From NCBI GenBank assembly GCA_019636285.1, contig JAHBXV010000011.1, positions 62,001 through 126,000 on the forward strand: a stretch of 64,000 nt of DNA, in the 5' to 3' direction. A program made the translations under genes and the position numbers. The DNA comes from Planctomycetaceae bacterium. Lineage in GTDB: Bacteria; Planctomycetota; Planctomycetia; Planctomycetales; Planctomycetaceae. Of the stretch, positions 1-64,000 are shown piece after piece. The notes beneath the pieces are model-generated. The model saw only the letters and a list, made by a program, of their open reading frames with translations, was not told where the DNA came from and did no database searches. How positions within the stretch are numbered: position 1 is the stretch's first letter; each line of letters begins with the position of its first letter.

Positions 1-233
1 TTGAAGAACCACATCTGGTCTTTACCGGCGAGCATTCCTCCCAGCATCCGTTCCGGTCGACTCGCGGTCTCCTGTGTCGGTGTCGCCGGGGCAGGAGAAA
101 GCCGCTCAACCTCGTACTGCGTAATCCCTTCCGACCTGTGACAGCCGCTGGCGATCAATAAAGCGATCATGGCGGCTGCGAGAAACCGGGGGCGGGTCGG
201 CACGAGAGGGGCCAGCTTGAGCATGGTGTTCAT
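1..233 (-). CDS. Lipoprotein, 3' end outside window
   Basis: The reading frame opens with ATG at 233-231 and stays open to the left edge, so the C-terminus is missing. The visible 77 residues begin with a basic-hydrophobic signal sequence and a lipobox (IASGC, Cys31), which predicts a lipid-anchored envelope protein. The visible end contains MLGGMLAGKDQMWFFK, which resembles a motif I recall from planctomycete lipoproteins of unknown role; that resemblance is from memory and was not searched. A second in-frame ATG at 224-222 is an alternative start. No strong ribosome-binding site is visible. It is divergent from the thioredoxin-protease gene. The function is unknown. Confidence 0.65.
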   Translation of the reverse strand, partial: MNTMLKLAPLVPTRPRFLAAAMIALLIASGCHRSEGITQYEVERLSPAPATPTQETASRPERMLGGMLAGKDQMWFF

Positions 234-610
234 CAGCGGAGATCGTGGTGGCGGGAATGGCTAGGCGGGAGCGTGGTCCAATCCGGAACGGACCACTCAA
301 TAAAGTATAGTCACGCATCGCGCGCTTCGTACACGACCGGTTTGCGATCTGGTCACGATCCGGGGAATTTGTCAAAGCGGGGAACTTCGGCCAAATTTGC
401 CGGTCGGCACACCGTTCGCAATAAAGTAACTTGGAACTGGAACCCGCTCGGGCTCTGCCAACGTGCGAAGCGCGGAACCAGTTCGCAAGCAAGGCGTTAC
501 ACCGTTTTGACAGATCCGCCATGGACGGCGGATGAGGCTCCGTTTTGTAGAAGTTACGAACGGAACGGCGTCGGATTGAAAGTCCGACAATCGGCAAGGA
601 GGCCGAATCG
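234..610. other. Divergent intergenic region without a convincing gene
   Basis: These 377 bases separate the divergent lipoprotein and thioredoxin-protease genes and should hold both promoters. Open frames cross it on both strands, but none has a domain, signal peptide or ribosome-binding site. I could not identify a confident promoter motif. An AGGAGG-like run at 596-603 lies just upstream of the ATG at 611 and is the likely ribosome-binding site of that gene. Confidence 0.5.
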
Positions 611-2278
611 ATGCCGCAGGTCACTACGTCCCGCTCCGCGTCACGCCAACGAACATTCTGGGAGTGCTGGACCGTCTGGCTGCTGGTCGCGGCCGTCAGT
701 CTGGCCGCTTCCGCGTTCGTGGCGACGCCCCTCCCGATGAACGCCGGCGCCCAGGACTTTGATGGCGTCCTGCTCGACTTCACCGCCACCTGGTGCGGAC
801 CATGTCAGCAGATGACCCCCATCGTCGAAGGACTGGCCCGGGAAGGGTTCCCGATTCAGAAGGTCGACATCGACCAGCAGAAGGCACTCGCCCGACAATA
901 CAACGTCGCGTCGATTCCCACGTTCGTGCTGGTGGTCAACGGCCAGGAAGTGACTCGAACCACTGGCTCCACGAGCGAGCAGCAGTTGCGACGGATGCTG
1001 TTGCAGATTCCCGCCGCCAATCGCGCCGGCTCGCCCCGCCCCACAACGACGACCAGCGGCGTGAAGCCGCTCCCCCGTTCGCCACGATCGACTGCCGACG
1101 AATTTGAAATTGTCCTGGGCGAGGCCGCGCAGTTCCCGGGGCCGTCGCGACCGGGGCTGGAGGCTGGCGCCCCGGCGAACTCGCTGCCTGCCAACAATCA
1201 GGTTGCGGAAAGCGCGCCTCCTCGGTCCGGCATTCGCCTGCCAAACTTGTTTGGCGGTCGTCCCGAGCAACCGGCCCGGCAACCGGCCCCCGCTCCCGCC
1301 ACGGTGCGCGGTCAGTCGCAGGAAGTTGACCCGCTGCTGGCGACCGTGCGACTGCGGGTCCAGGATCCCAACGGCATGAACTATGGGACTGGTACGATTC
1401 TCGAAAGTCGCCCTGGTCGCACGATTGTCCTGACCTGCGGACACGTCTTCCGCCATCTCCCGACCGGTCAGACGTTTGATGTCGATGTGTTTCTAACCGA
1501 TCGAACCACGCGAAGCTGCCAGGGAACCGTCATCGAGTTCGACCTGGAGGGGGATGTGGGACTCTTAGCACTGGAAACCGACCAGCAATTCCCGGCTGCC
1601 CGCCTCGCCTCGCCCGCGACTCCTTTGAACAAAGGGGAGTTCCTGCAATCGATCGGTTGCAGCGGCGGGGCCGATCCGACTCGCGAAAACGTCCAGGTGA
1701 CGGGTATCAACAAATACCAGGGACCGGACAATATCGAGTGTAGCGGCGTGCCGCAGCAGGGCCGCTCCGGAGGCGGACTCTTCCGCCGCAACGGCGACCT
1801 CGTGGGTGTCTGCATTCTGGCGGAGCCGCAGCAGCGCGTTGGCGTGTATGCCGCGATGACGCCCATCGTGGAACTCCTTCACAAAGCAAATCTCGGACAT
1901 CTCGCTCCCACGAAGGGCCAACAGTCGGAAGCCGCGTTGGCCGAATCAGAACCCGGCGTGCCGTTCGCGGACACCGCCGCTGGCGACGTCTTTGCATCAA
2001 CGGGACCGGTAAGACCTGCGGTGTACGAAATGACGGAGCCTGAAGCGAATTCGCTCTTGGGAAGCGGGCTGTCGACCGATCCGTCATCGCTGTCGCGGGT
2101 GGTTGGGGGATCGGCCCCGGAAGTCATCTGCATCGTGCGAACGGCAGCCGGTCCCAGTCGCGTGGTGGTCTTGAATCAGGCCAGCGAGAAGTTCCTGGGG
2201 TATCTGCTGAACGAAGTGGATGGCAAATCGGGACGACCGGCCGAGGAAGAACTGGCTGGGATGCCGACACGTCCCTGA
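611..2278 (+). CDS. Thioredoxin-like domain fused to trypsin-like serine protease
   Basis: This 555-aa protein has an N-terminal hydrophobic segment (about residues 18-45, signal or anchor). A thioredoxin fold follows with the CxxC active site WCGPC at 61-65 and the cis-proline region SIPT at 101-104. After a Pro-rich linker (about 137-235) comes a trypsin-like domain with a plausible triad: His278 in TCGHVF, Asp315 in EGDVGLL, and Ser386 in GRSGGG. The predicted place is the periplasm or paryphoplasm, with a disulfide or redox module tethered to a protease. The roughly 130-residue C-terminal tail has no recognised domain. The start is supported by a purine-rich ribosome-binding site at 596-603. 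Both domains are clear; the joint role is inferred. Confidence 0.85.
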   Translation: MPQVTTSRSASRQRTFWECWTVWLLVAAVSLAASAFVATPLPMNAGAQDFDGVLLDFTATWCGPCQQMTPIVEGLAREGFPIQKVDIDQQKALARQYNVASIPTFVLVVNGQEVTRTTGSTSEQQLRRMLLQIPAANRAGSPRPTTTTSGVKPLPRSPRSTADEFEIVLGEAAQFPGPSRPGLEAGAPANSLPANNQVAESAPPRSGIRLPNLFGGRPEQPARQPAPAPATVRGQSQEVDPLLATVRLRVQDPNGMNYGTGTILESRPGRTIVLTCGHVFRHLPTGQTFDVDVFLTDRTTRSCQGTVIEFDLEGDVGLLALETDQQFPAARLASPATPLNKGEFLQSIGCSGGADPTRENVQVTGINKYQGPDNIECSGVPQQGRSGGGLFRRNGDLVGVCILAEPQQRVGVYAAMTPIVELLHKANLGHLAPTKGQQSEAALAESEPGVPFADTAAGDVFASTGPVRPAVYEMTEPEANSLLGSGLSTDPSSLSRVVGGSAPEVICIVRTAAGPSRVVVLNQASEKFLGYLLNEVDGKSGRPAEEELAGMPTRP

Positions 2279-2479
2279 GTGTTGGGAATGACGCGGAGAG
2301 GGGGCGACGTGGCGATGGGGTGAGAAGAAGATGATGGAGGAGGAAAAACTCTTTCATCTTTCTCGACTCCAGACCCTCGACTCTCGACCACCCAGCCCCT
2401 GCCCTCAGTTCACTCGCTGGTGACAATCGCATAAGATTTGAGAGCACGGACAGAGACACGGCCGAGGAGGGCAATCACG

Positions 2480-3412
2480 ATGGCGCTGTTTCACGACAAT
2501 TCGGAATCGATCGGCAAGACACCGCTGGTGAAGATCAATCATCTCACCAAGGGGCTCGACTGCACGGTTCTCGCGAAGATCGAAGGCCGCAATCCTGCCT
2601 ACAGCGTCAAGTGCCGCATCGGCGCCGCCATGATCTGGGACGCGGAAAAGTCCGGCGCGCTCAAGCCCGGCATGCATGTCGTTGAACCGACAAGCGGTAA
2701 TACTGGCATTGCCCTCGCTTTCGTCTGCGCGGCACGCGGCTATCCGCTGACGCTCACCATGCCCGAGACAATGTCGGTCGAGCGGCGGATGATGCTTAAG
2801 GCGTTCGGGGCGAATCTCATCCTGACGCCCGGAGCAGACGGCATGAAAGGGGCGATCGCCAAGGCGGAGGAACTGGCCGCCCAGCCCGGCTACTTCATGC
2901 CGCAACAGTTCAAGAACCCCGCGAACCCGGCGATCCATTTCAAGACGACCGGCCCCGAGATCTATGACGACACCAATGGGAAGATCGACATCTTTGTCGC
3001 GGGCGTGGGAACCGGCGGTACGATCACCGGCGTCTCGCAATTTCTGAAGAAAGACAAAGGGCTGCCGCTTTACTCCATCGCGGTCGAACCAACCGCCAGT
3101 CCCGTGCTGTCGGGAGGAAGTCCCGGCAAGCACCGCATTCAGGGCATCGGCGCCGGTTTCGTGCCCGACATTCTCGACCGCAGCCTTATCGATGAAGTCG
3201 TGACGGTCTCCGACGAAGAGTCGATCGAGATGGCGCGGCGACTGGCCCGCGAAGAAGGCATCATTTGCGGCATCAGTTGCGGGGCCGCGATGGCGGCGAC
3301 GCTGAAAGTCGCCCAGCGGGCTACCTCAGTGGGAAAAACGCTCGTCACCGTCCTGCCGGACAGCGGCGAGCGTTATCTGTCGACGGTCCTGTTCGACGAT
3401 TTGCGAGCCTAG
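2480..3412 (+). CDS. cysK: Cysteine synthase A (O-acetylserine sulfhydrylase)
   Basis: The 310-aa product is a fold-type II PLP enzyme that makes L-cysteine from O-acetylserine and sulfide in the cytoplasm. The PLP lysine is Lys44 in [11 protein letters not shown], and the substrate loop TSGNTG is at 71-76. Glycine-rich phosphate binding appears as GVGTGGT, and the C-terminal [10 protein letters not shown] is typical of CysK. The length matches the family. The ATG at 2480 is chosen over an upstream in-frame ATG at 2438 because GAGGAGGG lies at 2464-2471 and the family begins near this residue. No other sulfur genes are adjacent. Cystathionine beta-synthase is a less likely alternative because there is no extra C-terminal domain. 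Confidence 0.93.
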
Positions 3413-3417
3413 GGGGA

Positions 3418-3444
3418 AGCGCTCCCCATCGGGTCGCTGCTCAG
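3418..3444 (+). repeat. Short interspersed repeat, family E (diverged copy)
   Basis: This stretch resembles the family E repeat (consensus AGCGCTCCCCGTTGGGTCGC followed by GGCTA) with several mismatches. It starts six bases after the cysK stop codon, in the spacer shared with the convergent broken barrel gene. Confidence 0.5.
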
Positions 3445-3456
3445 GAGTGTCGACGT

Positions 3457-4386
3457 TTAGAACCGCAAGATCAGGTCGACGGTCAGGCGGTCGTCGATGA
3501 TGTCTTCGCGGTTCGTGAGGGGAACTTCGTAGGCAATCCCCAGTTCCAGATTCTGGCTGGGTTTGTACTTCACGCCCCAGGCGCCGGTGACAACCGTGTT
3601 CCCCGTGATGCCGGGAGCGCCGAAGTTGAACAGGTCCTGCCCACCGACCGGCAGCGGGAATTCGTCAGCCGACGTCATGTAGTGGAAAATATTGTTCTCG
3701 GCGAAGACGTAGAACGCCGACTTGCCCAGTTTCTTATCGAGGTGGTTCGACCAGTACCACTGCTGATTTTCAGCGCTGCGGTTGGCTGGCAGACGAAAGC
3801 CTGTACCACTCAACCAGTGCATGCCTTCGAAGAGCTCCTTTCCGCCGGTGACAAACAGGTGGAATTCGCCATCGCCGTTCCCCTGCAGGGCGCGAGTGCT
3901 CCCCACGGGAAGTTCGAAGGTCAGCCCGCCGCTGAGAATCGTCTGCGTCTCGGCATCTTTGTAGATGTTGTACTTCAAGCCGGCGGAGACGTCGGCGAAG
4001 CCATCGTCGAGAACCGGGCTGTCGGAAACGATGAAGCCGTCCTTGGTGGCGATGATCGAGAGGCGATCGGTCAGCGCGGCCCGCAGTTGTGTCGCATAAA
4101 GCTACACGTTGTCACCCCCCAGCGAGTTGGGGAGCCGGTGATTCAAGAAAATGACGCGCGCTTCGGTCAACGTGCGGGGGTCTTCAAAGTAAACCGGATT
4201 GGTCATCGGACTGATAAAGTCCGAAAAGCAATGATCGGAGTGAGTAAACAGTCCCAGCAGCTTGCCATCATCGCCGACGAGCTTCGGAAGCTCCCATTCA
4301 CTGGGGTCGAGCAGGTCCTGGGCATGCGTCATGCGGGGGCCCGCCAGCAGCACGAGCATGGCGACCGCGACTCCAATTCGTCTCAT
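3457..4386 (-). pseudogene. Secreted beta-barrel-like protein gene with an in-frame TAG
   Basis: One continuous frame runs from ATG at 4386 to TAA at 3457, 309 codons, with a single in-frame stop, TAG at 4104-4102. The start has AAGGA at a 9-nt spacing and a clear signal peptide (MRRIGVAVAMLVLLAG...AQ). Before the stop the product reads FEDPRTLTEARVIFLNHRLP; directly after it reads LYATQLRAALTDRLSIIATK, then strand-rich sequence ending in VDLILRF, an outer-membrane-barrel style C-terminus ending in Phe. Both halves fit one protein. A single C-to-T change from CAG (Gln) to TAG would explain the break. Options are a pseudogene, a sequencing error, or amber readthrough. An internal ATG at 3978 opens a 173-aa frame but lacks a signal peptide. 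Confidence 0.8.
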
Positions 4387-4595
4387 TTTTACAATTCCTT
4401 TTGCGCCGGCATCCGCATCGACCGGGTGGAAAATCGATGCAAGCCGTGGTTTTTGACTCCTGTCGCAAAAAGGTGATCGGCAAGTCCGATTTGGATGTCG
4501 CGCGCAACCACTGCGAGCCCGCAAGTCAGCACGCAAGACTGAGAATTTCGCGAGAATTGAAAGATTTTCTCAAGTCGTGAAAAACGCTCAAGAAG

Positions 4596-4622
4596 AGCGC
4601 TCCCCGTTGGGTCGCGGCTAAA
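4596..4622 (+). repeat. Short interspersed repeat, family E
   Basis: This is a near-consensus copy of the family E repeat (AGCGCTCCCCGTTGGGTCGC then GGCTA). It lies in the spacer between the broken barrel gene and the aminotransferase gene and is preceded by an AAGA purine run like the other copies. Confidence 0.75.
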
Positions 4623-4638
4623 GAGGTCCGAACGATCG

Positions 4639-5544
4639 TTAACCGAGAATCTGGGCGAGCGTGTCAAAACCGATCTCCGCGCTGAAGGCGTCGACGAGCT
4701 GCTTCCACACGGGGCCGGGACGGCCGGTACCGATCGACAAGCCGTTCAGCTTGACCACCGGGGCCAGGAAGTAGGGCGTCGTGCATAGCCACGCCTCTTC
4801 GGCGTTGACGACGTCGTGAATCTGCAAGTCGTCTTCGCGAAAGCCGATCCCCAGCGTCTCGCCCAGGCGAATGACAGTTTCGAGCGAGACGCCCCACAGG
4901 ATGTTGGATCGCCGGGGGCTGATGATCGTCTCCTTGCGATAGATCAGGAAATTGGACCCGCCGGTTTCCGTGACGTTGCCATTCACGTCAAGGTAGAGTC
5001 CAACCGCCTTGGGATCGACGAGCCGGGCCTGCGAGTCGCCGATCCACATATGCAGCCGATTCCGGTGCTTGATCTTGCTGCTGAGAGTGTTCGGCGGCAC
5101 ATGTCGCTGCGCGGGCGTCACCAGCGTCACCCCCTCGGAGACCGCGCCGCGCCATAGCTCAAACGGCATCGGGAAGCAGTGAAAGCAAACCGTTGGTTTG
5201 CGTTCGCCGGCCATTCCCGCCGCGCCGGCGTAAACGGGGAATTCGCCGACCGTCGCGTAATAAACGACGGCGATCTCACGGCCCGGCCACGCCTGCCGAT
5301 TGTGTTCGATCAGCTTGCCAATAATCTGGCCGACGTCCTCGACGGTCAGCCCCAGTTCCAGATACGCGTACCTGGCCGATTCGAGAAACCGTCGACTGTG
5401 ATCGTCGAGCGCGTAGGGAACTCCGCCGTATGTCCGCACCAGATCGGTCACGGCAGCCCCCAGCACGATGCCGCCATCATAGATGGCCAGCTTGCATTCG
5501 CTATTGGCAATGAACTGACCGTTGAGGTAGGCAATTGGTTCCAT
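4639..5544 (-). CDS. Class IV PLP aminotransferase (branched-chain or D-amino-acid type)
   Basis: The 301-aa product belongs to aminotransferase fold-type IV (IlvE, D-amino acid aminotransferase, PabC). The candidate PLP lysine is Lys159 in SSKIKHRNRL, and the later Glu-Ser region VTETGGSNFLIY matches the cofactor-binding strand of the family. The N-terminal LNGQF and IYDGGIVLGAAVTD also fit. The specific substrate cannot be fixed from sequence; branched-chain amino acid transamination is the most general guess. The ATG at 5544 is the natural family start. It is monocistronic, convergent with nothing close, and has family E repeats on both sides. Confidence 0.85.
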   Translation of the reverse strand: MEPIAYLNGQFIANSECKLAIYDGGIVLGAAVTDLVRTYGGVPYALDDHSRRFLESARYAYLELGLTVEDVGQIIGKLIEHNRQAWPGREIAVVYYATVGEFPVYAGAAGMAGERKPTVCFHCFPMPFELWRGAVSEGVTLVTPAQRHVPPNTLSSKIKHRNRLHMWIGDSQARLVDPKAVGLYLDVNGNVTETGGSNFLIYRKETIISPRRSNILWGVSLETVIRLGETLGIGFREDDLQIHDVVNAEEAWLCTTPYFLAPVVKLNGLSIGTGRPGPVWKQLVDAFSAEIGFDTLAQILG

Positions 5545-5618
5545 CGTGGGACTCGGCGGGGGTGAGTGGGGCGGACGTCGTGGGACGTGAGTGTATCGAC
5601 GCGCGGGTCAGGAAAGAC

Positions 5619-5650
5619 AGCGCTCCCCGGTGGGTCGCGGCTAGCGGGGC
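5619..5650 (+). repeat. Short interspersed repeat, family E
   Basis: This copy of family E (AGCGCTCCCCGGTGGGTCGC, then GGCTAGCGGGGCG) lies in the divergent spacer between the aminotransferase and the first STN-like gene. The tail GGGGCG can pair imperfectly with the leading CGCTCCCC, giving a weak hairpin. Confidence 0.75.
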
Positions 5651-5746
5651 GATGAAAATTCAATTGCCAGGCGGTGTCGGGCGCATCAGACTCGAATCTC
5701 CTGGATGATCCATCGCCGCACCCGTTTCTTACCGACAGGCAGCCTT

Positions 5747-7384
5747 ATGACGACAACTTCTGCGAACTTGCCGGCGCGACTGCTCCTCGTCATGTGCTGC
5801 GTCCTGGCCGGACGCGGACTCTGTGAGGCCCAGTTCACCCGGGTCAGCGACTGGGATGGCTATACCGACAGGCAGGTCTACGGCGTACCCCTTGATCCCG
5901 ATGCCGTCATTGAGATCGCTGACGAACCCAAAGTCATTGACCTCGGGACGCTCCTGCCACCCGAAATGTCAACGAACGTGACGCTGGCGTTTGATAAGAC
6001 ACCGCTCGACCGGGCGATTGCCACGATCAAGGAGAAGCTCGCGATTGACGTCGTTTTTGAAGAGTCCGCACTGAATGACGAGGGAATTGCTCCCGACAAC
6101 AGGATTTCAGCCAGCGCGAACGACGAGCCCCTCTATTTGCTGCTGGATCGCATGCTGGCCCCCTTACAACTTACGTGGGACATGCGCGGCGGAGTGCTTT
6201 GGATCACCACGGAAACGGCCTACTACGAGCGGCCTTATTTTGAGGGCCACGACCTGAGCCGCCTGCTCAACCAGGGTTATGATTTCCGTCAATTGAGCCG
6301 CGTGTTGAGCACGATTCTCCAGGCGGAATGGAGCATCGTTGGCGAGACATTATTCGTTAGAGGGGTCAATGGCGAGCAGACCGAGATCGCGGCCTTGCTG
6401 GTCGCTTTGCAGACGCCTGCCCGACAGACTTTTACCAGAGAGCCTGCACAAACATCAAAGCTTCGCGAACTGCTAATGCATCCCGTCAGCGTTGACTTTC
6501 AAAAGATTCCACTGGACGAGGCACTCCGAATCCTTTCCCAAGAAGTGGGCACACACATTTTTATTAACGACGTGGCACTACACGACGAAGGACTTTCGGA
6601 AGACGTGCCGATCTCCGTCTCGCTGACACAGAAGCCTCTTAAGACCGTCCTCAATGTACTGCTGGAACCGCAGCAAATGACTAGCGTAATTCGTCATGGT
6701 GCGATCACAGTCACGACGATGACCATGGAAAGCGACTTGTTCAAAATCGCCGTCTACGACGTGAGGGATTTCTGCCGCGACTCACTGGCCTGCCGAAGGT
6801 TTGTCGATACGCTCGCCGAAACAACCTCCGGGCAGTGGCCGCCTGTCGAAGCCCACTCTGGCGAAGCCCTTTTTGCACGACCCGGAATACTTGTTGTCAG
6901 GCAGACGGAGCCTGTTCACGACGAAATTCTGACCTTGATCGAGCGGCACCGCGCAATTCGGCGGCAGGCGGAACCGGCCGGTGACCGTCCTTGGACGAAA
7001 TCGCCGGAACTTCGCTTTTATCGCATGCCAGCATCGGTAGCCGATTACCTCGAACAGAACCTGCCGACACTCGTTGCTCCTGAGACGTGGCGGTCGGACA
7101 ACCATCCGGATGCGCCGGGAACGATCGTGAGGATTCAGTCAGAGCCTGTCATGACCGCAACGCCAACAGCGACGAAGGGAACGAGCAACAACGAGGACTG
7201 TGCGGACGAGGAAAAACCAGCCTGGACAGCCAGAGAAACCGTCGTGCTCGCGATTCAGCAGTCTCCTGCCGTCCACGACGAGATTGCCACGCTTCGATGG
7301 CGAGCAGAACAGGGTGACACGATCCCACAGAATTTCAATCGTCCCGGCGACGGTCTCTTCTCGGTGAGCGAGTCATACCCTTAG
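5747..7384 (+). CDS. Secreted STN-like domain protein, tandem paralogue 1
   Basis: The 545-aa product has a signal peptide (LLLVMCCVLAGRGLCEAQ). It contains two copies of a module of the form VxFxxxPLxxAxxxL, then ALxDEG[IL], then PLxxxLxxxL. The modules start near residues 73 and 244. This resembles the secretin/TonB short N-terminal (STN) fold, which is common in planctomycete envelope proteins. The C-terminal half ends in an FARPGILVV...TEPVHDEI strand-helix unit. The role is unknown; extracytoplasmic protein interaction is an inference. ATG 5747 is preferred because it directly precedes the signal sequence; ATG 5705 is an in-frame alternative. It shares its architecture with the next two genes. 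Confidence 0.75.
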   Translation: MTTTSANLPARLLLVMCCVLAGRGLCEAQFTRVSDWDGYTDRQVYGVPLDPDAVIEIADEPKVIDLGTLLPPEMSTNVTLAFDKTPLDRAIATIKEKLAIDVVFEESALNDEGIAPDNRISASANDEPLYLLLDRMLAPLQLTWDMRGGVLWITTETAYYERPYFEGHDLSRLLNQGYDFRQLSRVLSTILQAEWSIVGETLFVRGVNGEQTEIAALLVALQTPARQTFTREPAQTSKLRELLMHPVSVDFQKIPLDEALRILSQEVGTHIFINDVALHDEGLSEDVPISVSLTQKPLKTVLNVLLEPQQMTSVIRHGAITVTTMTMESDLFKIAVYDVRDFCRDSLACRRFVDTLAETTSGQWPPVEAHSGEALFARPGILVVRQTEPVHDEILTLIERHRAIRRQAEPAGDRPWTKSPELRFYRMPASVADYLEQNLPTLVAPETWRSDNHPDAPGTIVRIQSEPVMTATPTATKGTSNNEDCADEEKPAWTARETVVLAIQQSPAVHDEIATLRWRAEQGDTIPQNFNRPGDGLFSVSESYP

Positions 7385-7449
7385 GCGTGCTTCATCGCAT
7401 TCTTCTAGAGCACGAATCGAAAAGTTCACCCCCTATTCGAGACGAACAG

Positions 7450-9117
7450 ATGCGCAACCCGACGATTCTTGCTATCGCCGCGTGTCTCATCGCTTTGGGG
7501 CAAAAGCCCCTGGACGCCCAATATGACGGGCCTTTCCATATGGGCGGGTTCGGAGACGGCTATCTCTACGTGCCTGCTCTCGGTGTACCAGTCGCCCCAG
7601 ACGCAGTCATTGAGATCGCGGACGAGCCAAGAACGATCGATCCTGCGACGCTGTTACCGCAGGAACTAACGAGGAAGGTGACGCTGGCGTTTGATAAAAC
7701 GCCGCTCCGCGAAGTCGTGGACATGCTGAAAAAAGAGCTGGGAATCGAGGTCATACTTGATGACACTGCACTTTACAATGAGGATATTCCGACCGACATT
7801 CCGATCGTGGCTCGTGCCAAAGACGAACCAGCTTATTTACTGCTCGACCGAATTGTAGGACATCGCTTCTATCTTGGGTGGAGCTTTCGTGATGGCATTT
7901 TAAGAATCACGTCGCAATACTCTGAAGAGCGCCGTTTTGATAGCAGAGCCTACGACTTAAGCAGCCTCTTGAACGACGGCTACGAAGCTCGGCACCTCTG
8001 CGATTTATTGGACTTCATTCCGAATTCTCGCTGGAAGCCGACCAACGCCGATGGAGGCACACGAAATATGGTCGGCGAAACTCTGGTCGTTTGGCAGACT
8101 CATGACGTTCGTCACCAGGTTGCGGGGCTTATCGCTGCCCTCAAAACTCCCGCCCGACGAATTCTTGTCTACGAACCGGCACAGCATGAGAGCTTGCGCG
8201 ATCTCTTGGAACGGCCAATTAGCGTTAATTTTGACGAAACGCCGTTGAACGAAGCGTTGGCGATCCTGTCCGAACAAATCGGTGCGACAATTTCGATCGA
8301 CCAAGAGGCGCTCAGCGACGAGGGGACCGCTCCAGATTCGCCGGTATCGTTGTTGCTCTCCGAGAAACCGCTCCGGGTCGTAATGGACTGGTTACTGGAG
8401 CGGCTGGAGTTGGCATGCATTGTTGAGCAAGGTCAGTTGACTGTGACAACGGCAACATTGGCAAGAGAACTGATGGGGCTTTCCCTCTTTGACGTGCGGG
8501 ATATCTGCCGCAACAACAAAACTTCCCGACAGTTGCTGGAAATGATTTGGGGTAACCCGCGATGCCGATGGGCATACATTCATGGTGATGGGGGAAGGAT
8601 GGCGTTTGCCCGGCCAGGGATTCTGCTCGTACAGCATTCGGCGGCAGTTCGGGACGAGATTTTTTCGCTGATCGAAGAATTGCGATCACTCCGTCAACAA
8701 GCGGAACCGGCCAGCGAGCGTCCCTGGGAACATACCGTTGACGTTCGCTTCTACCGCATGTCCGCATCAGTTGCCGATTACATGGAACGCAATCTTCCGA
8801 CACAGATTGCTCCTGAATCGTGGCGGTCAGAGGCGCGGCCGGACGCTCCGGGAACCATTGAGCGGATTCCAATGTCACCGATACCGGCCAGTGGCCCTCT
8901 GGCTCCTCAGGAGAACGCAATAAAAGAGAACGATGAAAAGAGGCCGGATGAGGAAAAGGCTGCTGAGAGGATTGTGAAGACGGTCGTGCTGGCCATCCGG
9001 CAGACTGCGAATGCCCATGAGGAGATAGCTGCTCTGCGGCAACGTGCGGAAAGTTGCTTCGAAAACAATTTTAGCTGGGGGACGTGCGGCTACGGGCCAA
9101 TCCCGTTGAGCAACTAA
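7450..9117 (+). CDS. Secreted STN-like domain protein, tandem paralogue 2
   Basis: The 555-aa paralogue starts with the signal peptide MRNPTILAIAACLIALGQKPLDAQ. It carries the same two modules (VTLAFDKTPL...ALYNEDI and ISVNFDETPL...ALSDEGT) and the shared tail (PWEHTVDVRFYRMSASVADY). ATG 7450 is chosen because the signal sequence begins there; the in-frame upstream start at 7387 would add 21 non-hydrophobic residues. The gene follows paralogue 1 by 65 bases, and cotranscription is plausible. It has somewhat lower GC and more A/T-ending codons than the dehydrogenase gene downstream. The molecular function is not known. Confidence 0.75.
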   Translation: MRNPTILAIAACLIALGQKPLDAQYDGPFHMGGFGDGYLYVPALGVPVAPDAVIEIADEPRTIDPATLLPQELTRKVTLAFDKTPLREVVDMLKKELGIEVILDDTALYNEDIPTDIPIVARAKDEPAYLLLDRIVGHRFYLGWSFRDGILRITSQYSEERRFDSRAYDLSSLLNDGYEARHLCDLLDFIPNSRWKPTNADGGTRNMVGETLVVWQTHDVRHQVAGLIAALKTPARRILVYEPAQHESLRDLLERPISVNFDETPLNEALAILSEQIGATISIDQEALSDEGTAPDSPVSLLLSEKPLRVVMDWLLERLELACIVEQGQLTVTTATLARELMGLSLFDVRDICRNNKTSRQLLEMIWGNPRCRWAYIHGDGGRMAFARPGILLVQHSAAVRDEIFSLIEELRSLRQQAEPASERPWEHTVDVRFYRMSASVADYMERNLPTQIAPESWRSEARPDAPGTIERIPMSPIPASGPLAPQENAIKENDEKRPDEEKAAERIVKTVVLAIRQTANAHEEIAALRQRAESCFENNFSWGTCGYGPIPLSN

Positions 9118-9196
9118 CATCTTCGAACACGGCTCTTCCCGTTGGCGGTCTCCCCGCAATCGGAACTGGCTTTCGACCTCGACTTGGGACAAACAT

Positions 9197-10915
9197 ATGC
9201 AAGCTCCATCCCGGTTCGCCCTTCAAGTTTTGCTGGCCGCGTGTCTTATCGCCGTGGGACAAAAGCCACTGGACGCACAATTTCGCGGGCCGACTCCCTG
9301 GGATGGCTATCCCTACGTGCCCATTCATGGCGCGCCCGTGGACTCAGGAGCGGCAATCGAGATCGCCGACAAGCCGAAAGCGATCGACCCCGCGACACTG
9401 TTGCCGCCAGAAATGGCCGCGAAAGTGACGCTGACGTTCGAGAAGACGCCGCTCAGTGAGGTGGTGACGACGCTTAGTGAGAAGCTGGCGATTGACGTTG
9501 TCCTGGACGAAATAGCATTGAACGACGAAGGAATTGACCTCGATTTTCCGGTTTCGACCCGCGCGAATGACGAACCGGTCTATTTGCTAGTGGACCGGAT
9601 GATGGGTCGGTCGCTCGCCTGGAGCATTCGCAACGGTCTCTTGCGAATTAGTACCCGAACCGCCGAACAAGGGCGTCTTGATACCAGAAGTTACGACCTG
9701 AGCGGCCTCCTGAACGACGGCTACAGCGTTCAGCAGCTCGACTATCTTCTCAGTGATGTGACTTCGAGCGAATGGGAACTGATTGACGGCGTTGGTGGAG
9801 CCCTGCGAGTCGTTGGTGACTCGCTGATCGTTTCTCAGACTGACAAAGGCCATCGCGAAATTGCCGGCGTGCTCGCCGCGCTGCGAACTCCCGCGCGGCA
9901 GACATTGATTGGTCAAGCCCCTCAAACCGAGCAAGTGCAAGCGTTCTTCAAACATCCAATCACGGTGAAGTTTGTCGAGACACCGCTCGTCGAAGCATTG
10001 GCGGCACTTTCTAAAATTATTGGTTCCGACATTCAAATCGACGAATTGTCGCTCGAAGACAATGGAATCTCGCTCGACACTCCTATCACATTTTCCCTGC
10101 GAGATAAGCCGTTGCATGTTGTTCTTGATACGTTACTGCCTCCTCTGGACCTCACGTGCGTCGTCGCGAACGCGGAACTGCTCGTCACGACGACCGCCGA
10201 GGCTGAGGAACTCATGACGCTGGCGCTTTATGATGTCCGGGATCTCTGCCTCAGTAACAAGACGTCCCGACAACTCCTCGAAATGATTCAAGGCACCACG
10301 AACGGCGAATGGAAAGACATTGACGGCGTCGGAGGAGGGGTAGCCTTCGCCCGACCGGGAATTCTGCTCGTGCAGCAGACGAGTCCGATGCACGACCAGG
10401 TTTTTTCACTGATTGAACAATTGCGAACGCTCCGCGGGCAGGCTCAACCGGTTGGCGAGCGCCCCTGGGAACGCGCGGTCGAAACGCGCTTCTACCGTGT
10501 GACCTCTGCCGCCGCGGACTATCTGGAACGAAATCTCCCGAAGTTGATTGCTCCGGAAACGTGGCGATCGGGGGAACGGCCGGACGCTCCTGGAACCATC
10601 GAACGGATAACGGCGGCACCGGTGCCGGTCGGCAGCCCCCTCCCTCCTCCTCCGAAGACGGAGAAAAAAACGGAAGACGGAAACCAGGAAAAGCCCGCCG
10701 TGCCGCTCGTCAACACGGTTGTCCTGGCGATCCGGCAGACCGTGGATGTGCATGAAGAGATTCCCGCCCTGCTACACCGCGTCAAAGATGGTGATGGGAA
10801 TTACAGCAAGTGGGGGCCATGCGGCTACGGTTTCTCCCAGGTCAACGAGCCATTTCGGGGTAGTCCTCTCCCATTGGCACCACTTGAGCCTTCGAAAGGC
10901 GCGGGGAACGACTGA
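9197..10915 (+). CDS. Secreted STN-like domain protein, tandem paralogue 3
   Basis: The 572-aa third paralogue has the signal peptide MQAPSRFALQVLLAACLIAV, followed by the GQKPLDAQ string also found in paralogue 2. Two STN-like modules are visible (VTLTFEKTPL...ALNDEGI and ITVKFVETPL...SLEDNGI). The tail unit VAFARPGILLVQQTSPMHDQ matches the others. The C-terminus is longer by a Pro-rich stretch and ends GAGND. Closest resemblance is to paralogue 2, which suggests the latest duplication was between these two. The function is unknown; an envelope location is inferred from the signal peptide. Confidence 0.75.
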   Translation: MQAPSRFALQVLLAACLIAVGQKPLDAQFRGPTPWDGYPYVPIHGAPVDSGAAIEIADKPKAIDPATLLPPEMAAKVTLTFEKTPLSEVVTTLSEKLAIDVVLDEIALNDEGIDLDFPVSTRANDEPVYLLVDRMMGRSLAWSIRNGLLRISTRTAEQGRLDTRSYDLSGLLNDGYSVQQLDYLLSDVTSSEWELIDGVGGALRVVGDSLIVSQTDKGHREIAGVLAALRTPARQTLIGQAPQTEQVQAFFKHPITVKFVETPLVEALAALSKIIGSDIQIDELSLEDNGISLDTPITFSLRDKPLHVVLDTLLPPLDLTCVVANAELLVTTTAEAEELMTLALYDVRDLCLSNKTSRQLLEMIQGTTNGEWKDIDGVGGGVAFARPGILLVQQTSPMHDQVFSLIEQLRTLRGQAQPVGERPWERAVETRFYRVTSAAADYLERNLPKLIAPETWRSGERPDAPGTIERITAAPVPVGSPLPPPPKTEKKTEDGNQEKPAVPLVNTVVLAIRQTVDVHEEIPALLHRVKDGDGNYSKWGPCGYGFSQVNEPFRGSPLPLAPLEPSKGAGND

Positions 10916-11154
10916 GTAATGGCCAGCCCATGAGCCATTCGAGCGGCGTTTGAAGACCACGCCCTTTCGCAAAGCCTTCAGGGACGTGCCACCCTGCTTC
11001 AGGGCCTTCCAGTCTCGAAGAGAGTCGCTTCCCACCGCGCCGTCGCTTGCCCGGCGACGGAACGTGTGTTAGCGTCCGGACTTGGCGCGCCCGGGTGCCG
11101 GACCGTGGGCAAGTTGCCAGGCTTTCTCGATCTCACCGAAGCGAATCGATCAAC

Positions 11155-12324
11155 ATGTACGATGTGACTCTCATTCCCGGGGACGGCGTCGGTCCCGAAA
11201 TCGCTCAGGCCACCATCAAGTGCCTGGAAGCTACCGGCGTCAAATTCAACTGGGACGTCCAGGAATGCGGGATCGAGGTCATCGAGAAGGTCGGGAAGGT
11301 TCCGGATTCGGTCCTGACCTCGGTCCGTAAGAATAAGGTGGCCCTCAAGGCCCCGATCACCACCCCCATCGGCAAAGGCTTTCGCAGCGTTAACGTCTTC
11401 CTGCGGCAGGAATTGGGCCTGTTCGCCTGCCTCCGCCCGTGCAAGAGCTACCCCGGCGTGCGGACGTTCTTCTCGGAACTGGGGGTCGACCTGGTCGTCG
11501 TCCGCGAAAACACCGAAGACCTTTACGCGGGCGTCGAATTCCAGGCGGGTCAGCCGGCGACGGCCGAGTTGATCGATGCCATCAACGCCCGCGCCACCGG
11601 CAAGAAGATCAGCACCGGCAAGTCGACGACCGGCGTCAGCATCAAGCCGATTTCGTACGAAGGAACGCGAAACATCGCGAACTTCGCCTTCGACTACGCC
11701 GTCAAGGCCGGCCGCAAGTCGGTCACCTCGGTCTGCAAGGCGAACATCATGAAGTTCACCGACGGGCTGTGGTACGACGAAACCCGCGCCGTGGCGACGG
11801 CCTACAACGCCAAGTACGAATGGCCCGAACTGTCGGTTCCGGCTGACAAGGAACTCGCCGGCAAGGTGCCGGACGGCAGCGGCATCGTCTACATGGAACG
11901 TCTGATCGACAACATGTGCATGCAGCTCGTGCAGAAGCCCGAGTTGTACGACGTGATTCTGCTTCCCAACCTGTACGGCGACATTCTCAGCGATTTGTGC
12001 GCCGGCCTCGTCGGCGGTCTGGGAGTCGCCCCGGGCGCGAACTACGGCCCGGACGCCGCGATCTTCGAAGCGACCCACGGCAGCGCGCCGAAGTACAAGG
12101 GTCAGAACAAGGTCAACCCGACCGCCCTCATTCTCTCGGGCAAGCTGATGCTTGAGCACCTGGGAGAAACGGCCGCAGCCGAGAAGCTGGAAGCCGCCGT
12201 CGCCGCCGTCATCGCCGAAGGGAAGGACGTCACCTACGACCTGAAGGCCGACCGCAACGACCCGACAGCCGTCGGCACCTCGCAGATGGCCGACGCGATC
12301 TGTGCGAAGATGAAGTCTCTGTAG
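11155..12324 (+). CDS. Isocitrate/isopropylmalate-type NAD(P) dehydrogenase
   Basis: The 389-aa product is a beta-decarboxylating dehydrogenase. It opens with [12 protein letters not shown] and has the substrate/metal signature [19 protein letters not shown] and the adenine-binding region [32 protein letters not shown] and [15 protein letters not shown] favour an isocitrate dehydrogenase over isopropylmalate dehydrogenase, so oxidative decarboxylation of isocitrate in the TCA cycle is likely; the cofactor is not decided. ATG 11155 is chosen because the conserved fold begins at its second residue, against an upstream in-frame ATG at 11047 that adds unlike sequence. A strong terminator follows. 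Confidence 0.85.
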
Positions 12325-12350
12325 TCGAACGATCGCACGACAAGAAACGA

Positions 12351-12393
12351 ACGGGGCCGATCACCACATGGCGATCGGCCCCGTTTTGTTTTT
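12351..12393 (+). terminator. Rho-independent terminator, probably bidirectional
   Basis: A perfect 12-bp stem (12351-12362 with 12373-12384, ACGGGGCCGATC) encloses a 10-nt loop and is followed by TTTTGTTTTT. It lies 27 bases after the dehydrogenase stop and before the end of the convergent FAD oxidoreductase gene. On the minus strand the tail is not T-rich, so termination is best supported for the plus strand. Confidence 0.9.
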
Positions 12394-12419
12394 GAGAGCG
12401 TCATTCGTCGATGTCAGTT

Positions 12420-14411
12420 CTACGCGGGCATCGCCTTGTACGCGCGGATTTCGTACAGCCGGGCCTGGCTTTCGCCGTTGGTGGCTGTCATCCGCAATCG
12501 CAGCTTCGACAGTTCACGCGGCTCGAAGTCGTGGCGACGCAGCCGCTGGTAGTTGCCGGTGACTTTCACCAGCGACACGCTCTCGCCGGAGGGAGTGATT
12601 CCAATCAGTTCGTAATCCCGGACGGTTTCCGGCTGCGGCTTGCGAATGATCTTGGCATTATGGCTGTCGGCGCTGGTCAGCGTCAGTTCCCGCTGGAAGC
12701 CGGTGTCCCACGTCAGTTGCACATGGCCGATTGATTGCGGCTGTTCCCACGCCAGCTCCAGCCAGGCCCCGTCGTTGATGTTCGACATCGTGCCGATCCA
12801 GCGATTGTTCATTTCGCCAGCCATGTCGCGAACGAACCCGTTGAGAACATTTTCGGGTTTTGCCGTCTGGTAGTTCTCCGAAGCGGCGACCTTCGCCTGC
12901 CGTGCCACATCGCCGGGATCTTCGTTGCGGCGATTGAGGATCGACTGGTCATCGCGCAACAGAGTTTGCGTGAGCGTGAAGAGTTGCTCCTTGGAACCGG
13001 CAAGCTCGCGCGGCAGCAGGCCCTGTTTGACGCACTGAGCGGCGGCGGTCCCCAACGCCTGCCCCATGACGGCACAGGTCGCCATCACGCGGGTCGAGGT
13101 GAAGGCGACGTGGCTGCAACTGGCATTGCGGCCGGCCATCATCAGGTTGGGAATGTCCTTGCTGTACAGCGTCCGTAGCGGAATGTTGTACGTTTCCGCC
13201 AGTTTGATCGACGTGAACGGCGGAATCTCGGGGTCGTCGAAACCGCTCGGCGGGTGCTCGTCCAATGGCCAGCCGCCAAGCGCGACCGCATCTTCAAAGT
13301 CGCCGTTGAAACCCATCAGATCCTGCTGGGTGAGGATGTGGTCGCCCTCGATGCGACGGCTTTCCCGTTTGCCGGGGACCATGCCGATCCAGTCCATCCC
13401 CCAGTTGGCCGATTCGGGGAAGTCACCACTGTTCTTAATGTAGTCCCAGACGCCGGTAACGATCGACAGGTTCTCGAAGCGGATTCGCTCGTTGTCGCGA
13501 ATGGTATTCAGGGCCCCGCCCCACTCGATCCACCAGTACCCGTATTCCCAGGTCTTGATGCCGCGGAACCGGAGGTGCTTCTTCTCAATCTTGCGGGCCC
13601 ACTTGGGGGCGGTATAGGGAATGGGCTCCCCGTAGTCGCGGGCGGTAAACAACAGGCTGCTGCCGAGCGTTTCCCGCGACGGCTTTTCCCACGCCAGCGA
13701 TTCGCCGAACTCGTCCCGCGACTCGTGGCCCCAGCGGATCGTCGCGTTGGCTTCCAGCGCCAGACGGGCATCGCCGGTACAGTCGGCGTAGAGTTTCGCG
13801 GTGATGCGATAAAGGTGCTCGGTCTTGTCGCTACGCGCCATCACGCGGGCGATTTTGCCCCCCGAAACTTCGGCGGCATAGACAGAGGTATCGAGCAGCA
13901 GCGTGATGTTCGGCTCGCTGACGATTTTGTCGTAGAGCAGAAGATCCCACATTTCCCACGAACGGTGGGGATTGTTGACGGCGTCGTCGAGGCGGAGTTC
14001 TTCAAGAATCCCCCCTTCCCGCCAGCCGGGTCGGCCGTTGTGGTTGTTGGCTCCCACGACGTGCATCTTCACTTCGCTGGACGAATTCCCGCCCAGCCGC
14101 GACCGGTCCTGCACCAGCACGACCCGCGCGCCGTGTCGGGCTGCCGCCAGAGCGGCAAGTACTCCGGCCGGACCGCCGCCGGCCACCAGGAGGTCGCACG
14201 TCAGATCGACGAGCGTCATGTTCGGTTCGCCATCGAAGCGGCCGCGGCCGTCGGGCGGAGCAATGGTGTCGAAGGCCGCGCGAATCTGCTCGGGGGTCGC
14301 TTCCGCCGCCGCGAGCGGGCGAAACTCGGTCGCGTTGACCAGCACCGAATAGCCAAGCCCTCCCAGGCCCAGGTTCGACAGGAAGCGGCGGCGGTCGAGC
14401 GGATTGGTCAT
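12420..14411 (-). CDS. Tat-exported FAD-dependent oxidoreductase
   Basis: The 663-aa product starts with a twin-arginine type signal (DRRRFLSNLGLGGLG, residues 6-20). A Rossmann FAD-binding site follows at about 74-85 (LLVAGGGPAGVLAALAA), then DRSRLGGNSS, characteristic of the FAD-dependent oxidoreductase family that planctomycetes encode in many copies. The last 160 residues (from about 500) look like a discoidin-type beta sandwich, with LELAWEQPQSIGHVQLTW. Such enzymes are presumed to act on polysaccharides or related substrates outside the cytoplasm, but the substrate is unknown. ATG 14411 is used because the Tat motif follows at once. It is convergent with the dehydrogenase. Confidence 0.83.
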   Translation of the reverse strand: MTNPLDRRRFLSNLGLGGLGYSVLVNATEFRPLAAAEATPEQIRAAFDTIAPPDGRGRFDGEPNMTLVDLTCDLLVAGGGPAGVLAALAAARHGARVVLVQDRSRLGGNSSSEVKMHVVGANNHNGRPGWREGGILEELRLDDAVNNPHRSWEMWDLLLYDKIVSEPNITLLLDTSVYAAEVSGGKIARVMARSDKTEHLYRITAKLYADCTGDARLALEANATIRWGHESRDEFGESLAWEKPSRETLGSSLLFTARDYGEPIPYTAPKWARKIEKKHLRFRGIKTWEYGYWWIEWGGALNTIRDNERIRFENLSIVTGVWDYIKNSGDFPESANWGMDWIGMVPGKRESRRIEGDHILTQQDLMGFNGDFEDAVALGGWPLDEHPPSGFDDPEIPPFTSIKLAETYNIPLRTLYSKDIPNLMMAGRNASCSHVAFTSTRVMATCAVMGQALGTAAAQCVKQGLLPRELAGSKEQLFTLTQTLLRDDQSILNRRNEDPGDVARQAKVAASENYQTAKPENVLNGFVRDMAGEMNNRWIGTMSNINDGAWLELAWEQPQSIGHVQLTWDTGFQRELTLTSADSHNAKIIRKPQPETVRDYELIGITPSGESVSLVKVTGNYQRLRRHDFEPRELSKLRLRMTATNGESQARLYEIRAYKAMPA

Positions 14412-15230
14412 GGTGGCTGCCTCATGAAAGTCTGCGGGCCATGCCCCGCGCGGTGGCACGGGTCAGGCGGGGCATCTCGAATTTTCCCCGAATGAATCTC
14501 ATTCAGGTTAGTGAATGCGGTCGGTCGCGAGAAGCCTTGAAGCGGCAAACTCCACCCGATCGGACGACTCAACCCGGCGATAGCGCGCAACAGACTGGCT
14601 TGAGATGAGAGGCCACTGCATCGAGAACCCGTCAATTCCACGAAACCTGTCGTTTTGAACAAGTGGTGGTGACATGGAAGAGGGTGGAACGAAGCCCCCT
14701 TCCGGAAGGTTCGGTAGAAGCGGAAACAGCGCCGACGGAATCCGCAGACAACGCATTCTTCCCAGACTCACGGCCAAAGTGCTGGTTTCGATCGTTCATG
14801 AGGCCGCAAAGTCATGCACAGCTTCCACAGGCGTCATGGCCGCTACAACCCGAACAAAAATCGCCGTAACTCAATACCTAAATAGCAGTTCGAGAGATTC
14901 AAGGCATTCTTCAGATTGGGCCGATCATTGGGGCTAGTCTCGCGGAACCAGAAGTTCCAATGCTCTCGAAAAGTAATCGGGTGCTGGCCGTGCCGGGACT
15001 GCCAGGCCAGCGGGATGGCCGGCCCTGTTTAGGTTGAGGTCGGACGAACGTTTGTCGGTCGTGGAACCGGGATCGCAGTGGGGTTGAGTCTTCGTTCTGG
15101 TGCGACGCGCGTCGCGGGCGGTGCTGGTATCGGCGCCGATGGCCGACAACGCCTGTCGGGACAAAGCTGCCTCATGTGGCTCATGGGTTGGGACGACCCA
15201 GTATTTCCCAAGGGAAGGAGACGTTGTTCT
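14412..15230. other. Long intergenic region without a convincing gene
   Basis: These 819 bases divide the divergent FAD oxidoreductase and the HEAT-repeat gene. Short frames exist but show no domain, signal peptide or ribosome-binding site. A 9-bp inverted repeat (ATGCCCCGC at 14441-14449 with 14467-14475) lies in the probable leader of the oxidoreductase gene and could form a hairpin 30 nt before its start. A good ribosome-binding site (AGGGAAGGAG, 15211-15220) serves the next gene. A structured or small RNA cannot be excluded. Confidence 0.45.
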
Positions 15231-16349
15231 ATGCGTTGGATTAATCTCTGTGGTGCGGTGCTCGCCACGTTGGGAATGAGCTCTCTGGCTGACGCCGGAT
15301 TGTTCAGCCTCAAGGGCGGCTGCGGCGCATCGAAAAGCTGTGGTTGCGCGTCAACCTGTCAGCCCGAATGTTGCAAGCCCGTGATCGTCCGCCCCTGCGG
15401 CACGACGGTCCACACGTATCAGCGGAAGTGCTCGACGATCAAGCCGCCGTGCTGCGACACCTGCTGCCCCAGCAATGGCTGTGCTCCTGCTTGTGCGGCT
15501 CCGGCCGCTTGTGCTCCGGCTCCGGCCTGTGCGGCTCCGGCTGCCTGTGCTCCGGCTCCGGCCTGTGCGGCTCCCGCTGCCTGTGCTCCGGCTCCGGCCT
15601 GTGCAGCTCCGGCTGCCTGTGCTCCGGCCCCGGCCTGTGCGGCTCCGGCTGCCTGTGCTCCGGCCCCGGCCTGTGCGGCTCCGGCTGCCTGTGCTCCGGC
15701 TCCGGCCCCGTGTGCCCCGGCCTGTGCGGCTCCCGCCGTCTGTGCCCCGGCCCCGGCGACCTGTGCCGCGCCCTGTGCTCCGGCTCCGGCCACCTGTGCG
15801 GCTCCTTGTGCTCCGACCTGCGGCCCGGTCTGCTGTGCCGATCCTTGTGAGATCGCCAAGCTGATCTACCAGTCGCAGACGGCTTGCTATGCCAAGGACC
15901 GCCGTGCGGCCATCCACAAGCTGGGTGATCGTTACGACTGCGTCTGCAATCCCGAAATCATGCATGCCTTCGTCTACGCTCTCAACGACACCGACGAGCG
16001 CGTTCGCCGCAAGGCTGCCGATGAAATCGGCGATCAGCTCCGCAAGAACCCCTGCTGCTGCAACCCCTGCACGGTTGCCGCTCTCACCTGCTCGCTGGGT
16101 GATTGCGACAAGTGGGTCCGCCGTCAGGCCGAACAGGCCCTGAAGCTGTGCGGCTACGAAATCGTCGACGGCTGCTGCACCCCGAGCTGCACCGCCACCT
16201 GCGGCACCTGTGCCCCGGGATGTGGTCCGGCTCCGACCGCCGCTCCGATGCCGATGCCGATGCACGAAGGTGCCCCGGCTCCGGTTCCCCCGGAATCGGC
16301 TCGTCGCTCGGGCAACTCGCTGTCGAACCTGCTCGGCATGCTGAACTAG
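15231..16349 (+). CDS. Secreted Cys/Ala/Pro-repeat protein with HEAT-like domain
   Basis: The 372-aa product has a signal peptide (LCGAVLATLGMSSLADAG) and a Cys-rich segment with many CC pairs. A low-complexity region follows, with six 12-residue units ACAAPAACAPAP (residues about 87-158) and degenerate Ala-Pro-Cys copies to about 203. Next come two HEAT-like helical repeats (DRRAAIHKLGDRYDC... and NDTDERVRRKAADEIGDQL, then GDCDKWVRRQAEQALKL). The C-terminus is Pro/Met/Ser-rich. ATG 15231 has the site AGGGAAGGAG upstream. An extracellular or wall-associated structural role held by disulfides is an inference. Such Cys-rich HEAT proteins are known to me from planctomycetes but have no assigned function. 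Confidence 0.78.
   Translation: MRWINLCGAVLATLGMSSLADAGLFSLKGGCGASKSCGCASTCQPECCKPVIVRPCGTTVHTYQRKCSTIKPPCCDTCCPSNGCAPACAAPAACAPAPACAAPAACAPAPACAAPAACAPAPACAAPAACAPAPACAAPAACAPAPACAAPAACAPAPAPCAPACAAPAVCAPAPATCAAPCAPAPATCAAPCAPTCGPVCCADPCEIAKLIYQSQTACYAKDRRAAIHKLGDRYDCVCNPEIMHAFVYALNDTDERVRRKAADEIGDQLRKNPCCCNPCTVAALTCSLGDCDKWVRRQAEQALKLCGYEIVDGCCTPSCTATCGTCAPGCGPAPTAAPMPMPMHEGAPAPVPPESARRSGNSLSNLLGMLN
15489..15704 (+). repeat. 36-bp tandem repeat, six units, inside the HEAT-protein gene
   Basis: Six in-frame 36-bp units encode ACAAPAACAPAP. Differences between units are mostly synonymous (GCG/GCC, GCT/GCC). Degenerate copies continue to about 15840. Such arrays often vary in copy number by slippage. 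Confidence 0.92.
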
Positions 16350-16394
16350 ATCGAACGATGTCGGGGTAACCCGATGTCAGGCTGATCAAAACGG

Positions 16395-16436
16395 AAAGGC
16401 CCGAGGATGAAAATCCTCGGGCCTTTTTGTTTTTTC
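16395..16436 (+). terminator. Rho-independent terminator after the HEAT-protein gene
   Basis: A perfect 13-bp stem (16396-16408 with 16413-16425) closes a GAAA tetraloop, followed by TTTTTGTTTTTT. It is 47 bases beyond the stop codon and precedes the convergent TPR gene. Confidence 0.93.
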
Positions 16437-16458
16437 CTAGCGTTTTGAAACCAAGGGC

Positions 16459-16986
16459 TCAACCCGCCGAGCCAACCAGCGAGACCAATTGCTGAAACGA
16501 CTCGTCGTCGCGCAGCAAATCGAAGTCGGTCTCATCGGCCACCAGCCGCGCCAGGTCGCTCTGCATCCGCAGCGCACGTGCCAGCCAGGAAAGAGCCTGC
16601 TGTTTCTCTCCGGCCAGGCTGTAGTAACAGGCCAGATTATACAAGACGACAGCCGCGTCGGGATGCCGACGATAGGCGCGACGCATCGCGGCGATGGCCC
16701 GGGAGAGCTGGTCGGTCCGCTTGTAACACCAGGCGATGCCCATGAGCATGGTGAGCTCATCGGCCCCGATTTCCCCGGCCGCGCGATAGGCGTCGAGCGC
16801 GTCGTCGTAGTTCTGGCTCATCCGCAGGGCCTCGGCCTGGAGCAGCCACCAGTCGCCGCACGGATTGCCCGGAAACAGTTCGCGCGCCCGCTTCAGTTCG
16901 GCGATCGCCTGTCGAGGCATTTCCAACATCAGGTAGCCGCGAGCCGACTCCAGATACCGCTCATGTCGCTTGTGTCGATCCAGCAT
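16459..16986 (-). CDS. Tetratricopeptide-repeat protein
   Basis: The 175-aa product consists of helical pairs with TPR signatures: ARGYLMLEMPRQAIAELKRA, YDDALDAYRAAGEIGADEL, DQLSRAIAAMRRAYRRHPDA and VLYNLACYYSLAGEKQQAL. TPR arrays mediate protein-protein contacts; the partner is unknown. There is no signal peptide from the chosen start, so it is probably cytoplasmic. ATG 16986 follows GGGAG at 11 nt; in-frame starts at 17004 and 17073 would lengthen it without adding recognisable repeat. A family D inverted-repeat element lies 135 bases upstream of the start. Confidence 0.75.
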   Translation of the reverse strand: MLDRHKRHERYLESARGYLMLEMPRQAIAELKRARELFPGNPCGDWWLLQAEALRMSQNYDDALDAYRAAGEIGADELTMLMGIAWCYKRTDQLSRAIAAMRRAYRRHPDAAVVLYNLACYYSLAGEKQQALSWLARALRMQSDLARLVADETDFDLLRDDESFQQLVSLVGSAG

Positions 16987-17120
16987 GATTGGGGCAACTC
17001 CCATCGGCGAAGGACTGACCACGGAAAGATTCTGGTCTACGCACAGCGTGGCGATCACAGGAAAGCGAGCCAACTTCGAAGTCAGTCGCTACAGCGTGAA
17101 AACCACTTTCAAGAACTGCT

Positions 17121-17193
17121 AACACAACCGGTTGTGCCTGTCAAAAACGCGACAAAAAGCCAGGCTAACGTCTCGTTGCACAGAGGTTGTGTT
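17121..17193. repeat. MITE-like inverted-repeat element, family D, copy 1
   Basis: A 73-bp element is bounded by AACACAACC (17121-17129) and GGTTGTGTT (17185-17193), a perfect 9-bp inverted repeat. Inside are GTTGTGCCTGTCA and GCCAGGC, which are also shared with a second copy at 57414-57489. It lies between pilT and the TPR gene. No coding capacity is visible. Confidence 0.75.
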
Positions 17194-17205
17194 GGCAACT
17201 CCAAC

Positions 17206-18369
17206 CTACAGAATCCCTGGTCCCTTCACGTCGATCCCCTTGAGCATCATTTTCAGTTCTTCCGCGTTGGGCGAAACTTCAAACGCGTCGGCACGGCTGA
17301 TGAATTCCTTCTTGAGGAAGTGATACAGGCTGTCGTTGAACTGCTGCATCCCTTCCGCCTTGCCGATGCGAATGGCGGCCGGCAGCTTTTCATCCGTGCT
17401 TTCCAGAATCAGCTTCCGGATGACGCCGTTAAAAATCATGATCTCGCAGATCGGCACGCGCTTGGGCTTGTCGACGATCGTCGGCAGCAGCTTCTGAGCG
17501 ACGATGGCCTTCATGTTAAAGCCCATCGACGACCGCAGCGCGTTGTGCATGCTCTGCGGGAAGAGGTCGAGAATACGCCCGATGGTCGACGGTGCCGACG
17601 AGGCGTGAATCGTTCCGTAAACCAGGTGGCCCGTTTCGGCGGCATGCATGGCCGTTTCGAATGTTTCCCGGTCACGCATTTCGCCCACCAGCATGATGTC
17701 GGGATCCTGACGCACGGCATGCTTCATGGCCGTGTGAAAGTCCGAGACATCGCAGCCGATTTCGCGCTGGTTCACCAGGCACTTGTCGGCCGTGTAGACG
17801 AATTCGACGGGATCCTCGATCGTGAGAATGTGCTTGATATGGTTGTGGTTGATCCAGTCGAGCATCGACGCGATGGTGGTCGACTTGCCCGACCCGGTCA
17901 CGCCGGCCAGGAGCACCATCCCCTGGTCGTAGATGCATAGATCCTGCATGATCGGGGGGAGGAACAACCCCTCGAAGTTGGGAATGGACCGTTCGACTTT
18001 ACGACTGACCATCCCCATTTTGCCGGTCTGGATGAACAGGTTGACGCGGAACCGCCACGCCTCCCCCTTGTATTCCAGGACGTGGGCGTAGTCGGCCCCG
18101 CCTGTCGTCAGGAAGATTTCCTTGTTGCGCTCATCCATCATCGGGAAGAGCAGCTCTTTCATCTGCTCTTCGCCAATCGGGGGCATGTCGAGCGGCTTGA
18201 GGGTGCCGCGGACACGGATGATGGCCGGCTTGCCGACCTGCAGGTGCAAGTCGCTGCCGTTGACGTCGATGATGGCGCGAAACAGCTTGTTGACCGCCAG
18301 ATCTTTGGTGATGGCGGACCCGAGTCGGATCGAATTGAACTTGGACGCGGCAGGCGCGGCGGCACTCAT
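17206..18369 (-). CDS. pilT: Type IV pilus retraction ATPase PilT
   Basis: The 387-aa product is a GSPII_E/PilT hexameric ATPase that powers pilus retraction at the inner membrane. Walker A is GVTGSGKST (156-164), the Asp box is ILTIEDPVEF (181-190), the Walker B region is DPDIMLVGEMRDRET (222-236), and the His box is GHLVYGTIHA (247-256). The N-terminal PAS-like domain contains GSDLHLQVG, typical of PilT. ATG 18369 is chosen because upstream in-frame residues lack family likeness. No other pilus genes are adjacent, but a DUF1559 protein with a pilin-type N-terminus lies 1.4 kb away. PilU is an alternative name for the same family. Confidence 0.9.
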   Translation of the reverse strand: MSAAAPAASKFNSIRLGSAITKDLAVNKLFRAIIDVNGSDLHLQVGKPAIIRVRGTLKPLDMPPIGEEQMKELLFPMMDERNKEIFLTTGGADYAHVLEYKGEAWRFRVNLFIQTGKMGMVSRKVERSIPNFEGLFLPPIMQDLCIYDQGMVLLAGVTGSGKSTTIASMLDWINHNHIKHILTIEDPVEFVYTADKCLVNQREIGCDVSDFHTAMKHAVRQDPDIMLVGEMRDRETFETAMHAAETGHLVYGTIHASSAPSTIGRILDLFPQSMHNALRSSMGFNMKAIVAQKLLPTIVDKPKRVPICEIMIFNGVIRKLILESTDEKLPAAIRIGKAEGMQQFNDSLYHFLKKEFISRADAFEVSPNAEELKMMLKGIDVKGPGIL

Positions 18370-18498
18370 GAGCAAGGGTCCAGGGATTGACGGGATGACA
18401 GCGCGAGAAAAACCGAGCGCGTGACACCATTTATTCAAGCACACCGGCCAACGGTTCGGCAAGACCGGGCGGGAGGAAACCGGGAAACCGAGGGTGCG

Positions 18499-18894
18499 TC
18501 AGCCGTTGACACGGCGGCCCGGAGAGGCGGGACGCGGAGGAACGCGGCGAAACCATTCGATGAATGCCCACTGGAGGGCGACCCAATAACGGTCGTCCTC
18601 GAAATGAATCTGCACCAGCTCCCGTTCGTCAAACCAGCCCTCGACTTCAATCACCACGCTCCCGGCATCGCGAGCAATGACCGTGTACGCCCCCGCTCTG
18701 CGAAAGTCGTCCATCTCCATCCGATACCGCTTCGGCATCCAGTGAATGACCAGCTTCCCGAAGAGCGCGCGGAACTTCCTGTGGCTGGCGGGCGGACATG
18801 TCGGCAGCGGCTTCCAATGCCGAAACGTCCGGCGACGATCGGACTGCCAGGTTCCGAGCAGGCGCGGTTCTGTGAGGGTGGAGGATGATGGCAT
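18499..18894 (-). CDS. Conserved hypothetical protein
   Basis: The 131-aa product has LLGTWQSDRRRTFRHWK near the N-terminus and a central mixed alpha/beta domain with many aromatic residues (RYWVALQWAFIEWFRRV). No signal peptide or membrane segment is visible. The start at ATG 18894 has AGGAA at a 6-nt spacing, which supports it as a real gene. It resembles small planctomycete proteins of unknown function that I recall, where a TWxSD opening is common; that is memory, not a search. It is upstream of pilT in the same direction with a 129-base gap. Confidence 0.65.
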   Translation of the reverse strand: MPSSSTLTEPRLLGTWQSDRRRTFRHWKPLPTCPPASHRKFRALFGKLVIHWMPKRYRMEMDDFRRAGAYTVIARDAGSVVIEVEGWFDERELVQIHFEDDRYWVALQWAFIEWFRRVPPRPASPGRRVNG

Positions 18895-19755
18895 GTCGGT
18901 TCCTGAAGAAACGCCGCGTTCGAGAAACGCATTTCAGGGTAAGCTCGAACTGCTGGATCGAGAAGCCGTACTGGCGGCGTGAGTGAAGCAACCGGTCCGT
19001 TGTTGTGTGAGTTTTGAGAGTGCTCGATTCGCAAAGGCCCGTGTCGAAGAAGATTCCTGACTTGAACACGGAGAGCAATGACAAGCCGGGGCGATGAGGG
19101 GAATGGCATGGTTGAACGAACCAGCAGCGGCACACGATGTAATCCCCACCTCCCAGTTCTCCGAATCACTTGAGCTATCGCACTTCAGGTCCGCGTGAAC
19201 TCAAGCGATCAATGCGCTGCGAACCGTGCTATTGCATGGATTCCTGTTAGATGTCGCGGCAGGCAATTGAAAACTGACTAAGCTCTCGAGTGATTTCACG
19301 AATTCCCAGGCAATCCTTGCAGTTAGCGGCTTTGGCACGACAGTTGCCATTCCTGTCGGCTGTCGCTCGCATTGCCGCGACTCGTCGACCGATCGCAAGG
19401 AAGCCGACCTGCAAACGCGGGAGGCGGTCGACCAACTCAATGTCACGTTTCTCAGGCTGACTGTAGACACCAGAGGCTATTCATCCTCGGTTCGTCCCAT
19501 GTTCTCCCGGCGATTTCTCACCAGAGCGTCGACATGGCTGACGGTTCGCGGCCGGTCCCGACGACAGTGGAGTTCCTGAATCGGCCTCCGACAGATGCCA
19601 GTTGCCGGAATCGGTTGTTGAGTCTCGGCACCAGCCGCGCGTTCTTGCGGTGTTGTTGCCGTCGAGACCGACGGCTTTGTTTTCAGTTCATCCCAATCAC
19701 GGCGGTCGTCTGGTGCAGGCGACGCAATATCTACTCATTGAGAAAGGTCCGTCTC
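18895..19755. other. Long intergenic region upstream of the DUF1559 gene
   Basis: These 861 bases between the divergent hypothetical gene and the DUF1559 gene hold no convincing ORF. A plus-strand frame is open from 19372 into the DUF1559 gene, but residues before ATG 19756 are unlike the family. I see no palindromic repeat of the families found elsewhere. It may hold a long leader or a small RNA; nothing specific can be claimed. Confidence 0.45.
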
Positions 19756-20754
19756 ATGAAACGCCTGAAGTGCCCGACAAGTTCGAAGGGCTTCACGCTG
19801 ATCGAACTTCTGGTTGTCATCGCGATTATCGCCATTCTAATCGCGTTGTTGTTGCCCGCCGTGCAGCAGGCACGTGAAGCGGCCCGGAGAACCCAGTGCC
19901 GGAATAACCTCAAGCAGATCGGCCTGGCTCTGCACAATTACCACGACGTGTATTTGGTGTTCCCGCCGGGAGTGGTGCATAAATCGGGCAACCAGAACGT
20001 GGCCGCGATGGCATCGTATGGATGGGGGACGTTCCTTCTGCCGCAGCTTGAACAAGCCACGATGTTCAACGCGATGCAGGCAAATGGCACCGATCTTGAC
20101 GAACTGCTGCGCAATTCGGGAAACCCGGACGTTCAAAGCCTGCCGCTGACGACGCTGCCCTTCTACCGCTGCCCGTCGGACACTGCTCCCGATCTCAACA
20201 CTCGACGTGAATGGGACGCTCCCTACAGCCAGTTCTTTGGAGGGCAGCCCGTGCATTTGGCGACCTCCAACTACGTTGCCGTCTGCGGTTCGCGATGGTC
20301 CACGCCCGAACAATGGGTGGTGAGCGGAGTGGATCCCTATGGAACATTCTGGGGCGACAGCAAGGTGAGGTTCCGCGATGTCACGGACGGGCTGTCAAAC
20401 ACATTCATCATCGGCGAGCGAGACTGGGAACTGGGCTGGGCTGCCAACTGGGTGGGACAGCGCAATTACACCGGTACGGGCATCTGGGGGATGCGGCAGA
20501 ACCTGGCCATCCTCGATGTCAAAATCAACGACCCGCTACTCCAACCCAATGGCAATCCGGCCGTCACGCGAGGATTCAGCAGCCGACATGTCGGCGGGGC
20601 ACACTTTCTGTTTGGCGACGGAAGCGTGAAATTCCTCAGCGAAAACATCGAATTCAACAATGTTCAACCCGCACAACAGACCCCCAATGCCTCGTTGGGA
20701 ATGTTCCAGCGTCTCGGCCGACGAAATGACGGACTCGTTCTTGGGGAATTCTAA
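19756..20754 (+). CDS. DUF1559 pseudopilin-like protein
   Basis: The 332-aa product has a type IV pilin-like N-terminus: the leader MKRLKCPTSSKG precedes FTLIELLVVIAIIAILIALLLP, so prepilin peptidase processing after Gly12 is expected. The DUF1559 body follows with AREAARRTQCRNNLKQIGLA, the conserved CPSD region (FYRCPSDTAPD) and the C-terminal RHVGGAHFLFGDGSVKFLSE. DUF1559 proteins are greatly expanded in planctomycetes; their role is thought to be in surface fibres or secretion, but is not established. ATG 19756 is fixed by the leader. A small lipoprotein gene follows by 74 bases, a recurrent pairing. Confidence 0.93.
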   Translation: MKRLKCPTSSKGFTLIELLVVIAIIAILIALLLPAVQQAREAARRTQCRNNLKQIGLALHNYHDVYLVFPPGVVHKSGNQNVAAMASYGWGTFLLPQLEQATMFNAMQANGTDLDELLRNSGNPDVQSLPLTTLPFYRCPSDTAPDLNTRREWDAPYSQFFGGQPVHLATSNYVAVCGSRWSTPEQWVVSGVDPYGTFWGDSKVRFRDVTDGLSNTFIIGERDWELGWAANWVGQRNYTGTGIWGMRQNLAILDVKINDPLLQPNGNPAVTRGFSSRHVGGAHFLFGDGSVKFLSENIEFNNVQPAQQTPNASLGMFQRLGRRNDGLVLGEF

Positions 20755-20828
20755 CTTTTTCCAACTCAGATTCCCCCGGTCGTGTTAGTCGTTCCAAACA
20801 CTCGCCCGAATAGTAACGGAAATACTTC

Positions 20829-21269
20829 ATGTCTAGAAACACGTATGCCATCGTCCCACTCTTATCACTGACCGTGCTGATGGCTGGCGGTTGCGGTCGC
20901 AAGGGCCAGGAACTGGGCTATGTCACGGGAACAATCACATTGAATGGAAGCCCGGTTCCCTTTGCCTTTGTCCAGTTTCAACCGATCGATCCACCGGGAA
21001 CTTATGGGTCCGCCTACGCCGACCCCAAGGGGCAATACGAGTTGGAGTTCACCAAGTCATCCAAGGGGGCGCCGCTCGGCAAGCATGAAGTCACCATTCG
21101 GACACCAAACAAGGACGAAATCCAGATCGAGGATGAAGCGACCGGGAAAATGGTCCTACCAGACCTTCCTCCCGGCTTTGTCGAAAAACTGGAGAAACGA
21201 TTCGCGGCAACTGTCGAACCGGGAAGCAACTCGATCGACTTCGAACTTTCGAATCCAGGATTGAAGTGA
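20829..21269 (+). CDS. Lipoprotein with carboxypeptidase-regulatory-like fold
   Basis: The 146-aa product has a signal peptide with the lipobox-like MAGGC (Cys22). The rest (YVTGTITLNGSPVPFAFVQF...GSAYADPKGQYELEF) matches the beta-sandwich pattern of carboxypeptidase regulatory-like domains. It lies 74 bases after the DUF1559 gene in the same direction. This DUF1559-lipoprotein pair is frequent in planctomycetes, and a common envelope function is inferred. The exact binding partner is unknown. Confidence 0.82.
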   Translation: MSRNTYAIVPLLSLTVLMAGGCGRKGQELGYVTGTITLNGSPVPFAFVQFQPIDPPGTYGSAYADPKGQYELEFTKSSKGAPLGKHEVTIRTPNKDEIQIEDEATGKMVLPDLPPGFVEKLEKRFAATVEPGSNSIDFELSNPGLK

Positions 21270-21275
21270 ATCGTC

Positions 21276-21317
21276 GGGTGCCAGGTTCCAATGCTGGGCA
21301 ATTCAGTAGTGGCACCC
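21276..21317. other. Inverted repeat after the lipoprotein gene
   Basis: GGGTGCCA (21276-21283) and TGGCACCC (21310-21317) form an 8-bp stem seven bases after the lipoprotein stop codon. The ends are like those of family C, but the loop is unrelated. There is no T-run, so termination is uncertain. Confidence 0.5.
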
Positions 21318-21334
21318 TGCGGAAACCGACTTTC

Positions 21335-22096
21335 CTAACCCTCCTCCAACGCAAATCGCACCCGGCATGTCACGTAAATCGTCCGCGTCGGGCGTTGCAG
21401 GGTTGGCTCGGGCTCACTGTCTGCACCGGCTGCGGCGAGACGGACGCTGCCACCCTTCGCGAACCGAGAATAATCGCCGTTCCAGTCTTCGTCGCCGGCG
21501 AAGCCGGAATTGCGCTTGGCCTGTTTCCCTTCTTCCACCGAAAGAACCTCCCCGAGACGGCCGTTCATGGCGGCGGCTAAACGAGATGCCTTTACCCTGG
21601 CTTCGGTGAAAGCTTCGATCAGCGCGGTTGCTTTGCCATCGCTTTCGTTCGCGAATTCGGGCTGCCGCATCTGCACCGAGACCGTCTTCCGGTCCCGGTC
21701 GCGAGATTGAAGGGGTTCGAGCCGTTCCAGGGCATGGCTCAGCCTGCCGAAGTCTTCGACCTTCAGAAGGAGCTTTCGCGTTGCCGTCTGGCCGACTTGC
21801 TTCTTCCAATGCCACGGGCGGTGGACGTCCAGGCCTCCTTCGACAAACTCCGTATCGTCGAGGCCGGTGCTGCGAAGGACCGCTAGCGCCTCCTCGCGCA
21901 GTTCGCCGACCTCCCGGAGGGCCGTCTCTTCTTTCGCGGCGCGAACTTCGAGCGTTACCTCGGCAAGGAACCGTGCGGCGGTTTCTTCGAAGCGTCCTTC
22001 TCCAATCACCTCGATGTAACGATCCACGAGTGCCCCTTTGCTACGCGATGGAAGAGCTGGCCGTTCGTCGCCAAAGAGAATCGAATCATGACGCAC
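21335..22096 (-). CDS. SIMPL (DUF541) domain protein
   Basis: The 253-aa product resembles the SIMPL/DUF541 family (E. coli YggE, human IRAKBP1-like). The supporting features are the opening VIGEGRFEETAARFLAEVTL, the helix ARVKASRLAAAMNGRLGEVL, and the closing strand TIYVTCRVRFALEEG. The family forms oligomeric periplasmic or cytoplasmic proteins of poorly defined role. The reading frame begins with GTG at 22096; a later GTG at the ALVDRYIEV position would fit the domain edge better, so the start is uncertain. No signal peptide is visible. The gene is convergent with the lipoprotein gene. Confidence 0.7.
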   Translation of the reverse strand: MRHDSILFGDERPALPSRSKGALVDRYIEVIGEGRFEETAARFLAEVTLEVRAAKEETALREVGELREEALAVLRSTGLDDTEFVEGGLDVHRPWHWKKQVGQTATRKLLLKVEDFGRLSHALERLEPLQSRDRDRKTVSVQMRQPEFANESDGKATALIEAFTEARVKASRLAAAMNGRLGEVLSVEEGKQAKRNSGFAGDEDWNGDYSRFAKGGSVRLAAAGADSEPEPTLQRPTRTIYVTCRVRFALEEG

Positions 22097-22301
22097 CGAA
22101 ACGAAAGGCGGAATGATTCTAACACAGCTTCCGTGAAGGAAGTCCCGGACAACGTTCTGACGTGGACTCTGAGGTCGGAGCCTGGCTCCGAGTTGAATTC
22201 GGACGAATCTGGCCTCACCAGGACGTAGAATGGAATGCCAGTTGTCGCCGGTTTTGCGAGCAGCCGTGCCGATTCCCGCTTTTGTCCTGGGTCACGTTCC
22301 G

Positions 22302-23498
22302 ATGCGATTCCATCCTGCGCGCGAGGAGATTTTCCCCAAAACGGCGAAGAGTTCCTCGCCCGTGCTTTGGTCAACGTTCGTCTGGGCGTTGCTGACGGCA
22401 GTTGCGATTGGCGATGACAGGCCGACCGATCTGACCGACAAGATCGGCATCGCTCGCGCGTACCAACGGGGCCTCGCGTGGGTGCTGGACCAGCAGGCTG
22501 CTGATGGGGGCTGGCATTCGGAGACGTACGGCATCATGCGCGGCGGCGCGGGGAATACCGCCCAGGTTGTCTGGGCGTTGTCGCATCGACCGGGACCGTG
22601 GAGCGAACGGGAAGACGAAGCCTATCAGCGCGGCCTGGTCTTTCTGACGAGCCATCTGGACGAGTTCGGACTGGTTCGCGGGTCCGAGTCCGTGGCTGAC
22701 TTTCCGGTTCCGGCGACCGCACTCACGTTGACCGCGATCGCCAATCGTCCGCCGCGCACGAATTCCCCTGCCCGTCAGAAAATGATCGACGGGCTGATCC
22801 GCGCGCAGCGGCGATCCGGGAAAGTCGGCGGGATGGATGACCGCGGCTGGGGCGGCTGGGGGATGTTCGCCGATTCCGGCGTCACAAATCTCTCCGCGAC
22901 GGCGCAAGCATTGGCGGCGCTGAACGCGACAGGATCGCTGACGCCCGAGGTCCGGGACAACGCCTTGGCCTATCTCGCCCGGATGCAGCATGGCGAGACG
23001 ATTGACGGCGATTCGGGCGGGTTCTTTTTCACGCCGCAACCCGATCACCCGCTGAATAAGGCCGGGTGGGTCGAGAACTCCGACGGAACGATTCGGGCGC
23101 GGGCGACCGTCAGTTCGACCTGCGACGGTCTTGCCGCTCTCCTGGCCTGCGGTGTTCCTGCCGACGATCGGCGAGCTGTCGCCGCTAGGAACTGGCTGAT
23201 TCGGGCTGCAATGGCAGACGGACAGGTGAGCGCGGACGGGAGCGTCACTCGGCTCGATTTTCGTCGCGGACTGGAGTTCTATGAAGCCGCCGCGTGGTCA
23301 CGCATCTGGACGGTAATCGACGATCCGCGAATCGCTGACCAGCGGCGGAAAATCGTCGCCTCGCTCGTTCGACAACAATCGCCGGATGGCTTCTGGCAGA
23401 ATTCACATCCCAGCATGCGCGAGGATGATCCGCTGATTGCGACGGCGTTCGCGCTCTCGGTACTCGGGCCGGAGCTGATTATAGATCCGAAACCGTGA
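22302..23498 (+). CDS. Secreted prenyltransferase/squalene-cyclase-like repeat protein A
   Basis: The 398-aa product has a hydrophobic segment (VLWSTFVWALLTAVAIG, about 25-41). It is followed by alpha-alpha repeats of the prenyltransferase/squalene oxidase type: QQAADGGWHSETYGIMRGG, IRAQRRSGKVGGMDDRGWGG, and VRQQSPDGFWQNSHP. The acidic DxDD cyclase motif is not visible, so hopanoid cyclisation is unlikely; planctomycetes have many such secreted repeat proteins of unknown role. ATG 22302 is one choice; ATG 22230 with AGGAC upstream is an alternative. Its last 20 bases overlap the convergent gene, which has the same fold. Confidence 0.75.
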   Translation: MRFHPAREEIFPKTAKSSSPVLWSTFVWALLTAVAIGDDRPTDLTDKIGIARAYQRGLAWVLDQQAADGGWHSETYGIMRGGAGNTAQVVWALSHRPGPWSEREDEAYQRGLVFLTSHLDEFGLVRGSESVADFPVPATALTLTAIANRPPRTNSPARQKMIDGLIRAQRRSGKVGGMDDRGWGGWGMFADSGVTNLSATAQALAALNATGSLTPEVRDNALAYLARMQHGETIDGDSGGFFFTPQPDHPLNKAGWVENSDGTIRARATVSSTCDGLAALLACGVPADDRRAVAARNWLIRAAMADGQVSADGSVTRLDFRRGLEFYEAAAWSRIWTVIDDPRIADQRRKIVASLVRQQSPDGFWQNSHPSMREDDPLIATAFALSVLGPELIIDPKP

Positions 23499-24627
23499 GG
23501 TACTGGTTCGGAGCCATCAGCGTCAGGAGGACGGCCGCCGTGCAGAATGTTCGCGCGGTGATGCAATGGTGGCCCGACCAGCTTCCGTCGCGATTCTGGT
23601 GGCGAATGAGCTTCTCCGAGACATTGGGATACCACGTCTTCCACTCGTTCTTCGGCTGTTGCAGCAGGCACTCGGTCACCAGGTAGAACGACAGGTATTC
23701 TTCGCCCCCGGCATGCACGAACGGTCGGTCATCGTCGCGGGCGATGGCGACCATCCGCTGAACGCATTCCTGAAACGCCGGTTCATTGCGCAGCCGCAAC
23801 GAATGGAGCACGCGGACGCCGGAGGCTTCCTTATAGAAGTTGTGCATCCAGTCTTGCTCATTCGCAGTGTGCGTCTCCAGCTTTTTGAGCAGGGCTTTCC
23901 CGGCCCGTTCAGCAGACGCTTCCACTCGCATGCCACAGGCGCTGCTGGCCCGCAGGCTCTCCCAGCCCAGCACGGTTCCCAGAACCGGAGCCCAGCTCTC
24001 GTCGCCCCACGTTCCATCTTCGCCCTGCGACCGGGAAATCGTATCAACGAGCCCCTGCAGGGCGGCTCGCACTTCCTTGTCGCTGTAGCCCGATTCTCCC
24101 AGCACCTGGCTCAGGAACAAAGCCGACAGAAAGACATCCGCGTTGTGGCCGATCTTTCGCTGTACGAGCGTCTGCAGGCCGTTTCCGCCGTTGCGGCGAT
24201 ATTCCACTTGGACCAGGACAGAATCGAGAATCGACTCCAACTGATCGGCATGGGGACCGGTCGAGAGCGTGTTACCTTCCGCCAGCAGCGCGAGGCCCAC
24301 GATCGCGGTGCAGCCCAGGTCGGGGGGTTGATTCAAATCGGTTCCGACGCCGCGGCGCTGAATCGCGGAAATCAGCCATTCCATCCCCCGATCAATCGAT
24401 CGCCGCCCGGCTGGCGAAATCTTCGCCGGATTTCCGTCTTCCAGAACCACTCGTGAATCCGGAGGATCGGCATGCACTCTGCATGCGCTGTCGAATACAG
24501 ATGAAAGACCGAGCACGTGTGCCACGCCCAACAACACGGCCAGGAACCGGCGCGCGCGGTGCCGCCGAGTGCGTACAGCGCGAGAAGACGTCCTTGTTCG
24601 TTCTTCGCGAATACTGCGGAGAGGCAT
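23479..24627 (-). CDS. Secreted prenyltransferase/squalene-cyclase-like repeat protein B
   Basis: The 382-aa product has a basic N-region and a hydrophobic segment (RRFLAVLLGVAHVLGLSSV). Alpha-alpha toroid repeats follow, with SRSQGEDGTWGDESWAP and HQNRDGSWSGHHCITA as the clearest units. No DxDD catalytic motif is seen. The 3' end overlaps the gene on the other strand by 20 bases, so the two repeat-fold genes are tail to tail and their transcripts could interfere. ATG 24627 is the only start that keeps the signal sequence. The role is unknown. Confidence 0.75.
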   Translation of the reverse strand: MPLRSIREERTRTSSRAVRTRRHRARRFLAVLLGVAHVLGLSSVFDSACRVHADPPDSRVVLEDGNPAKISPAGRRSIDRGMEWLISAIQRRGVGTDLNQPPDLGCTAIVGLALLAEGNTLSTGPHADQLESILDSVLVQVEYRRNGGNGLQTLVQRKIGHNADVFLSALFLSQVLGESGYSDKEVRAALQGLVDTISRSQGEDGTWGDESWAPVLGTVLGWESLRASSACGMRVEASAERAGKALLKKLETHTANEQDWMHNFYKEASGVRVLHSLRLRNEPAFQECVQRMVAIARDDDRPFVHAGGEEYLSFYLVTECLLQQPKNEWKTWYPNVSEKLIRHQNRDGSWSGHHCITARTFCTAAVLLTLMAPNQYLTVSDL

Positions 24628-24629
24628 GC

Positions 24630-24815
24630 ATGACTCCCGTAAAAACCTGTCGACTGCTGCTTGTCACTTTCATCCTGGCACGCACAGCCATTGCAGAGCA
24701 AATCCCGGACCACGAACCGGGGGGGCGAGTGGAACACAGGACGGCGTACTGGCAGCGAAGGTGGCAACTGATAAAGATGTTCGTGGCCGATCTCCATGAC
24801 TTCCCCAGAAAGTGA
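24630..24815 (+). CDS. Possible small secreted protein
   Basis: A 61-codon frame opens at ATG 24630 after GGAGAGG (24618-24624). It encodes a hydrophobic signal-like start (CRLLLVTFILARTAIAEQ) followed by a basic-aromatic tail (WQRRWQLIKMFVADLHDF). The stop lies three bases before the SGNH hydrolase start, so translational coupling is possible. Against it, the start is two bases from the divergent start codon of the neighbouring gene, and no homology is recognised. Confidence 0.35.
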   Translation: MTPVKTCRLLLVTFILARTAIAEQIPDHEPGGRVEHRTAYWQRRWQLIKMFVADLHDFPRK

Positions 24816-24818
24816 CGA

Positions 24819-25676
24819 ATGATGCCGTTGCGTCCCCTGCTGAATGTTCCCAGCCCATCGAGAATCTCGGCTGCTGTACGAAGCTTCTTGCTGATCGCGG
24901 TATTCGCCTCGCTTTCATGGGTCGGGCGACCCGTACATGCCGAGCATGACGGCAAGATTCAGGTGCTGCTGCTGGGGGACAGCACGACGGAAGGGAGCAT
25001 TCCCCGCGTGCTTAAACCGGCGGGGCCGCATCTGGAGCAGGTCATTGAGCAGCTATTGGCAGCCGAGGGGAACCTGCCGCCGGTGCATGTCATCAACGTG
25101 GCCCTCAGCGGCGAGTACATTCATCGCCTGCTGGATACCGGCCGTTATGACCAGGTCGCCGCGAAGTTGCCGGGGATCGATTATGTTTTCATTCGCTATG
25201 GTCTGAACGACCGCGGGCGTCGCGAAGAGTTCGCCACGAATTTCCCCGCCGACTTTCACAAGCTGATCGCCCGGCTGCGGCAGGATCATCCCCAGGCGAA
25301 AATCATTCCCATGACGGTGATCCCCTACTTCGACGAAGCCGCCAGCAACGAAGTCAACTCGCTTGTCCGGCAAGTCGCCGATAAGGAACAGTTGCCGCTG
25401 TTCGACATCTACCCGGCCTATGCCCAGGCCCTGGCGGAGCAAGGCCCGAACTCGCTCAACTACCGCCGCTATCCCGTGGACAAGGTGCCGGAGAAATACC
25501 GAGAGTTCGTGAAGCCCTACGTGAGCGGCGAGCGCGTGGTGGTGATGGACAACGAACTCGACGGCCTCTTCGGCCACCTCCCCGGCTGGTACGGCGACCG
25601 CCATCCGAATCTTGCGGGATATAACGTGATCGCGAGAGAGACGGCGAAGTATCTGGCGGCGGAGTTGGGGAAGTAG
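24819..25676 (+). CDS. Secreted SGNH/GDSL hydrolase
   Basis: The 285-aa product has a signal-like hydrophobic segment (AVRSFLLIAVFASLSWVG). The SGNH block I nucleophile is in VLLLGDSTTEGS (Ser in GDST), block III is YVFIRYGLNDRG (Asn), and block V is DRHPNLAGYN (Asp and His). This marks an esterase or acetyl-esterase type lipase fold acting outside the cytoplasm, perhaps on acetylated polysaccharides; the substrate is not shown. ATG 24819 and 24822 are adjacent choices. It follows the possible small gene by three bases. Confidence 0.85.
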   Translation: MMPLRPLLNVPSPSRISAAVRSFLLIAVFASLSWVGRPVHAEHDGKIQVLLLGDSTTEGSIPRVLKPAGPHLEQVIEQLLAAEGNLPPVHVINVALSGEYIHRLLDTGRYDQVAAKLPGIDYVFIRYGLNDRGRREEFATNFPADFHKLIARLRQDHPQAKIIPMTVIPYFDEAASNEVNSLVRQVADKEQLPLFDIYPAYAQALAEQGPNSLNYRRYPVDKVPEKYREFVKPYVSGERVVVMDNELDGLFGHLPGWYGDRHPNLAGYNVIARETAKYLAAELGK

Positions 25677-25724
25677 CGACTGGCTCAGTCTGGTATTGAG
25701 CCGGTAGGCCACAAAGGGAGACGG

Positions 25725-26471
25725 ATGTCCGAGTTTCGAATCGCGGCTGCGCAGGTTCCATCACTCCGTGGAGAGATCGAGCGGAACGTCGAGACGCACA
25801 TTGCGGCCGTGAAGGCAGCGGCCGCGATGGGTGTGTCGATCCTCGTGTTCCCGGAACTCTCGCTCACCGGCTACGAACCGGAGTTGGCCGCGACGCAGGC
25901 CCTCGCGCTTGACGACACTCGCCTCTCTCGATTCAGCGTGCTTGCTCAGCGGCACCGAATGCACCTCGTCGTCGGCGCGCCGCTGGCGAATGGTGACGGG
26001 AAACCCGGTCTCGGCGCAATTCTCTTCGGCCCCAACGGAACGCGACAGACCTATGCCAAAATGCACCTCGGCGGCACCGAGCCGAACTATTTCGCGCCCG
26101 GCGAAAAGCCGCTCATGTTCGCGTCCCACGGGCAGAAGGTCGGATTATCCATCTGTGCCGACTCGTCCGCTCCGAGCCACCCGGAGACTTATGCGTCCCT
26201 CGGCGCGGCCGTGTACGCAGCCGGAGTCTTTCTGAACGCTGAGTGGTACGCCTCCGATGCCCCGCGACTCGCGGGCTACGCATCCCGCCATCGGCTGCTA
26301 GTCGTGATGGCCAACCACGCGGCCTCGGTCGGCACATATACGTCGGTCGGTCGCAGCGCGGTCTGGACTCCGGATGGCGAGCTGCTTACTCAAGCGACCG
26401 GTGACGAGGACGTGCTGGTGATTGCGACGTACGAATGCGGTTCATGGCGGGCCGAGGTGTGTGGCCTTTGA
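25725..26471 (+). CDS. Carbon-nitrogen hydrolase (nitrilase superfamily)
   Basis: The 248-aa product holds the catalytic Glu-Lys-Cys triad of the superfamily: Glu44 in FPELSLTGYEP, Lys112 in YAKMHLGG, and Cys144 in SICADSS. Reactions in this family hydrolyse amides or nitriles; the substrate cannot be fixed from sequence. No signal peptide is present, so the protein is cytoplasmic. The length is near the minimal family size. It lies 48 bases behind the SGNH hydrolase in the same direction, perhaps in one transcript. Confidence 0.87.
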   Translation: MSEFRIAAAQVPSLRGEIERNVETHIAAVKAAAAMGVSILVFPELSLTGYEPELAATQALALDDTRLSRFSVLAQRHRMHLVVGAPLANGDGKPGLGAILFGPNGTRQTYAKMHLGGTEPNYFAPGEKPLMFASHGQKVGLSICADSSAPSHPETYASLGAAVYAAGVFLNAEWYASDAPRLAGYASRHRLLVVMANHAASVGTYTSVGRSAVWTPDGELLTQATGDEDVLVIATYECGSWRAEVCGL

Positions 26472-26535
26472 GTAGCTACTGGACTCGTCTCCGCGCCGTG
26501 CGTACGGTCACCTTTTGGCAAGAATCCTATTCCGA

Positions 26536-27645
26536 TCAGTCCGTCATGATCTCGCAGAAATAGATTTTTGGCTTCAACGCCCTGACGGCTTCGCGGCTGA
26601 CTTGTGTTCCCTTGAGAAACAGAAATCGTAGACTATCGAGTTTCTCCAGTGAGGAAAGTCCGACGTCGGTTACCGATGTATTCTCCAGATGGAATTCCTC
26701 CAGGCGAGGTTTCCTATCAAGCCCCAAAACAGCGGTGTTGGTCAATTGGGTTCCCGAAAGATCGAGAGTCTCCAGCTTCGGCATGTCTGCAATAACTTCC
26801 AGACCCGTGTCCGTTACTCGGGGACAATGGATCGTCAAGAATCGCAGGTCTCGATGGGACTTCAAAAATGCTAACCCCGCGTCCGTGACTTCGTTTGAAA
26901 TGATCGTCAGGTTCTCAACCGTTGGGAAGATCACAGTCAATTCGACATCAGCGTCCTGAAACTCGCGTAGTTGGTGTTGTCCATGAAACATCGCATAAAA
27001 GGGGTCCGAGTCACCGCCGCCCAGCCGAATGATGGTTGGATTCGGGGCGTGACCGGGAGTGACGTCGATCCCGGTGGCAACTCCGCCAGCCTGTTCAATC
27101 TTCTGGATGGCGGACTTTTGCAGCGCCGCGATACGTTCCGCTTCTCGTACCGAGACGAAGTACCATCCAACCTGAAAAGCCGCGACGGCTCCGACAAAGC
27201 AGAAAAAGAGCACATAGGCGACGGTTTGCCGCGCGCGACGCGCCGGAATGGTCTCTTCGCGGCCGTCATCAGGCTTTGCTGAAGCTCCGATTGCGGAATC
27301 ATCCCCGCAAAGTTCAGGAGGTACAACTTCCGGCAATCGGTAACTGCGAAGTGCGTTGGTCAGAAACAGAACGCCGACGACGGCGAATGTGCCATTCATG
27401 AGAACGCCCTGGGGGACTCCTTGCAACAAGGCGATGATTGCAGAAATTCCTCCGAAGAAAGCCACCGCCGCCCCCACGGCTCCCATGGAGACCGCACCCC
27501 ACAGAGGCATTGGCAGTTTGTAGATGGTCTGACAAACGTGACACTGCCGATCACTGCGAAATGCCGCGATCGAGGCGGGTCGGACAGCAATCGACTCCGC
27601 TGAACCACAGTTTGGGCATCGTCGACACACTGGCCGATTTGGCAT
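26536..27645 (-). CDS. Membrane protein with zinc-ribbon start and leucine-rich repeats
   Basis: The 369-aa product begins with two CxxC pairs (CRRCPNC and CHVC), a zinc-ribbon-like start. Two hydrophobic spans follow around residues 48-100, and a third lies in VAYVLFFCFVGAVAAFQVGW. The C-terminal third has leucine-rich repeats of about 23 residues (NEVTDAGLAFLKSHRDLRFL, VTDTGLEVIADMPKLETLDL and two more). The architecture suggests a membrane-anchored interaction protein; the role is unknown. The start has GGAGGG in the leader. It sits next to a family A repeat. Confidence 0.78.
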   Translation of the reverse strand: MPNRPVCRRCPNCGSAESIAVRPASIAAFRSDRQCHVCQTIYKLPMPLWGAVSMGAVGAAVAFFGGISAIIALLQGVPQGVLMNGTFAVVGVLFLTNALRSYRLPEVVPPELCGDDSAIGASAKPDDGREETIPARRARQTVAYVLFFCFVGAVAAFQVGWYFVSVREAERIAALQKSAIQKIEQAGGVATGIDVTPGHAPNPTIIRLGGGDSDPFYAMFHGQHQLREFQDADVELTVIFPTVENLTIISNEVTDAGLAFLKSHRDLRFLTIHCPRVTDTGLEVIADMPKLETLDLSGTQLTNTAVLGLDRKPRLEEFHLENTSVTDVGLSSLEKLDSLRFLFLKGTQVSREAVRALKPKIYFCEIMTD

Positions 27646-27685
27646 GATCCCTCCGCGAGTTTTCCGCAGTCAGCCCAGTCATGTC

Positions 27686-27747
27686 GGTCAGGCTGTACCT
27701 GACCGAGGTTTTCCAACGATCGTCAGGCACAGCCTGACCTACCTCGA
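27686..27747. repeat. Double-hairpin repeat element, family A, copy 1
   Basis: Two small hairpins stand in a row: GGTCAGG (27686-27692) with CCTGACC (27698-27704), and GTCAGG (27722-27727) with CCTGAC (27733-27738). A linker GAGGTTTTCCAACGATC joins them. The same arrangement recurs at 28781-28847. It looks like a REP/BIME unit. Confidence 0.85.
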
Positions 27748-27768
27748 CTCATCCACTGCTACACAACT

Positions 27769-28119
27769 CTAGTCCGCACTCCACCATGATGCCCGATCCA
27801 TTACCGAAACCATTTCCCGCATAGCACCAAGTACCTCTGTCGCGACCTCAGGAACAGTGCTAATCACAACTGGCTGTTGTTCACACATCGCGAGCACCTC
27901 TTCACACACCTTTGCAAACTGCTGCCGATCAGCCGAGTCGAGCGACAAGAGTGATGTGGAGCGTTGATTTTCGTCAAGTGGTTGATACACAAGGGCTGCG
28001 ACGCGAGGGATTCGACGCCCGCAGATCGGCCTAAGAACAGCAAATATCTTCGCGTATATCTGGGACTCGCATTCCCACACTCCATCGTCTCCGTAATCAA
28101 CTACTAAATATCTAGCCAC
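27769..28119 (-). CDS. Hypothetical protein, paralogue 1 of a repeat-bracketed pair
   Basis: The 116-aa product aligns without gaps over its first 29 residues with the gene at 28384-28764: GVWECESQIYAKIFAVLRPI against GIWTCHLGVFDAICDTLRPL. Shared later segments are VYQPLD / VYSPLD and VISTVPEVATEVL / MISTHPEFADAVL. This alignment sets the GTG at 28119 as the start, with GGAG about 10 nt upstream, rather than an ATG at 28137. No domain is recognised, and there is no signal peptide. The base composition is lower in GC than the flanks. The function is unknown; immunity or stress roles would be pure guesses. Confidence 0.65.
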   Translation of the reverse strand: MARYLVVDYGDDGVWECESQIYAKIFAVLRPICGRRIPRVAALVYQPLDENQRSTSLLSLDSADRQQFAKVCEEVLAMCEQQPVVISTVPEVATEVLGAMREMVSVMDRASWWSAD

Positions 28120-28383
28120 GTGCCACTCACTCCACACACAGAACTTTCGTCACCCCCACAACGGCGACCACGTGAGCGCTCCTGCAATCCACAACCATAC
28201 ACGCGTTTCACCGCGGCAGGTCCGCCACGGCACAAAATCCCTATCGCTGCACGAAGCCCGAATTCAATCATGCCAACATGGCTGCGTATGCTAAGCGGCA
28301 GCCCTCTCCGGCGCCGTCCATCAATAAACGCGAGCCCCATACCAGCCCGCATTATTGTGCTCGCTGGCTACAAGACCACTTCG

Positions 28384-28764
28384 CTAGGTCGATGTATTGG
28401 CGCTGTCCGACTCGTTTTTCGCCAACCGCGGCCTTGAGCGTCTCAGGGTGTCTCGCAGCGCAGCCATGCGTGCGAGCACGGCATCCGCAAACTCAGGATG
28501 TGTGCTAATCATCAGTGGGTTCTGCGTGGACACCTCTAAACACTCCTCCAGAGTGTTCAAGAAGTCGCAAAAATCTCTTTCGTCTAGCGTTTCCACAGCG
28601 ATGAAGTGAAACGAGCTGTCGAGGGGCGAGTATACCTCGGCAGCAATGTCAGGGTGCCTCGAGCCAAATAGTGGCCGAAGAGTATCGCAAATGGCATCGA
28701 AAACACCTAAATGGCACGTCCAGATTCCCTGTGGCCCTTCACCAAATATTACTGATCCAGTCAC
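28384..28764 (-). CDS. Hypothetical protein, paralogue 2 of a repeat-bracketed pair
   Basis: The 126-aa product is a paralogue of the upstream-mapping gene at 27769-28119 (shared LRPLFGSRHPDIAAEVYSPLD pattern and MISTHPEFADAVL). It starts with GTG at 28764 with GGAG about 5 nt before it, as does the other copy. The extra C-terminal 20 residues are charged and low-complexity (RPRLAKNESDSANTST). No family is recognised. Both genes lie between the two copies of repeat family A, with 264 non-coding bases between them. Confidence 0.65.
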   Translation of the reverse strand: MTGSVIFGEGPQGIWTCHLGVFDAICDTLRPLFGSRHPDIAAEVYSPLDSSFHFIAVETLDERDFCDFLNTLEECLEVSTQNPLMISTHPEFADAVLARMAALRDTLRRSRPRLAKNESDSANTST

Positions 28765-28780
28765 AACAACTCCAAGTCAC

Positions 28781-28847
28781 GTAGATCAGGCTGTTCCTGA
28801 CGGAGGTTTTCCAACGATCGTCAGGCACAACCTGACCTACCTCGACT
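28781..28847. repeat. Double-hairpin repeat element, family A, copy 2
   Basis: This copy matches the element at 27686-27747 with few changes; the 26-base core around GAGGTTTTCCAACGATC is identical. Hairpins are TCAGG (28786-28790) with CCTGA (28796-28800), and GTCAGG (28820-28825) with CCTGAC (28831-28836). Both copies lie in the same orientation. Confidence 0.85.
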
Positions 28848-28851
28848 GATA

Positions 28852-29667
28852 TCACTTCCCGCTACTCAACTTCGCCAGTTCCAGCGGGTAATCCGTCAGA
28901 ATCGCATCGACACCGGCGGTGATGGCTGCTTCCCAGTTGTCCGGTTCCTGGCCGGCAAATGCCGGGCCGGCGACGAAGACGGGGCGGTTCTGGTCGTGGC
29001 AGCGGGCGACTTGTCCGGTGGTGGGGACGAAGCGGAGGTACATCCAGTCTGCCGAGTCATCGGCCAGCGCGGCGGTCAGGTCGTCGGGCTGCTCTACCAC
29101 AACGGCTGTCCGCGCGTGGGGGGAGGCTTTGTGAATTGCCAGTCGCAGTTCGCGGGAGCGGATTGTCGCGCCGATGAAGAGCAGGCGGTCGAGAATGTCG
29201 CGCTCGGCGGCCATGCGGACGACCTGACTGGCAACGGCCGGGTCGGCCTCTTTCAAGTCGACCGCGTAAACACCATCGACATCCCCCAGATCGCGAATGT
29301 GGTCGAGGATTGTCGAGATACGGGGGATTTCTTCACCCACGTATCGTGGCGAGAACCAGCTTCCGGCATCGAGCGCGGCCAGTTCCTGCCAGGTGCTGGC
29401 TGCCACGGGTCCATGACCATTCGTAGTCCGGTCGAGCGTGTCGTCATGGACACAGACCAGTTCGCCATCGCGAGTCCGCTGGACATCAAATTCAAACCCC
29501 AGCCGCAGCGCGAGACAACTATCAAACGCCGCCAGCGTGTTTTCCGGAGCATGCTTGAGCAATCCCCGATGCGCCACCGCAATCGGTTCGCCAGCATGCA
29601 AGAAGCTCGACGAGACAACCGTTAACAGGGCCGCGAGTGACGTTACGAAGGTCGATGAATGAGGCAT
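28852..29667 (-). CDS. Secreted glycerophosphodiester phosphodiesterase
   Basis: The 271-aa product begins with a signal peptide (LAALLTVVSSSFLHAG). The GDPD TIM barrel follows: HRG at 33-35, PENT at 41-44, the metal ligands in FEFDVQRTRDG (Glu59, Asp61), and VHDDTLDRTT with His74. The expected reaction releases glycerol-3-phosphate from deacylated phospholipids, outside the cytoplasm, for phosphate or carbon supply. ATG 29667 is supported by the signal sequence. The stop is adjacent to a family A repeat. Confidence 0.88.
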   Translation of the reverse strand: MPHSSTFVTSLAALLTVVSSSFLHAGEPIAVAHRGLLKHAPENTLAAFDSCLALRLGFEFDVQRTRDGELVCVHDDTLDRTTNGHGPVAASTWQELAALDAGSWFSPRYVGEEIPRISTILDHIRDLGDVDGVYAVDLKEADPAVASQVVRMAAERDILDRLLFIGATIRSRELRLAIHKASPHARTAVVVEQPDDLTAALADDSADWMYLRFVPTTGQVARCHDQNRPVFVAGPAFAGQEPDNWEAAITAGVDAILTDYPLELAKLSSGK

Positions 29668-29784
29668 CGGGGAGATCTCGGGAAGGGATCAGGAGTCAGC
29701 CATCAGAAAAGGCTGCCAGCAGCCAGCGACCAGCCGCCAGGTTTGAGAACCATCAACCTTAGACCATCAACCATCGACCATTCC

Positions 29785-30507
<723 letters not shown>

Positions 30508-30542
30508 TCAACGATCAACCATCGACCGTCGCCCTGCATACT

Positions 30543-31370
30543 GTGCTGCGTCGCGCAGGCTCGCAATGGTGCCGCCCCGGAGCGAAAGAGTTGTCTGGAA
30601 CCGATCGGCCGTTTGCCGCCCACACGACGAAGGCGCTCGCGGACTGGCTCCGGGCCGGTGGCGACTGGCTGTTTCCACCGAGTTGTCTGGCCTGCCGTCG
30701 CGACCTGGCCGAGCATCGACTGATTGCGATAGGGGGCCTGTGTGGAGATTGTCGTTCGCAGCTCACGTTCGAGCGACGAGTCTGTGGTCGCTGTAGCGCG
30801 CCCATCGGACCGAACCTGCCGACCGATGGCGACTGCATCCTGTGCCGCGACGAACGCTACGCCTTCGAGCGTGCATTCGCGCTGGGACCGTATGACGGCG
30901 TGTTGCGGGATCTGATTCGCCGCGCGCAGAAACCGGGCCAGGAACTGGTGGCCCGGATGCTCGCCCGGCAGACAGCCGAGCGCTGGACCGATGAACTGAC
31001 AGCCGCGAATGTCGACGTGGTCGTACCGGTTCCGCAATTCCTTCCTCAGTGGTGGTGGCGGCGGTACAACACGGCTGCCGTTCTGGCCGACGAGTTCTCG
31101 CGAATACTGAGACGACCGGTCTCGGGATGGTCGCTAGTTAAGACCCGCTGGACGCCGTCGCAGGCGCAAAGTTCGCCGAGCGATCGACGGCAACAGCAGA
31201 GAGGCGCGTTTCGGGCAGTACCGTGGGGACGGATTCGCGGACGAACGATTCTGCTGGTCGATGACGTGTTGACGACGGGCGGGACTAGTCAGGCCGCGAC
31301 GCGGGCGCTGTTGGCTGCCGGGGCGGCGCGGGTGCTGGTTGCCGTGGTGGCCCGGGGAATCGGCCGGTAA
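30543..31370 (+). CDS. comF: ComF-family phosphoribosyltransferase-like protein
   Basis: The 275-aa product has an N-terminal double zinc-ribbon with paired cysteines (Cys48/51, 67/70, 81/84, 98/101). A phosphoribosyltransferase domain follows, with VPVPQFLPQWWWRRYNTA and the PRPP loop ILLVDDVLTTGGTS (236-249). ComF proteins are cytosolic and assist DNA uptake in naturally competent bacteria, but many orthologues have an unresolved role. The frame begins at GTG 30543, and no ATG lies before the zinc ribbon, so the exact start is uncertain. It is followed by hemC 80 bases later. Confidence 0.83.
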   Translation: MLRRAGSQWCRPGAKELSGTDRPFAAHTTKALADWLRAGGDWLFPPSCLACRRDLAEHRLIAIGGLCGDCRSQLTFERRVCGRCSAPIGPNLPTDGDCILCRDERYAFERAFALGPYDGVLRDLIRRAQKPGQELVARMLARQTAERWTDELTAANVDVVVPVPQFLPQWWWRRYNTAAVLADEFSRILRRPVSGWSLVKTRWTPSQAQSSPSDRRQQQRGAFRAVPWGRIRGRTILLVDDVLTTGGTSQAATRALLAAGAARVLVAVVARGIGR

Positions 31371-31450
31371 GCTGGATGGTTCGTCGACGACCACGGTGGA
31401 TTCTTCGACGCCCGGACGCAGCAATTTCTGCAGAGAGTTCGAGACCAGGC

Positions 31451-32374
31451 ATGTCTTCCCGTCCCGTGCGGATTGCAACGCGAGCCAGTCAACTGGCCTT
31501 ATGGCAGGCTCATCACATCGCCGACCGGCTGCGGGAAGTCGAACCGGGACTCGTCGTCGAAATCGTGGAAGTCTCCACTGCGGGTGATCGCAACCAGGTG
31601 GATCGCCTGCGAACGATGGGCAACACCGGCGTTTTCACGCGCGAGGTCCAGGCGGCTTTGCTCGATGGCCGAGCTGATGTCGCCGTGCACAGCTTGAAGG
31701 ATCTGCCGACCGACATGGTCGAGGGACTGTGTCTCGCGGCGGTTCCCGCGCGTGCCCCTGAGTTTGATGTCCTCGTTCTGCCAACCGGGAAGACCGGCGA
31801 GAACGGACTCTCAGACCTGCCGCACGAAGCGCGCGTGGGGACCGGCAGCCCGCGGCGGCAAGCCCAACTCCGCTTTCATCGCCCGGATCTGAACGTCGAG
31901 GAGATTCGCGGAAACGTCGATACGCGACTGCGCAAGCTGGACGACGGCGAGTATGACGCGATTCTCTTGGCGGCGGCGGGGCTGACACGGCTCGGCTGGG
32001 GTCATCGCATGAGCGTCCCGCTCGAGCCGCCCGTCATGTATCCGGCGGTGGGACAGGGCGCGCTTGGCATTGAATCGCGCGTCGATGATGCCTGGGTTCG
32101 CGAGATTCTGTCGCGTTTGACCGATGACGCGACGCTCGCGGCGGTGACGGCGGAGCGGGCGCTGCTTGCGACTTTGCGAGCCGGTTGCCATGCGCCGCTC
32201 GGAGTCACCACACGAATCGACGGACAGTCGCTACTGCTTGAAGCGGTGTTGCTGCGCCCCGACGGGAGCGCGCGCTGGACGGCCGCCGCGACTGCCAGCG
32301 TTTGCGACGCGGCCCGTGTTGGTGAGACCGTGGCGCGGTTGCTGGTTGAGCAAGGGGCGGCGGCGGTTCTTTGA
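31451..32374 (+). CDS. hemC: Hydroxymethylbilane synthase (porphobilinogen deaminase)
   Basis: The 307-aa product polymerises four porphobilinogens into hydroxymethylbilane in haem synthesis in the cytoplasm. Conserved features are RIATRASQLALWQA (7-20), VHSLKDLPT with Asp84 (79-87), GTGSPRRQAQL (130-140) and EIRGNVDTRL. The dipyrromethane cofactor cysteine is Cys246 in RAGCHAPLG; many homologues have GGC here. ATG 31451 is chosen because the fold starts at RIATR. No other haem gene is adjacent. A family E repeat begins 15 bases past the stop. Confidence 0.93.
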   Translation: MSSRPVRIATRASQLALWQAHHIADRLREVEPGLVVEIVEVSTAGDRNQVDRLRTMGNTGVFTREVQAALLDGRADVAVHSLKDLPTDMVEGLCLAAVPARAPEFDVLVLPTGKTGENGLSDLPHEARVGTGSPRRQAQLRFHRPDLNVEEIRGNVDTRLRKLDDGEYDAILLAAAGLTRLGWGHRMSVPLEPPVMYPAVGQGALGIESRVDDAWVREILSRLTDDATLAAVTAERALLATLRAGCHAPLGVTTRIDGQSLLLEAVLLRPDGSARWTAAATASVCDAARVGETVARLLVEQGAAAVL

Positions 32375-32388
32375 GCGCTTTGTAGAAG

Positions 32389-32416
32389 AGCGCTCCCCGT
32401 TGGGTCGCGGCTAAGG
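32389..32416 (+). repeat. Short interspersed repeat, family E
   Basis: This near-consensus copy (AGCGCTCCCCGTTGGGTCGC, then GGCTAAGGGGCG) lies 15 bases after the hemC stop codon. It is in the same orientation as all other copies in the window and is preceded by the AGA purine run. Confidence 0.75.
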
Positions 32417-32678
32417 GGCGCATGCGCGATCGATTGCGACTTGAAGATTTTTTTCGCGCTCGGAACGTCCTTCCAAATGGCGGCGGCAACGCGGGAGCGA
32501 CGGTTTGGTCTGTACCGGTTGCAACGATCCTGCCGATGATTCCTTCTGCTGACGCATTCGCAAACCGGGTCGCTGGCAACAGCCGCGACGCGGTGGGGGG
32601 ATTCGCGAATGACGGCACGGTGATCGCCGGGCGGAGTGACTCCGCCCCGGCATCGCCATGACCCGGGGGGGAATCCGG

Positions 32679-33662
32679 ATGGCGGTCCGTTTCAGATTAG
32701 GACCGGTGCGCCCCGCGCACTGCGTCGCGCTGTTGCTTTCGGCATTGGGTTCATCGGGGTATTGCCAATCCGCGGGCTCTCCCGCGCCGGCAACCGTGAC
32801 ACAAGCCGGTGGCGTCCAAGACGATGCCTCCGAAGCCTGGCTGTATCGCGGCCTCAAGATCGAAGCCGTAGGAAATTCGTCGTCCGCCACGCGTCGCGAC
32901 GCCAGCGCTGCCATCCCCTTCGACCGCATGTCGCCGGAGATGGCGTCCAGGTCGCGTCGACTGTTGCGAAACGTCGGTCTCTATCGACGGTTGCCGACGA
33001 TTTCGTTTGAAGCCGACCCGGATGTCTACTCGCATTTCCTCCAGTATCCCGACGTCGCGGTCGCGACGTGGCGGGCGATGGGGCTGTCGAAGTTTCAGCT
33101 TCAGGAAATTGCTCCCGGTCGGTACTCGGCCGACGCGGGCGATGGATCGGTGGGCGTGGTCGAAGTGTTGTACCGAACCCCGGCCGACACGCTGATTTAT
33201 TGCGAGGGGGCCTTCAAGAGTCCGCTGCTCGCCAAGCCCATCGAAGCCCGCGCCCTGATGCGAGTGGAAACCCAGTTTCGCCAGGGCGACCGCGGACAGA
33301 CCATCGCCGCGCACTCGGGCGACGTGTTCGTGGAGTTTCCGTCGCAAACCGTGGAAACGGTGGCGCGACTGATTTCGCCGATCAGCCACAACATTGCCGA
33401 TCGCAACTTCAAGCAACTTACGCTCTTCGTGCAGATGATGTCGACCGCGATGGCCCGCCATCCCGATTGGGTGGAGCGCCTGGCCGAACGTCTGGACGGA
33501 GTGCCCAACGAGCGACGCGTTCAATTGTGCGAGGTGGGGTCGCTGGCGACCCAGCGGCGGCTCCACCTCGCCGGTATGGGAGAAGTTTCCGGCTCGGTCG
33601 ACGAGCTGATCTCCCCGTTTCGGCAATTGTCCGCAGGGGAACCCGTCCCGAACCGGCGATAG
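32679..33662 (+). CDS. Secreted hypothetical protein
   Basis: The 327-aa product has a signal-type N-terminus (HCVALLLSALGSSGYCQSA). The rest is a mixed alpha/beta protein with no motif I can name; the segments DVYSHFLQYPDVAVATWRAM and FVQMMSTAMARHPDWVERL look helical. I recall similar conserved proteins of unknown function in planctomycetes, but this was not searched. ATG 32679 follows a G-rich site; ATG 32658 is an in-frame alternative. It is transcribed in the same direction as hemC, and the next gene is convergent. Confidence 0.62.
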   Translation: MAVRFRLGPVRPAHCVALLLSALGSSGYCQSAGSPAPATVTQAGGVQDDASEAWLYRGLKIEAVGNSSSATRRDASAAIPFDRMSPEMASRSRRLLRNVGLYRRLPTISFEADPDVYSHFLQYPDVAVATWRAMGLSKFQLQEIAPGRYSADAGDGSVGVVEVLYRTPADTLIYCEGAFKSPLLAKPIEARALMRVETQFRQGDRGQTIAAHSGDVFVEFPSQTVETVARLISPISHNIADRNFKQLTLFVQMMSTAMARHPDWVERLAERLDGVPNERRVQLCEVGSLATQRRLHLAGMGEVSGSVDELISPFRQLSAGEPVPNRR

Positions 33663-33725
33663 CTGCCGATTGCTGCCCTGGAATCGTCGGCTTCAAACGA
33701 CGTTCCGCTCGGCGACGTTCCAACC

Positions 33726-34421
33726 TCACCAGTTGGATTCGCGATTCTGCAGCAACTGCACGTTCTGGATGCACAGCAGACCAAACAGCACGGCGGGGTA
33801 AACGCCCCCCATGCGGTCCTGGTACTGGTAGGCCAGGATCGCGACTGCTCCGGCGACCGACGCACCGATCGCGTACGTCTTGCGATCAGGGTCTCGCGTT
33901 CGCGACATGATGAGCAGCGACTGGCAGACTCTGCCGCCATCGAGCGGATAAACAGGGAGCAGGTTGACGAGCCCCCACCACAGGTTGATCCACTCCAGGT
34001 TGTAGATGGTGAACCTGACCTCGGGTGATAAGTCTCGCAGCGGGATGTCAGCGACTCTCAATCCGGCGACCCCAGCCAGGATCAGCCCGTAGAACAGGAA
34101 GCCGGCTCCTGGCCCCGCCAAGGCGACCGCGATCAGCCGTGGCTGTGAAACGCGGTAGTCGGGTTCAAAAAAGGCCAGTCCGCCAAAGTGGTACAGCAGC
34201 ACATGGCTGCGCCATCCGAACCACTCGGCCGTCAGGGCGTGCCCCAGCTCGTGAATCAGGATCGACACGAACAGGCAGAGCACCCAGATGAACATCAGCC
34301 GCGGGTAATCGGGCATCCAGCCCATCGCCAGCCCCATCAGCCAGAAGAGCGGATGGACGCGCACGGGGATGCGAAACAGCGTGAACTGCAAGTCGTAGGG
34401 CGTCGGCTGAATACCAAACAT
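33726..34421 (-). CDS. Site-2 protease-like metallopeptidase (M50)
   Basis: The 231-aa product is an integral membrane zinc protease. The motif HELGH at 57-61 gives the zinc-binding His57 and His61 and the catalytic Glu58, and the second motif NLLPVYPLDGGR gives the third ligand, Asp160. Hydrophobic segments lie at roughly 25-60, 93-125 and 170-215. It probably cleaves a substrate within the membrane, as in regulated intramembrane proteolysis. No PDZ domain is visible, so it belongs to the short class. ATG 34421 is the family start. It is divergent from the giant adhesin-like gene. Confidence 0.88.
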   Translation of the reverse strand: MFGIQPTPYDLQFTLFRIPVRVHPLFWLMGLAMGWMPDYPRLMFIWVLCLFVSILIHELGHALTAEWFGWRSHVLLYHFGGLAFFEPDYRVSQPRLIAVALAGPGAGFLFYGLILAGVAGLRVADIPLRDLSPEVRFTIYNLEWINLWWGLVNLLPVYPLDGGRVCQSLLIMSRTRDPDRKTYAIGASVAGAVAILAYQYQDRMGGVYPAVLFGLLCIQNVQLLQNRESNW

Positions 34422-34842
34422 GCGGGTGCCTTCACGAAGGCCAGATAACCGGTCGCGGCAGATCGTAACGACTTCCCACCGTCCGAAATACCTCAGCGGC
34501 GCCGGAGTCGTGGACTGAAGGGAAAGTGGAAAAGAGCGCTCCCCGCTGGGTCGCGGCTACGGGGCGAATTGTGGATTCGGCGGAGTTTGCCGATGCGGGC
34601 CCGACGACGTGCCTGGCGGAAGACTGGGCGGCGTAGAGACTTTGCCGGTTTTTCCGAAAGCTCGGGTTGTAGGGCCGGATTGCCTCAACATTGGGTGCGG
34701 AATTATCCGAACAATCAGGATAACCACCCCAAGCGGTACGACCGTCCGGGGTCGGCGCACGGTTTTCGCCCGCGCACCCAAAAAGATGGAACGGCAAAAG
34801 ATGCGCGTCACAGGTTTTCTCCGCAGGACGCTGGAGCTCCCG
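34422..34842. other. Divergent intergenic region with one family E repeat
   Basis: These 421 bases separate the M50 protease and the inverse-autotransporter gene and should hold two promoters, neither of which I can assign. A plus-strand frame is open from 34609 but has no signal peptide before ATG 34843. The leader of the large gene is marked by GGAG at 34833-34836. Confidence 0.5.
34535..34565 (+). repeat. Short interspersed repeat, family E
   Basis: This copy (AGCGCTCCCCGCTGGGTCGC, then GGCTACGGGGCG) follows a GGAAAGTGGAAA purine run and lies in the divergent spacer between the M50 protease and the giant adhesin-like gene. It is the fifth copy in the window. Confidence 0.75.
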
Positions 34843-37800
34843 ATGAAACGCTTCTTCAAGCGTTGCCTGTACGGCCTCGTCGCTTCGACGGTGCTGACCG
34901 GTTCCGCTCGAGCGCAGGAGGCCCCCAACGCGGGCTCCGTGCGCATCAGCGACCAACCTTCCGCGGAAGCCGCGCTCGCTCCTGCTCCCACCCCCGACAG
35001 CTACTACACGTACGGGGGACCGGGAACGGCGAGCGTGAACGGTTCGGCGTTCAGCTACACCAGCGTCGACGCGGTCTTCGCTCCGCGATACTACGTCGAC
35101 GCCCGTGGCGGAAACCTGTACGGCTACGATGACGGCTACACGAGCATCGGGGCGTTCGTTCCCCAGATGAGCATCGACCGCAACAGCGTCTTCTTCGCCG
35201 ACTTCCGCGCGTTCGCCACCAATCAGGGGCGAGCGGGGACGAGCGTCGGCTTCGGCTTCCGTGAATACATGGAAGATCTGGACCGCCTGTTCGGTGCCGC
35301 CGTCTCGATCGACTACGACGACGGACACAGCGAATCGTTCCAGCAGGTCGTCCTCAGCCTCGAATCGCTGGGCCGCTACTTCGACATGCGTGCCAACGGA
35401 TATCTCCCCGTCGGCCCCGATACGAAGCTTTTCGGACGGCGCGTGCTGACGAACACGGCGACCCCGTTCCAGAACTCGATTCTCATCGATACCGTCCACT
35501 ACATCGAATCCGCGTATGGCGGCTTCGACATCGAAGTGGGCGGGCCGATGCCGTTGCTCGGCCGTTACGGCGTCAACGGCTACGTGGGCTTCTACTTCTT
35601 CTCGAACAGCACCGGTGGCGACTTCACCGGGGTCAGCGGACGCATCAACGCACAGATCAACGAAGACCTGTCGATCGGCGTGCAGATGACCGACGACCAC
35701 GAGTTTGGGACCAACGCCCAGATTCAGGTCGCTGTGACGCTCCCCGACGGTCCTCCCAACCGCTGGCTGCGGAACCTCTCCGTCCGCGATCGCCTGACCG
35801 AAAACCTGGTGCGTAACTACCGCGTGACGGTCAGCCAGGAAGGCCGCGTGGTCAAGGAAGGAGTTTCCAACCCAGATACCGGGAACCCCTACTTCGTCGT
35901 CTACGTCGATCCGGATGGCCCGGTGGGCGGAGTCGAAAACGGCAGCGGTACCTGGGAAGACCCCTATCGCCTGCTCGCATCGGCCGATGCCGTCGCCGCC
36001 GCCGACATTGTGTTCGTCTCGCCGCGCACGACCGGCACCGGATTCGAGAACCTCGACACGGGCTTCACGCTCAACAACAATCAGAGGCTGTGGGGCACCA
36101 CCACCGACCATTCGCTGTTGACGACCTATGGACTCGTCAACCTGCCCGCGCTGGAATCGGGCGCGCTGCCCATTATCAGCAACGTCACGCCGGGCACGTC
36201 GGTCATCACGCTGGCCAACAACAACGAAGTCTCCGGCTTCGAGATCAATGGCACGAACGGCGGACCGACGCCGGATACCCCCTTCAACCGGGGAATCTCG
36301 GGGACCGGAATCACCGGTTTCAACATCAACAACAACTACTTTGTCAACACGCTGGTGGGCGTCGACATCACCCACACGGGAAGCGCGACGGGCGTGCTGA
36401 CCAACAACGTCGTGATTGGTGCCGGCGGCCAGTCGGTCGGCGGCTTCTTCGTCACGCACAACGGCGGAACGCTCGACCTGACGATCAACAACCCGGGCGA
36501 GACCGATCTCAACGGCAATGGCATCGTCGACGCGAACGAAGACCGCAACGGCGACGGCATCCTGAACCCGGGCTTCGCCAACATCCAGGGTGAAGACGCC
36601 AACCGCAACGGCGTTCTCGACCCCACGGAAGACACGAACAACAACGGGATTCTCGATCCCGGCGAAGACACGAACGGCAACGGCGTGCTGGACTTCGCCG
36701 AAGACCAGAACGGCAACGGCCAGATCGACGGCGGGACCGCGATTCGCGTGGTCGGAACCGGGGCCGGCACGGTTATCAATGCCCGTCAACCGGGCGGCAT
36801 CTTCGGTAATACGATCACCACTTCCGGCCAGGGGATTCACGTCCGAGCGGCCGACAGTGCGGTTGTCAATCTCGACCTGGTCGACAACAGCGTCACGCTG
36901 GGGAACGATCCCGACGGCTGGGGCATCCGCCTTGAAGCCGATGATGCCCTGCTGAATCTGCTTTCGTACATCGACAACGTCACCCAGAACAACCAGGGAG
37001 ACGGCGGACAGTTCTTCGCCACCAACGGCGGCGAAATGCAGATTTCCAGTCTTTCCTCCACCCAGTTCAACAACAACGGCGGCAACGGTCTGCAGATCAA
37101 CGCCAGCTATGGTTCGCTCATCGAAGTTCGCGATCCGGTGACGGGCGATCTCGTGCCGATCTCGCAGAGCGAGTTTAACAACAACGGCGAGAACGGTCTG
37201 CTCGTGGTTTCGGCTACCGGCAGCACCATTAACATGCTGATCGGCAACCCCGACGCGGGCGGAGTCGACAACACGTTCAATAACAACGGCTCCAGCACCG
37301 ACGGCGGTAGCGGCCTCCTGATGATGACCCGATCGGAAGACCTCGACGCCGACGGAGTCTTCGACCTGCCGGGCGAAGACCTCAATGGCGATGGAATCTT
37401 CCAGACCACCAGCGGCATCATCAACACCTGGATCGTCAACGCCCAGGCCGACAACAACGGCTCCGGACTGACGCTCACGCCCGGCAAGCCCGTGATGGAT
37501 GGCAACTCGAGCATCGGCAGCGGCTTCGCGTTCGATCTGAACGGCGGCGAAATCAACCTCGCCACCTTCGCGGATAACGAAGCCAACGGAAACACTCTCG
37601 ACGGCGTCAGCATCGTCGCTTCGAATGGTTCGGTCCTGACGACACCGACCTTCGCCCGCAACAATCTGTCGAACAACACGCGTGCCGGGCTGTTTGTCGG
37701 CGGCTTCCTTGGCAGCCCCGGCGCGACACCCGATTCGATCGTCAACCTGAACTCGATCGTCGACAACAACTTCGATCGCACGACCTCGGGAACCTCGGGC

Positions 37801-39966
37801 ATCCTGTTCGACGGCTTCGAAGTCGTCGTCAATGGCCGCCTCGCTCGAAACAGCTTTGTCGGAACTGCTCCCACGGCTGGCCCCGGCATCGGCGGCACGC
37901 TCGAAGACGGCGGTCTGTTCTTCGACATCGGCAACCAGAACCCGGCCGATACGAACACCTTCACCGGCAACACCGACGCCCATATCGGGATCATTCTCTC
38001 GGGCGACTCCATCAGTCGGATTCGCATCGAAAACCAGGACTTCAGCAATGCGGTCAACGGGTCCAACCTGAACTTCGACGGTGAAGGTATCGCGATCCTG
38101 TTGCGAGACGCCGCGATCCTCGACGGCTACATCCGCAGTTCGACGTTCACCAACAACCAGGCGGACGGTATCCGGTTCGAGATCAACGGCACCCGCCAGA
38201 CACAATTCACCAGCCTGCGTGACTTCGTGATCGGTGGAACCCCTGCCCAGGGGAACATCATCTCGAACAACGGTCAGAACGGGATTCAGATCGATCGCTT
38301 CGGCACCGGACAGGCCGGAACGAACCTCAACGATGCCGACCCGAACAACGACGTCTTCGTGCGGATTCTCAACAACGAGATCAACGAGAACGGTCAGAAC
38401 GGAATTTTCCTGAGTGCAGCCGGTGCCCAGACAGTTGACGGGTACTTCATCCAGGGCAACCAGATCAACACGAACGGCCTCAACGGCATCCACATGTTCG
38501 TGCGGGGTGACGCGAACATCGACGCCCGAATCGACCGCAACGAAATCTGCTTCAATAACCTCAGCGGGATTCGCACCAGCGAACTCGTGAACACCGGGAC
38601 GGATGCTCGCGGAGTCGGCGGCATCTGGACCAACAACGTCATCGCCCAGAACGGCGACGACGGGATCTGGCTCGACGCGGCCAGCAACAACCTGCTCATC
38701 GGGACGACGGTCGGAACCGTGGGCGGCAACCAGATTCTCGATAACGGACTCAACGGGATTCAGGTCACCGGTCCTGGCTCGGTCACGATTGGCGGAAACC
38801 TGATCGACGGCAACGGCGTTAATGCTGGCGGAATTGAGATTGCGGGCGTGAACGCGGGCAACCACCGTCCGTTCCTGGATCTGACGCTCGTTAACAACGA
38901 TATCACCAACAACCTGGGTGACGGCGTGGAATTCGCGATCGCGACTAACTTCTTCGGGTTCGGCAGCAGCCTGACCATGGATAACAACAACGTCGCATTC
39001 AACAGCGGACGCGGGGTCGACATCCTCAACCGGACCGACAACGACATTCAGGTTTCGATGACCAACAACCTGATTTCCAACAACTTCCTGGAAGGGGTCT
39101 ACATCGTCAATACCTCCTCCGACACGCAGACCAACGACAACATCACGGCCCGTGCGGCAGGCGGAGACCCCTTTGCCCTCGATAACAATGGAACGATCTT
39201 CCGAACGCCGAATATCGACATTTTCTTCGACAACAACGAAGTGACCGCGAACGGCGTGGGAAGTGCCTTCGACGCCACCGGTGTCGTGGTCCGGGTCGGT
39301 ACCTCCAACGCCAGCACCTCTCCATTCGACAATGGTGGATTTGCCTCGAATCGCGCCGGTGTCCGAATGACCTTGACCAACAGCACCATCCTGGGCAACC
39401 AGGGTGAAGACCTGTCGTTCGAATCATTCGTCTCGACCGAAAACCCTGGCACCACGGCCGGAACCTGGAACCAGAACGAGTTCACGATCACGCCTCCGTA
39501 TAACTCGGATCCCCTGGCACGGCTCGACCTGATCTTTGGCAACAACACCTTTGGGGCCAACTTCGGCGATCAGGTCAACGGCGTGAACAACGGCCTCGGG
39601 GTGGGAAGCAACAACATCGACCGCGTCGCCTATTACAACAACCCGGAAGGGGTCTTCAAATCGCGTCTGAACAACATTCAGCCTCCGAACATTCCCGGAC
39701 CATTCACCAGTGCGACTCGTCGTCGTAATGCCCAGCGTCAGGCGGCCCGACTGCCGTTCCTCGATGCTCCGAACGTGCCACCGGGCTTGAACTACCTGTA
39801 TCCGGGCACCGGGGCCAGCACCTTCCGTGTCCGCGGCCTGAACCCCGGCGACCTGGCACCGTTCCTACTCGACAACGTCCCGTACAACGATACGGGTGAT
39901 GCCAACGGCTTCTTCCTGCCCAACTCGATTACGGGCGAACTGCCGTACGGTTGGGGCCAGTTCTAA
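34843..39966 (+). CDS. Giant inverse-autotransporter-like beta-helix surface protein
   Basis: The 1707-aa product has a signal peptide (MKRFFKRCLYGLVASTVLTG, cleavage near ARAQ). Residues about 80-335 match the inverse-autotransporter beta-barrel pattern (alternating aromatic strands such as RYFDMRANGYLP, GRYGVNGYVGFYFF, EDLSIGVQMTDDHEFG). From about residue 350 the passenger consists of right-handed parallel beta-helix repeats rich in NNNxxxNG and GIxxxG (for example FNNNGGNGLQINAS). Two Ca-binding-like inserts have dockerin/thrombospondin type 3-like DxNxNG units (about 554-630 and 833-853). The C-terminus lacks an outer barrel. An outer-membrane-anchored adhesin or fibre is the likely role. 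The start has GGAG at 34833-34836. Confidence 0.83.
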   Translation: MKRFFKRCLYGLVASTVLTGSARAQEAPNAGSVRISDQPSAEAALAPAPTPDSYYTYGGPGTASVNGSAFSYTSVDAVFAPRYYVDARGGNLYGYDDGYTSIGAFVPQMSIDRNSVFFADFRAFATNQGRAGTSVGFGFREYMEDLDRLFGAAVSIDYDDGHSESFQQVVLSLESLGRYFDMRANGYLPVGPDTKLFGRRVLTNTATPFQNSILIDTVHYIESAYGGFDIEVGGPMPLLGRYGVNGYVGFYFFSNSTGGDFTGVSGRINAQINEDLSIGVQMTDDHEFGTNAQIQVAVTLPDGPPNRWLRNLSVRDRLTENLVRNYRVTVSQEGRVVKEGVSNPDTGNPYFVVYVDPDGPVGGVENGSGTWEDPYRLLASADAVAAADIVFVSPRTTGTGFENLDTGFTLNNNQRLWGTTTDHSLLTTYGLVNLPALESGALPIISNVTPGTSVITLANNNEVSGFEINGTNGGPTPDTPFNRGISGTGITGFNINNNYFVNTLVGVDITHTGSATGVLTNNVVIGAGGQSVGGFFVTHNGGTLDLTINNPGETDLNGNGIVDANEDRNGDGILNPGFANIQGEDANRNGVLDPTEDTNNNGILDPGEDTNGNGVLDFAEDQNGNGQIDGGTAIRVVGTGAGTVINARQPGGIFGNTITTSGQGIHVRAADSAVVNLDLVDNSVTLGNDPDGWGIRLEADDALLNLLSYIDNVTQNNQGDGGQFFATNGGEMQISSLSSTQFNNNGGNGLQINASYGSLIEVRDPVTGDLVPISQSEFNNNGENGLLVVSATGSTINMLIGNPDAGGVDNTFNNNGSSTDGGSGLLMMTRSEDLDADGVFDLPGEDLNGDGIFQTTSGIINTWIVNAQADNNGSGLTLTPGKPVMDGNSSIGSGFAFDLNGGEINLATFADNEANGNTLDGVSIVASNGSVLTTPTFARNNLSNNTRAGLFVGGFLGSPGATPDSIVNLNSIVDNNFDRTTSGTSGILFDGFEVVVNGRLARNSFVGTAPTAGPGIGGTLEDGGLFFDIGNQNPADTNTFTGNTDAHIGIILSGDSISRIRIENQDFSNAVNGSNLNFDGEGIAILLRDAAILDGYIRSSTFTNNQADGIRFEINGTRQTQFTSLRDFVIGGTPAQGNIISNNGQNGIQIDRFGTGQAGTNLNDADPNNDVFVRILNNEINENGQNGIFLSAAGAQTVDGYFIQGNQINTNGLNGIHMFVRGDANIDARIDRNEICFNNLSGIRTSELVNTGTDARGVGGIWTNNVIAQNGDDGIWLDAASNNLLIGTTVGTVGGNQILDNGLNGIQVTGPGSVTIGGNLIDGNGVNAGGIEIAGVNAGNHRPFLDLTLVNNDITNNLGDGVEFAIATNFFGFGSSLTMDNNNVAFNSGRGVDILNRTDNDIQVSMTNNLISNNFLEGVYIVNTSSDTQTNDNITARAAGGDPFALDNNGTIFRTPNIDIFFDNNEVTANGVGSAFDATGVVVRVGTSNASTSPFDNGGFASNRAGVRMTLTNSTILGNQGEDLSFESFVSTENPGTTAGTWNQNEFTITPPYNSDPLARLDLIFGNNTFGANFGDQVNGVNNGLGVGSNNIDRVAYYNNPEGVFKSRLNNIQPPNIPGPFTSATRRRNAQRQAARLPFLDAPNVPPGLNYLYPGTGASTFRVRGLNPGDLAPFLLDNVPYNDTGDANGFFLPNSITGELPYGWGQF

Positions 39967-39993
39967 CCGACTGACGGGATGATCCGACAACCT

Positions 39994-40023
39994 CGACACC
40001 TCGTCGCTTGCGGCGAGGTGTCG
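39994..40023. terminator. Hairpin after the giant surface-protein gene
   Basis: A perfect 10-bp stem CGACACCTCG (39994-40003) and CGAGGTGTCG (40014-40023) lies 27 bases past the stop codon. It has no proper T-run, so it may be a weak terminator or a stabilising hairpin. Confidence 0.5.
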
Positions 40024-40071
40024 TCGCTTTGGGGCTTCGCCGTCGAATGCACTAGCACGCACTCCGCGAAG

Positions 40072-40129
40072 TAACCCGCAGCGTCCGCGAGGGCGAAGTC
40101 AGAACTTCCCTCGCTCACGCTTCGGGTTA
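40072..40129. repeat. Inverted-repeat element, family F (single copy)
   Basis: TAACCCG (40072-40078) pairs with CGGGTTA (40123-40129). Further pairing occurs inside (CGCGAGGG at 40087-40094 with CCCTCGCT at 40108-40115, one mismatch). The core CCCTCGCTCACGCTTCGGG resembles a repeat I recall from planctomycete genomes. Only one copy is seen here, between convergent genes. Confidence 0.6.
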
Positions 40130-40151
40130 ACGAAAATCTGAGTTGGCGAAC

Positions 40152-40946
40152 CTAACGCGCCGTTTCGGGATCGAAGCCGCGAATGAGCTCTTCGTCCCAC
40201 TCTTCCAGTAGCGGCCAGCCCAACGCGCACGTGCCGAAATCGGGCAGGTAGAGGTACCCCTTCAGGCGGTCGATCGTTTTCTGGATCATTTCCGGCCGCT
40301 TCCGGAAGACCGGGCCGTGACTGGGAAGCAGCCAGTCGACATCGGCGTCGCGAATCCGCTCCAGGCTCGTGATGAAGTCTTCGATGTTCGACCCATGATG
40401 CGCGTCGATGTTTCCGACGCCGCCATCGCGGTAGATGTTGTCGCCGGAAAATAGCAGCCGCCCCAGCCGGAACGCGAGTTGGCCTGATGTGTGTCCCGGC
40501 GTGTTCCAGACTTCCAGTTCCAGCGATCCGAGCTTCAGGACGTCGCCTTCATTGATCTCCTGCTGGATCTCGATGGGTGGCAGGTCGATCGCAATTCCCT
40601 GGGCGGAGATCTCCGCATACGTCGCGATACGGTCTGGCGACTCGAGCAGTTTCTTGGCATCGGGATGACCGACCGTGATCGCGGACGGCAACAGTTCCTG
40701 CAACCGCTTCATCCCCTGGATGTGGTCCACGTCGGCATGAGTCGCGACGAGGTACTTGCAATGGGCCAACGAGAAATCCATCTGCCGGATCAGGTCGACA
40801 ATCTCTTCGGCCGTGTCTTCGTAGCCGATGTCGATAATCATCCAATCGGGCCCGTCGAAGACGACGTACACCGAACACCCCAGCCGCTGCCGCGATTGGT
40901 AGTTCATCTCCAGAACGTGGGGAAACAACTCGCGACGGGCAAGCAT
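40152..40946 (-). CDS. Metallo-beta-lactamase-fold hydrolase
   Basis: The product (264 aa from ATG 40946) is an MBL-fold protein. The motif [10 protein letters not shown] matches HxHxDH except that the second His is replaced by Asp. Later motifs are [10 protein letters not shown] (His), SGDNIY (Asp) and LPSHGPVF (His). The fold hydrolyses thioesters, phosphoesters or lactams with two metals; the substrate is not predictable. In-frame GTG 40952 is an alternative start, but no ribosome-binding site decides between them. The gene lies convergent to the giant surface-protein gene. Confidence 0.78.
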
Positions 40947-41068
40947 GGGCACACAAATTCAGCAAACGGGGACGGAACCAATCAGCCAACTTGAGGAATT
41001 CTAAGGCTTTGGCATTTCAGCGACAACAGCCACGGCTGATCACGGACGATCCGCCGGGCTGACAGCGG

Positions 41069-42019
41069 TCACGAACCTGCCCCGCAACGGTCTCCGACCT
41101 GGACCGAACGACCTCGCAGAAACTCGGCGGCGGACATCGCCCGTTTGGCATCGGGCTGCACCGATTCGACAACCAACGATCCTTCGCCGCATTGCACCCG
41201 AAACCCGTCTGACGAGACTTCGACGACGGATCCCGGCGCGGCGGAACTTGTCTCCGCGATCGGCTGGGCCTTGAGGATCCTGAGCCTGAGCGGCGATTTG
41301 TCGGATTGATGAAGAAATGTGAACGGCCCCGGCCAGGGCTGCATCCCCCGGATGTGACATTCCACCTCCCTGGCCGTCCGACCCCAGTCGATAAGCCCGT
41401 CTTCCTTCCGCAGCTTGCCAACATGCGTTGCCCCGGCGTGATCCTGCTCCCCGGCAACGCTTCGACCGGTGGCCACTTCGTCCAGAACGCTGAGCAGCAG
41501 CGGGACCGCCAGCGGCCCCAGACGGCTTTCCAGCTCTCCTGTCGTTTCGTCCGAACCGATCGGTGTCGAGACCATCCCGAGAATAGGCCCCGCGTCGAGC
41601 TGCTTGACCAGACGAATAATCGTGACTCCCGATTCGGCATCGCCGTTGAGGACGGCGGCATGAATGGGCGTCGCTCCGCGATACAAGGGCAGCAGCGACG
41701 CATGCACGTTGAGCATCCCGTGCGGCGGAAGGTCGAGCACTTTCTGCGACAACATTTGCCCGTACGCGGCAACAACGCCGACATCGGGCGCAAGGGCCGT
41801 TAATTCCGCCACCGCTTCGGGGGCAGAGATCTTCACGGGCTGTAAAACGGGAAGTCCCCGTTCCTCGGCAAGCACTTTGAGGGGATTGACATGACGATGA
41901 TGGCCAGCCCCGGACTTGTCCGGCTGCGTGACCAGCCCGACGACCTCATGGGCCGAATCGAGTAACCCCTGAAAGACCGGCAAAGCAAGCGGCCCCGCCC
42001 CCAGAAACACGATCCGCAA
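41069..42019 (-). CDS. fmt: Methionyl-tRNA formyltransferase
   Basis: The 316-aa product formylates initiator Met-tRNA. The catalytic Asn104 and His106 lie in GMLNVHASLLPLYRGATPIH, and Asp142 in KQLDAGPILG. The N-terminal MRIVFLGAGPLALPVFQGLL binds the 10-formyl-THF, and the C-terminal OB-like domain follows from about residue 210. Length and order match the family. It lies downstream of def on the same strand, a common def-fmt pairing. A 109-base gap between the genes is filled by tandem repeats. Confidence 0.93.
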   Translation of the reverse strand: MRIVFLGAGPLALPVFQGLLDSAHEVVGLVTQPDKSGAGHHRHVNPLKVLAEERGLPVLQPVKISAPEAVAELTALAPDVGVVAAYGQMLSQKVLDLPPHGMLNVHASLLPLYRGATPIHAAVLNGDAESGVTIIRLVKQLDAGPILGMVSTPIGSDETTGELESRLGPLAVPLLLSVLDEVATGRSVAGEQDHAGATHVGKLRKEDGLIDWGRTAREVECHIRGMQPWPGPFTFLHQSDKSPLRLRILKAQPIAETSSAAPGSVVEVSSDGFRVQCGEGSLVVESVQPDAKRAMSAAEFLRGRSVQVGDRCGAGS

Positions 42020-42042
42020 CGAAACACCGCCTCTCCGCGAGT

Positions 42043-42146
42043 CTTGCTTTACACACCTTCGGCGCGGACTTGTCTTCTACGCCTTCGGCACGGTCTTGTC
42101 TTCTACGCCTTCGGCACGGTCTTGTCTTCTACGCCTTCGGCTCCCG
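42043..42146. repeat. 26-bp tandem repeat at the def-fmt junction
   Basis: Four 26-base units (42043-42068 diverged, then 42069-42094, 42095-42120 and 42121-42146) share CTTGTCTTCTACGCCTTCGG. On the minus strand each unit repeats the last codons of def and its TAG stop, so the array is a duplication of the 3' end of def into the intergenic space before fmt. Confidence 0.93.
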
Positions 42147-42707
42147 CTCGCCAAGTTGGCGGAGGACGACCTCGTCGGCCGGAATCTTCCCCTGCTCCTG
42201 GCCGCGACGATACTGCGTCTCGAAGTCGGCAATCACCGGGTCGAGCGGTCGTCGGATCGTCTCCGTCATGCGATCAATAAATAGCACGCCATCGAGATGG
42301 TCGTTTTCGTGCTGGACAGCGCGAGCCGCCAGGTCATCGCCGGAAACCTCGAACGCATTTCCCTGAAGGTCGAACGCTTCGACAACGATGTTCGCCGAAC
42401 GCCGGACGTTCCCATACAACCCCGGAAAACTGAGGCAGCCCTCTTCCGCCTCAACCGTCCCTTTGCGTTTGAGAATCTCGGGATTGATGAAGACGACTTC
42501 CTCGTCCTTCTCCGCCGGGTCTCCCGTCAGATTGAGCACGAATAGCCGCCAAGGCAGCGCCACCTGGTTGGCGGCCAGACCGATCCCCTTGTGGGCATAC
42601 ATCAGCTCGAGCATCTCGGCCACGACGCGCCGCACGTCGGCATTGATTTCCTGAACCGGCTTGGACTTCCACCGCAACGCCGGGTGCGGGTAGACAACAA
42701 TTTCCAT
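42129..42707 (-). CDS. def: Peptide deformylase
   Basis: The 192-aa product removes the formyl group from nascent N-formyl-Met proteins. All three family motifs are present: GIGLAANQ (41-48), EEGCLS (89-93 region, Cys91 metal ligand) and QHENDHLDG (His133, Glu134, His137). ATG 42707 is the family start because MEIVVYPHPALR opens the fold; an upstream in-frame ATG at 42758 is unlikely. A C-terminal tail (VLRQLGEREPKA) ends inside the tandem repeat. It is cotranscribed with fmt, probably. Confidence 0.93.
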   Translation of the reverse strand: MEIVVYPHPALRWKSKPVQEINADVRRVVAEMLELMYAHKGIGLAANQVALPWRLFVLNLTGDPAEKDEEVVFINPEILKRKGTVEAEEGCLSFPGLYGNVRRSANIVVEAFDLQGNAFEVSGDDLAARAVQHENDHLDGVLFIDRMTETIRRPLDPVIADFETQYRRGQEQGKIPADEVVLRQLGEREPKA

Positions 42708-42836
42708 CACGTTCACCGTCAAAATCTGGCTGAAAACGGCCTCCGGCCGCGCGAACACGCCAGTATAGTTCCCTCGACGGGATTCGTGAAGCGGTTCGCT
42801 AAACGGATGAACAAGTGAAGGAAGTCAACGGGACTT

Positions 42837-43091
42837 CTATCGCCGAGCCCAGACCGCGGTGACGTTTACGAGACGTTTTTCAGGGGTCACGAAGAATTCG
42901 ACTCCCAGCGGGTCCACAAGAAGGACTCGGACCACCCCATCTCGTGACTCGCCCTCACGTTCCGGATCCTGGGAGAGGGCCTCGTCAATTCGTTGGGCCG
43001 CTTCCCCCAAACGAGCGCGATAACGAGAGCCCAGCCAGATTCGTGCCAACTCGGATTCGGCAGCCCCTGTCCAAATGACGGTGAACTTCAT
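42837..43091 (-). CDS. ParE/RelE-like toxin
   Basis: The 84-aa product looks like a RelE/ParE-superfamily toxin: a basic, compact alpha/beta fold with VIWTGAAESELARIWL at the start and a C-terminal VEFFVTPEKRLVNVTAVW strand pair. It lies 36 bases behind a small antitoxin-type gene in the same direction. Members of the family inhibit gyrase (ParE) or cut mRNA (RelE); the target cannot be told here. The start is ATG 43091. Confidence 0.75.
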   Translation of the reverse strand: MKFTVIWTGAAESELARIWLGSRYRARLGEAAQRIDEALSQDPEREGESRDGVVRVLLVDPLGVEFFVTPEKRLVNVTAVWARR

Positions 43092-43127
43092 TCCGTTATC
43101 CGTCTGATATGAGGCATGCGGACATGT

Positions 43128-43352
43128 TCAGTCGACGGGGAGTTCAGCAAGGATTTCGGCAAGACTTCGCCCAGTCCCGGGGTTAGCCGCTCGGCGCTTG
43201 GACTCTTCATCCGACAACGGCGACAGGCTCTTGGCGTCGATTCGCCGGAAGACGCCGAGGCAGCGGCCGCTGGCGTCATACAGCACCACTTCGGATTCCC
43301 CTCCCTCTTCCAGGGCACGGGCGACCTGATCGTCCAGAATGACTTTCGGCAT
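43128..43352 (-). CDS. Putative antitoxin partner of the ParE/RelE-like toxin
   Basis: The 74-aa product, from ATG 43352, is small, acidic and precedes the toxin gene (spacing 36 bases). It starts with MPKVILDDQVARALEEGGES and ends with SLAEILAELPVD, a pattern of a beta-strand followed by helices. No classical DNA-binding motif is obvious, so the antitoxin assignment rests on gene order and size. An in-frame ATG at 43406 is an alternative but adds unlike sequence. Confidence 0.6.
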   Translation of the reverse strand: MPKVILDDQVARALEEGGESEVVLYDASGRCLGVFRRIDAKSLSPLSDEESKRRAANPGTGRSLAEILAELPVD

Positions 43353-43470
43353 GCGGTTCTCCTCATAACGGACGGATGCGCTTTCAATCGTAGCCGATTG
43401 CGGCATCGGGGAATATCCCCCACAATGATGGCTCGCTCGAGGTCGCCTTCCCTACCGGAGCCTCCCCCCG

Positions 43471-46400
43471 ATGCCTCTTCACGCCGCCCTGAGATCTGTC
43501 ACCTGCCTCTTCGCCCTCAGCCTTCCGTTCTCCGCGACCCTCGCCGTCGATCCTAAGGTGCCTGACGGCTTCACAATCGAAAAAGTCGCTGGGCATCCTC
43601 TGCTTGAGCGCCCGATCTTCGCCGGGTTCGATGAAACCGGCCGCCTGTTCGTCGGCGAGTCCAACGGCGAAAACCTCCGCCGCGACGAAATGCTGGCGAA
43701 AAAGCCGCACTGGATTTCCTGCCTGGAAGACACCGACGGCGACGGCGTCTTCGACAAGTCGACTCGCTTCGTCGAAGACATCACCCTGCCGCAGGGCTGC
43801 CTGTGGTATCGCGGCTCGCTGTATGCCGCCTGCCCGCCGAGCATCTGGAAGTTCACCGACACGGACGGCGACGGCAAAGCGGACGAGCGCAAAGAAATCC
43901 TCACCGGCTTCGGCTTCAGCGGTAATGCCTGCGACACGCACGGCCCCTTCCTTAGCCCCACCGGCCGGTTCTACATCGTGCAAGGCCGCCACGGCCACGA
44001 GTTCAAGGACGAAAACGGCAACGTCTACAGCAAAGGGAAGGCGGGCCGCATCTATTCCTGCCGTCCCGATGGCAGCGACGTCCGGGTGCATGCGGGCGGC
44101 GGATTCGACAACCCGGTCGAAGTCGATTTCACCGAAGAAGGCGAATGCATCGGCACCGTCAATATCCTCTATCGCGACCGTGGCGACTGCCTGATGCACT
44201 GGGTCGAAGGGGGCGTCTATCCCCGCGAAGACCAGGCCGACGCCGTCGCCGAATTCAAGTGGACCGGCGGCTTGCTCGGCCCTGTCCACAACCTGGGCCA
44301 CGTCGCCTGTTCCGGAATCATGCGCTACCGCGGCACCCACTTCGGCGATGAATTCAAGAACACCTGGTTCTTCACCGAGTTCAACACGCACAAAGTCCGT
44401 TACGCCGAACTGAAGCGGGCAGGCTCGACCTTCACCGCCGACGTCCACGAATTCCTGCACTGCGACGACGGCGACTTCCATCCAACCGACGTCCTCGAAG
44501 ACGCCGATGGCTCGCTCCTCGTGCTAAACACCGGGGCCTGGTTCCTCAACGGCTGCCCGACCTCACGGGTCTCGAAGCCGGAGATTTATGGGGGGATTTA
44601 TCGGATTAGGAAAATCGGTGGAACCATTGTGGAGGATCCGCGAGGAACGAAGTTGGACCTGGCGAAGCAGTCGCCGGAAGTCTGGATCCAGCATCTCAAC
44701 GACCGTCGTTTCGCCGTCCGAGCAGTAGCAAAGAACCTGCTGGGACAAATGACCGCCTATAACTGGCATCTTGCAGTAGGCAGACATCAAGCTGGCGAAC
44801 TTCATACTGACCAAGAATCACCTATTCAATTAGATCGCCATTATCCAATTGCCGAGAGTGCGATCAGCGCGAATGCCAACTATTGGGCCTGCTTACCCAA
44901 TGCGTTCGAAAGTACGGACGTCACCCTCCGGACAGTCTCCGCAAACTCTGTCGCGGACTATGCGAAAATTCCGAGTCATTTCTCGGACATTGTCTACGGG
45001 CTGTCGCTGTTGTTGGATGACGAACATCCTCAGACTCGCCACGCAGCCATTCAAGCAATCAGTCGGTTGGCTCCAAAGATTCAAAGTCACCTTGAGGGGC
45101 GTGATGTACCTGGTTTGGTCGAGAAACTCTTACTGGCAGCACAGTCAGAACAAAACGACAGTTTTCTTGATCATCAGATCATTGTTGCTCTCATGAGATT
45201 GGCGAGTACAAAGCAATTAGCTGATGAAATAAAAGCCGGCCACTCCAAGAGTCAACGTGCGGCCCTCATCGCCCTCGACCAGATGGACGACTCCCCGCTC
45301 ACACGCGACATGGTCCTGCCCCTGCTCTCATCCGATGACTCGCGGCTGCAACAAACCGCCCTGGAAGTCATCGCGCGTCATCCCGGTTGGGCCGCCGAAA
45401 CGCTGGCGCTGCTCAAAACGTGGATTGCCGAACCCGATCTGAATGCCGACCGGGCGAATGCTCTTCGCGGTTTCCTGCTCGCGCAACTGAATGATGCCGC
45501 CGTACAGGAGTTCCTTGCCCAAACGCTGCGTGCCCCGGATACCAGCAACGGCGTGCGAGCGCTGTTGTGGGAAGTTCTCCAACGATCGACGCTCGCCGCC
45601 TGGCCGGAGTCGTTCCATCCGCTGCTGGCAGAAGCCCTCGGCAGTCCAAACGGCGATGTGGTTCTGGCGGCGCTGCGAATCGTCACGCAACGCTCATTGA
45701 CGGGCTTCGACGAAGGCGTCCGGCGACTAACGCTCGATGACAGCCGGTCGCTGGCCATCCGTTGCGAAGCCGTGGCGGCGCTCGGGATGACGCCGAACGT
45801 GCTCGATGACGCCGTCTTTCAATCACTGGCCGATCGCCTCGGGCAGGAAGACGCTTCGTCCGACGAAAAAGCGATGATCGGGCGGGCCCTGGGGAATGGT
45901 CCGCTGAGCGAATCACAACTCGCCAAGCTGACCGCCGTGTTCGATGCCGCCGGTCCGCTGGTCGCTCCCGTGCTCATCAAGGCGTTCGCGCGATCCACGA
46001 ACGAAGAACTCGGCCTGTCGCTGGTGACGGCGCTCCTGGCCACCGATGCCTCCGCCAGCGTCGCGCCCGATGAACTGGCGGCTCTGCTCCGCAAGTATCC
46101 CGAGGGCGTGCGCAAAAACGCGGAACCCCTCTTCAAGAAACTCGGCATCGACCCTGTCGCCCAGGAAGCGCGGTTGGCCGAATTGTCGCCGCTGGTGGAC
46201 GGCGGCGACCCAGCCGCCGGGCGGAACATTTTCTTTGGCCGCAAGGCGGCTTGCGGCTCCTGTCACGCCGTCGGGAGCGAAGGCGGCCGCGTCGGTCCCC
46301 ACCTCACGACGATTGGTGCCAGCCGATCTGCCAAAGACCTCCTGGAAGCCATCGTCTACCCGAGCGCGAGCTTCGTGAACGGCTATCGCACGACGCTGGT

Positions 46401-46620
46401 CGTCACGGTCGACGGCAAGGTGCTGCAAGGCGTCATCAGCGCGGAAACCACCGACACCATCACGCTGCGCACCAAGGACCTCCAGGAACTGCGGGTCCGC
46501 CGCGACGACATCGACGAAATGCGCGAATCCAGCACATCCATCATGCCCGCCGGCCTCGACCGCCAACTCACCCCGGAGGAACTCCAACATCTGCTCGCCT
46601 ACCTGCGCTCCCGTAAATGA
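43471..46620 (+). CDS. PVC-type dehydrogenase with HEAT and C-terminal haem-binding domain
   Basis: The 1049-aa product has a signal peptide (LRSVTCLFALSLPFSATLAV). Residues about 30-380 form a beta-propeller of the membrane-bound dehydrogenase type (LYAACPPSIWKFTDTDGDG, HGPFLSPTGRFYIVQGRHGH, GPVHNLGHVACSGIMRYRG). A helical HEAT-like middle follows. The C-terminus holds a c-type haem site CGSCH with Cys928, Cys931 and His932, and the typical distal EAIVYPSASFVNGY and DIDEMRESSTSIMPAGL. This is the planctomycete-type putative haem-binding dehydrogenase, an envelope oxidoreductase of unknown substrate. The middle segment (about 44570-45250) is AT-richer than the rest. Confidence 0.85.
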   Translation: MPLHAALRSVTCLFALSLPFSATLAVDPKVPDGFTIEKVAGHPLLERPIFAGFDETGRLFVGESNGENLRRDEMLAKKPHWISCLEDTDGDGVFDKSTRFVEDITLPQGCLWYRGSLYAACPPSIWKFTDTDGDGKADERKEILTGFGFSGNACDTHGPFLSPTGRFYIVQGRHGHEFKDENGNVYSKGKAGRIYSCRPDGSDVRVHAGGGFDNPVEVDFTEEGECIGTVNILYRDRGDCLMHWVEGGVYPREDQADAVAEFKWTGGLLGPVHNLGHVACSGIMRYRGTHFGDEFKNTWFFTEFNTHKVRYAELKRAGSTFTADVHEFLHCDDGDFHPTDVLEDADGSLLVLNTGAWFLNGCPTSRVSKPEIYGGIYRIRKIGGTIVEDPRGTKLDLAKQSPEVWIQHLNDRRFAVRAVAKNLLGQMTAYNWHLAVGRHQAGELHTDQESPIQLDRHYPIAESAISANANYWACLPNAFESTDVTLRTVSANSVADYAKIPSHFSDIVYGLSLLLDDEHPQTRHAAIQAISRLAPKIQSHLEGRDVPGLVEKLLLAAQSEQNDSFLDHQIIVALMRLASTKQLADEIKAGHSKSQRAALIALDQMDDSPLTRDMVLPLLSSDDSRLQQTALEVIARHPGWAAETLALLKTWIAEPDLNADRANALRGFLLAQLNDAAVQEFLAQTLRAPDTSNGVRALLWEVLQRSTLAAWPESFHPLLAEALGSPNGDVVLAALRIVTQRSLTGFDEGVRRLTLDDSRSLAIRCEAVAALGMTPNVLDDAVFQSLADRLGQEDASSDEKAMIGRALGNGPLSESQLAKLTAVFDAAGPLVAPVLIKAFARSTNEELGLSLVTALLATDASASVAPDELAALLRKYPEGVRKNAEPLFKKLGIDPVAQEARLAELSPLVDGGDPAAGRNIFFGRKAACGSCHAVGSEGGRVGPHLTTIGASRSAKDLLEAIVYPSASFVNGYRTTLVVTVDGKVLQGVISAETTDTITLRTKDLQELRVRRDDIDEMRESSTSIMPAGLDRQLTPEELQHLLAYLRSRK

Positions 46621-46697
46621 AAAGCCGCCTCCGCTGGAGGCGGTCTTGGTGTTTTCAAAAATGAAGAGAAGACCGCCTCCAGCGGAGGCGGCTTTTC
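46621..46697. repeat. REP/BIME inverted-repeat element, family B, left flank of RAYT
   Basis: A 28-bp arm (46621-46648) and its exact reverse complement (46670-46697) enclose a 21-base spacer. Each arm itself contains a hairpin with stem CCGCCTCC and GGAGGCGG. The element starts directly after the PVC dehydrogenase stop codon, and ends beside the ribosome-binding site of the transposase gene. Confidence 0.95.
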
Positions 46698-46709
46698 AGG
46701 AGGAAGATC

Positions 46710-47237
46710 GTGCCCCAGACGATCGGTTATCACCTCGTGAAGACGACTTACGGCACGTGGTTACCGGGAGACGAACGCGGGCATTGGTCGTCGATTTTCG
46801 ATCCGGTAACATGGCAATTCATCGAGCATCGAAAACTGCATCCGGGCCAACCCGCGAGAAAAGAGCTCTCCCACGAGTTGATGAAAGATGCTCCATTTCA
46901 CATTTCCAATCATGTCTCCAAGGTGATCGAACAAACGCTTGCGAATTGCCAGGCGGAATCGGAATGGAAGATTGTGGCAGGGGCCATCGAGCCAACGCAT
47001 CTGCACCTGCTGATCACATACACCGGACGATCCATCGATCAAACCGCCCGATGGCTGTCGTCACGGATGACCACGGACATTCATCGGAACACGGCTTATA
47101 GCGGGCCGGTCTGGACATCCGGCAAATGGGCGGAATCGATCACCGACGAGCCCCACTGGCGAAACCTGATTTCATACGTTGAACAACACAACATCCGTCG
47201 GGGTCTTGGACTACGCCCATACCAGTTCCTCCCCTGA
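46710..47237 (+). CDS. REP-associated tyrosine transposase (RAYT)
   Basis: The 175-aa product belongs to the Y1 HUH transposase group. The divalent-metal HuH motif is in EPTHLHLLITY (His97-Leu-His99), and the nucleophile is Tyr156 in LISYVEQHN. WTSGKWAESITDEPHWRN corresponds to the conserved region before it. RAYTs bind and process REP palindromes, and here the gene is directly flanked on both sides by inverted-repeat palindromes (46621-46697 and 47237-47312). GTG 46710 has AGGAGGAA (46699-46706) just upstream. A domesticated, single-copy role is typical for this family. Confidence 0.9.
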   Translation: MPQTIGYHLVKTTYGTWLPGDERGHWSSIFDPVTWQFIEHRKLHPGQPARKELSHELMKDAPFHISNHVSKVIEQTLANCQAESEWKIVAGAIEPTHLHLLITYTGRSIDQTARWLSSRMTTDIHRNTAYSGPVWTSGKWAESITDEPHWRNLISYVEQHNIRRGLGLRPYQFLP

Positions 47238-47312
47238 AAAGCCGCCTCCGCTGGAGGCGGTCTTCCTTCCTGTTTGAAAACACCAAGACCGCCTCCAGCG
47301 GAGGCGGCTTTT
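47237..47312. repeat. REP/BIME inverted-repeat element, family B, right flank of RAYT
   Basis: The same 28-bp arm sequence (47237-47264) and its reverse complement (47285-47312) frame a 20-base spacer that is partly the reverse complement of the left spacer (GGTGTTTTCAAA against TTTGAAAACACC). The transposase stop codon overlaps its first base. Confidence 0.95.
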
Positions 47313-47325
47313 CACGGAAACGCGA

Positions 47326-48699
47326 ATGCCCGAATACCGCACGTCGCCCGCTCCCATCGCCACCATGCCGCCGGGCGTGCCCTACATCGTCGGCAATGAA
47401 GCCGCCGAGCGGTTCAGCTTCTACGGCATGAAGGCGATTCTGACCGTCTACATGACGCAGTTTCTCGTTTCTTCGGCCGGATCGCTCGATGTGATGTCCG
47501 GCGAAGAGGCAAAGAAGTACGTGCATCTGTTCGTGGCTTCGGCTTATTTCTTCCCCATCGCGGGGGCCATTCTTTCCGACTGGTTGTGGGGTAAATACTC
47601 CACCATCCTGTGGCTGTCGATCGTCTACTGCCTGGGCCATCTCGCCTTGGCAGTGGTGCCGGGACGCGAAGGACTGTTTTTGGGGCTCTTTCTCATCGCG
47701 CTTGGCGCCGGAGGCATCAAGCCCTGTGTCTCGGCTCACGTGGGGGACCAGTTCGGCGAGCAGAATCAGCATCTGCTGACGCGGGTGTTCGGCTGGTTCT
47801 ACTTCTCGATCAACTTCGGGGCGTTCTTCTCGACATTGCTCACGCCGTGGCTGCTGGCAAAGTACGGCCACGAGGTGGCTTTTGGAGTTCCCGGCGTCCT
47901 TATGTTTGTCGCGACTGTCGTCTTCTGGATGGGGCGAAACCGCTTCGTCCATATCCCCCCGGCCGGGGAACGTTTCATTGACGAGACCTTCAGCCCCGAG
48001 GGTCTTAACGCGATCTTGCGCCTGATCCCGCTGTACCTTTTTGTTGCCATCTTCTGGGCGCTCTATGACCAGACCGCGTCCGCGTGGGTGCTGCAAGCCG
48101 AGGAAATGAACCGGAACGTCATCATGCCGAGTTTCGATTCGGAAGCAGGTCTTGTTTTCCGCGAACAGCCGCTCTTGTCCTCGCAGCTTCAGGCAATCAA
48201 TCCCATTCTGGTTCTCATTTACATCCCCCTGTTCTCGTACGTCGTTTATCCGCTGGCCAGCAAGGTCATCACTCTGACTCCCTTGCGAAAGGTCGGCTTC
48301 GGCTTCTTCCTGACAGCCGCCGCGTTCGCGATCAGCGGGATGGCGCAGTCTCTCATCGACGCCGGCGCGCAGCCGCACATTTCCTGGCAAGTGTGGGCTT
48401 ACATAGTTCTGACAGCGGCGGAGATCCTCGTGTCGATCACCTGCCTCGAATTCAGTTACACCCAGGCCCCCAACCGCATGAAATCCTTCATCATGTCGCT
48501 GTACCTGTTGTCGGTGTCGCTGGGGAACGTGCTGACGTCGGGGGTGAATGCCTTCATCGAGAACGCCGATGGAACATCCAAACTGCCCGGCGCGACCTAC
48601 TACTGGTTCTTCACGACGCTGATGGTCGTGGCCGCCGTCTTGTTCGTTCCGTACGCCGTGTACTTTCGCGAGAAGCGCTACCTGCAAACCTCGGCGTAG
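47326..48699 (+). CDS. POT/PTR-family proton-dependent peptide transporter
   Basis: The 457-aa product is a polytopic membrane protein of the proton-coupled oligopeptide transporter family. [12 protein letters not shown] holds the family ExxER motif that couples protons, followed by transmembrane helices such as [19 protein letters not shown] and [24 protein letters not shown]. Dipeptides and tripeptides are the usual substrates; the exact specificity is unknown. ATG 47326 is 13 bases behind the right REP element. The C-terminus YLQTSA is hydrophilic, and the length is near the family norm. Confidence 0.87.
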
Positions 48700-48867
48700 C
48701 GCCCCAACGAACCGCCCCGCTTTCCATTTCTGCAATGAAACTGTAAAAACGAGATCGTCAGCCTGAGTTTCGGCCAACGCGGCCATGCCTGTTGGCGTAG
48801 TCCATCGGGAAAGCGGCTCGAGAACCGCCGTAGAAGATCGTGTCGTCATCACCAAGGATTCCTGATC

Positions 48868-49488
48868 ATGTTCCGTGATCGTTTGCACAAATTCGCCTGC
48901 GCGATGGGAGTTTCGACCGGCCTGTTCCTGGGGTGCGGCGGGGGGGAAGAATTCAAGACCCACACCGAATTGCCTCCGCCATCCCATGACCACGATCACG
49001 ACCATGGCAAGCCGGGTCCGCACGGCGGCTCGTTGGTGGAACTGGGAGAAGAGGAATACCACGCTGAACTGCTCATCGATCACGACGCCCACGCGGTGCG
49101 GGTCTATCTCCTCGATAAAGAGGGGAAAACCGCTGTGCCGACTGCCGCTACCGAGCTGAGCGTCGACACGGGTTCCGGCGAAGTGCTGCTCCTCAAGCCC
49201 GCGCGTCAGGAGTCCGATCCCGAAGGCCAGGCTTCTGTCTTTGAACTGGTCGACGACGCGGTGGTTCACGATCTCCTCGACGCCGGTTTCATCCACGGCA
49301 AGCTGACCATCGCCATCGGTGAAAAGACGCTCACCGGCGGCATTGATGCTCATTTCGATCACGATCACGATCATGACCACAAGGACGAGAAGTCGGCTGC
49401 ACCCGCTGGCGAAGCCGCCGCGCCCGCTGACGCCGCTGCTCCAGCCGAAGCGGCCCCCGTGGAAGCGGCTCCGGCCAAAGCCGAATAG
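48868..49488 (+). CDS. His-rich lipoprotein
   Basis: The 206-aa product has a lipobox-like LFLGC (Cys23) and a ribosome-binding site AAGGA at 9 nt. His/Asp clusters HDHDHDH lie at about 45-51 and 165-171, and the core has HGGSLVELGEEEYHAELLID, a beta-sandwich-like segment similar to that of metal-binding regulators or efflux proteins. The C-terminal 35 residues are Ala/Pro-rich. Metal (zinc, copper or nickel) binding is an inference from the His tracts; the exact function is unknown. The next gene follows by 17 bases. Confidence 0.72.
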   Translation: MFRDRLHKFACAMGVSTGLFLGCGGGEEFKTHTELPPPSHDHDHDHGKPGPHGGSLVELGEEEYHAELLIDHDAHAVRVYLLDKEGKTAVPTAATELSVDTGSGEVLLLKPARQESDPEGQASVFELVDDAVVHDLLDAGFIHGKLTIAIGEKTLTGGIDAHFDHDHDHDHKDEKSAAPAGEAAAPADAAAPAEAAPVEAAPAKAE

Positions 49489-49505
49489 TCATCGAACGTC
49501 CCTGG

Positions 49506-50498
49506 ATGATTGACGTGGCTGTAACACCTTCCGATCTCAGGCCGATTGGCCGCACTTCGCTGAAGATCACGCCGATCGCGATGGGGTGCTGGCCGATCGC
49601 GGGGATCACCAGCATCGACGTTTCGGAGCCCGAAAGCCTCTCTACCCTCGACGCGGCTTTCGAAGCCGGCATCAACTTCTTCGATACCGCCTACTGCTAC
49701 GGCTACGACGGCGAAAGCGAGCGCATGGTGGGTCGCGTGCTGCGGCCTCATCGCGACCGTGTGGTGATCGCCACCAAAGGGGGCATTCACTGGAACGCCG
49801 AGAAGAAGCAGGTGCGGGACGGTCGTCCGGAAATTATCCGCCGTCAATGCGAGGAAAGCCTCCAGCGGCTGGGCATGGACGTCATCGACCTCTACTACCT
49901 GCACGCTCCCGACCCCGAGACACCGATCCCCGAGACCGCGGGTGCGTTTCGGGAATTGCTGGCGTCTGGTAAGGTCCGCGCCGTGGGGGCGTCGAATTTC
50001 TCACTGAAGCAGTTGCAGGAGTTTCACGCGGTATGCCCGCTCAGCGCGTTCCAACCGCACTACAACATGCTGCAGCGGGAGATCGAAACTGACCAGTTGC
50101 CCTGGTGTGTTCAGAACAACGTCAGCGCCATCATTTACTGGCCCCTCATGAAGGGACTCTTGGCCGGAAAACTGCCGCGCGATCACCAGTTCGATCCCCG
50201 CGACGGCCGCCGGAAGTATCCCATGTTCCATGGCGAAGAGTGGGAGCGCAACCAGGACTTTCTTGATCAACTGAGGACCATCGCCCACGACGTGGGCGCA
50301 TCCGTCGCGCAACTCGTGCTGGCCTGGACCATTCAGCGACCCGGAATCACGGCTGCCCTCTGCGGAGCCAAGCGACCCGGCCAGATTCGGGAAAACGCCC
50401 CTGCTCTGCACCTGAAACTGGCCCCGGAAACCATTGCCAGGATCGACGCGGCGATCGCCGCCCGAGGCCCCATCGTCTCGCGAGCCGCCGTCACCTGA
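49506..50498 (+). CDS. Aldo/keto reductase
   Basis: The 330-aa product is a TIM-barrel NADPH-dependent oxidoreductase. The Asp and Tyr of the tetrad are in [15 protein letters not shown], the Lys in VVIATKGG, and the His in [10 protein letters not shown]. The C-terminal [20 protein letters not shown] forms the cofactor loop. It reduces aldehydes or ketones; the physiological substrate is unknown. ATG 49506 follows the His-rich lipoprotein by 17 bases, which suggests one transcript. No signal peptide. Confidence 0.87.
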
Positions 50499-50589
50499 GG
50501 GGCACCCGACCCGTTCAGTTCCCGCGAGAGGCCGAACTCCGTATCGTTCCCCGAGGAAATGGCGATTCGGAACTGATGCGGAACGGGTG

Positions 50590-51534
50590 ATGACGACTTC
50601 CTATGCCGATCGGCTGCACGCGGCGACTCTTGCCAAGAAAACTCCAGCTCTCGTGGGTCTCGACCCGCGCTTCGACTGGCTGCCGTCCGACGTGGTGGGG
50701 AATGCCCGCGAACGCCTCGATGACCCCGTCGCCATCGCGGCAGCCGCCTTCGAAGAATTCTGCATCCGCATCATCGACGTGGTCGCTCCGCTAGTCCCCG
50801 CCGTGAAGCCGCAAGCAGCCTTCTTCGAAGAGTATGGTCCCGATGGCTGCCTGGCGCTGTGCCGAGTCATCCGCTACGCCCGCCAGTCGGGACTGATGGT
50901 GATCTGCGATGCCAAACGCGGCGACATCGGAACGACCGCCGAAGCCTACGCGCGGGCCTACCTCGCGGGCGAAGATCCCCAGGCTGCCATCTGGGGAGCC
51001 GATGCCCTCACGGTTAGCCCGTATCTCGGCCGCGATACGCTGGAACCCTTTCTGAACGTCGCGGCCGAACGGGGAGCCGGAATCTATGTGCTGGTGCGGA
51101 CCAGCAACCCGCAGGCAGGGAGCTTCCAGGATCCCATCGCCGACGGAATGACCACCTACCAGCGGGTGGCGGCAGCCGTCGAAGAGATGTCGGCCGCATC
51201 AGTAGGAACATCCGGATACGGTCCGATGGGAGCGGTCGTCGGGGCGACCTATCCGAAGGAGCTTAACGAGCTGCGCGCCGCGATGCCGCATGTTCCCCTG
51301 CTGATTCCCGGCTACGGCAGCCAGGGCGGAACAGCGGCCGACGTGGCCGGCGCCTTCGATGCCAACGGATTGGGTGCCGTTGTCAACAACTCGCGAGGGA
51401 TCAACTTCAGTTGGCGAAGCGGCAAGCATGCGGAAGAGTTTGGCGCCGCCAAATGGGAACAAGCCGTCGAAGCTTCGACGCGGGCGATGATCGCCGATCT
51501 CGCCGCTTCGACCACAGCCGGCGTGTTGGCGTGA
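50590..51534 (+). CDS. pyrF: Orotidine-5'-phosphate decarboxylase
   Basis: The 314-aa product catalyses the last step of UMP synthesis, OMP to UMP. The catalytic region is [18 protein letters not shown] (Asp, Lys and Asp), with [11 protein letters not shown] near the N-terminus and PGYGSQGG for phosphate binding. It fits the longer subfamily 2. The start is at ATG 50590 because the fold begins at YADRL; an in-frame upstream start at 50434 overlaps the previous gene. No other pyr genes are near. Confidence 0.92.
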
Positions 51535-51559
51535 AATCGCGTTCCTCGAAAGGCGAAAC

Positions 51560-52693
51560 GTGGCCGACTATGACGTGATCGTTATCGGGTTGGGAGGCGT
51601 CGGCAGCGCGGCGGCGTTTCATCTGGCCCGGCGCGGCCGCAAGGTGCTGGGGCTCGAACAGCACACGCTTGGCCATCGGCTCGGCAGTTCGCACGGCGAG
51701 ACGCGTGTCATTCGCAAGGCCTATTTCGAGCATCCCGACTACGTCCCGCTGCTTCATCGCTCTTACGAACTCTGGGACGAGCTCGCGACACTGGCCGGAG
51801 TCGAGCTTTTCCATAGGGCAGGTGTTCTGCTCGTCGGCCGCCCCGACGGTGAGGTGATTTCCGGCTCGTTGGAATCCGCGCGCCGACACGGGATCGAAGT
51901 CGAATCACTTGATCCGGGCCAGTCGCGGCAGCGCTTTCCCGGCTTTCGCGTTCCCGACGATCAGATTGGATTGCTCGAACCCAATGCCGGATTTCTGCGG
52001 GTCGAGCAATGCGTACTCGCTCACTGTGCGGCAGCCCGCGGGCTGGGTGCCGACCTGCGAGATGGTACGGTCGTCGAAAAATTCGAGTTCTGTCCCGACC
52101 ACGTTCGGATCACGATCGATGGCACGACGCACGCGGCTCCCGCAGCCGTGTTATGTAGTGGTGCCTGGACAGCCGGACTCTGGCCGGACTCTCCGGTTCG
52201 CCTGGAAGTTCGACGCAAGGTCTCGGGCTGGTTCCCGATTTCCGAAACCTCCGAACAGGACTGGCGGCGGGTGCCCGCCTATCTCTTCGAGCAGCCGGAA
52301 GGAATCTTCTACGGGCTTCCTTCCCAGGATGGACGAACCGTGAAAGTCGCCGAGCATACGGGAGGGCGCGTCGTTGCCAATCCGGACCGCGAAGATCGCA
52401 GTGTCTTGCCGGAAGAATTGGACTCCGTGGGCCAATTTCTGAGCAGAAGCCTGCCCGATATTGGGACTTCTCCCGAACGAACATCGTGTTGTTTCTACAC
52501 AATGAGCCCCGATCAGCACTTCTGTATTGGAAGAATTGCCAATTTCGAGCATGTCATCGGCGTGGCAGGATTGTCGGGCCATGGATTCAAGTTCACGAGC
52601 GTTCTCGGCGAGATCGCCAGCGAGCTACTGATCGACGGACAAGCGAAACTTCCGGCGGCATTTCTGAAATGGGAACGATTCGGCATGATCTAG
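51560..52693 (+). CDS. Monomeric sarcosine oxidase/N-methyltryptophan oxidase-type flavoenzyme
   Basis: The 377-aa product, starting with GTG 51560, has the FAD dinucleotide fold VIVIGLGGVGSAAAFHLARRG at 5-25. SSHGETRVIRKAYFEH matches the sarcosine oxidase/MTOX signature, and SCCFYTMSPDQHFCIG holds the Cys region that binds the flavin covalently in homologues. The reaction is oxidative demethylation of an N-methyl amino acid. The product is cytoplasmic, with no signal peptide. It lies 25 bases after pyrF, and the next kinase frame starts inside or just after its 3' end. Confidence 0.85.
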   Translation: MADYDVIVIGLGGVGSAAAFHLARRGRKVLGLEQHTLGHRLGSSHGETRVIRKAYFEHPDYVPLLHRSYELWDELATLAGVELFHRAGVLLVGRPDGEVISGSLESARRHGIEVESLDPGQSRQRFPGFRVPDDQIGLLEPNAGFLRVEQCVLAHCAAARGLGADLRDGTVVEKFEFCPDHVRITIDGTTHAAPAAVLCSGAWTAGLWPDSPVRLEVRRKVSGWFPISETSEQDWRRVPAYLFEQPEGIFYGLPSQDGRTVKVAEHTGGRVVANPDREDRSVLPEELDSVGQFLSRSLPDIGTSPERTSCCFYTMSPDQHFCIGRIANFEHVIGVAGLSGHGFKFTSVLGEIASELLIDGQAKLPAAFLKWERFGMI

Positions 52694-52815
52694 CACGAAC
52701 AGTCTGCGGGGAGTCCCCCGGGGACGGGGTGGGCAATGTCGTGAACGATGACGACGGCCCGAGAGATTCCAGAGGTCGGTTTCTCGCTCCGTCAGCCGGC
52801 TCGCGGTCGAAAGAC

Positions 52816-55530
52816 ATGGCCATGCCTGACACCGTGCATGACGACTTGCTCCAGACGTTGTTCGAGGCTTCCCCGGACCTCCTTTGCGTTTCCAGTTCGG
52901 ATGGTCGGTTTCGACTCGTCAATCCGGCCTTCACAGCCGTCCTTGGCTATACCAGCGAAGAACTTACCAGCCAACAATTCCTGAACCTCGTTCACCCCGA
53001 CGATCGTGACCGAACTTCGGCGGAAATTGTCAGTCTGTCGATCGAGACGCCGACCGAGCGCTTTGTGAACCGTTACCGGTGCAAGGATGGTTCCTATCGA
53101 TGGCTCGAGTGGCGGGCCAGGGCCATTCATGGCACGCAACTCGTTTCGGCTGTCGCACGCGATGTCACCAATCGCGTTCTTACCCGGCAACTCGCCAGCG
53201 ACATCGACTTGACTGCGGTCCAAAGCGATTCGGTCTTTGACGGGATCGCTCGGCTCGATGCCGAGGGACGCATCGTCCACAGCACTCCGGTCCTTGCCCG
53301 CATGCTGACGTTGATGACGCAGGAACTCGAAGGAAAGCGGCTTCTTGACTTCGTCGACCTCCAGGATCAGGACGATTTTCGCGGGTTCCTCGCCAAGGCA
53401 GACCCCGGCAATGCCTTGTCTTCAGCGACCTTTCTCTTCGTTCCGGCCATCGGCTCCCGGCGGCGTCTGGAGATTCGGCGGATTGTCATCCCCAGCCACT
53501 CCGGCGAGCTCCTGATTATTGCCCGGGACGTGACAGAACAGTTCATGGCCGAAGCGAAGCAACAGCAGTCCGAAGACCGCATGAGGCTGTCGTTGGAAGC
53601 CGCCGGGGGCGGCACCTGGGCATGGGATCCCGTGCGCAATGTCACCGTCTGGGACGGATATCCGCATCCTATTTTTCCCGACCGCTCCGGAACGTTTCAG
53701 GGGTCTTACGAAGACTTCATCAGCCGTGTCCACCCCGAAGATCGCGACATGGTCAATGCCCGTGTTCGCGAAGCGCTGGACGGCCGTCGCGAGTATGACC
53801 TGGAGTTCCGCACGCTCGCTCCTGACGGCTCGGAGCGAATCATCGCCGATCGCGGCCGCGTCGTCCGGGATGAGCACGGACGCCTCCTGCAGATGACCGG
53901 CGTGTGCTGGGACATCACCGAACGCGTGACCACCTCGCGCGAGCTCGCCGAAGCTCATCGCCGTCTGAGCCTGCACCTCGAAAACTCTCCCTTGGCCCAT
54001 GTCGAATGGGACAGAGACTTTCGCGTCGTCCGCTGGTCGCGCCGCGCGGAGGAGATTTTTGGTTACAAGGCCGACGAAGTCCGCGGAAAGAGCTGGCGGG
54101 AACTTAACATTGTTCACCAGGACGATCTCGCCTCCGTCGCCAAGGCCGTCGACGAGCTCCTTAGCGGCCGTGTCTCCAGCAACATCAGCCATAACCGGAA
54201 CTACCGCCGCGACGGCAAAGCCATCTGGTGCGAGTGGTACAACTCGGTCCTCACGGATGACGATGGAAACATGGTCTCGATCCTGTCATTCACGCACGAC
54301 ATCACCCGCCGCATCGAAATGGAGCAGGCCTACGAATCGCAGCGGGAGAATCTCGCGAGGCTCGTCGACGAGCGCGCGAGCGAACTTCGCGAAGCCAATC
54401 GCCAGGTCGAAGAGAACGAGCAACTGCTCCGCTCGGTTCTCTTGACCATTCCCGACTTCGTCGCCCGCATCGACCGCGACGGGCGATTCGTCCAGATCTT
54501 CTCCGACCGTGTCGTCTGTCTCTCGGGAACCGTCGAAGATCTTCCGGGAACGGCAGTCCGCGACCTGATTCCCATCGACGACGTGGACGAATTCGACCTC
54601 GCCTTCGCGACCTGCCTGTCGAACAATCAGGCCGTCGATTTCGAATATGTCGACCATCGGGACAATGGGCAGCACCCCTGCCGCGTGCAGCTCATACCCT
54701 TCGAAATCGATGGCAGCCAGCGTGAGGTGCTCTGGATTTCCGCCGACCTCACGGAACGCCGGGAAGCCGAGAAGAACATTCGGCAACTGACTCGCGATCT
54801 GCAGCACGCCGCCCGATTGAGCACCATGGGCGAAATGGCGGGGGGAATCGCTCACGAACTCCACCAGCCTCTGATGGCGATTACCAACTTCGCGAACGGC
54901 ACGCGACTGCGGCTGGAGAGCGGGCACTTCGAAGTCAGCGATCTCATCCAGGTCAGCCGCAAAATTAATGACGAAGCCCTTCGCGCCGGCGAGATCACTC
55001 GGCGGATCAAGCAGTTTTTACGGAAGCACGATCCGCAGTTCGGGCCGGTCGACATCGATCAGGTCATCAGCGACGCCGTCGAACTGGCCAGAATTTCTCC
55101 CAACGCGCGCGGCATTCGCATTCCCGTTGAACGGCCCGAGCAGCCCATTCGCGTCTGGGGCGACGCGACGCAATTGACCCAGGTCGTGGTTAACCTGCTT
55201 CTGAATGCCATGGATGCCCTCTCTCACCAGACCGGTTCCTGGCGGACGGCATCGGTGGTTGTTCGCAGGTTGGCAAAGACCGTGGAAATCGCCGTGATGG
55301 ACAATGGACCCGGAATCGATCCCGAGAATCTTGGACGCGTCTTCGATCAGTTTTTCACCACCAAACCCGAGGGCCTGGGACTGGGACTGGCCATTTCCCG
55401 TTCGATCGTTCAGTCCCACAGCGGCATGATCTCGGTCCAATCTTCCCGCTACGACGGAACCACGTTCACGGTCTCGCTGCCGATCGATACCGCCTCGCAC
55501 GGCGGCGCGACCGCCGAACAAACCGAATAG
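52816..55530 (+). CDS. Multi-PAS sensor histidine kinase
   Basis: The 904-aa product (from ATG 52816) is a soluble-looking sensor kinase. Five PAS-like domains can be seen: DLLQTLFEASPDLLCVSSSD, a second near FDGIARLDAEGRIVHSTPVL, EAAGGGTWAWDPVRNVTVWD, LENSPLAHVEWDRDFRVVRW, and LTIPDFVARIDRDGRFVQIF. The phosphoacceptor is His680 in GGIAHELHQPL; ATPase motifs are DNGPGID (from 829) and GLGLGLAIS. It resembles FixL/NtrB-like kinases. In-frame starts at 52669 and GTG 52741 are possible, so the N-terminus is uncertain. No cognate response regulator is adjacent. Confidence 0.88.
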   Translation: MAMPDTVHDDLLQTLFEASPDLLCVSSSDGRFRLVNPAFTAVLGYTSEELTSQQFLNLVHPDDRDRTSAEIVSLSIETPTERFVNRYRCKDGSYRWLEWRARAIHGTQLVSAVARDVTNRVLTRQLASDIDLTAVQSDSVFDGIARLDAEGRIVHSTPVLARMLTLMTQELEGKRLLDFVDLQDQDDFRGFLAKADPGNALSSATFLFVPAIGSRRRLEIRRIVIPSHSGELLIIARDVTEQFMAEAKQQQSEDRMRLSLEAAGGGTWAWDPVRNVTVWDGYPHPIFPDRSGTFQGSYEDFISRVHPEDRDMVNARVREALDGRREYDLEFRTLAPDGSERIIADRGRVVRDEHGRLLQMTGVCWDITERVTTSRELAEAHRRLSLHLENSPLAHVEWDRDFRVVRWSRRAEEIFGYKADEVRGKSWRELNIVHQDDLASVAKAVDELLSGRVSSNISHNRNYRRDGKAIWCEWYNSVLTDDDGNMVSILSFTHDITRRIEMEQAYESQRENLARLVDERASELREANRQVEENEQLLRSVLLTIPDFVARIDRDGRFVQIFSDRVVCLSGTVEDLPGTAVRDLIPIDDVDEFDLAFATCLSNNQAVDFEYVDHRDNGQHPCRVQLIPFEIDGSQREVLWISADLTERREAEKNIRQLTRDLQHAARLSTMGEMAGGIAHELHQPLMAITNFANGTRLRLESGHFEVSDLIQVSRKINDEALRAGEITRRIKQFLRKHDPQFGPVDIDQVISDAVELARISPNARGIRIPVERPEQPIRVWGDATQLTQVVVNLLLNAMDALSHQTGSWRTASVVVRRLAKTVEIAVMDNGPGIDPENLGRVFDQFFTTKPEGLGLGLAISRSIVQSHSGMISVQSSRYDGTTFTVSLPIDTASHGGATAEQTE

Positions 55531-55539
55531 GTCTGATCC

Positions 55540-56421
55540 CTACAGTGGATCCTGCAAAACCAGGCCCGTGTCCGTGATTTCATACGGAACGATTTCCTCG
55601 CGACACGCACTGCCGCGATGCTTCGCGACGTAGAGTGCGCGGCGGATCTTCGCCCCATCACGAATCTTACCCATCAGAATGATGGTGTTCGCGTTGGAAA
55701 GTTCGTCCCCGCTCTCGATCGGCCGGGCAATCAATTCATCGAGCAGCACTTCGTGCGACGTGTACGAAAACAGGCAGCACAACCGGTCGTGGTCATAGGC
55801 ATGGGCGGCGACGGCCGCCTCGTTCTCGCGAAAGTGAACGCGGAACAAGTCCCGCGCGACCCAGTCCGACTCCTTGTGCAGAATCTGATGATAGACGTAG
55901 TCGAACAGATGGAGCTGGAACGATTCGCTCGCTCGCTCCACCGGCTCGACGCCGTCGATCACGCAGCGACGGACGCCATGCACGAAATTGCCGTAGAAAA
56001 AGGCAATGGCCTGCTCCAGCTTCCGATTGAATTCGATCTTCCACTCCTGCCACTGTTCGGTATCCAGATCGGTTCGCGTGACACGGCGGCCGCTGCGATC
56101 GAACAAATGGCAATAGTCCCAACGTGCCGATTCCCGATTCCAGATGGCCTCGGGCGTGACTGGAAAATCTTTCGGACGAACCCGCAGCGGCCAGTCGAAC
56201 ATTCGCTCGGCATATCCGGCGTGATTCTGCGAGTCGCCCCGCGACGTGAGGTCGAAGAACAGGCCGGCCTCTCCTTCCTGGTGGCGGCCGGCCTCGGCGA
56301 AATGCAGGCCCAGTTGCGTCTTTCCGATGCCCGTCGCCCCCATGACCACGGTCATCGTCCCGGGCAACAGTCCTCCCCCCAGCAATTCATCCAGCGAGGC
56401 AAGTCCGGTCCTGTAGCGCAT
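55540..56421 (-). CDS. KaiC-like RecA-superfamily ATPase
   Basis: The 293-aa product opens with [20 protein letters not shown] and has Walker A GATGIGKT (28-35). These features fit the KaiC/RadA-like group of RecA ATPases (single domain). Walker B is probably [11 protein letters not shown]. The middle has an unusual segment ([20 protein letters not shown]) and the C-terminal half is longer than in a minimal KaiC domain. No enzyme partner or role is known to me; a gene with a chorismate-lyase-like fold lies 60 bases upstream in the same direction. The gene is convergent with the histidine kinase. Confidence 0.78.
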
Positions 56422-56481
56422 CGGGAATTCCGCGAATGATGAAGGGGTGAAGCGGATCGGTGGAAAGCACGCCGCGCGCGA

Positions 56482-57018
56482 TCAAACGATCCGCGCGGAG
56501 ATTTCGAGGAGGTCGACAGCCGGCTGGCGGTTGCAGAAGATGGTGGCCAGGCGGCCATAGGTCACTCCGCCGACACTCATTTGAAGGTAGTCGGCGAGTT
56601 GCGGACCGGCCGTGATCTCGAGAATCGCCCCCAGATCGATGTGTCTCAAAACGTTGTGGTTGATGAGCACGCGGCCCAGGGGAGTTTCTCCGGCCAGAAT
56701 CTCGTCGCGGACGGCTTTCGTCACGTAGTCGAAATTGAACCGCACCAGGCCGAACTGCACGACATCGTGCGTCCCGTGCTTGAGGAGGAGGATCTTGCGG
56801 CAGTACAGGTTCGCCTCGAGTTTTTCGGCCAGCACCTTCACGTCAACGAGCGTCTGATGGAATTCTTCCATCGCGATCGTCATGTGATGGTTGTGAACCA
56901 GCAGATGGCGATAGGGTTCCGGCGTCGTCGCCGAAGGAATGTGCACGACTTTTTCAAACAGCGGCCGCGGCTCGGGAAACACGTCGGTCAGCGAGCGCAG
57001 TTCATCCAGTGGATTCAT
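56482..57018 (-). CDS. Hypothetical protein with chorismate-lyase-like pattern
   Basis: The 178-aa product, from ATG 57018 (AAGGA at about 8 nt), has the string [20 protein letters not shown], which resembles the core of chorismate lyase or UTRA-type ligand-binding domains (xTPLGRxL). The key Arg and Glu of chorismate lyase cannot be confirmed by eye, so this is a fold suggestion. There is no signal peptide. It is directly upstream of the KaiC-like ATPase gene with a 60-base gap, so the two are probably cotranscribed. The function is unknown. Confidence 0.55.
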
Positions 57019-57513
57019 GGGCAAGTCCTTGCAAGATCGACCCGTACTTTATCAGGTCGTGAGCAGAAATCGAAATCGCCCGCTGTCGTCAGGCAGAACC
57101 TTCCCGTTTTTGAGTTCGGATCCTGCCGCGGCCATGAACTGGTCGAGAACGACCCATCAAATTCTCCGTCTTTCCCACGCGACTCCGGCCTCTCGACAGC
57201 AGACTTTCGCCCGGTTGCAGTTTTCGCGACAGACCGCCAGTCTAGGGGTCCAAAGGACCGCCGCGCCCGCGTCCTTTTCCCGAGACAAAGATTTCTTCCC
57301 CGAACGGAAGAGTGGTCGCGGAGTCTCACGTCTGGAACCGGCCGCCTGACACAAGCTGCATGCCATCCGGTTCGCGACACCCATCTTTTTGACACAGGAT
57401 GTATTTGGAACCCCTGACACAACCGGTCGCGCCTGTCAGAATCCCGTGGTACGCCAGGCAAACACCACATTGCACAGAGGTTGTGTCAGAACCACTGAGA
57501 GCGCAGGGAATTC
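57019..57513. other. Divergent intergenic region containing a family D element
   Basis: These 495 bases between the chorismate-lyase-like gene and sthA hold no convincing ORF. The main visible feature is the family D inverted-repeat element at 57414-57489. TTGACA at 57389-57394 looks like a -35 box, but no good -10 follows at the usual distance. Confidence 0.5.
57414..57489. repeat. MITE-like inverted-repeat element, family D, copy 2
   Basis: CTGACACAACC (57414-57424) pairs perfectly with GGTTGTGTCAG (57479-57489). The inside shares GCCTGTCA, GCCAGGC and TTGCACAGAGG with copy 1 at 17121-17193. It ends 24 bases before the sthA start. Confidence 0.8.
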
Positions 57514-58917
<1,404 letters not shown>

Positions 58918-58959
58918 AATGGCGGATGACCTAATTCGTTCCCAGGCTCCGCCTTCTCC

Positions 58960-59036
58960 GTGTGCCACTGGCTCCGCCAGTGCGTCTTCTTGACGAGAGA
59001 AAGACTTAAGGCAAACTGGCAAAGCCGGTGGCACGC
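58960..59036. repeat. Inverted-repeat element, family C, copy 1
   Basis: GTGCCACTGGCT (58962-58973) pairs with AGCCGGTGGCAC (59023-59034) with one mismatch, giving a 77-base element. Its partner is at 61201-61275. It lies in the spacer between sthA and the alcohol dehydrogenase gene. Confidence 0.75.
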
Positions 59037-59080
59037 GACGATTCTTGACGAGTACCGCGCCGCTTCGCTGAAAGACCACC

Positions 59081-60286
59081 ATGCGAGACTTCTGGACGTT
59101 TGGTTCCGCCGGTCAAATCGTGTTCGGGCGTGGTGTCTCACGACGCGCCGCCAGCATCGCGGGTCGATTCCAGCCCCAGCGGGTGCTGGTGCTCAGCGAT
59201 CGCATCTTGCAGAAGGCCGGAATCGTCTCGCCGATTGTCACGGCCATTCGCGAGTCCGGTGTTGAAGTCGCTGAGTTCCTCGACTGCGAACCGGAACCGG
59301 CGACGACCATCGCCGATGCTGCTATCCATGCGGCACGGCAGGTCAATCCCGATGTCATCATCGCCATTGGCGGCGGCAGCAACATGGATGTCGCCAAGAT
59401 TGTCACGGCGGTTCTCACCCATGGCGGCACTTACTCGGACTACTTCGGCCATGAAAAGATTCCCGGCCCGCTCAAGCCGTTGATCTGTCTTCCCACAACC
59501 TCGGGCACCGGCAGCGAAGTCTCGCATGCCGCCGTCCTGACCGACACCGCGAATCACATCAAGGTCAGCACGCTCAGCCAGTATCTGCGACCGGCGGTGG
59601 CCATTGTCGATCCCCTCCTCACAGTCTCCTGCCCGGCGAAAGTCACGGCCGACAGCGGAATCGACGCGTTAACGCACGCCGTCGAAGCCTTCACCGCCAC
59701 GCGATTCGATGAACTCGAAGTCAGCCCCGACGAGCCATTCCCCTACTGCGGCAAGCAACCCCTGGGCGATTGCCTCGCGGAACGGGCGATTGAACTCGTG
59801 GGTCGCCATCTCGAAACCGCCGTCCGCGAACCGAGGAACCTCGACGCCCGCGAGGGAATGTCGCTGGCAGCCCTCCTCGCCGGGCTGGCCTTCTCGAACA
59901 ATGCGGTCGCCGCGGTCCACGGCCTGGAATACCCCGTCGGCGGACTCGTGCATGTCTCCCACGGCGCCGGCAACGGCTTGTTTCTGCCAGCCGTCATGAA
60001 ATTCAATCTGCCGGCGCGCGTGCCCGAACTGATCCGCATCGCGGAACTCCTCGGCGAAGACCTCGTCGGCCTCGACGGAAACGCGGCCGCCAACAGAGCC
60101 GTCATCGCGGTGGAACGCATTCGCCGCGCCATCGGCATCCCCGAGCACTTACGCGACCTCGGCGTGAAGCCCGAGCAGCTTCCCGAACTGGCGCGAAAAA
60201 CTCACGCGATCACGCGCCTGATGCTGCTCACCCCGCGCCGCCCCAGCGAAGTTGACCTTCTGCAGATTCTGGAAGAGTGCTTCTGA
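59081..60286 (+). CDS. Iron-containing alcohol dehydrogenase
   Basis: The 401-aa product is a group III metal-dependent alcohol dehydrogenase. NAD(P)-binding GGGSNMDVAK and LPTTSGTGSEVSHAAV are clear. The metal ligands are the Asp and His of DSGIDALTHAVEAF, the His of VHGLEYPVGG, and the His of HVSHGAGNGLFLP. The family interconverts alcohols and aldehydes or ketones; which substrate is not shown. The start is ATG 59081. It lies downstream of sthA in the same direction; both act on pyridine nucleotides, but the link is only by position. Family C repeats lie on either side of this gene and the next. Confidence 0.9.
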   Translation: MRDFWTFGSAGQIVFGRGVSRRAASIAGRFQPQRVLVLSDRILQKAGIVSPIVTAIRESGVEVAEFLDCEPEPATTIADAAIHAARQVNPDVIIAIGGGSNMDVAKIVTAVLTHGGTYSDYFGHEKIPGPLKPLICLPTTSGTGSEVSHAAVLTDTANHIKVSTLSQYLRPAVAIVDPLLTVSCPAKVTADSGIDALTHAVEAFTATRFDELEVSPDEPFPYCGKQPLGDCLAERAIELVGRHLETAVREPRNLDAREGMSLAALLAGLAFSNNAVAAVHGLEYPVGGLVHVSHGAGNGLFLPAVMKFNLPARVPELIRIAELLGEDLVGLDGNAAANRAVIAVERIRRAIGIPEHLRDLGVKPEQLPELARKTHAITRLMLLTPRRPSEVDLLQILEECF

Positions 60287-60556
60287 AAGGCGGCTACCAG
60301 CTTCCAGCAGCCAGCCTCTTTTCTGATAAGTAGCCATCCCGATTTGCACTGGTAACACCACGGATAACAGCCGGAGGCGACGACGCAGTCTCAGCGGATT
60401 GACGAATCTGCTGCTTGACAGACCGAAAGCGTCCACTAAGACTGGACCGTGACAGTCTCCCTGATGCGAGTGCGTGCTCCCTCGCCAACCGCGTTCTCTC
60501 GCACGAGCCTGGCGGCTCACGAGAACGCAATTGCCCCCCCGCCGAAGGAATCTGAC

Positions 60557-61156
60557 ATGCCGCACGTCGACTTCCGACTGACTCGCGCATTCATGCTCTT
60601 GTCCGTGTTTGGCCTCGCGTGGGGGAGTGCCACCACAGGCGTGGCGGCTGACAAAAAAGAGAAAGAAGAGGCCGCCAAGCCCGAACGCCCAGCGACGGCC
60701 GGTTTAAGCCCCAACGAACAGCGCATCGTCAAGCAGCTCGAAGGGAAGCTGCGCACCAAGTTCAATTCCAAAGAGAACCCCGGCGACAAGGACACGTGGT
60801 ACGTGTTTGGTTTCGCCGACTTTGCCGCCGCTTCGATCGAGACGAAGCGAGCTACCGCGGTTCCGGGCGTCATCATCACATCGCGCAATGAACAGAGCGA
60901 TTCCAAGGTCGTGCGGAAGGCGGCCATCGTCCAGGGACGCACCGAAGCGGCCATCGAACTGGCACGCTTTCTCTACAGCCCCAATCAGGCAACGGGCAAA
61001 CTCGAAGTGGACGCCCCGACGCAGAAAGAAGGCTACCTGAGCAATTCGCAGGGGCAGTTCGCCGCCGATCGGAAATGGGAGTTCCGCCCCTTCGACAACG
61101 AAGCCGAAGCCCGCGAATTCTACGACTCCATCAATCCCGATAAGAAGAAGCGCTGA
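60557..61156 (+). CDS. Small secreted hypothetical protein
   Basis: The 199-aa product has a signal peptide (AFMLLSVFGLAWGSATTGVAA) and the start ATG 60557 with GAAGGA upstream. The mature part is charged and has a mixed alpha/beta pattern (RIVKQLEGKLRTKF, WYVFGFADFAAASIETKRA). No domain is recognised. It ends in a Lys-rich tail. An upstream in-frame start at 60449 would add unlike residues. Family C inverted repeats enclose this gene and the alcohol dehydrogenase. The function is unknown. Confidence 0.65.
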   Translation: MPHVDFRLTRAFMLLSVFGLAWGSATTGVAADKKEKEEAAKPERPATAGLSPNEQRIVKQLEGKLRTKFNSKENPGDKDTWYVFGFADFAAASIETKRATAVPGVIITSRNEQSDSKVVRKAAIVQGRTEAAIELARFLYSPNQATGKLEVDAPTQKEGYLSNSQGQFAADRKWEFRPFDNEAEAREFYDSINPDKKKR

Positions 61157-61200
61157 GCTTTCAGGGCCTTGCTTCCCTGAGCATTCTCATCGCTTTTTTC

Positions 61201-61275
61201 GGGTGCCACTGGCTCCGCCAGTGTCCCTGCTTTGGCAGCTTCGCTGAAGGTACACTCGCAGAGCCAGTGGCACCC
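61201..61275. repeat. Inverted-repeat element, family C, copy 2
   Basis: GGGTGCCACTGGCTC (61201-61215) and its exact reverse complement (61261-61275) make a perfect 15-bp stem with a 45-base interior that partly pairs again. It follows the small secreted protein gene and precedes the convergent DUF11 gene. Confidence 0.88.
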
Positions 61276-61330
61276 ACGCAAGTCTTCAGCGTAGGGCACG
61301 GTCAGCAAGCGGCAATGTGAATAGCCATTG

Positions 61331-64000
61331 CTATTGAGTCTGCTCGACGACCTGCAGAATCTCTTCGCGATGGACGGCTCGGGAAAGATGTTCGGCTGTG
61401 AACTGCACGTCGAGTCGTGCTTCGCCAACGACCTGCGGAGTCAGCACCACTTCGAAGGTCGCCACCGCCTGCGGAGGAAGCGTTTCCAGCGTGGCGAACG
61501 ACAAGCGATTGCCCTCAAGCTGTCCTTCGGTCGGCCCCGACGCATCGACCAGTTCGACCCCTTCGGGCATGTCGACAAAGAAGCTCAGACCCCGAGCGGC
61601 CGCCGTTCCGCGATTCTTGACCTGCAGCTTGACTGTCACCTTGTCGCCGACGGAGACAATGCCCCGATCGGTGGGGGCATCGACCGACAGGGCCGGCACT
61701 CCGACAACGTCGACGCGCGTATTCAGTGTCGCCACCGCGCCGCTGACACCCATAGCCGTCACAGTCCCTTGATGCGAACCCGTGGCCTTCGCCAGCAGCG
61801 TTGCACCGACGGTCTGTTCGCCGCCAGCGGCGACCGGCCCCAGCGTCCAGACCAGCGTCCGCGTTCGGGCATCGTACGTTCCATTCGCCCCCGGATCGGT
61901 CACTTCGAAGCCGGGGGGAATGACTTCCGAAATTTGAACGCGCTCGATCGGCAACGAGCTTTCGTTACCCACGGTATTCTGAATCTTCGCGGGCTGACCG
62001 ACATAGATCTTCTCATGAGCGGTCCGCGTCAGTAGCAGGGCCTCACCCACTACGTTGAGCGCCGTCTCGACCTGGCGATTCTGACCGCCCGCCGCAGTCA
62101 GCGTCGCGACGTTCGTGATCCGCCCGGTCTTCATCGGGACTACCTTGAGCACCAGTTCTCGCGTCTCCCCGCTCTGCAGCAGGCCAACCGGGTACTCGAT
62201 GTCCTTGCCGGCAGGATGCTGCAAACCTTCGGGAAGCAGGGCGCGAATGACCACCTGGCTGGCATCGCCGTTGCCGACGTTTGAGATTTTGAAGAGCAGG
62301 TTGAGCGGCTCGTTGATGCGCGCTTCCTCGGGAGCCTCGACTTCGAGTTGCAGTTGCGGCGACGTCACCAGAATTTCAGCCGCCACTTCGGCGACGAAAT
62401 TCACGGTCGCCACGCTGCCGATGGAGCCTTCCGTTTCCGGAATCACGCGAATCGAAATCTTCCGTTCTTCGCCGGGAGCCAGATCGCCCAGCTTCCACCG
62501 TAGCGTCGTTTCGATCAGTTCCGCTCGGGGCGCTGTCCCCGTGAGACGAGTTCCCTTGGGAATCCGGTCTTCCACGACCACCTGCTGAGCCACGCTGCCA
62601 CCCGCATTGCGGACGACCACCGTGTACACCAGAGGCTGCCCGAGTTGGGCTTGCGGCGGCGCCACCTTCTCGATCACCAGCCGCGGCTCCAGGCTTCCCG
62701 GAAGCCTGCGTGCGGGAATCGTCCCATCTCCCCGAAAGTCGACGTTGTCGACCGAGTCCCGATCCCTGGATGGTTCGGCGACGGGCAGCGGATCGAGCCG
62801 ACGCGGTTCGGGAGTCACTTCGCGGCCGCGCTGGGGCGGATTGATAGCGAAGGGATCTTCGGCTGTCTCGGATGGCAACGTCGGGAGAGCAACCGGACCG
62901 CCGAACGGATCGTCGCTCTGAACCTGGCGAATCGGCTTGTCTTCGCGAGCCGGTAATTCGCGCTGCGGAATGTCGACAATCGCCGGTCGCACGCGATTTC
63001 GATCGCGCGACGGAACGGTCAATTCCGTCGGCTCGGACCGCGATCCGTCCATTCCGAAGTTGGGCTGGCTGCCTCGTCCCGTCAACGAACGCGAGGTCGG
63101 GGTCGACGCTGGGATATCGGCCGGCAGGCGATCAAGCATCGGTTGCGCGGGTGTCTCCACGACCAGGGCCGGCGCTTGATCGATCTGCTCGACGGCGATG
63201 CCATGATCGGCGGCCAGTTGCTCGTCGGTGATCCGCAGACCATCGACGCCCGGCAGTCGCCGCGTCGGCCCTTGGGGAAGATCGATCGGCTCGCCAGCGG
63301 GCAGCCTCGGCGACGGCGTCTCGCCAAACTCCGGGAAATCTGGCAGCGCCGGAAGTCCCGGCAACCGGACCGTGGGCTTTCGCTCGGCCGGAGCAAACTC
63401 GGGATCGAGCGGCACGTTCGCGAAATCGGGATTACCCAGATCGTCCGCGGGTTCGGCCAGCATCTTGGGTGCCGGAGTCGAGTCAGGCTCGTCGATCACC
63501 AGGGTCGGCAATTGCGGTCGCAGGATGTCCCCGCGAGGTCGATCAATTGATTCATGAGGCATTTCAGCAGCCACATCGCTCGACGGGCCCTTCGAGGCAG
63601 CCGGCAACGACGGCGGAGCGGCCCCGAACGGATCATCTCCTCCAACGGCAAAGGGATCATCCCCGGCCAACGCAGGAGTCGGCTGGGTCCCCTTCGGCTC
63701 GTCGTTCATGCGTGGAGGCGGATCGGCAAAGGGATCGCCCGCGTCAGGCTGAGCGGAGGCGTTCGATTTCGCTGGCTTTGGCAGCGCCGGAAGTTCGGCC
63801 GGCGAGTCGAGATCAAGCTGCGGCGGAGAACTGGTCGCGAACGGATCGTCCGAAACTTCCGGAACAGGAGTGGGCTTGGCGGGCGGAGCACCCGGCAACG
63901 CCGAGAAGGGGTCATCGCCGAAATCGGTCGCGTCCTCGGCCGCCGTCAACAGGATGTCCCGGCCGGGCTTTGCATTACTGGTCTTGTCCGCGGCATCTGC
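61331..64000 (-). CDS. DUF11/CARDB-type repeat protein, 5' end outside window
   Basis: The frame runs open to the right edge, so the N-terminus is missing; at least 889 residues are visible. The visible N-terminal 400 residues are Pro/Asp-rich and carry seven DPF motifs (DDPFSALPG, DDPFATSS, GDPFADPP and others). The C-terminal half has DUF11-type beta-sandwich repeats (VVVEDRIPKGTRLTG, VVIRALLPEGLQHPAG, VQISEVIPPGFEVTD, and a last one at about 780). DUF11 repeats occur in surface and envelope proteins of planctomycetes. A wall- or surface-related role is inferred. The TTG at 63949 is not a credible start because the frame continues upstream. Confidence 0.82.
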   Translation of the reverse strand, partial: ADAADKTSNAKPGRDILLTAAEDATDFGDDPFSALPGAPPAKPTPVPEVSDDPFATSSPPQLDLDSPAELPALPKPAKSNASAQPDAGDPFADPPPRMNDEPKGTQPTPALAGDDPFAVGGDDPFGAAPPSLPAASKGPSSDVAAEMPHESIDRPRGDILRPQLPTLVIDEPDSTPAPKMLAEPADDLGNPDFANVPLDPEFAPAERKPTVRLPGLPALPDFPEFGETPSPRLPAGEPIDLPQGPTRRLPGVDGLRITDEQLAADHGIAVEQIDQAPALVVETPAQPMLDRLPADIPASTPTSRSLTGRGSQPNFGMDGSRSEPTELTVPSRDRNRVRPAIVDIPQRELPAREDKPIRQVQSDDPFGGPVALPTLPSETAEDPFAINPPQRGREVTPEPRRLDPLPVAEPSRDRDSVDNVDFRGDGTIPARRLPGSLEPRLVIEKVAPPQAQLGQPLVYTVVVRNAGGSVAQQVVVEDRIPKGTRLTGTAPRAELIETTLRWKLGDLAPGEERKISIRVIPETEGSIGSVATVNFVAEVAAEILVTSPQLQLEVEAPEEARINEPLNLLFKISNVGNGDASQVVIRALLPEGLQHPAGKDIEYPVGLLQSGETRELVLKVVPMKTGRITNVATLTAAGGQNRQVETALNVVGEALLLTRTAHEKIYVGQPAKIQNTVGNESSLPIERVQISEVIPPGFEVTDPGANGTYDARTRTLVWTLGPVAAGGEQTVGATLLAKATGSHQGTVTAMGVSGAVATLNTRVDVVGVPALSVDAPTDRGIVSVGDKVTVKLQVKNRGTAAARGLSFFVDMPEGVELVDASGPTEGQLEGNRLSFATLETLPPQAVATFEVVLTPQVVGEARLDVQFTAEHLSRAVHREEILQVVEQTQ

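Follow-up and report, generated by a model that had tools for sequence, protein, structure and literature searches.

The DNA analyzed here, called the window, is a 64,000-nucleotide stretch of a Planctomycetaceae bacterium genome (assembly GCA_019636285.1, contig JAHBXV010000011.1, positions 62,001 to 126,000). Its minus strand carries a frame that runs from ATG 4386 to TAA 3459-3457 and holds a single internal stop, TAG at 4104-4102 (codon 95), with 94 open codons upstream of it and 214 downstream. This layout, with more than 200 intact codons after the stop, is as the original prediction described it, except at position 3978: the codon there, reported as an internal ATG, is TTG, and the first in-frame ATG downstream of the TAG is codon 189 (3822-3820). 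The features of the locus are as follows.

3457..4386, minus strand: predicted outer-membrane beta-barrel gene with one in-frame TAG inside (ATG-to-TAA frame and homologues)
4396..4400, minus strand: AAGGA, probable ribosome-binding site, 9 bases 5' of the ATG (read from the sequence)
4321..4386, minus strand: probable secretion leader, about residues 1 to 22 (by eye)
4105..4386, minus strand: pre-stop part, 94 residues, covering predicted strand 1 and reaching two residues into strand 2 (frame and model)
4102..4104, minus strand: in-frame TAG, codon 95, aligned with Gln in 28 of the 45 distinct homologues (frame reading and homologue alignment)
3976..3978, minus strand: TTG, the first possible start (ATG, GTG, or TTG) 3' of the TAG (sequence)
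3460..4101, minus strand: post-stop part, 214 residues, with most of the predicted barrel, still conserved (homologues, hexamer score, and model)

Both sides of the TAG are coding-like by an in-phase hexamer score (0.48 before the stop and 0.63 after it; the mean for the 200 longest frames is 0.36), and homologues run across the site, bearing out the suggestion that the two sides read as one coherent protein.

With the TAG read as Gln, an AlphaFold2 model of the protein has 12 strands (mean pLDDT 80.1, pTM 0.77), with nearly all of residues 1 to 46 below a pLDDT of 50. The earlier description of a secreted barrel agrees with this model and with a leader recognized by eye, and we conclude that the interrupted gene, as modeled, encoded a secreted 12-strand outer-membrane beta-barrel. 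The TAG falls in strand 2 of the model (residues 93 to 104), and since only strand 1 is complete before it, the truncated 94-residue product would be unable to form a barrel.

Searches of Pfam and NCBIfam returned no family match for the window protein; Phenol_MetA_deg (PF13557) gave none at E values up to 1 with X at the stop or up to 0.1 with the TAG as Gln. That family was matched by 5 of 26 aligned relatives (best E value, 2.1e-06), and OMP_b-brl was matched by 4 of the 26 (best E value, 0.0018). A sequence-profile search of the PDB gave one insignificant match, XusB (E value, 0.21). Among the best Foldseek matches of the model in the PDB, at identities of 8 to 15%, were FapF (E value, 1.6e-09), NanC (1.1e-07), and the COG4313 channel 4rl8 (2.5e-07). 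FapF, a Pseudomonas amyloid secretion barrel, was the best of all (TM-score of 0.56 by query length), although the two proteins are only 9% identical in that match. The COG4313 or Phenol_MetA_deg channels, such as Pput2725 (4rl8), share with the modeled protein a 12-strand barrel and a length of about 300 residues; unlike them, the window protein has no Pfam match, and its identity to 4rl8 is 14 to 15%. On the strength of the model, the barrel was probably a channel similar to COG4313 proteins or to FapF. COG4313 proteins are described as outer-membrane channels implicated in the uptake of hydrophobic molecules, the example being a 12-strand barrel (PMC4493636), and by analogy the window barrel may have had a similar role.

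Homologues were collected at two scales. In the GTDB genome collection, the post-stop part alone matched 28 loci, of which 17 are titled as planctomycete, 8 as Verrucomicrobia/Akkermansia, 2 as Gammaproteobacteria, and 1 as an unnamed bacterium; the match with the best identity (67%; E value, 3e-99) is planctomycete. A query with the entire frame, the stop written as X, found matches in 65 of the 150 taxonomic-family genomes searched, its own genome counted in; at the level of the genus, the search comprised this genome alone. A second copy of the barrel gene in its own genome was looked for by profile search and not found; one other PF13557 locus there, on contig C59, is free of stops and unrelated to the barrel gene by the same kind of search. 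Four proteins encoded beside the barrel gene in the window were searched for within at most 5 kb on each side of the 28 GTDB-collection loci and gave no match. A stretch rich in Cys and Gly separates leader and barrel in several homologues (L003, L014, L018, L024, and others) and is absent from the window protein.

The alignment comprised 45 distinct proteins from 57 loci, 12 having been dropped for identical last 240 residues. At the column of the TAG, 28 of the 45 have Gln (19 as CAG and 9 as CAA), 10 have Asn, 6 have Arg, and 1 has Asp; none has a stop or a gap, and the five nearest rows of the tree all have CAG. The original prediction had proposed a CAG-to-TAG change and an alignment to look for Gln at this position. 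Gln is indeed the commonest residue, and given CAG in 19 homologues and in all five of the nearest rows, one common C-to-T transition is enough to account for the stop. Each homologue continues through the site as a single protein, rather than ending at the stop or starting inside the frame.

Decayed copies of the gene occur elsewhere in the taxonomic family. No match to the whole frame was found in 85 of the 150 genomes, some of which are incomplete. Genome G001, a single contig of 7.28 Mb, holds two copies of the barrel family (loci L171 and L172), each frameshifted and broken by one or more in-frame stops, and the copy in G131 has one TGA near its end. Two further candidates were set aside: the TAG of a row from G045 lies outside the aligned part (query residues 37 to 157), and the row from G061 with a TAA is a fragment at a contig start. 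The absence of a match in 85 genomes and the breakage of both G001 copies make the gene look dispensable in the taxonomic family, so that a fresh nonsense mutation would be unsurprising.

The part beyond the stop has hardly decayed. Among the columns invariant in 34 planctomycete homologues, the window protein is changed at 1 of 39 after the TAG and at none of 11 before it; for both sides together this is 1 of 50, and the other rows range from 0 to 3. The one change is at residue 233 (3690-3688), where Ile (ATT) replaces the Trp of all 34 homologues and all three bases of the codon differ. The ratio of divergence after the stop to that before it, 1.367, is the third highest among 35 rows. Since two intact rows exceed it, it hints at relaxation weakly at best. 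We simulated neutral substitution without insertions or deletions, counting the cases in which no further stop arose and no more than one invariant residue changed; the chance of such a case was 0.35 at 0.02 substitutions per site and 0.038 at 0.05. A real lesion that abolished the product would therefore date back less than about 0.05 neutral substitutions per site. These observations support the earlier view of a recent event: because the post-stop part has barely decayed, either the change is recent or the TAG comes from a base error or from a minor strain allele.

We examined how TAG is used in this genome with a sample of 1,660,618 bases, 26% of the 6,366,631-base genome. It contained 749 non-overlapping frames of 300 codons or more, counted from stop to stop; these are mechanical frames rather than annotated genes, and they ended in TGA (411), TAG (181), or TAA (157). 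The gene for RF1 (prfA) was found above the cutoff and without stops. A genome-wide tRNA search gave 60 matches, 56 of them above the cutoff, with 150 of 158 first candidates scored; at these places and in the first 20 kb of contig C78, none of the tRNAs named by ARAGORN has a CUA anticodon, and in three weak matches (L128, L129, and L130) it named no tRNA at all. Contig C78 carries a degenerate tRNA array, in which no CTA suppressor was seen by ARAGORN, by Rfam at a loose threshold, or by eye. A cloverleaf scan of the sampled stretches, which requires a TTCRA T-loop, found no CTA anticodon and at least one place for each of eight control anticodons; run with GTA, it missed the degenerate Tyr-like tRNA of the C78 array that was read by eye, so the scan is not exhaustive.

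A scan for in-frame stops with coding-like flanks found 20 junctions in 921,207 bases and 8 in 739,411 (13 TGA, 8 TAG with the barrel TAG included, and 7 TAA). Judged by eye, without a homology check of each, 27 of the 28 are either the end of a gene followed by another gene in the same frame or a noncoding shadow frame. The barrel TAG was thus the only junction that splits one gene, and the proposed look for other genes with in-frame TAG codons brought up no second interrupted gene in this 26% of the genome, again by eye. With a stricter score and shorter flanks, seven junctions were found, of which one was new (contig C43, TAG) and was taken as a shadow frame.

The locus is probably a very young pseudogene of an outer-membrane barrel with a single lesion, produced by an ordinary nonsense mutation. 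This conclusion draws on the single lesion in a conserved frame, on Gln and CAG in the homologues, on the normal use of TAG as a terminator, and on the apparent dispensability of the gene. At this site, where homologues mostly encode Gln, one nonsense substitution would have created the TAG; translation from ATG 4386 would then stop after 94 residues, with strand 2 incomplete and no barrel formed. We infer that the TAG base is real and that the barrel product has been lost. Recently formed bacterial nonsense pseudogenes look much the same, with a single in-frame stop in a conserved and otherwise intact frame, and nothing unusual was seen here; the two broken copies of G001, in contrast, are more decayed and have frameshifts as well as stops. 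Some findings weigh against a young pseudogene. There is no second lesion, as would also be expected if the TAG were a base error or if the protein continued to be produced, and no other young interrupted gene turned up in the 26% of the genome sampled. The change of a conserved Trp to Ile at residue 233 is weak evidence that fits drift or an accepted change alike.

A somewhat unlikely alternative is a gene that is intact in the population, with the TAG stemming from a miscalled base or from a minor strain allele captured in the draft consensus. The rest of the frame has decayed no further than the range of intact homologues, as this would require, and the genome is a draft in 113 contigs. A handful of consensus errors per genome could also account for one interrupted gene in 26% of it. 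Against a base error, the TAG lies about 66 kb into a 136-kb contig, far from both ends, the sequence bears no mark of an error-prone place, and truly broken copies exist elsewhere in the taxonomic family.

A third account would have ribosomes read through the barrel TAG often enough to give some full-length barrel, the stop acting as a throttle. We regard this as very unlikely, and are just as doubtful of its more specific form, in which readthrough of UAG peculiar to this species and this gene would sustain a low level of barrel without a dedicated suppressor tRNA. Both sides of the TAG look constrained, and one violation among 39 invariant post-stop columns would also be expected of a gene that is maintained. 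However, none of the 45 homologues, the nearest of which is from another genus, has a stop at this column, and no tRNA with a CUA anticodon was found. Nor is the RNA near the TAG unusually structured (z of +1.35, with 183 of 200 shuffles folding at least as well). The six bases 3' of the stop are CTTTAT, with four T and no G. In E. coli, one study (PMC11126739) links readthrough to a downstream sequence rich in G and poor in T and ranks the stops TGA > TAG > TAA; if these results carry over to the present species, the context here runs contrary to that trend and TAG ranks below TGA. A literature search combining planctomycetes, in-frame stop codons, and readthrough gave no match, which is not a claim that nothing is in print. 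If production of the barrel protein were demonstrated, this would represent an unusual example of bacterial readthrough in an outer-membrane protein.

That the frame holds two separate genes, the second starting within it after the TAG, is scarcely credible: a TTG start codon is available at 3978, but the homologues are continuous across the site, and the second piece would be without a leader and without the first strands. Reassignment or general suppression of TAG in the host organism can be dismissed with near certainty, as TAG ends 181 of 749 long frames, RF1 is present, no CUA anticodon was found among the tRNAs, and by eye no second TAG-split gene appeared among the 28 junctions of the 26% sampled; genome-wide recoding was rejected on the terminator counts, RF1, and the tRNA list. 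Of the three causes originally offered for the stop, a nonsense mutation and a base error thus stand, whereas readthrough as a trait of the species is not supported, given the same terminator, RF1, and tRNA evidence and no second interrupted gene in the 26% of the genome sampled. The earlier suggestion that the protein may still be produced likewise found no support.

Because TAG is an ordinary stop in this genome, the barrel gene should be annotated as a pseudogene or a possible base error, with no recoding. Beyond annotation, the finding has little significance.

Two other regions drew attention. The tRNA array of contig C78 (L112:85-2937) comprises 14 tRNAs named by ARAGORN together with two more read by eye, one Tyr-like (167-249) and one Asn-like (starting at about 2938). 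Many of the tRNAs score low, and their anticodons repeat those found elsewhere in the genome. An open reading frame resembling an HNH nuclease lies within the array (1646-2245, by eye). Array units of tRNAs have been described in other bacteria, and the one on C78 is probably a mobile element. Beyond it, also by eye, are open reading frames resembling a heavy-metal efflux pump of the RND type (L112:7570-11280) and a metal P-type ATPase (L112:13468-16092). In the window itself, positions 5705-10915 hold three consecutive plus-strand open reading frames of 559, 576, and 572 amino acids that look like tandem paralogues, with recurring motifs such as segments similar to AVVIEIADEPK (by eye).
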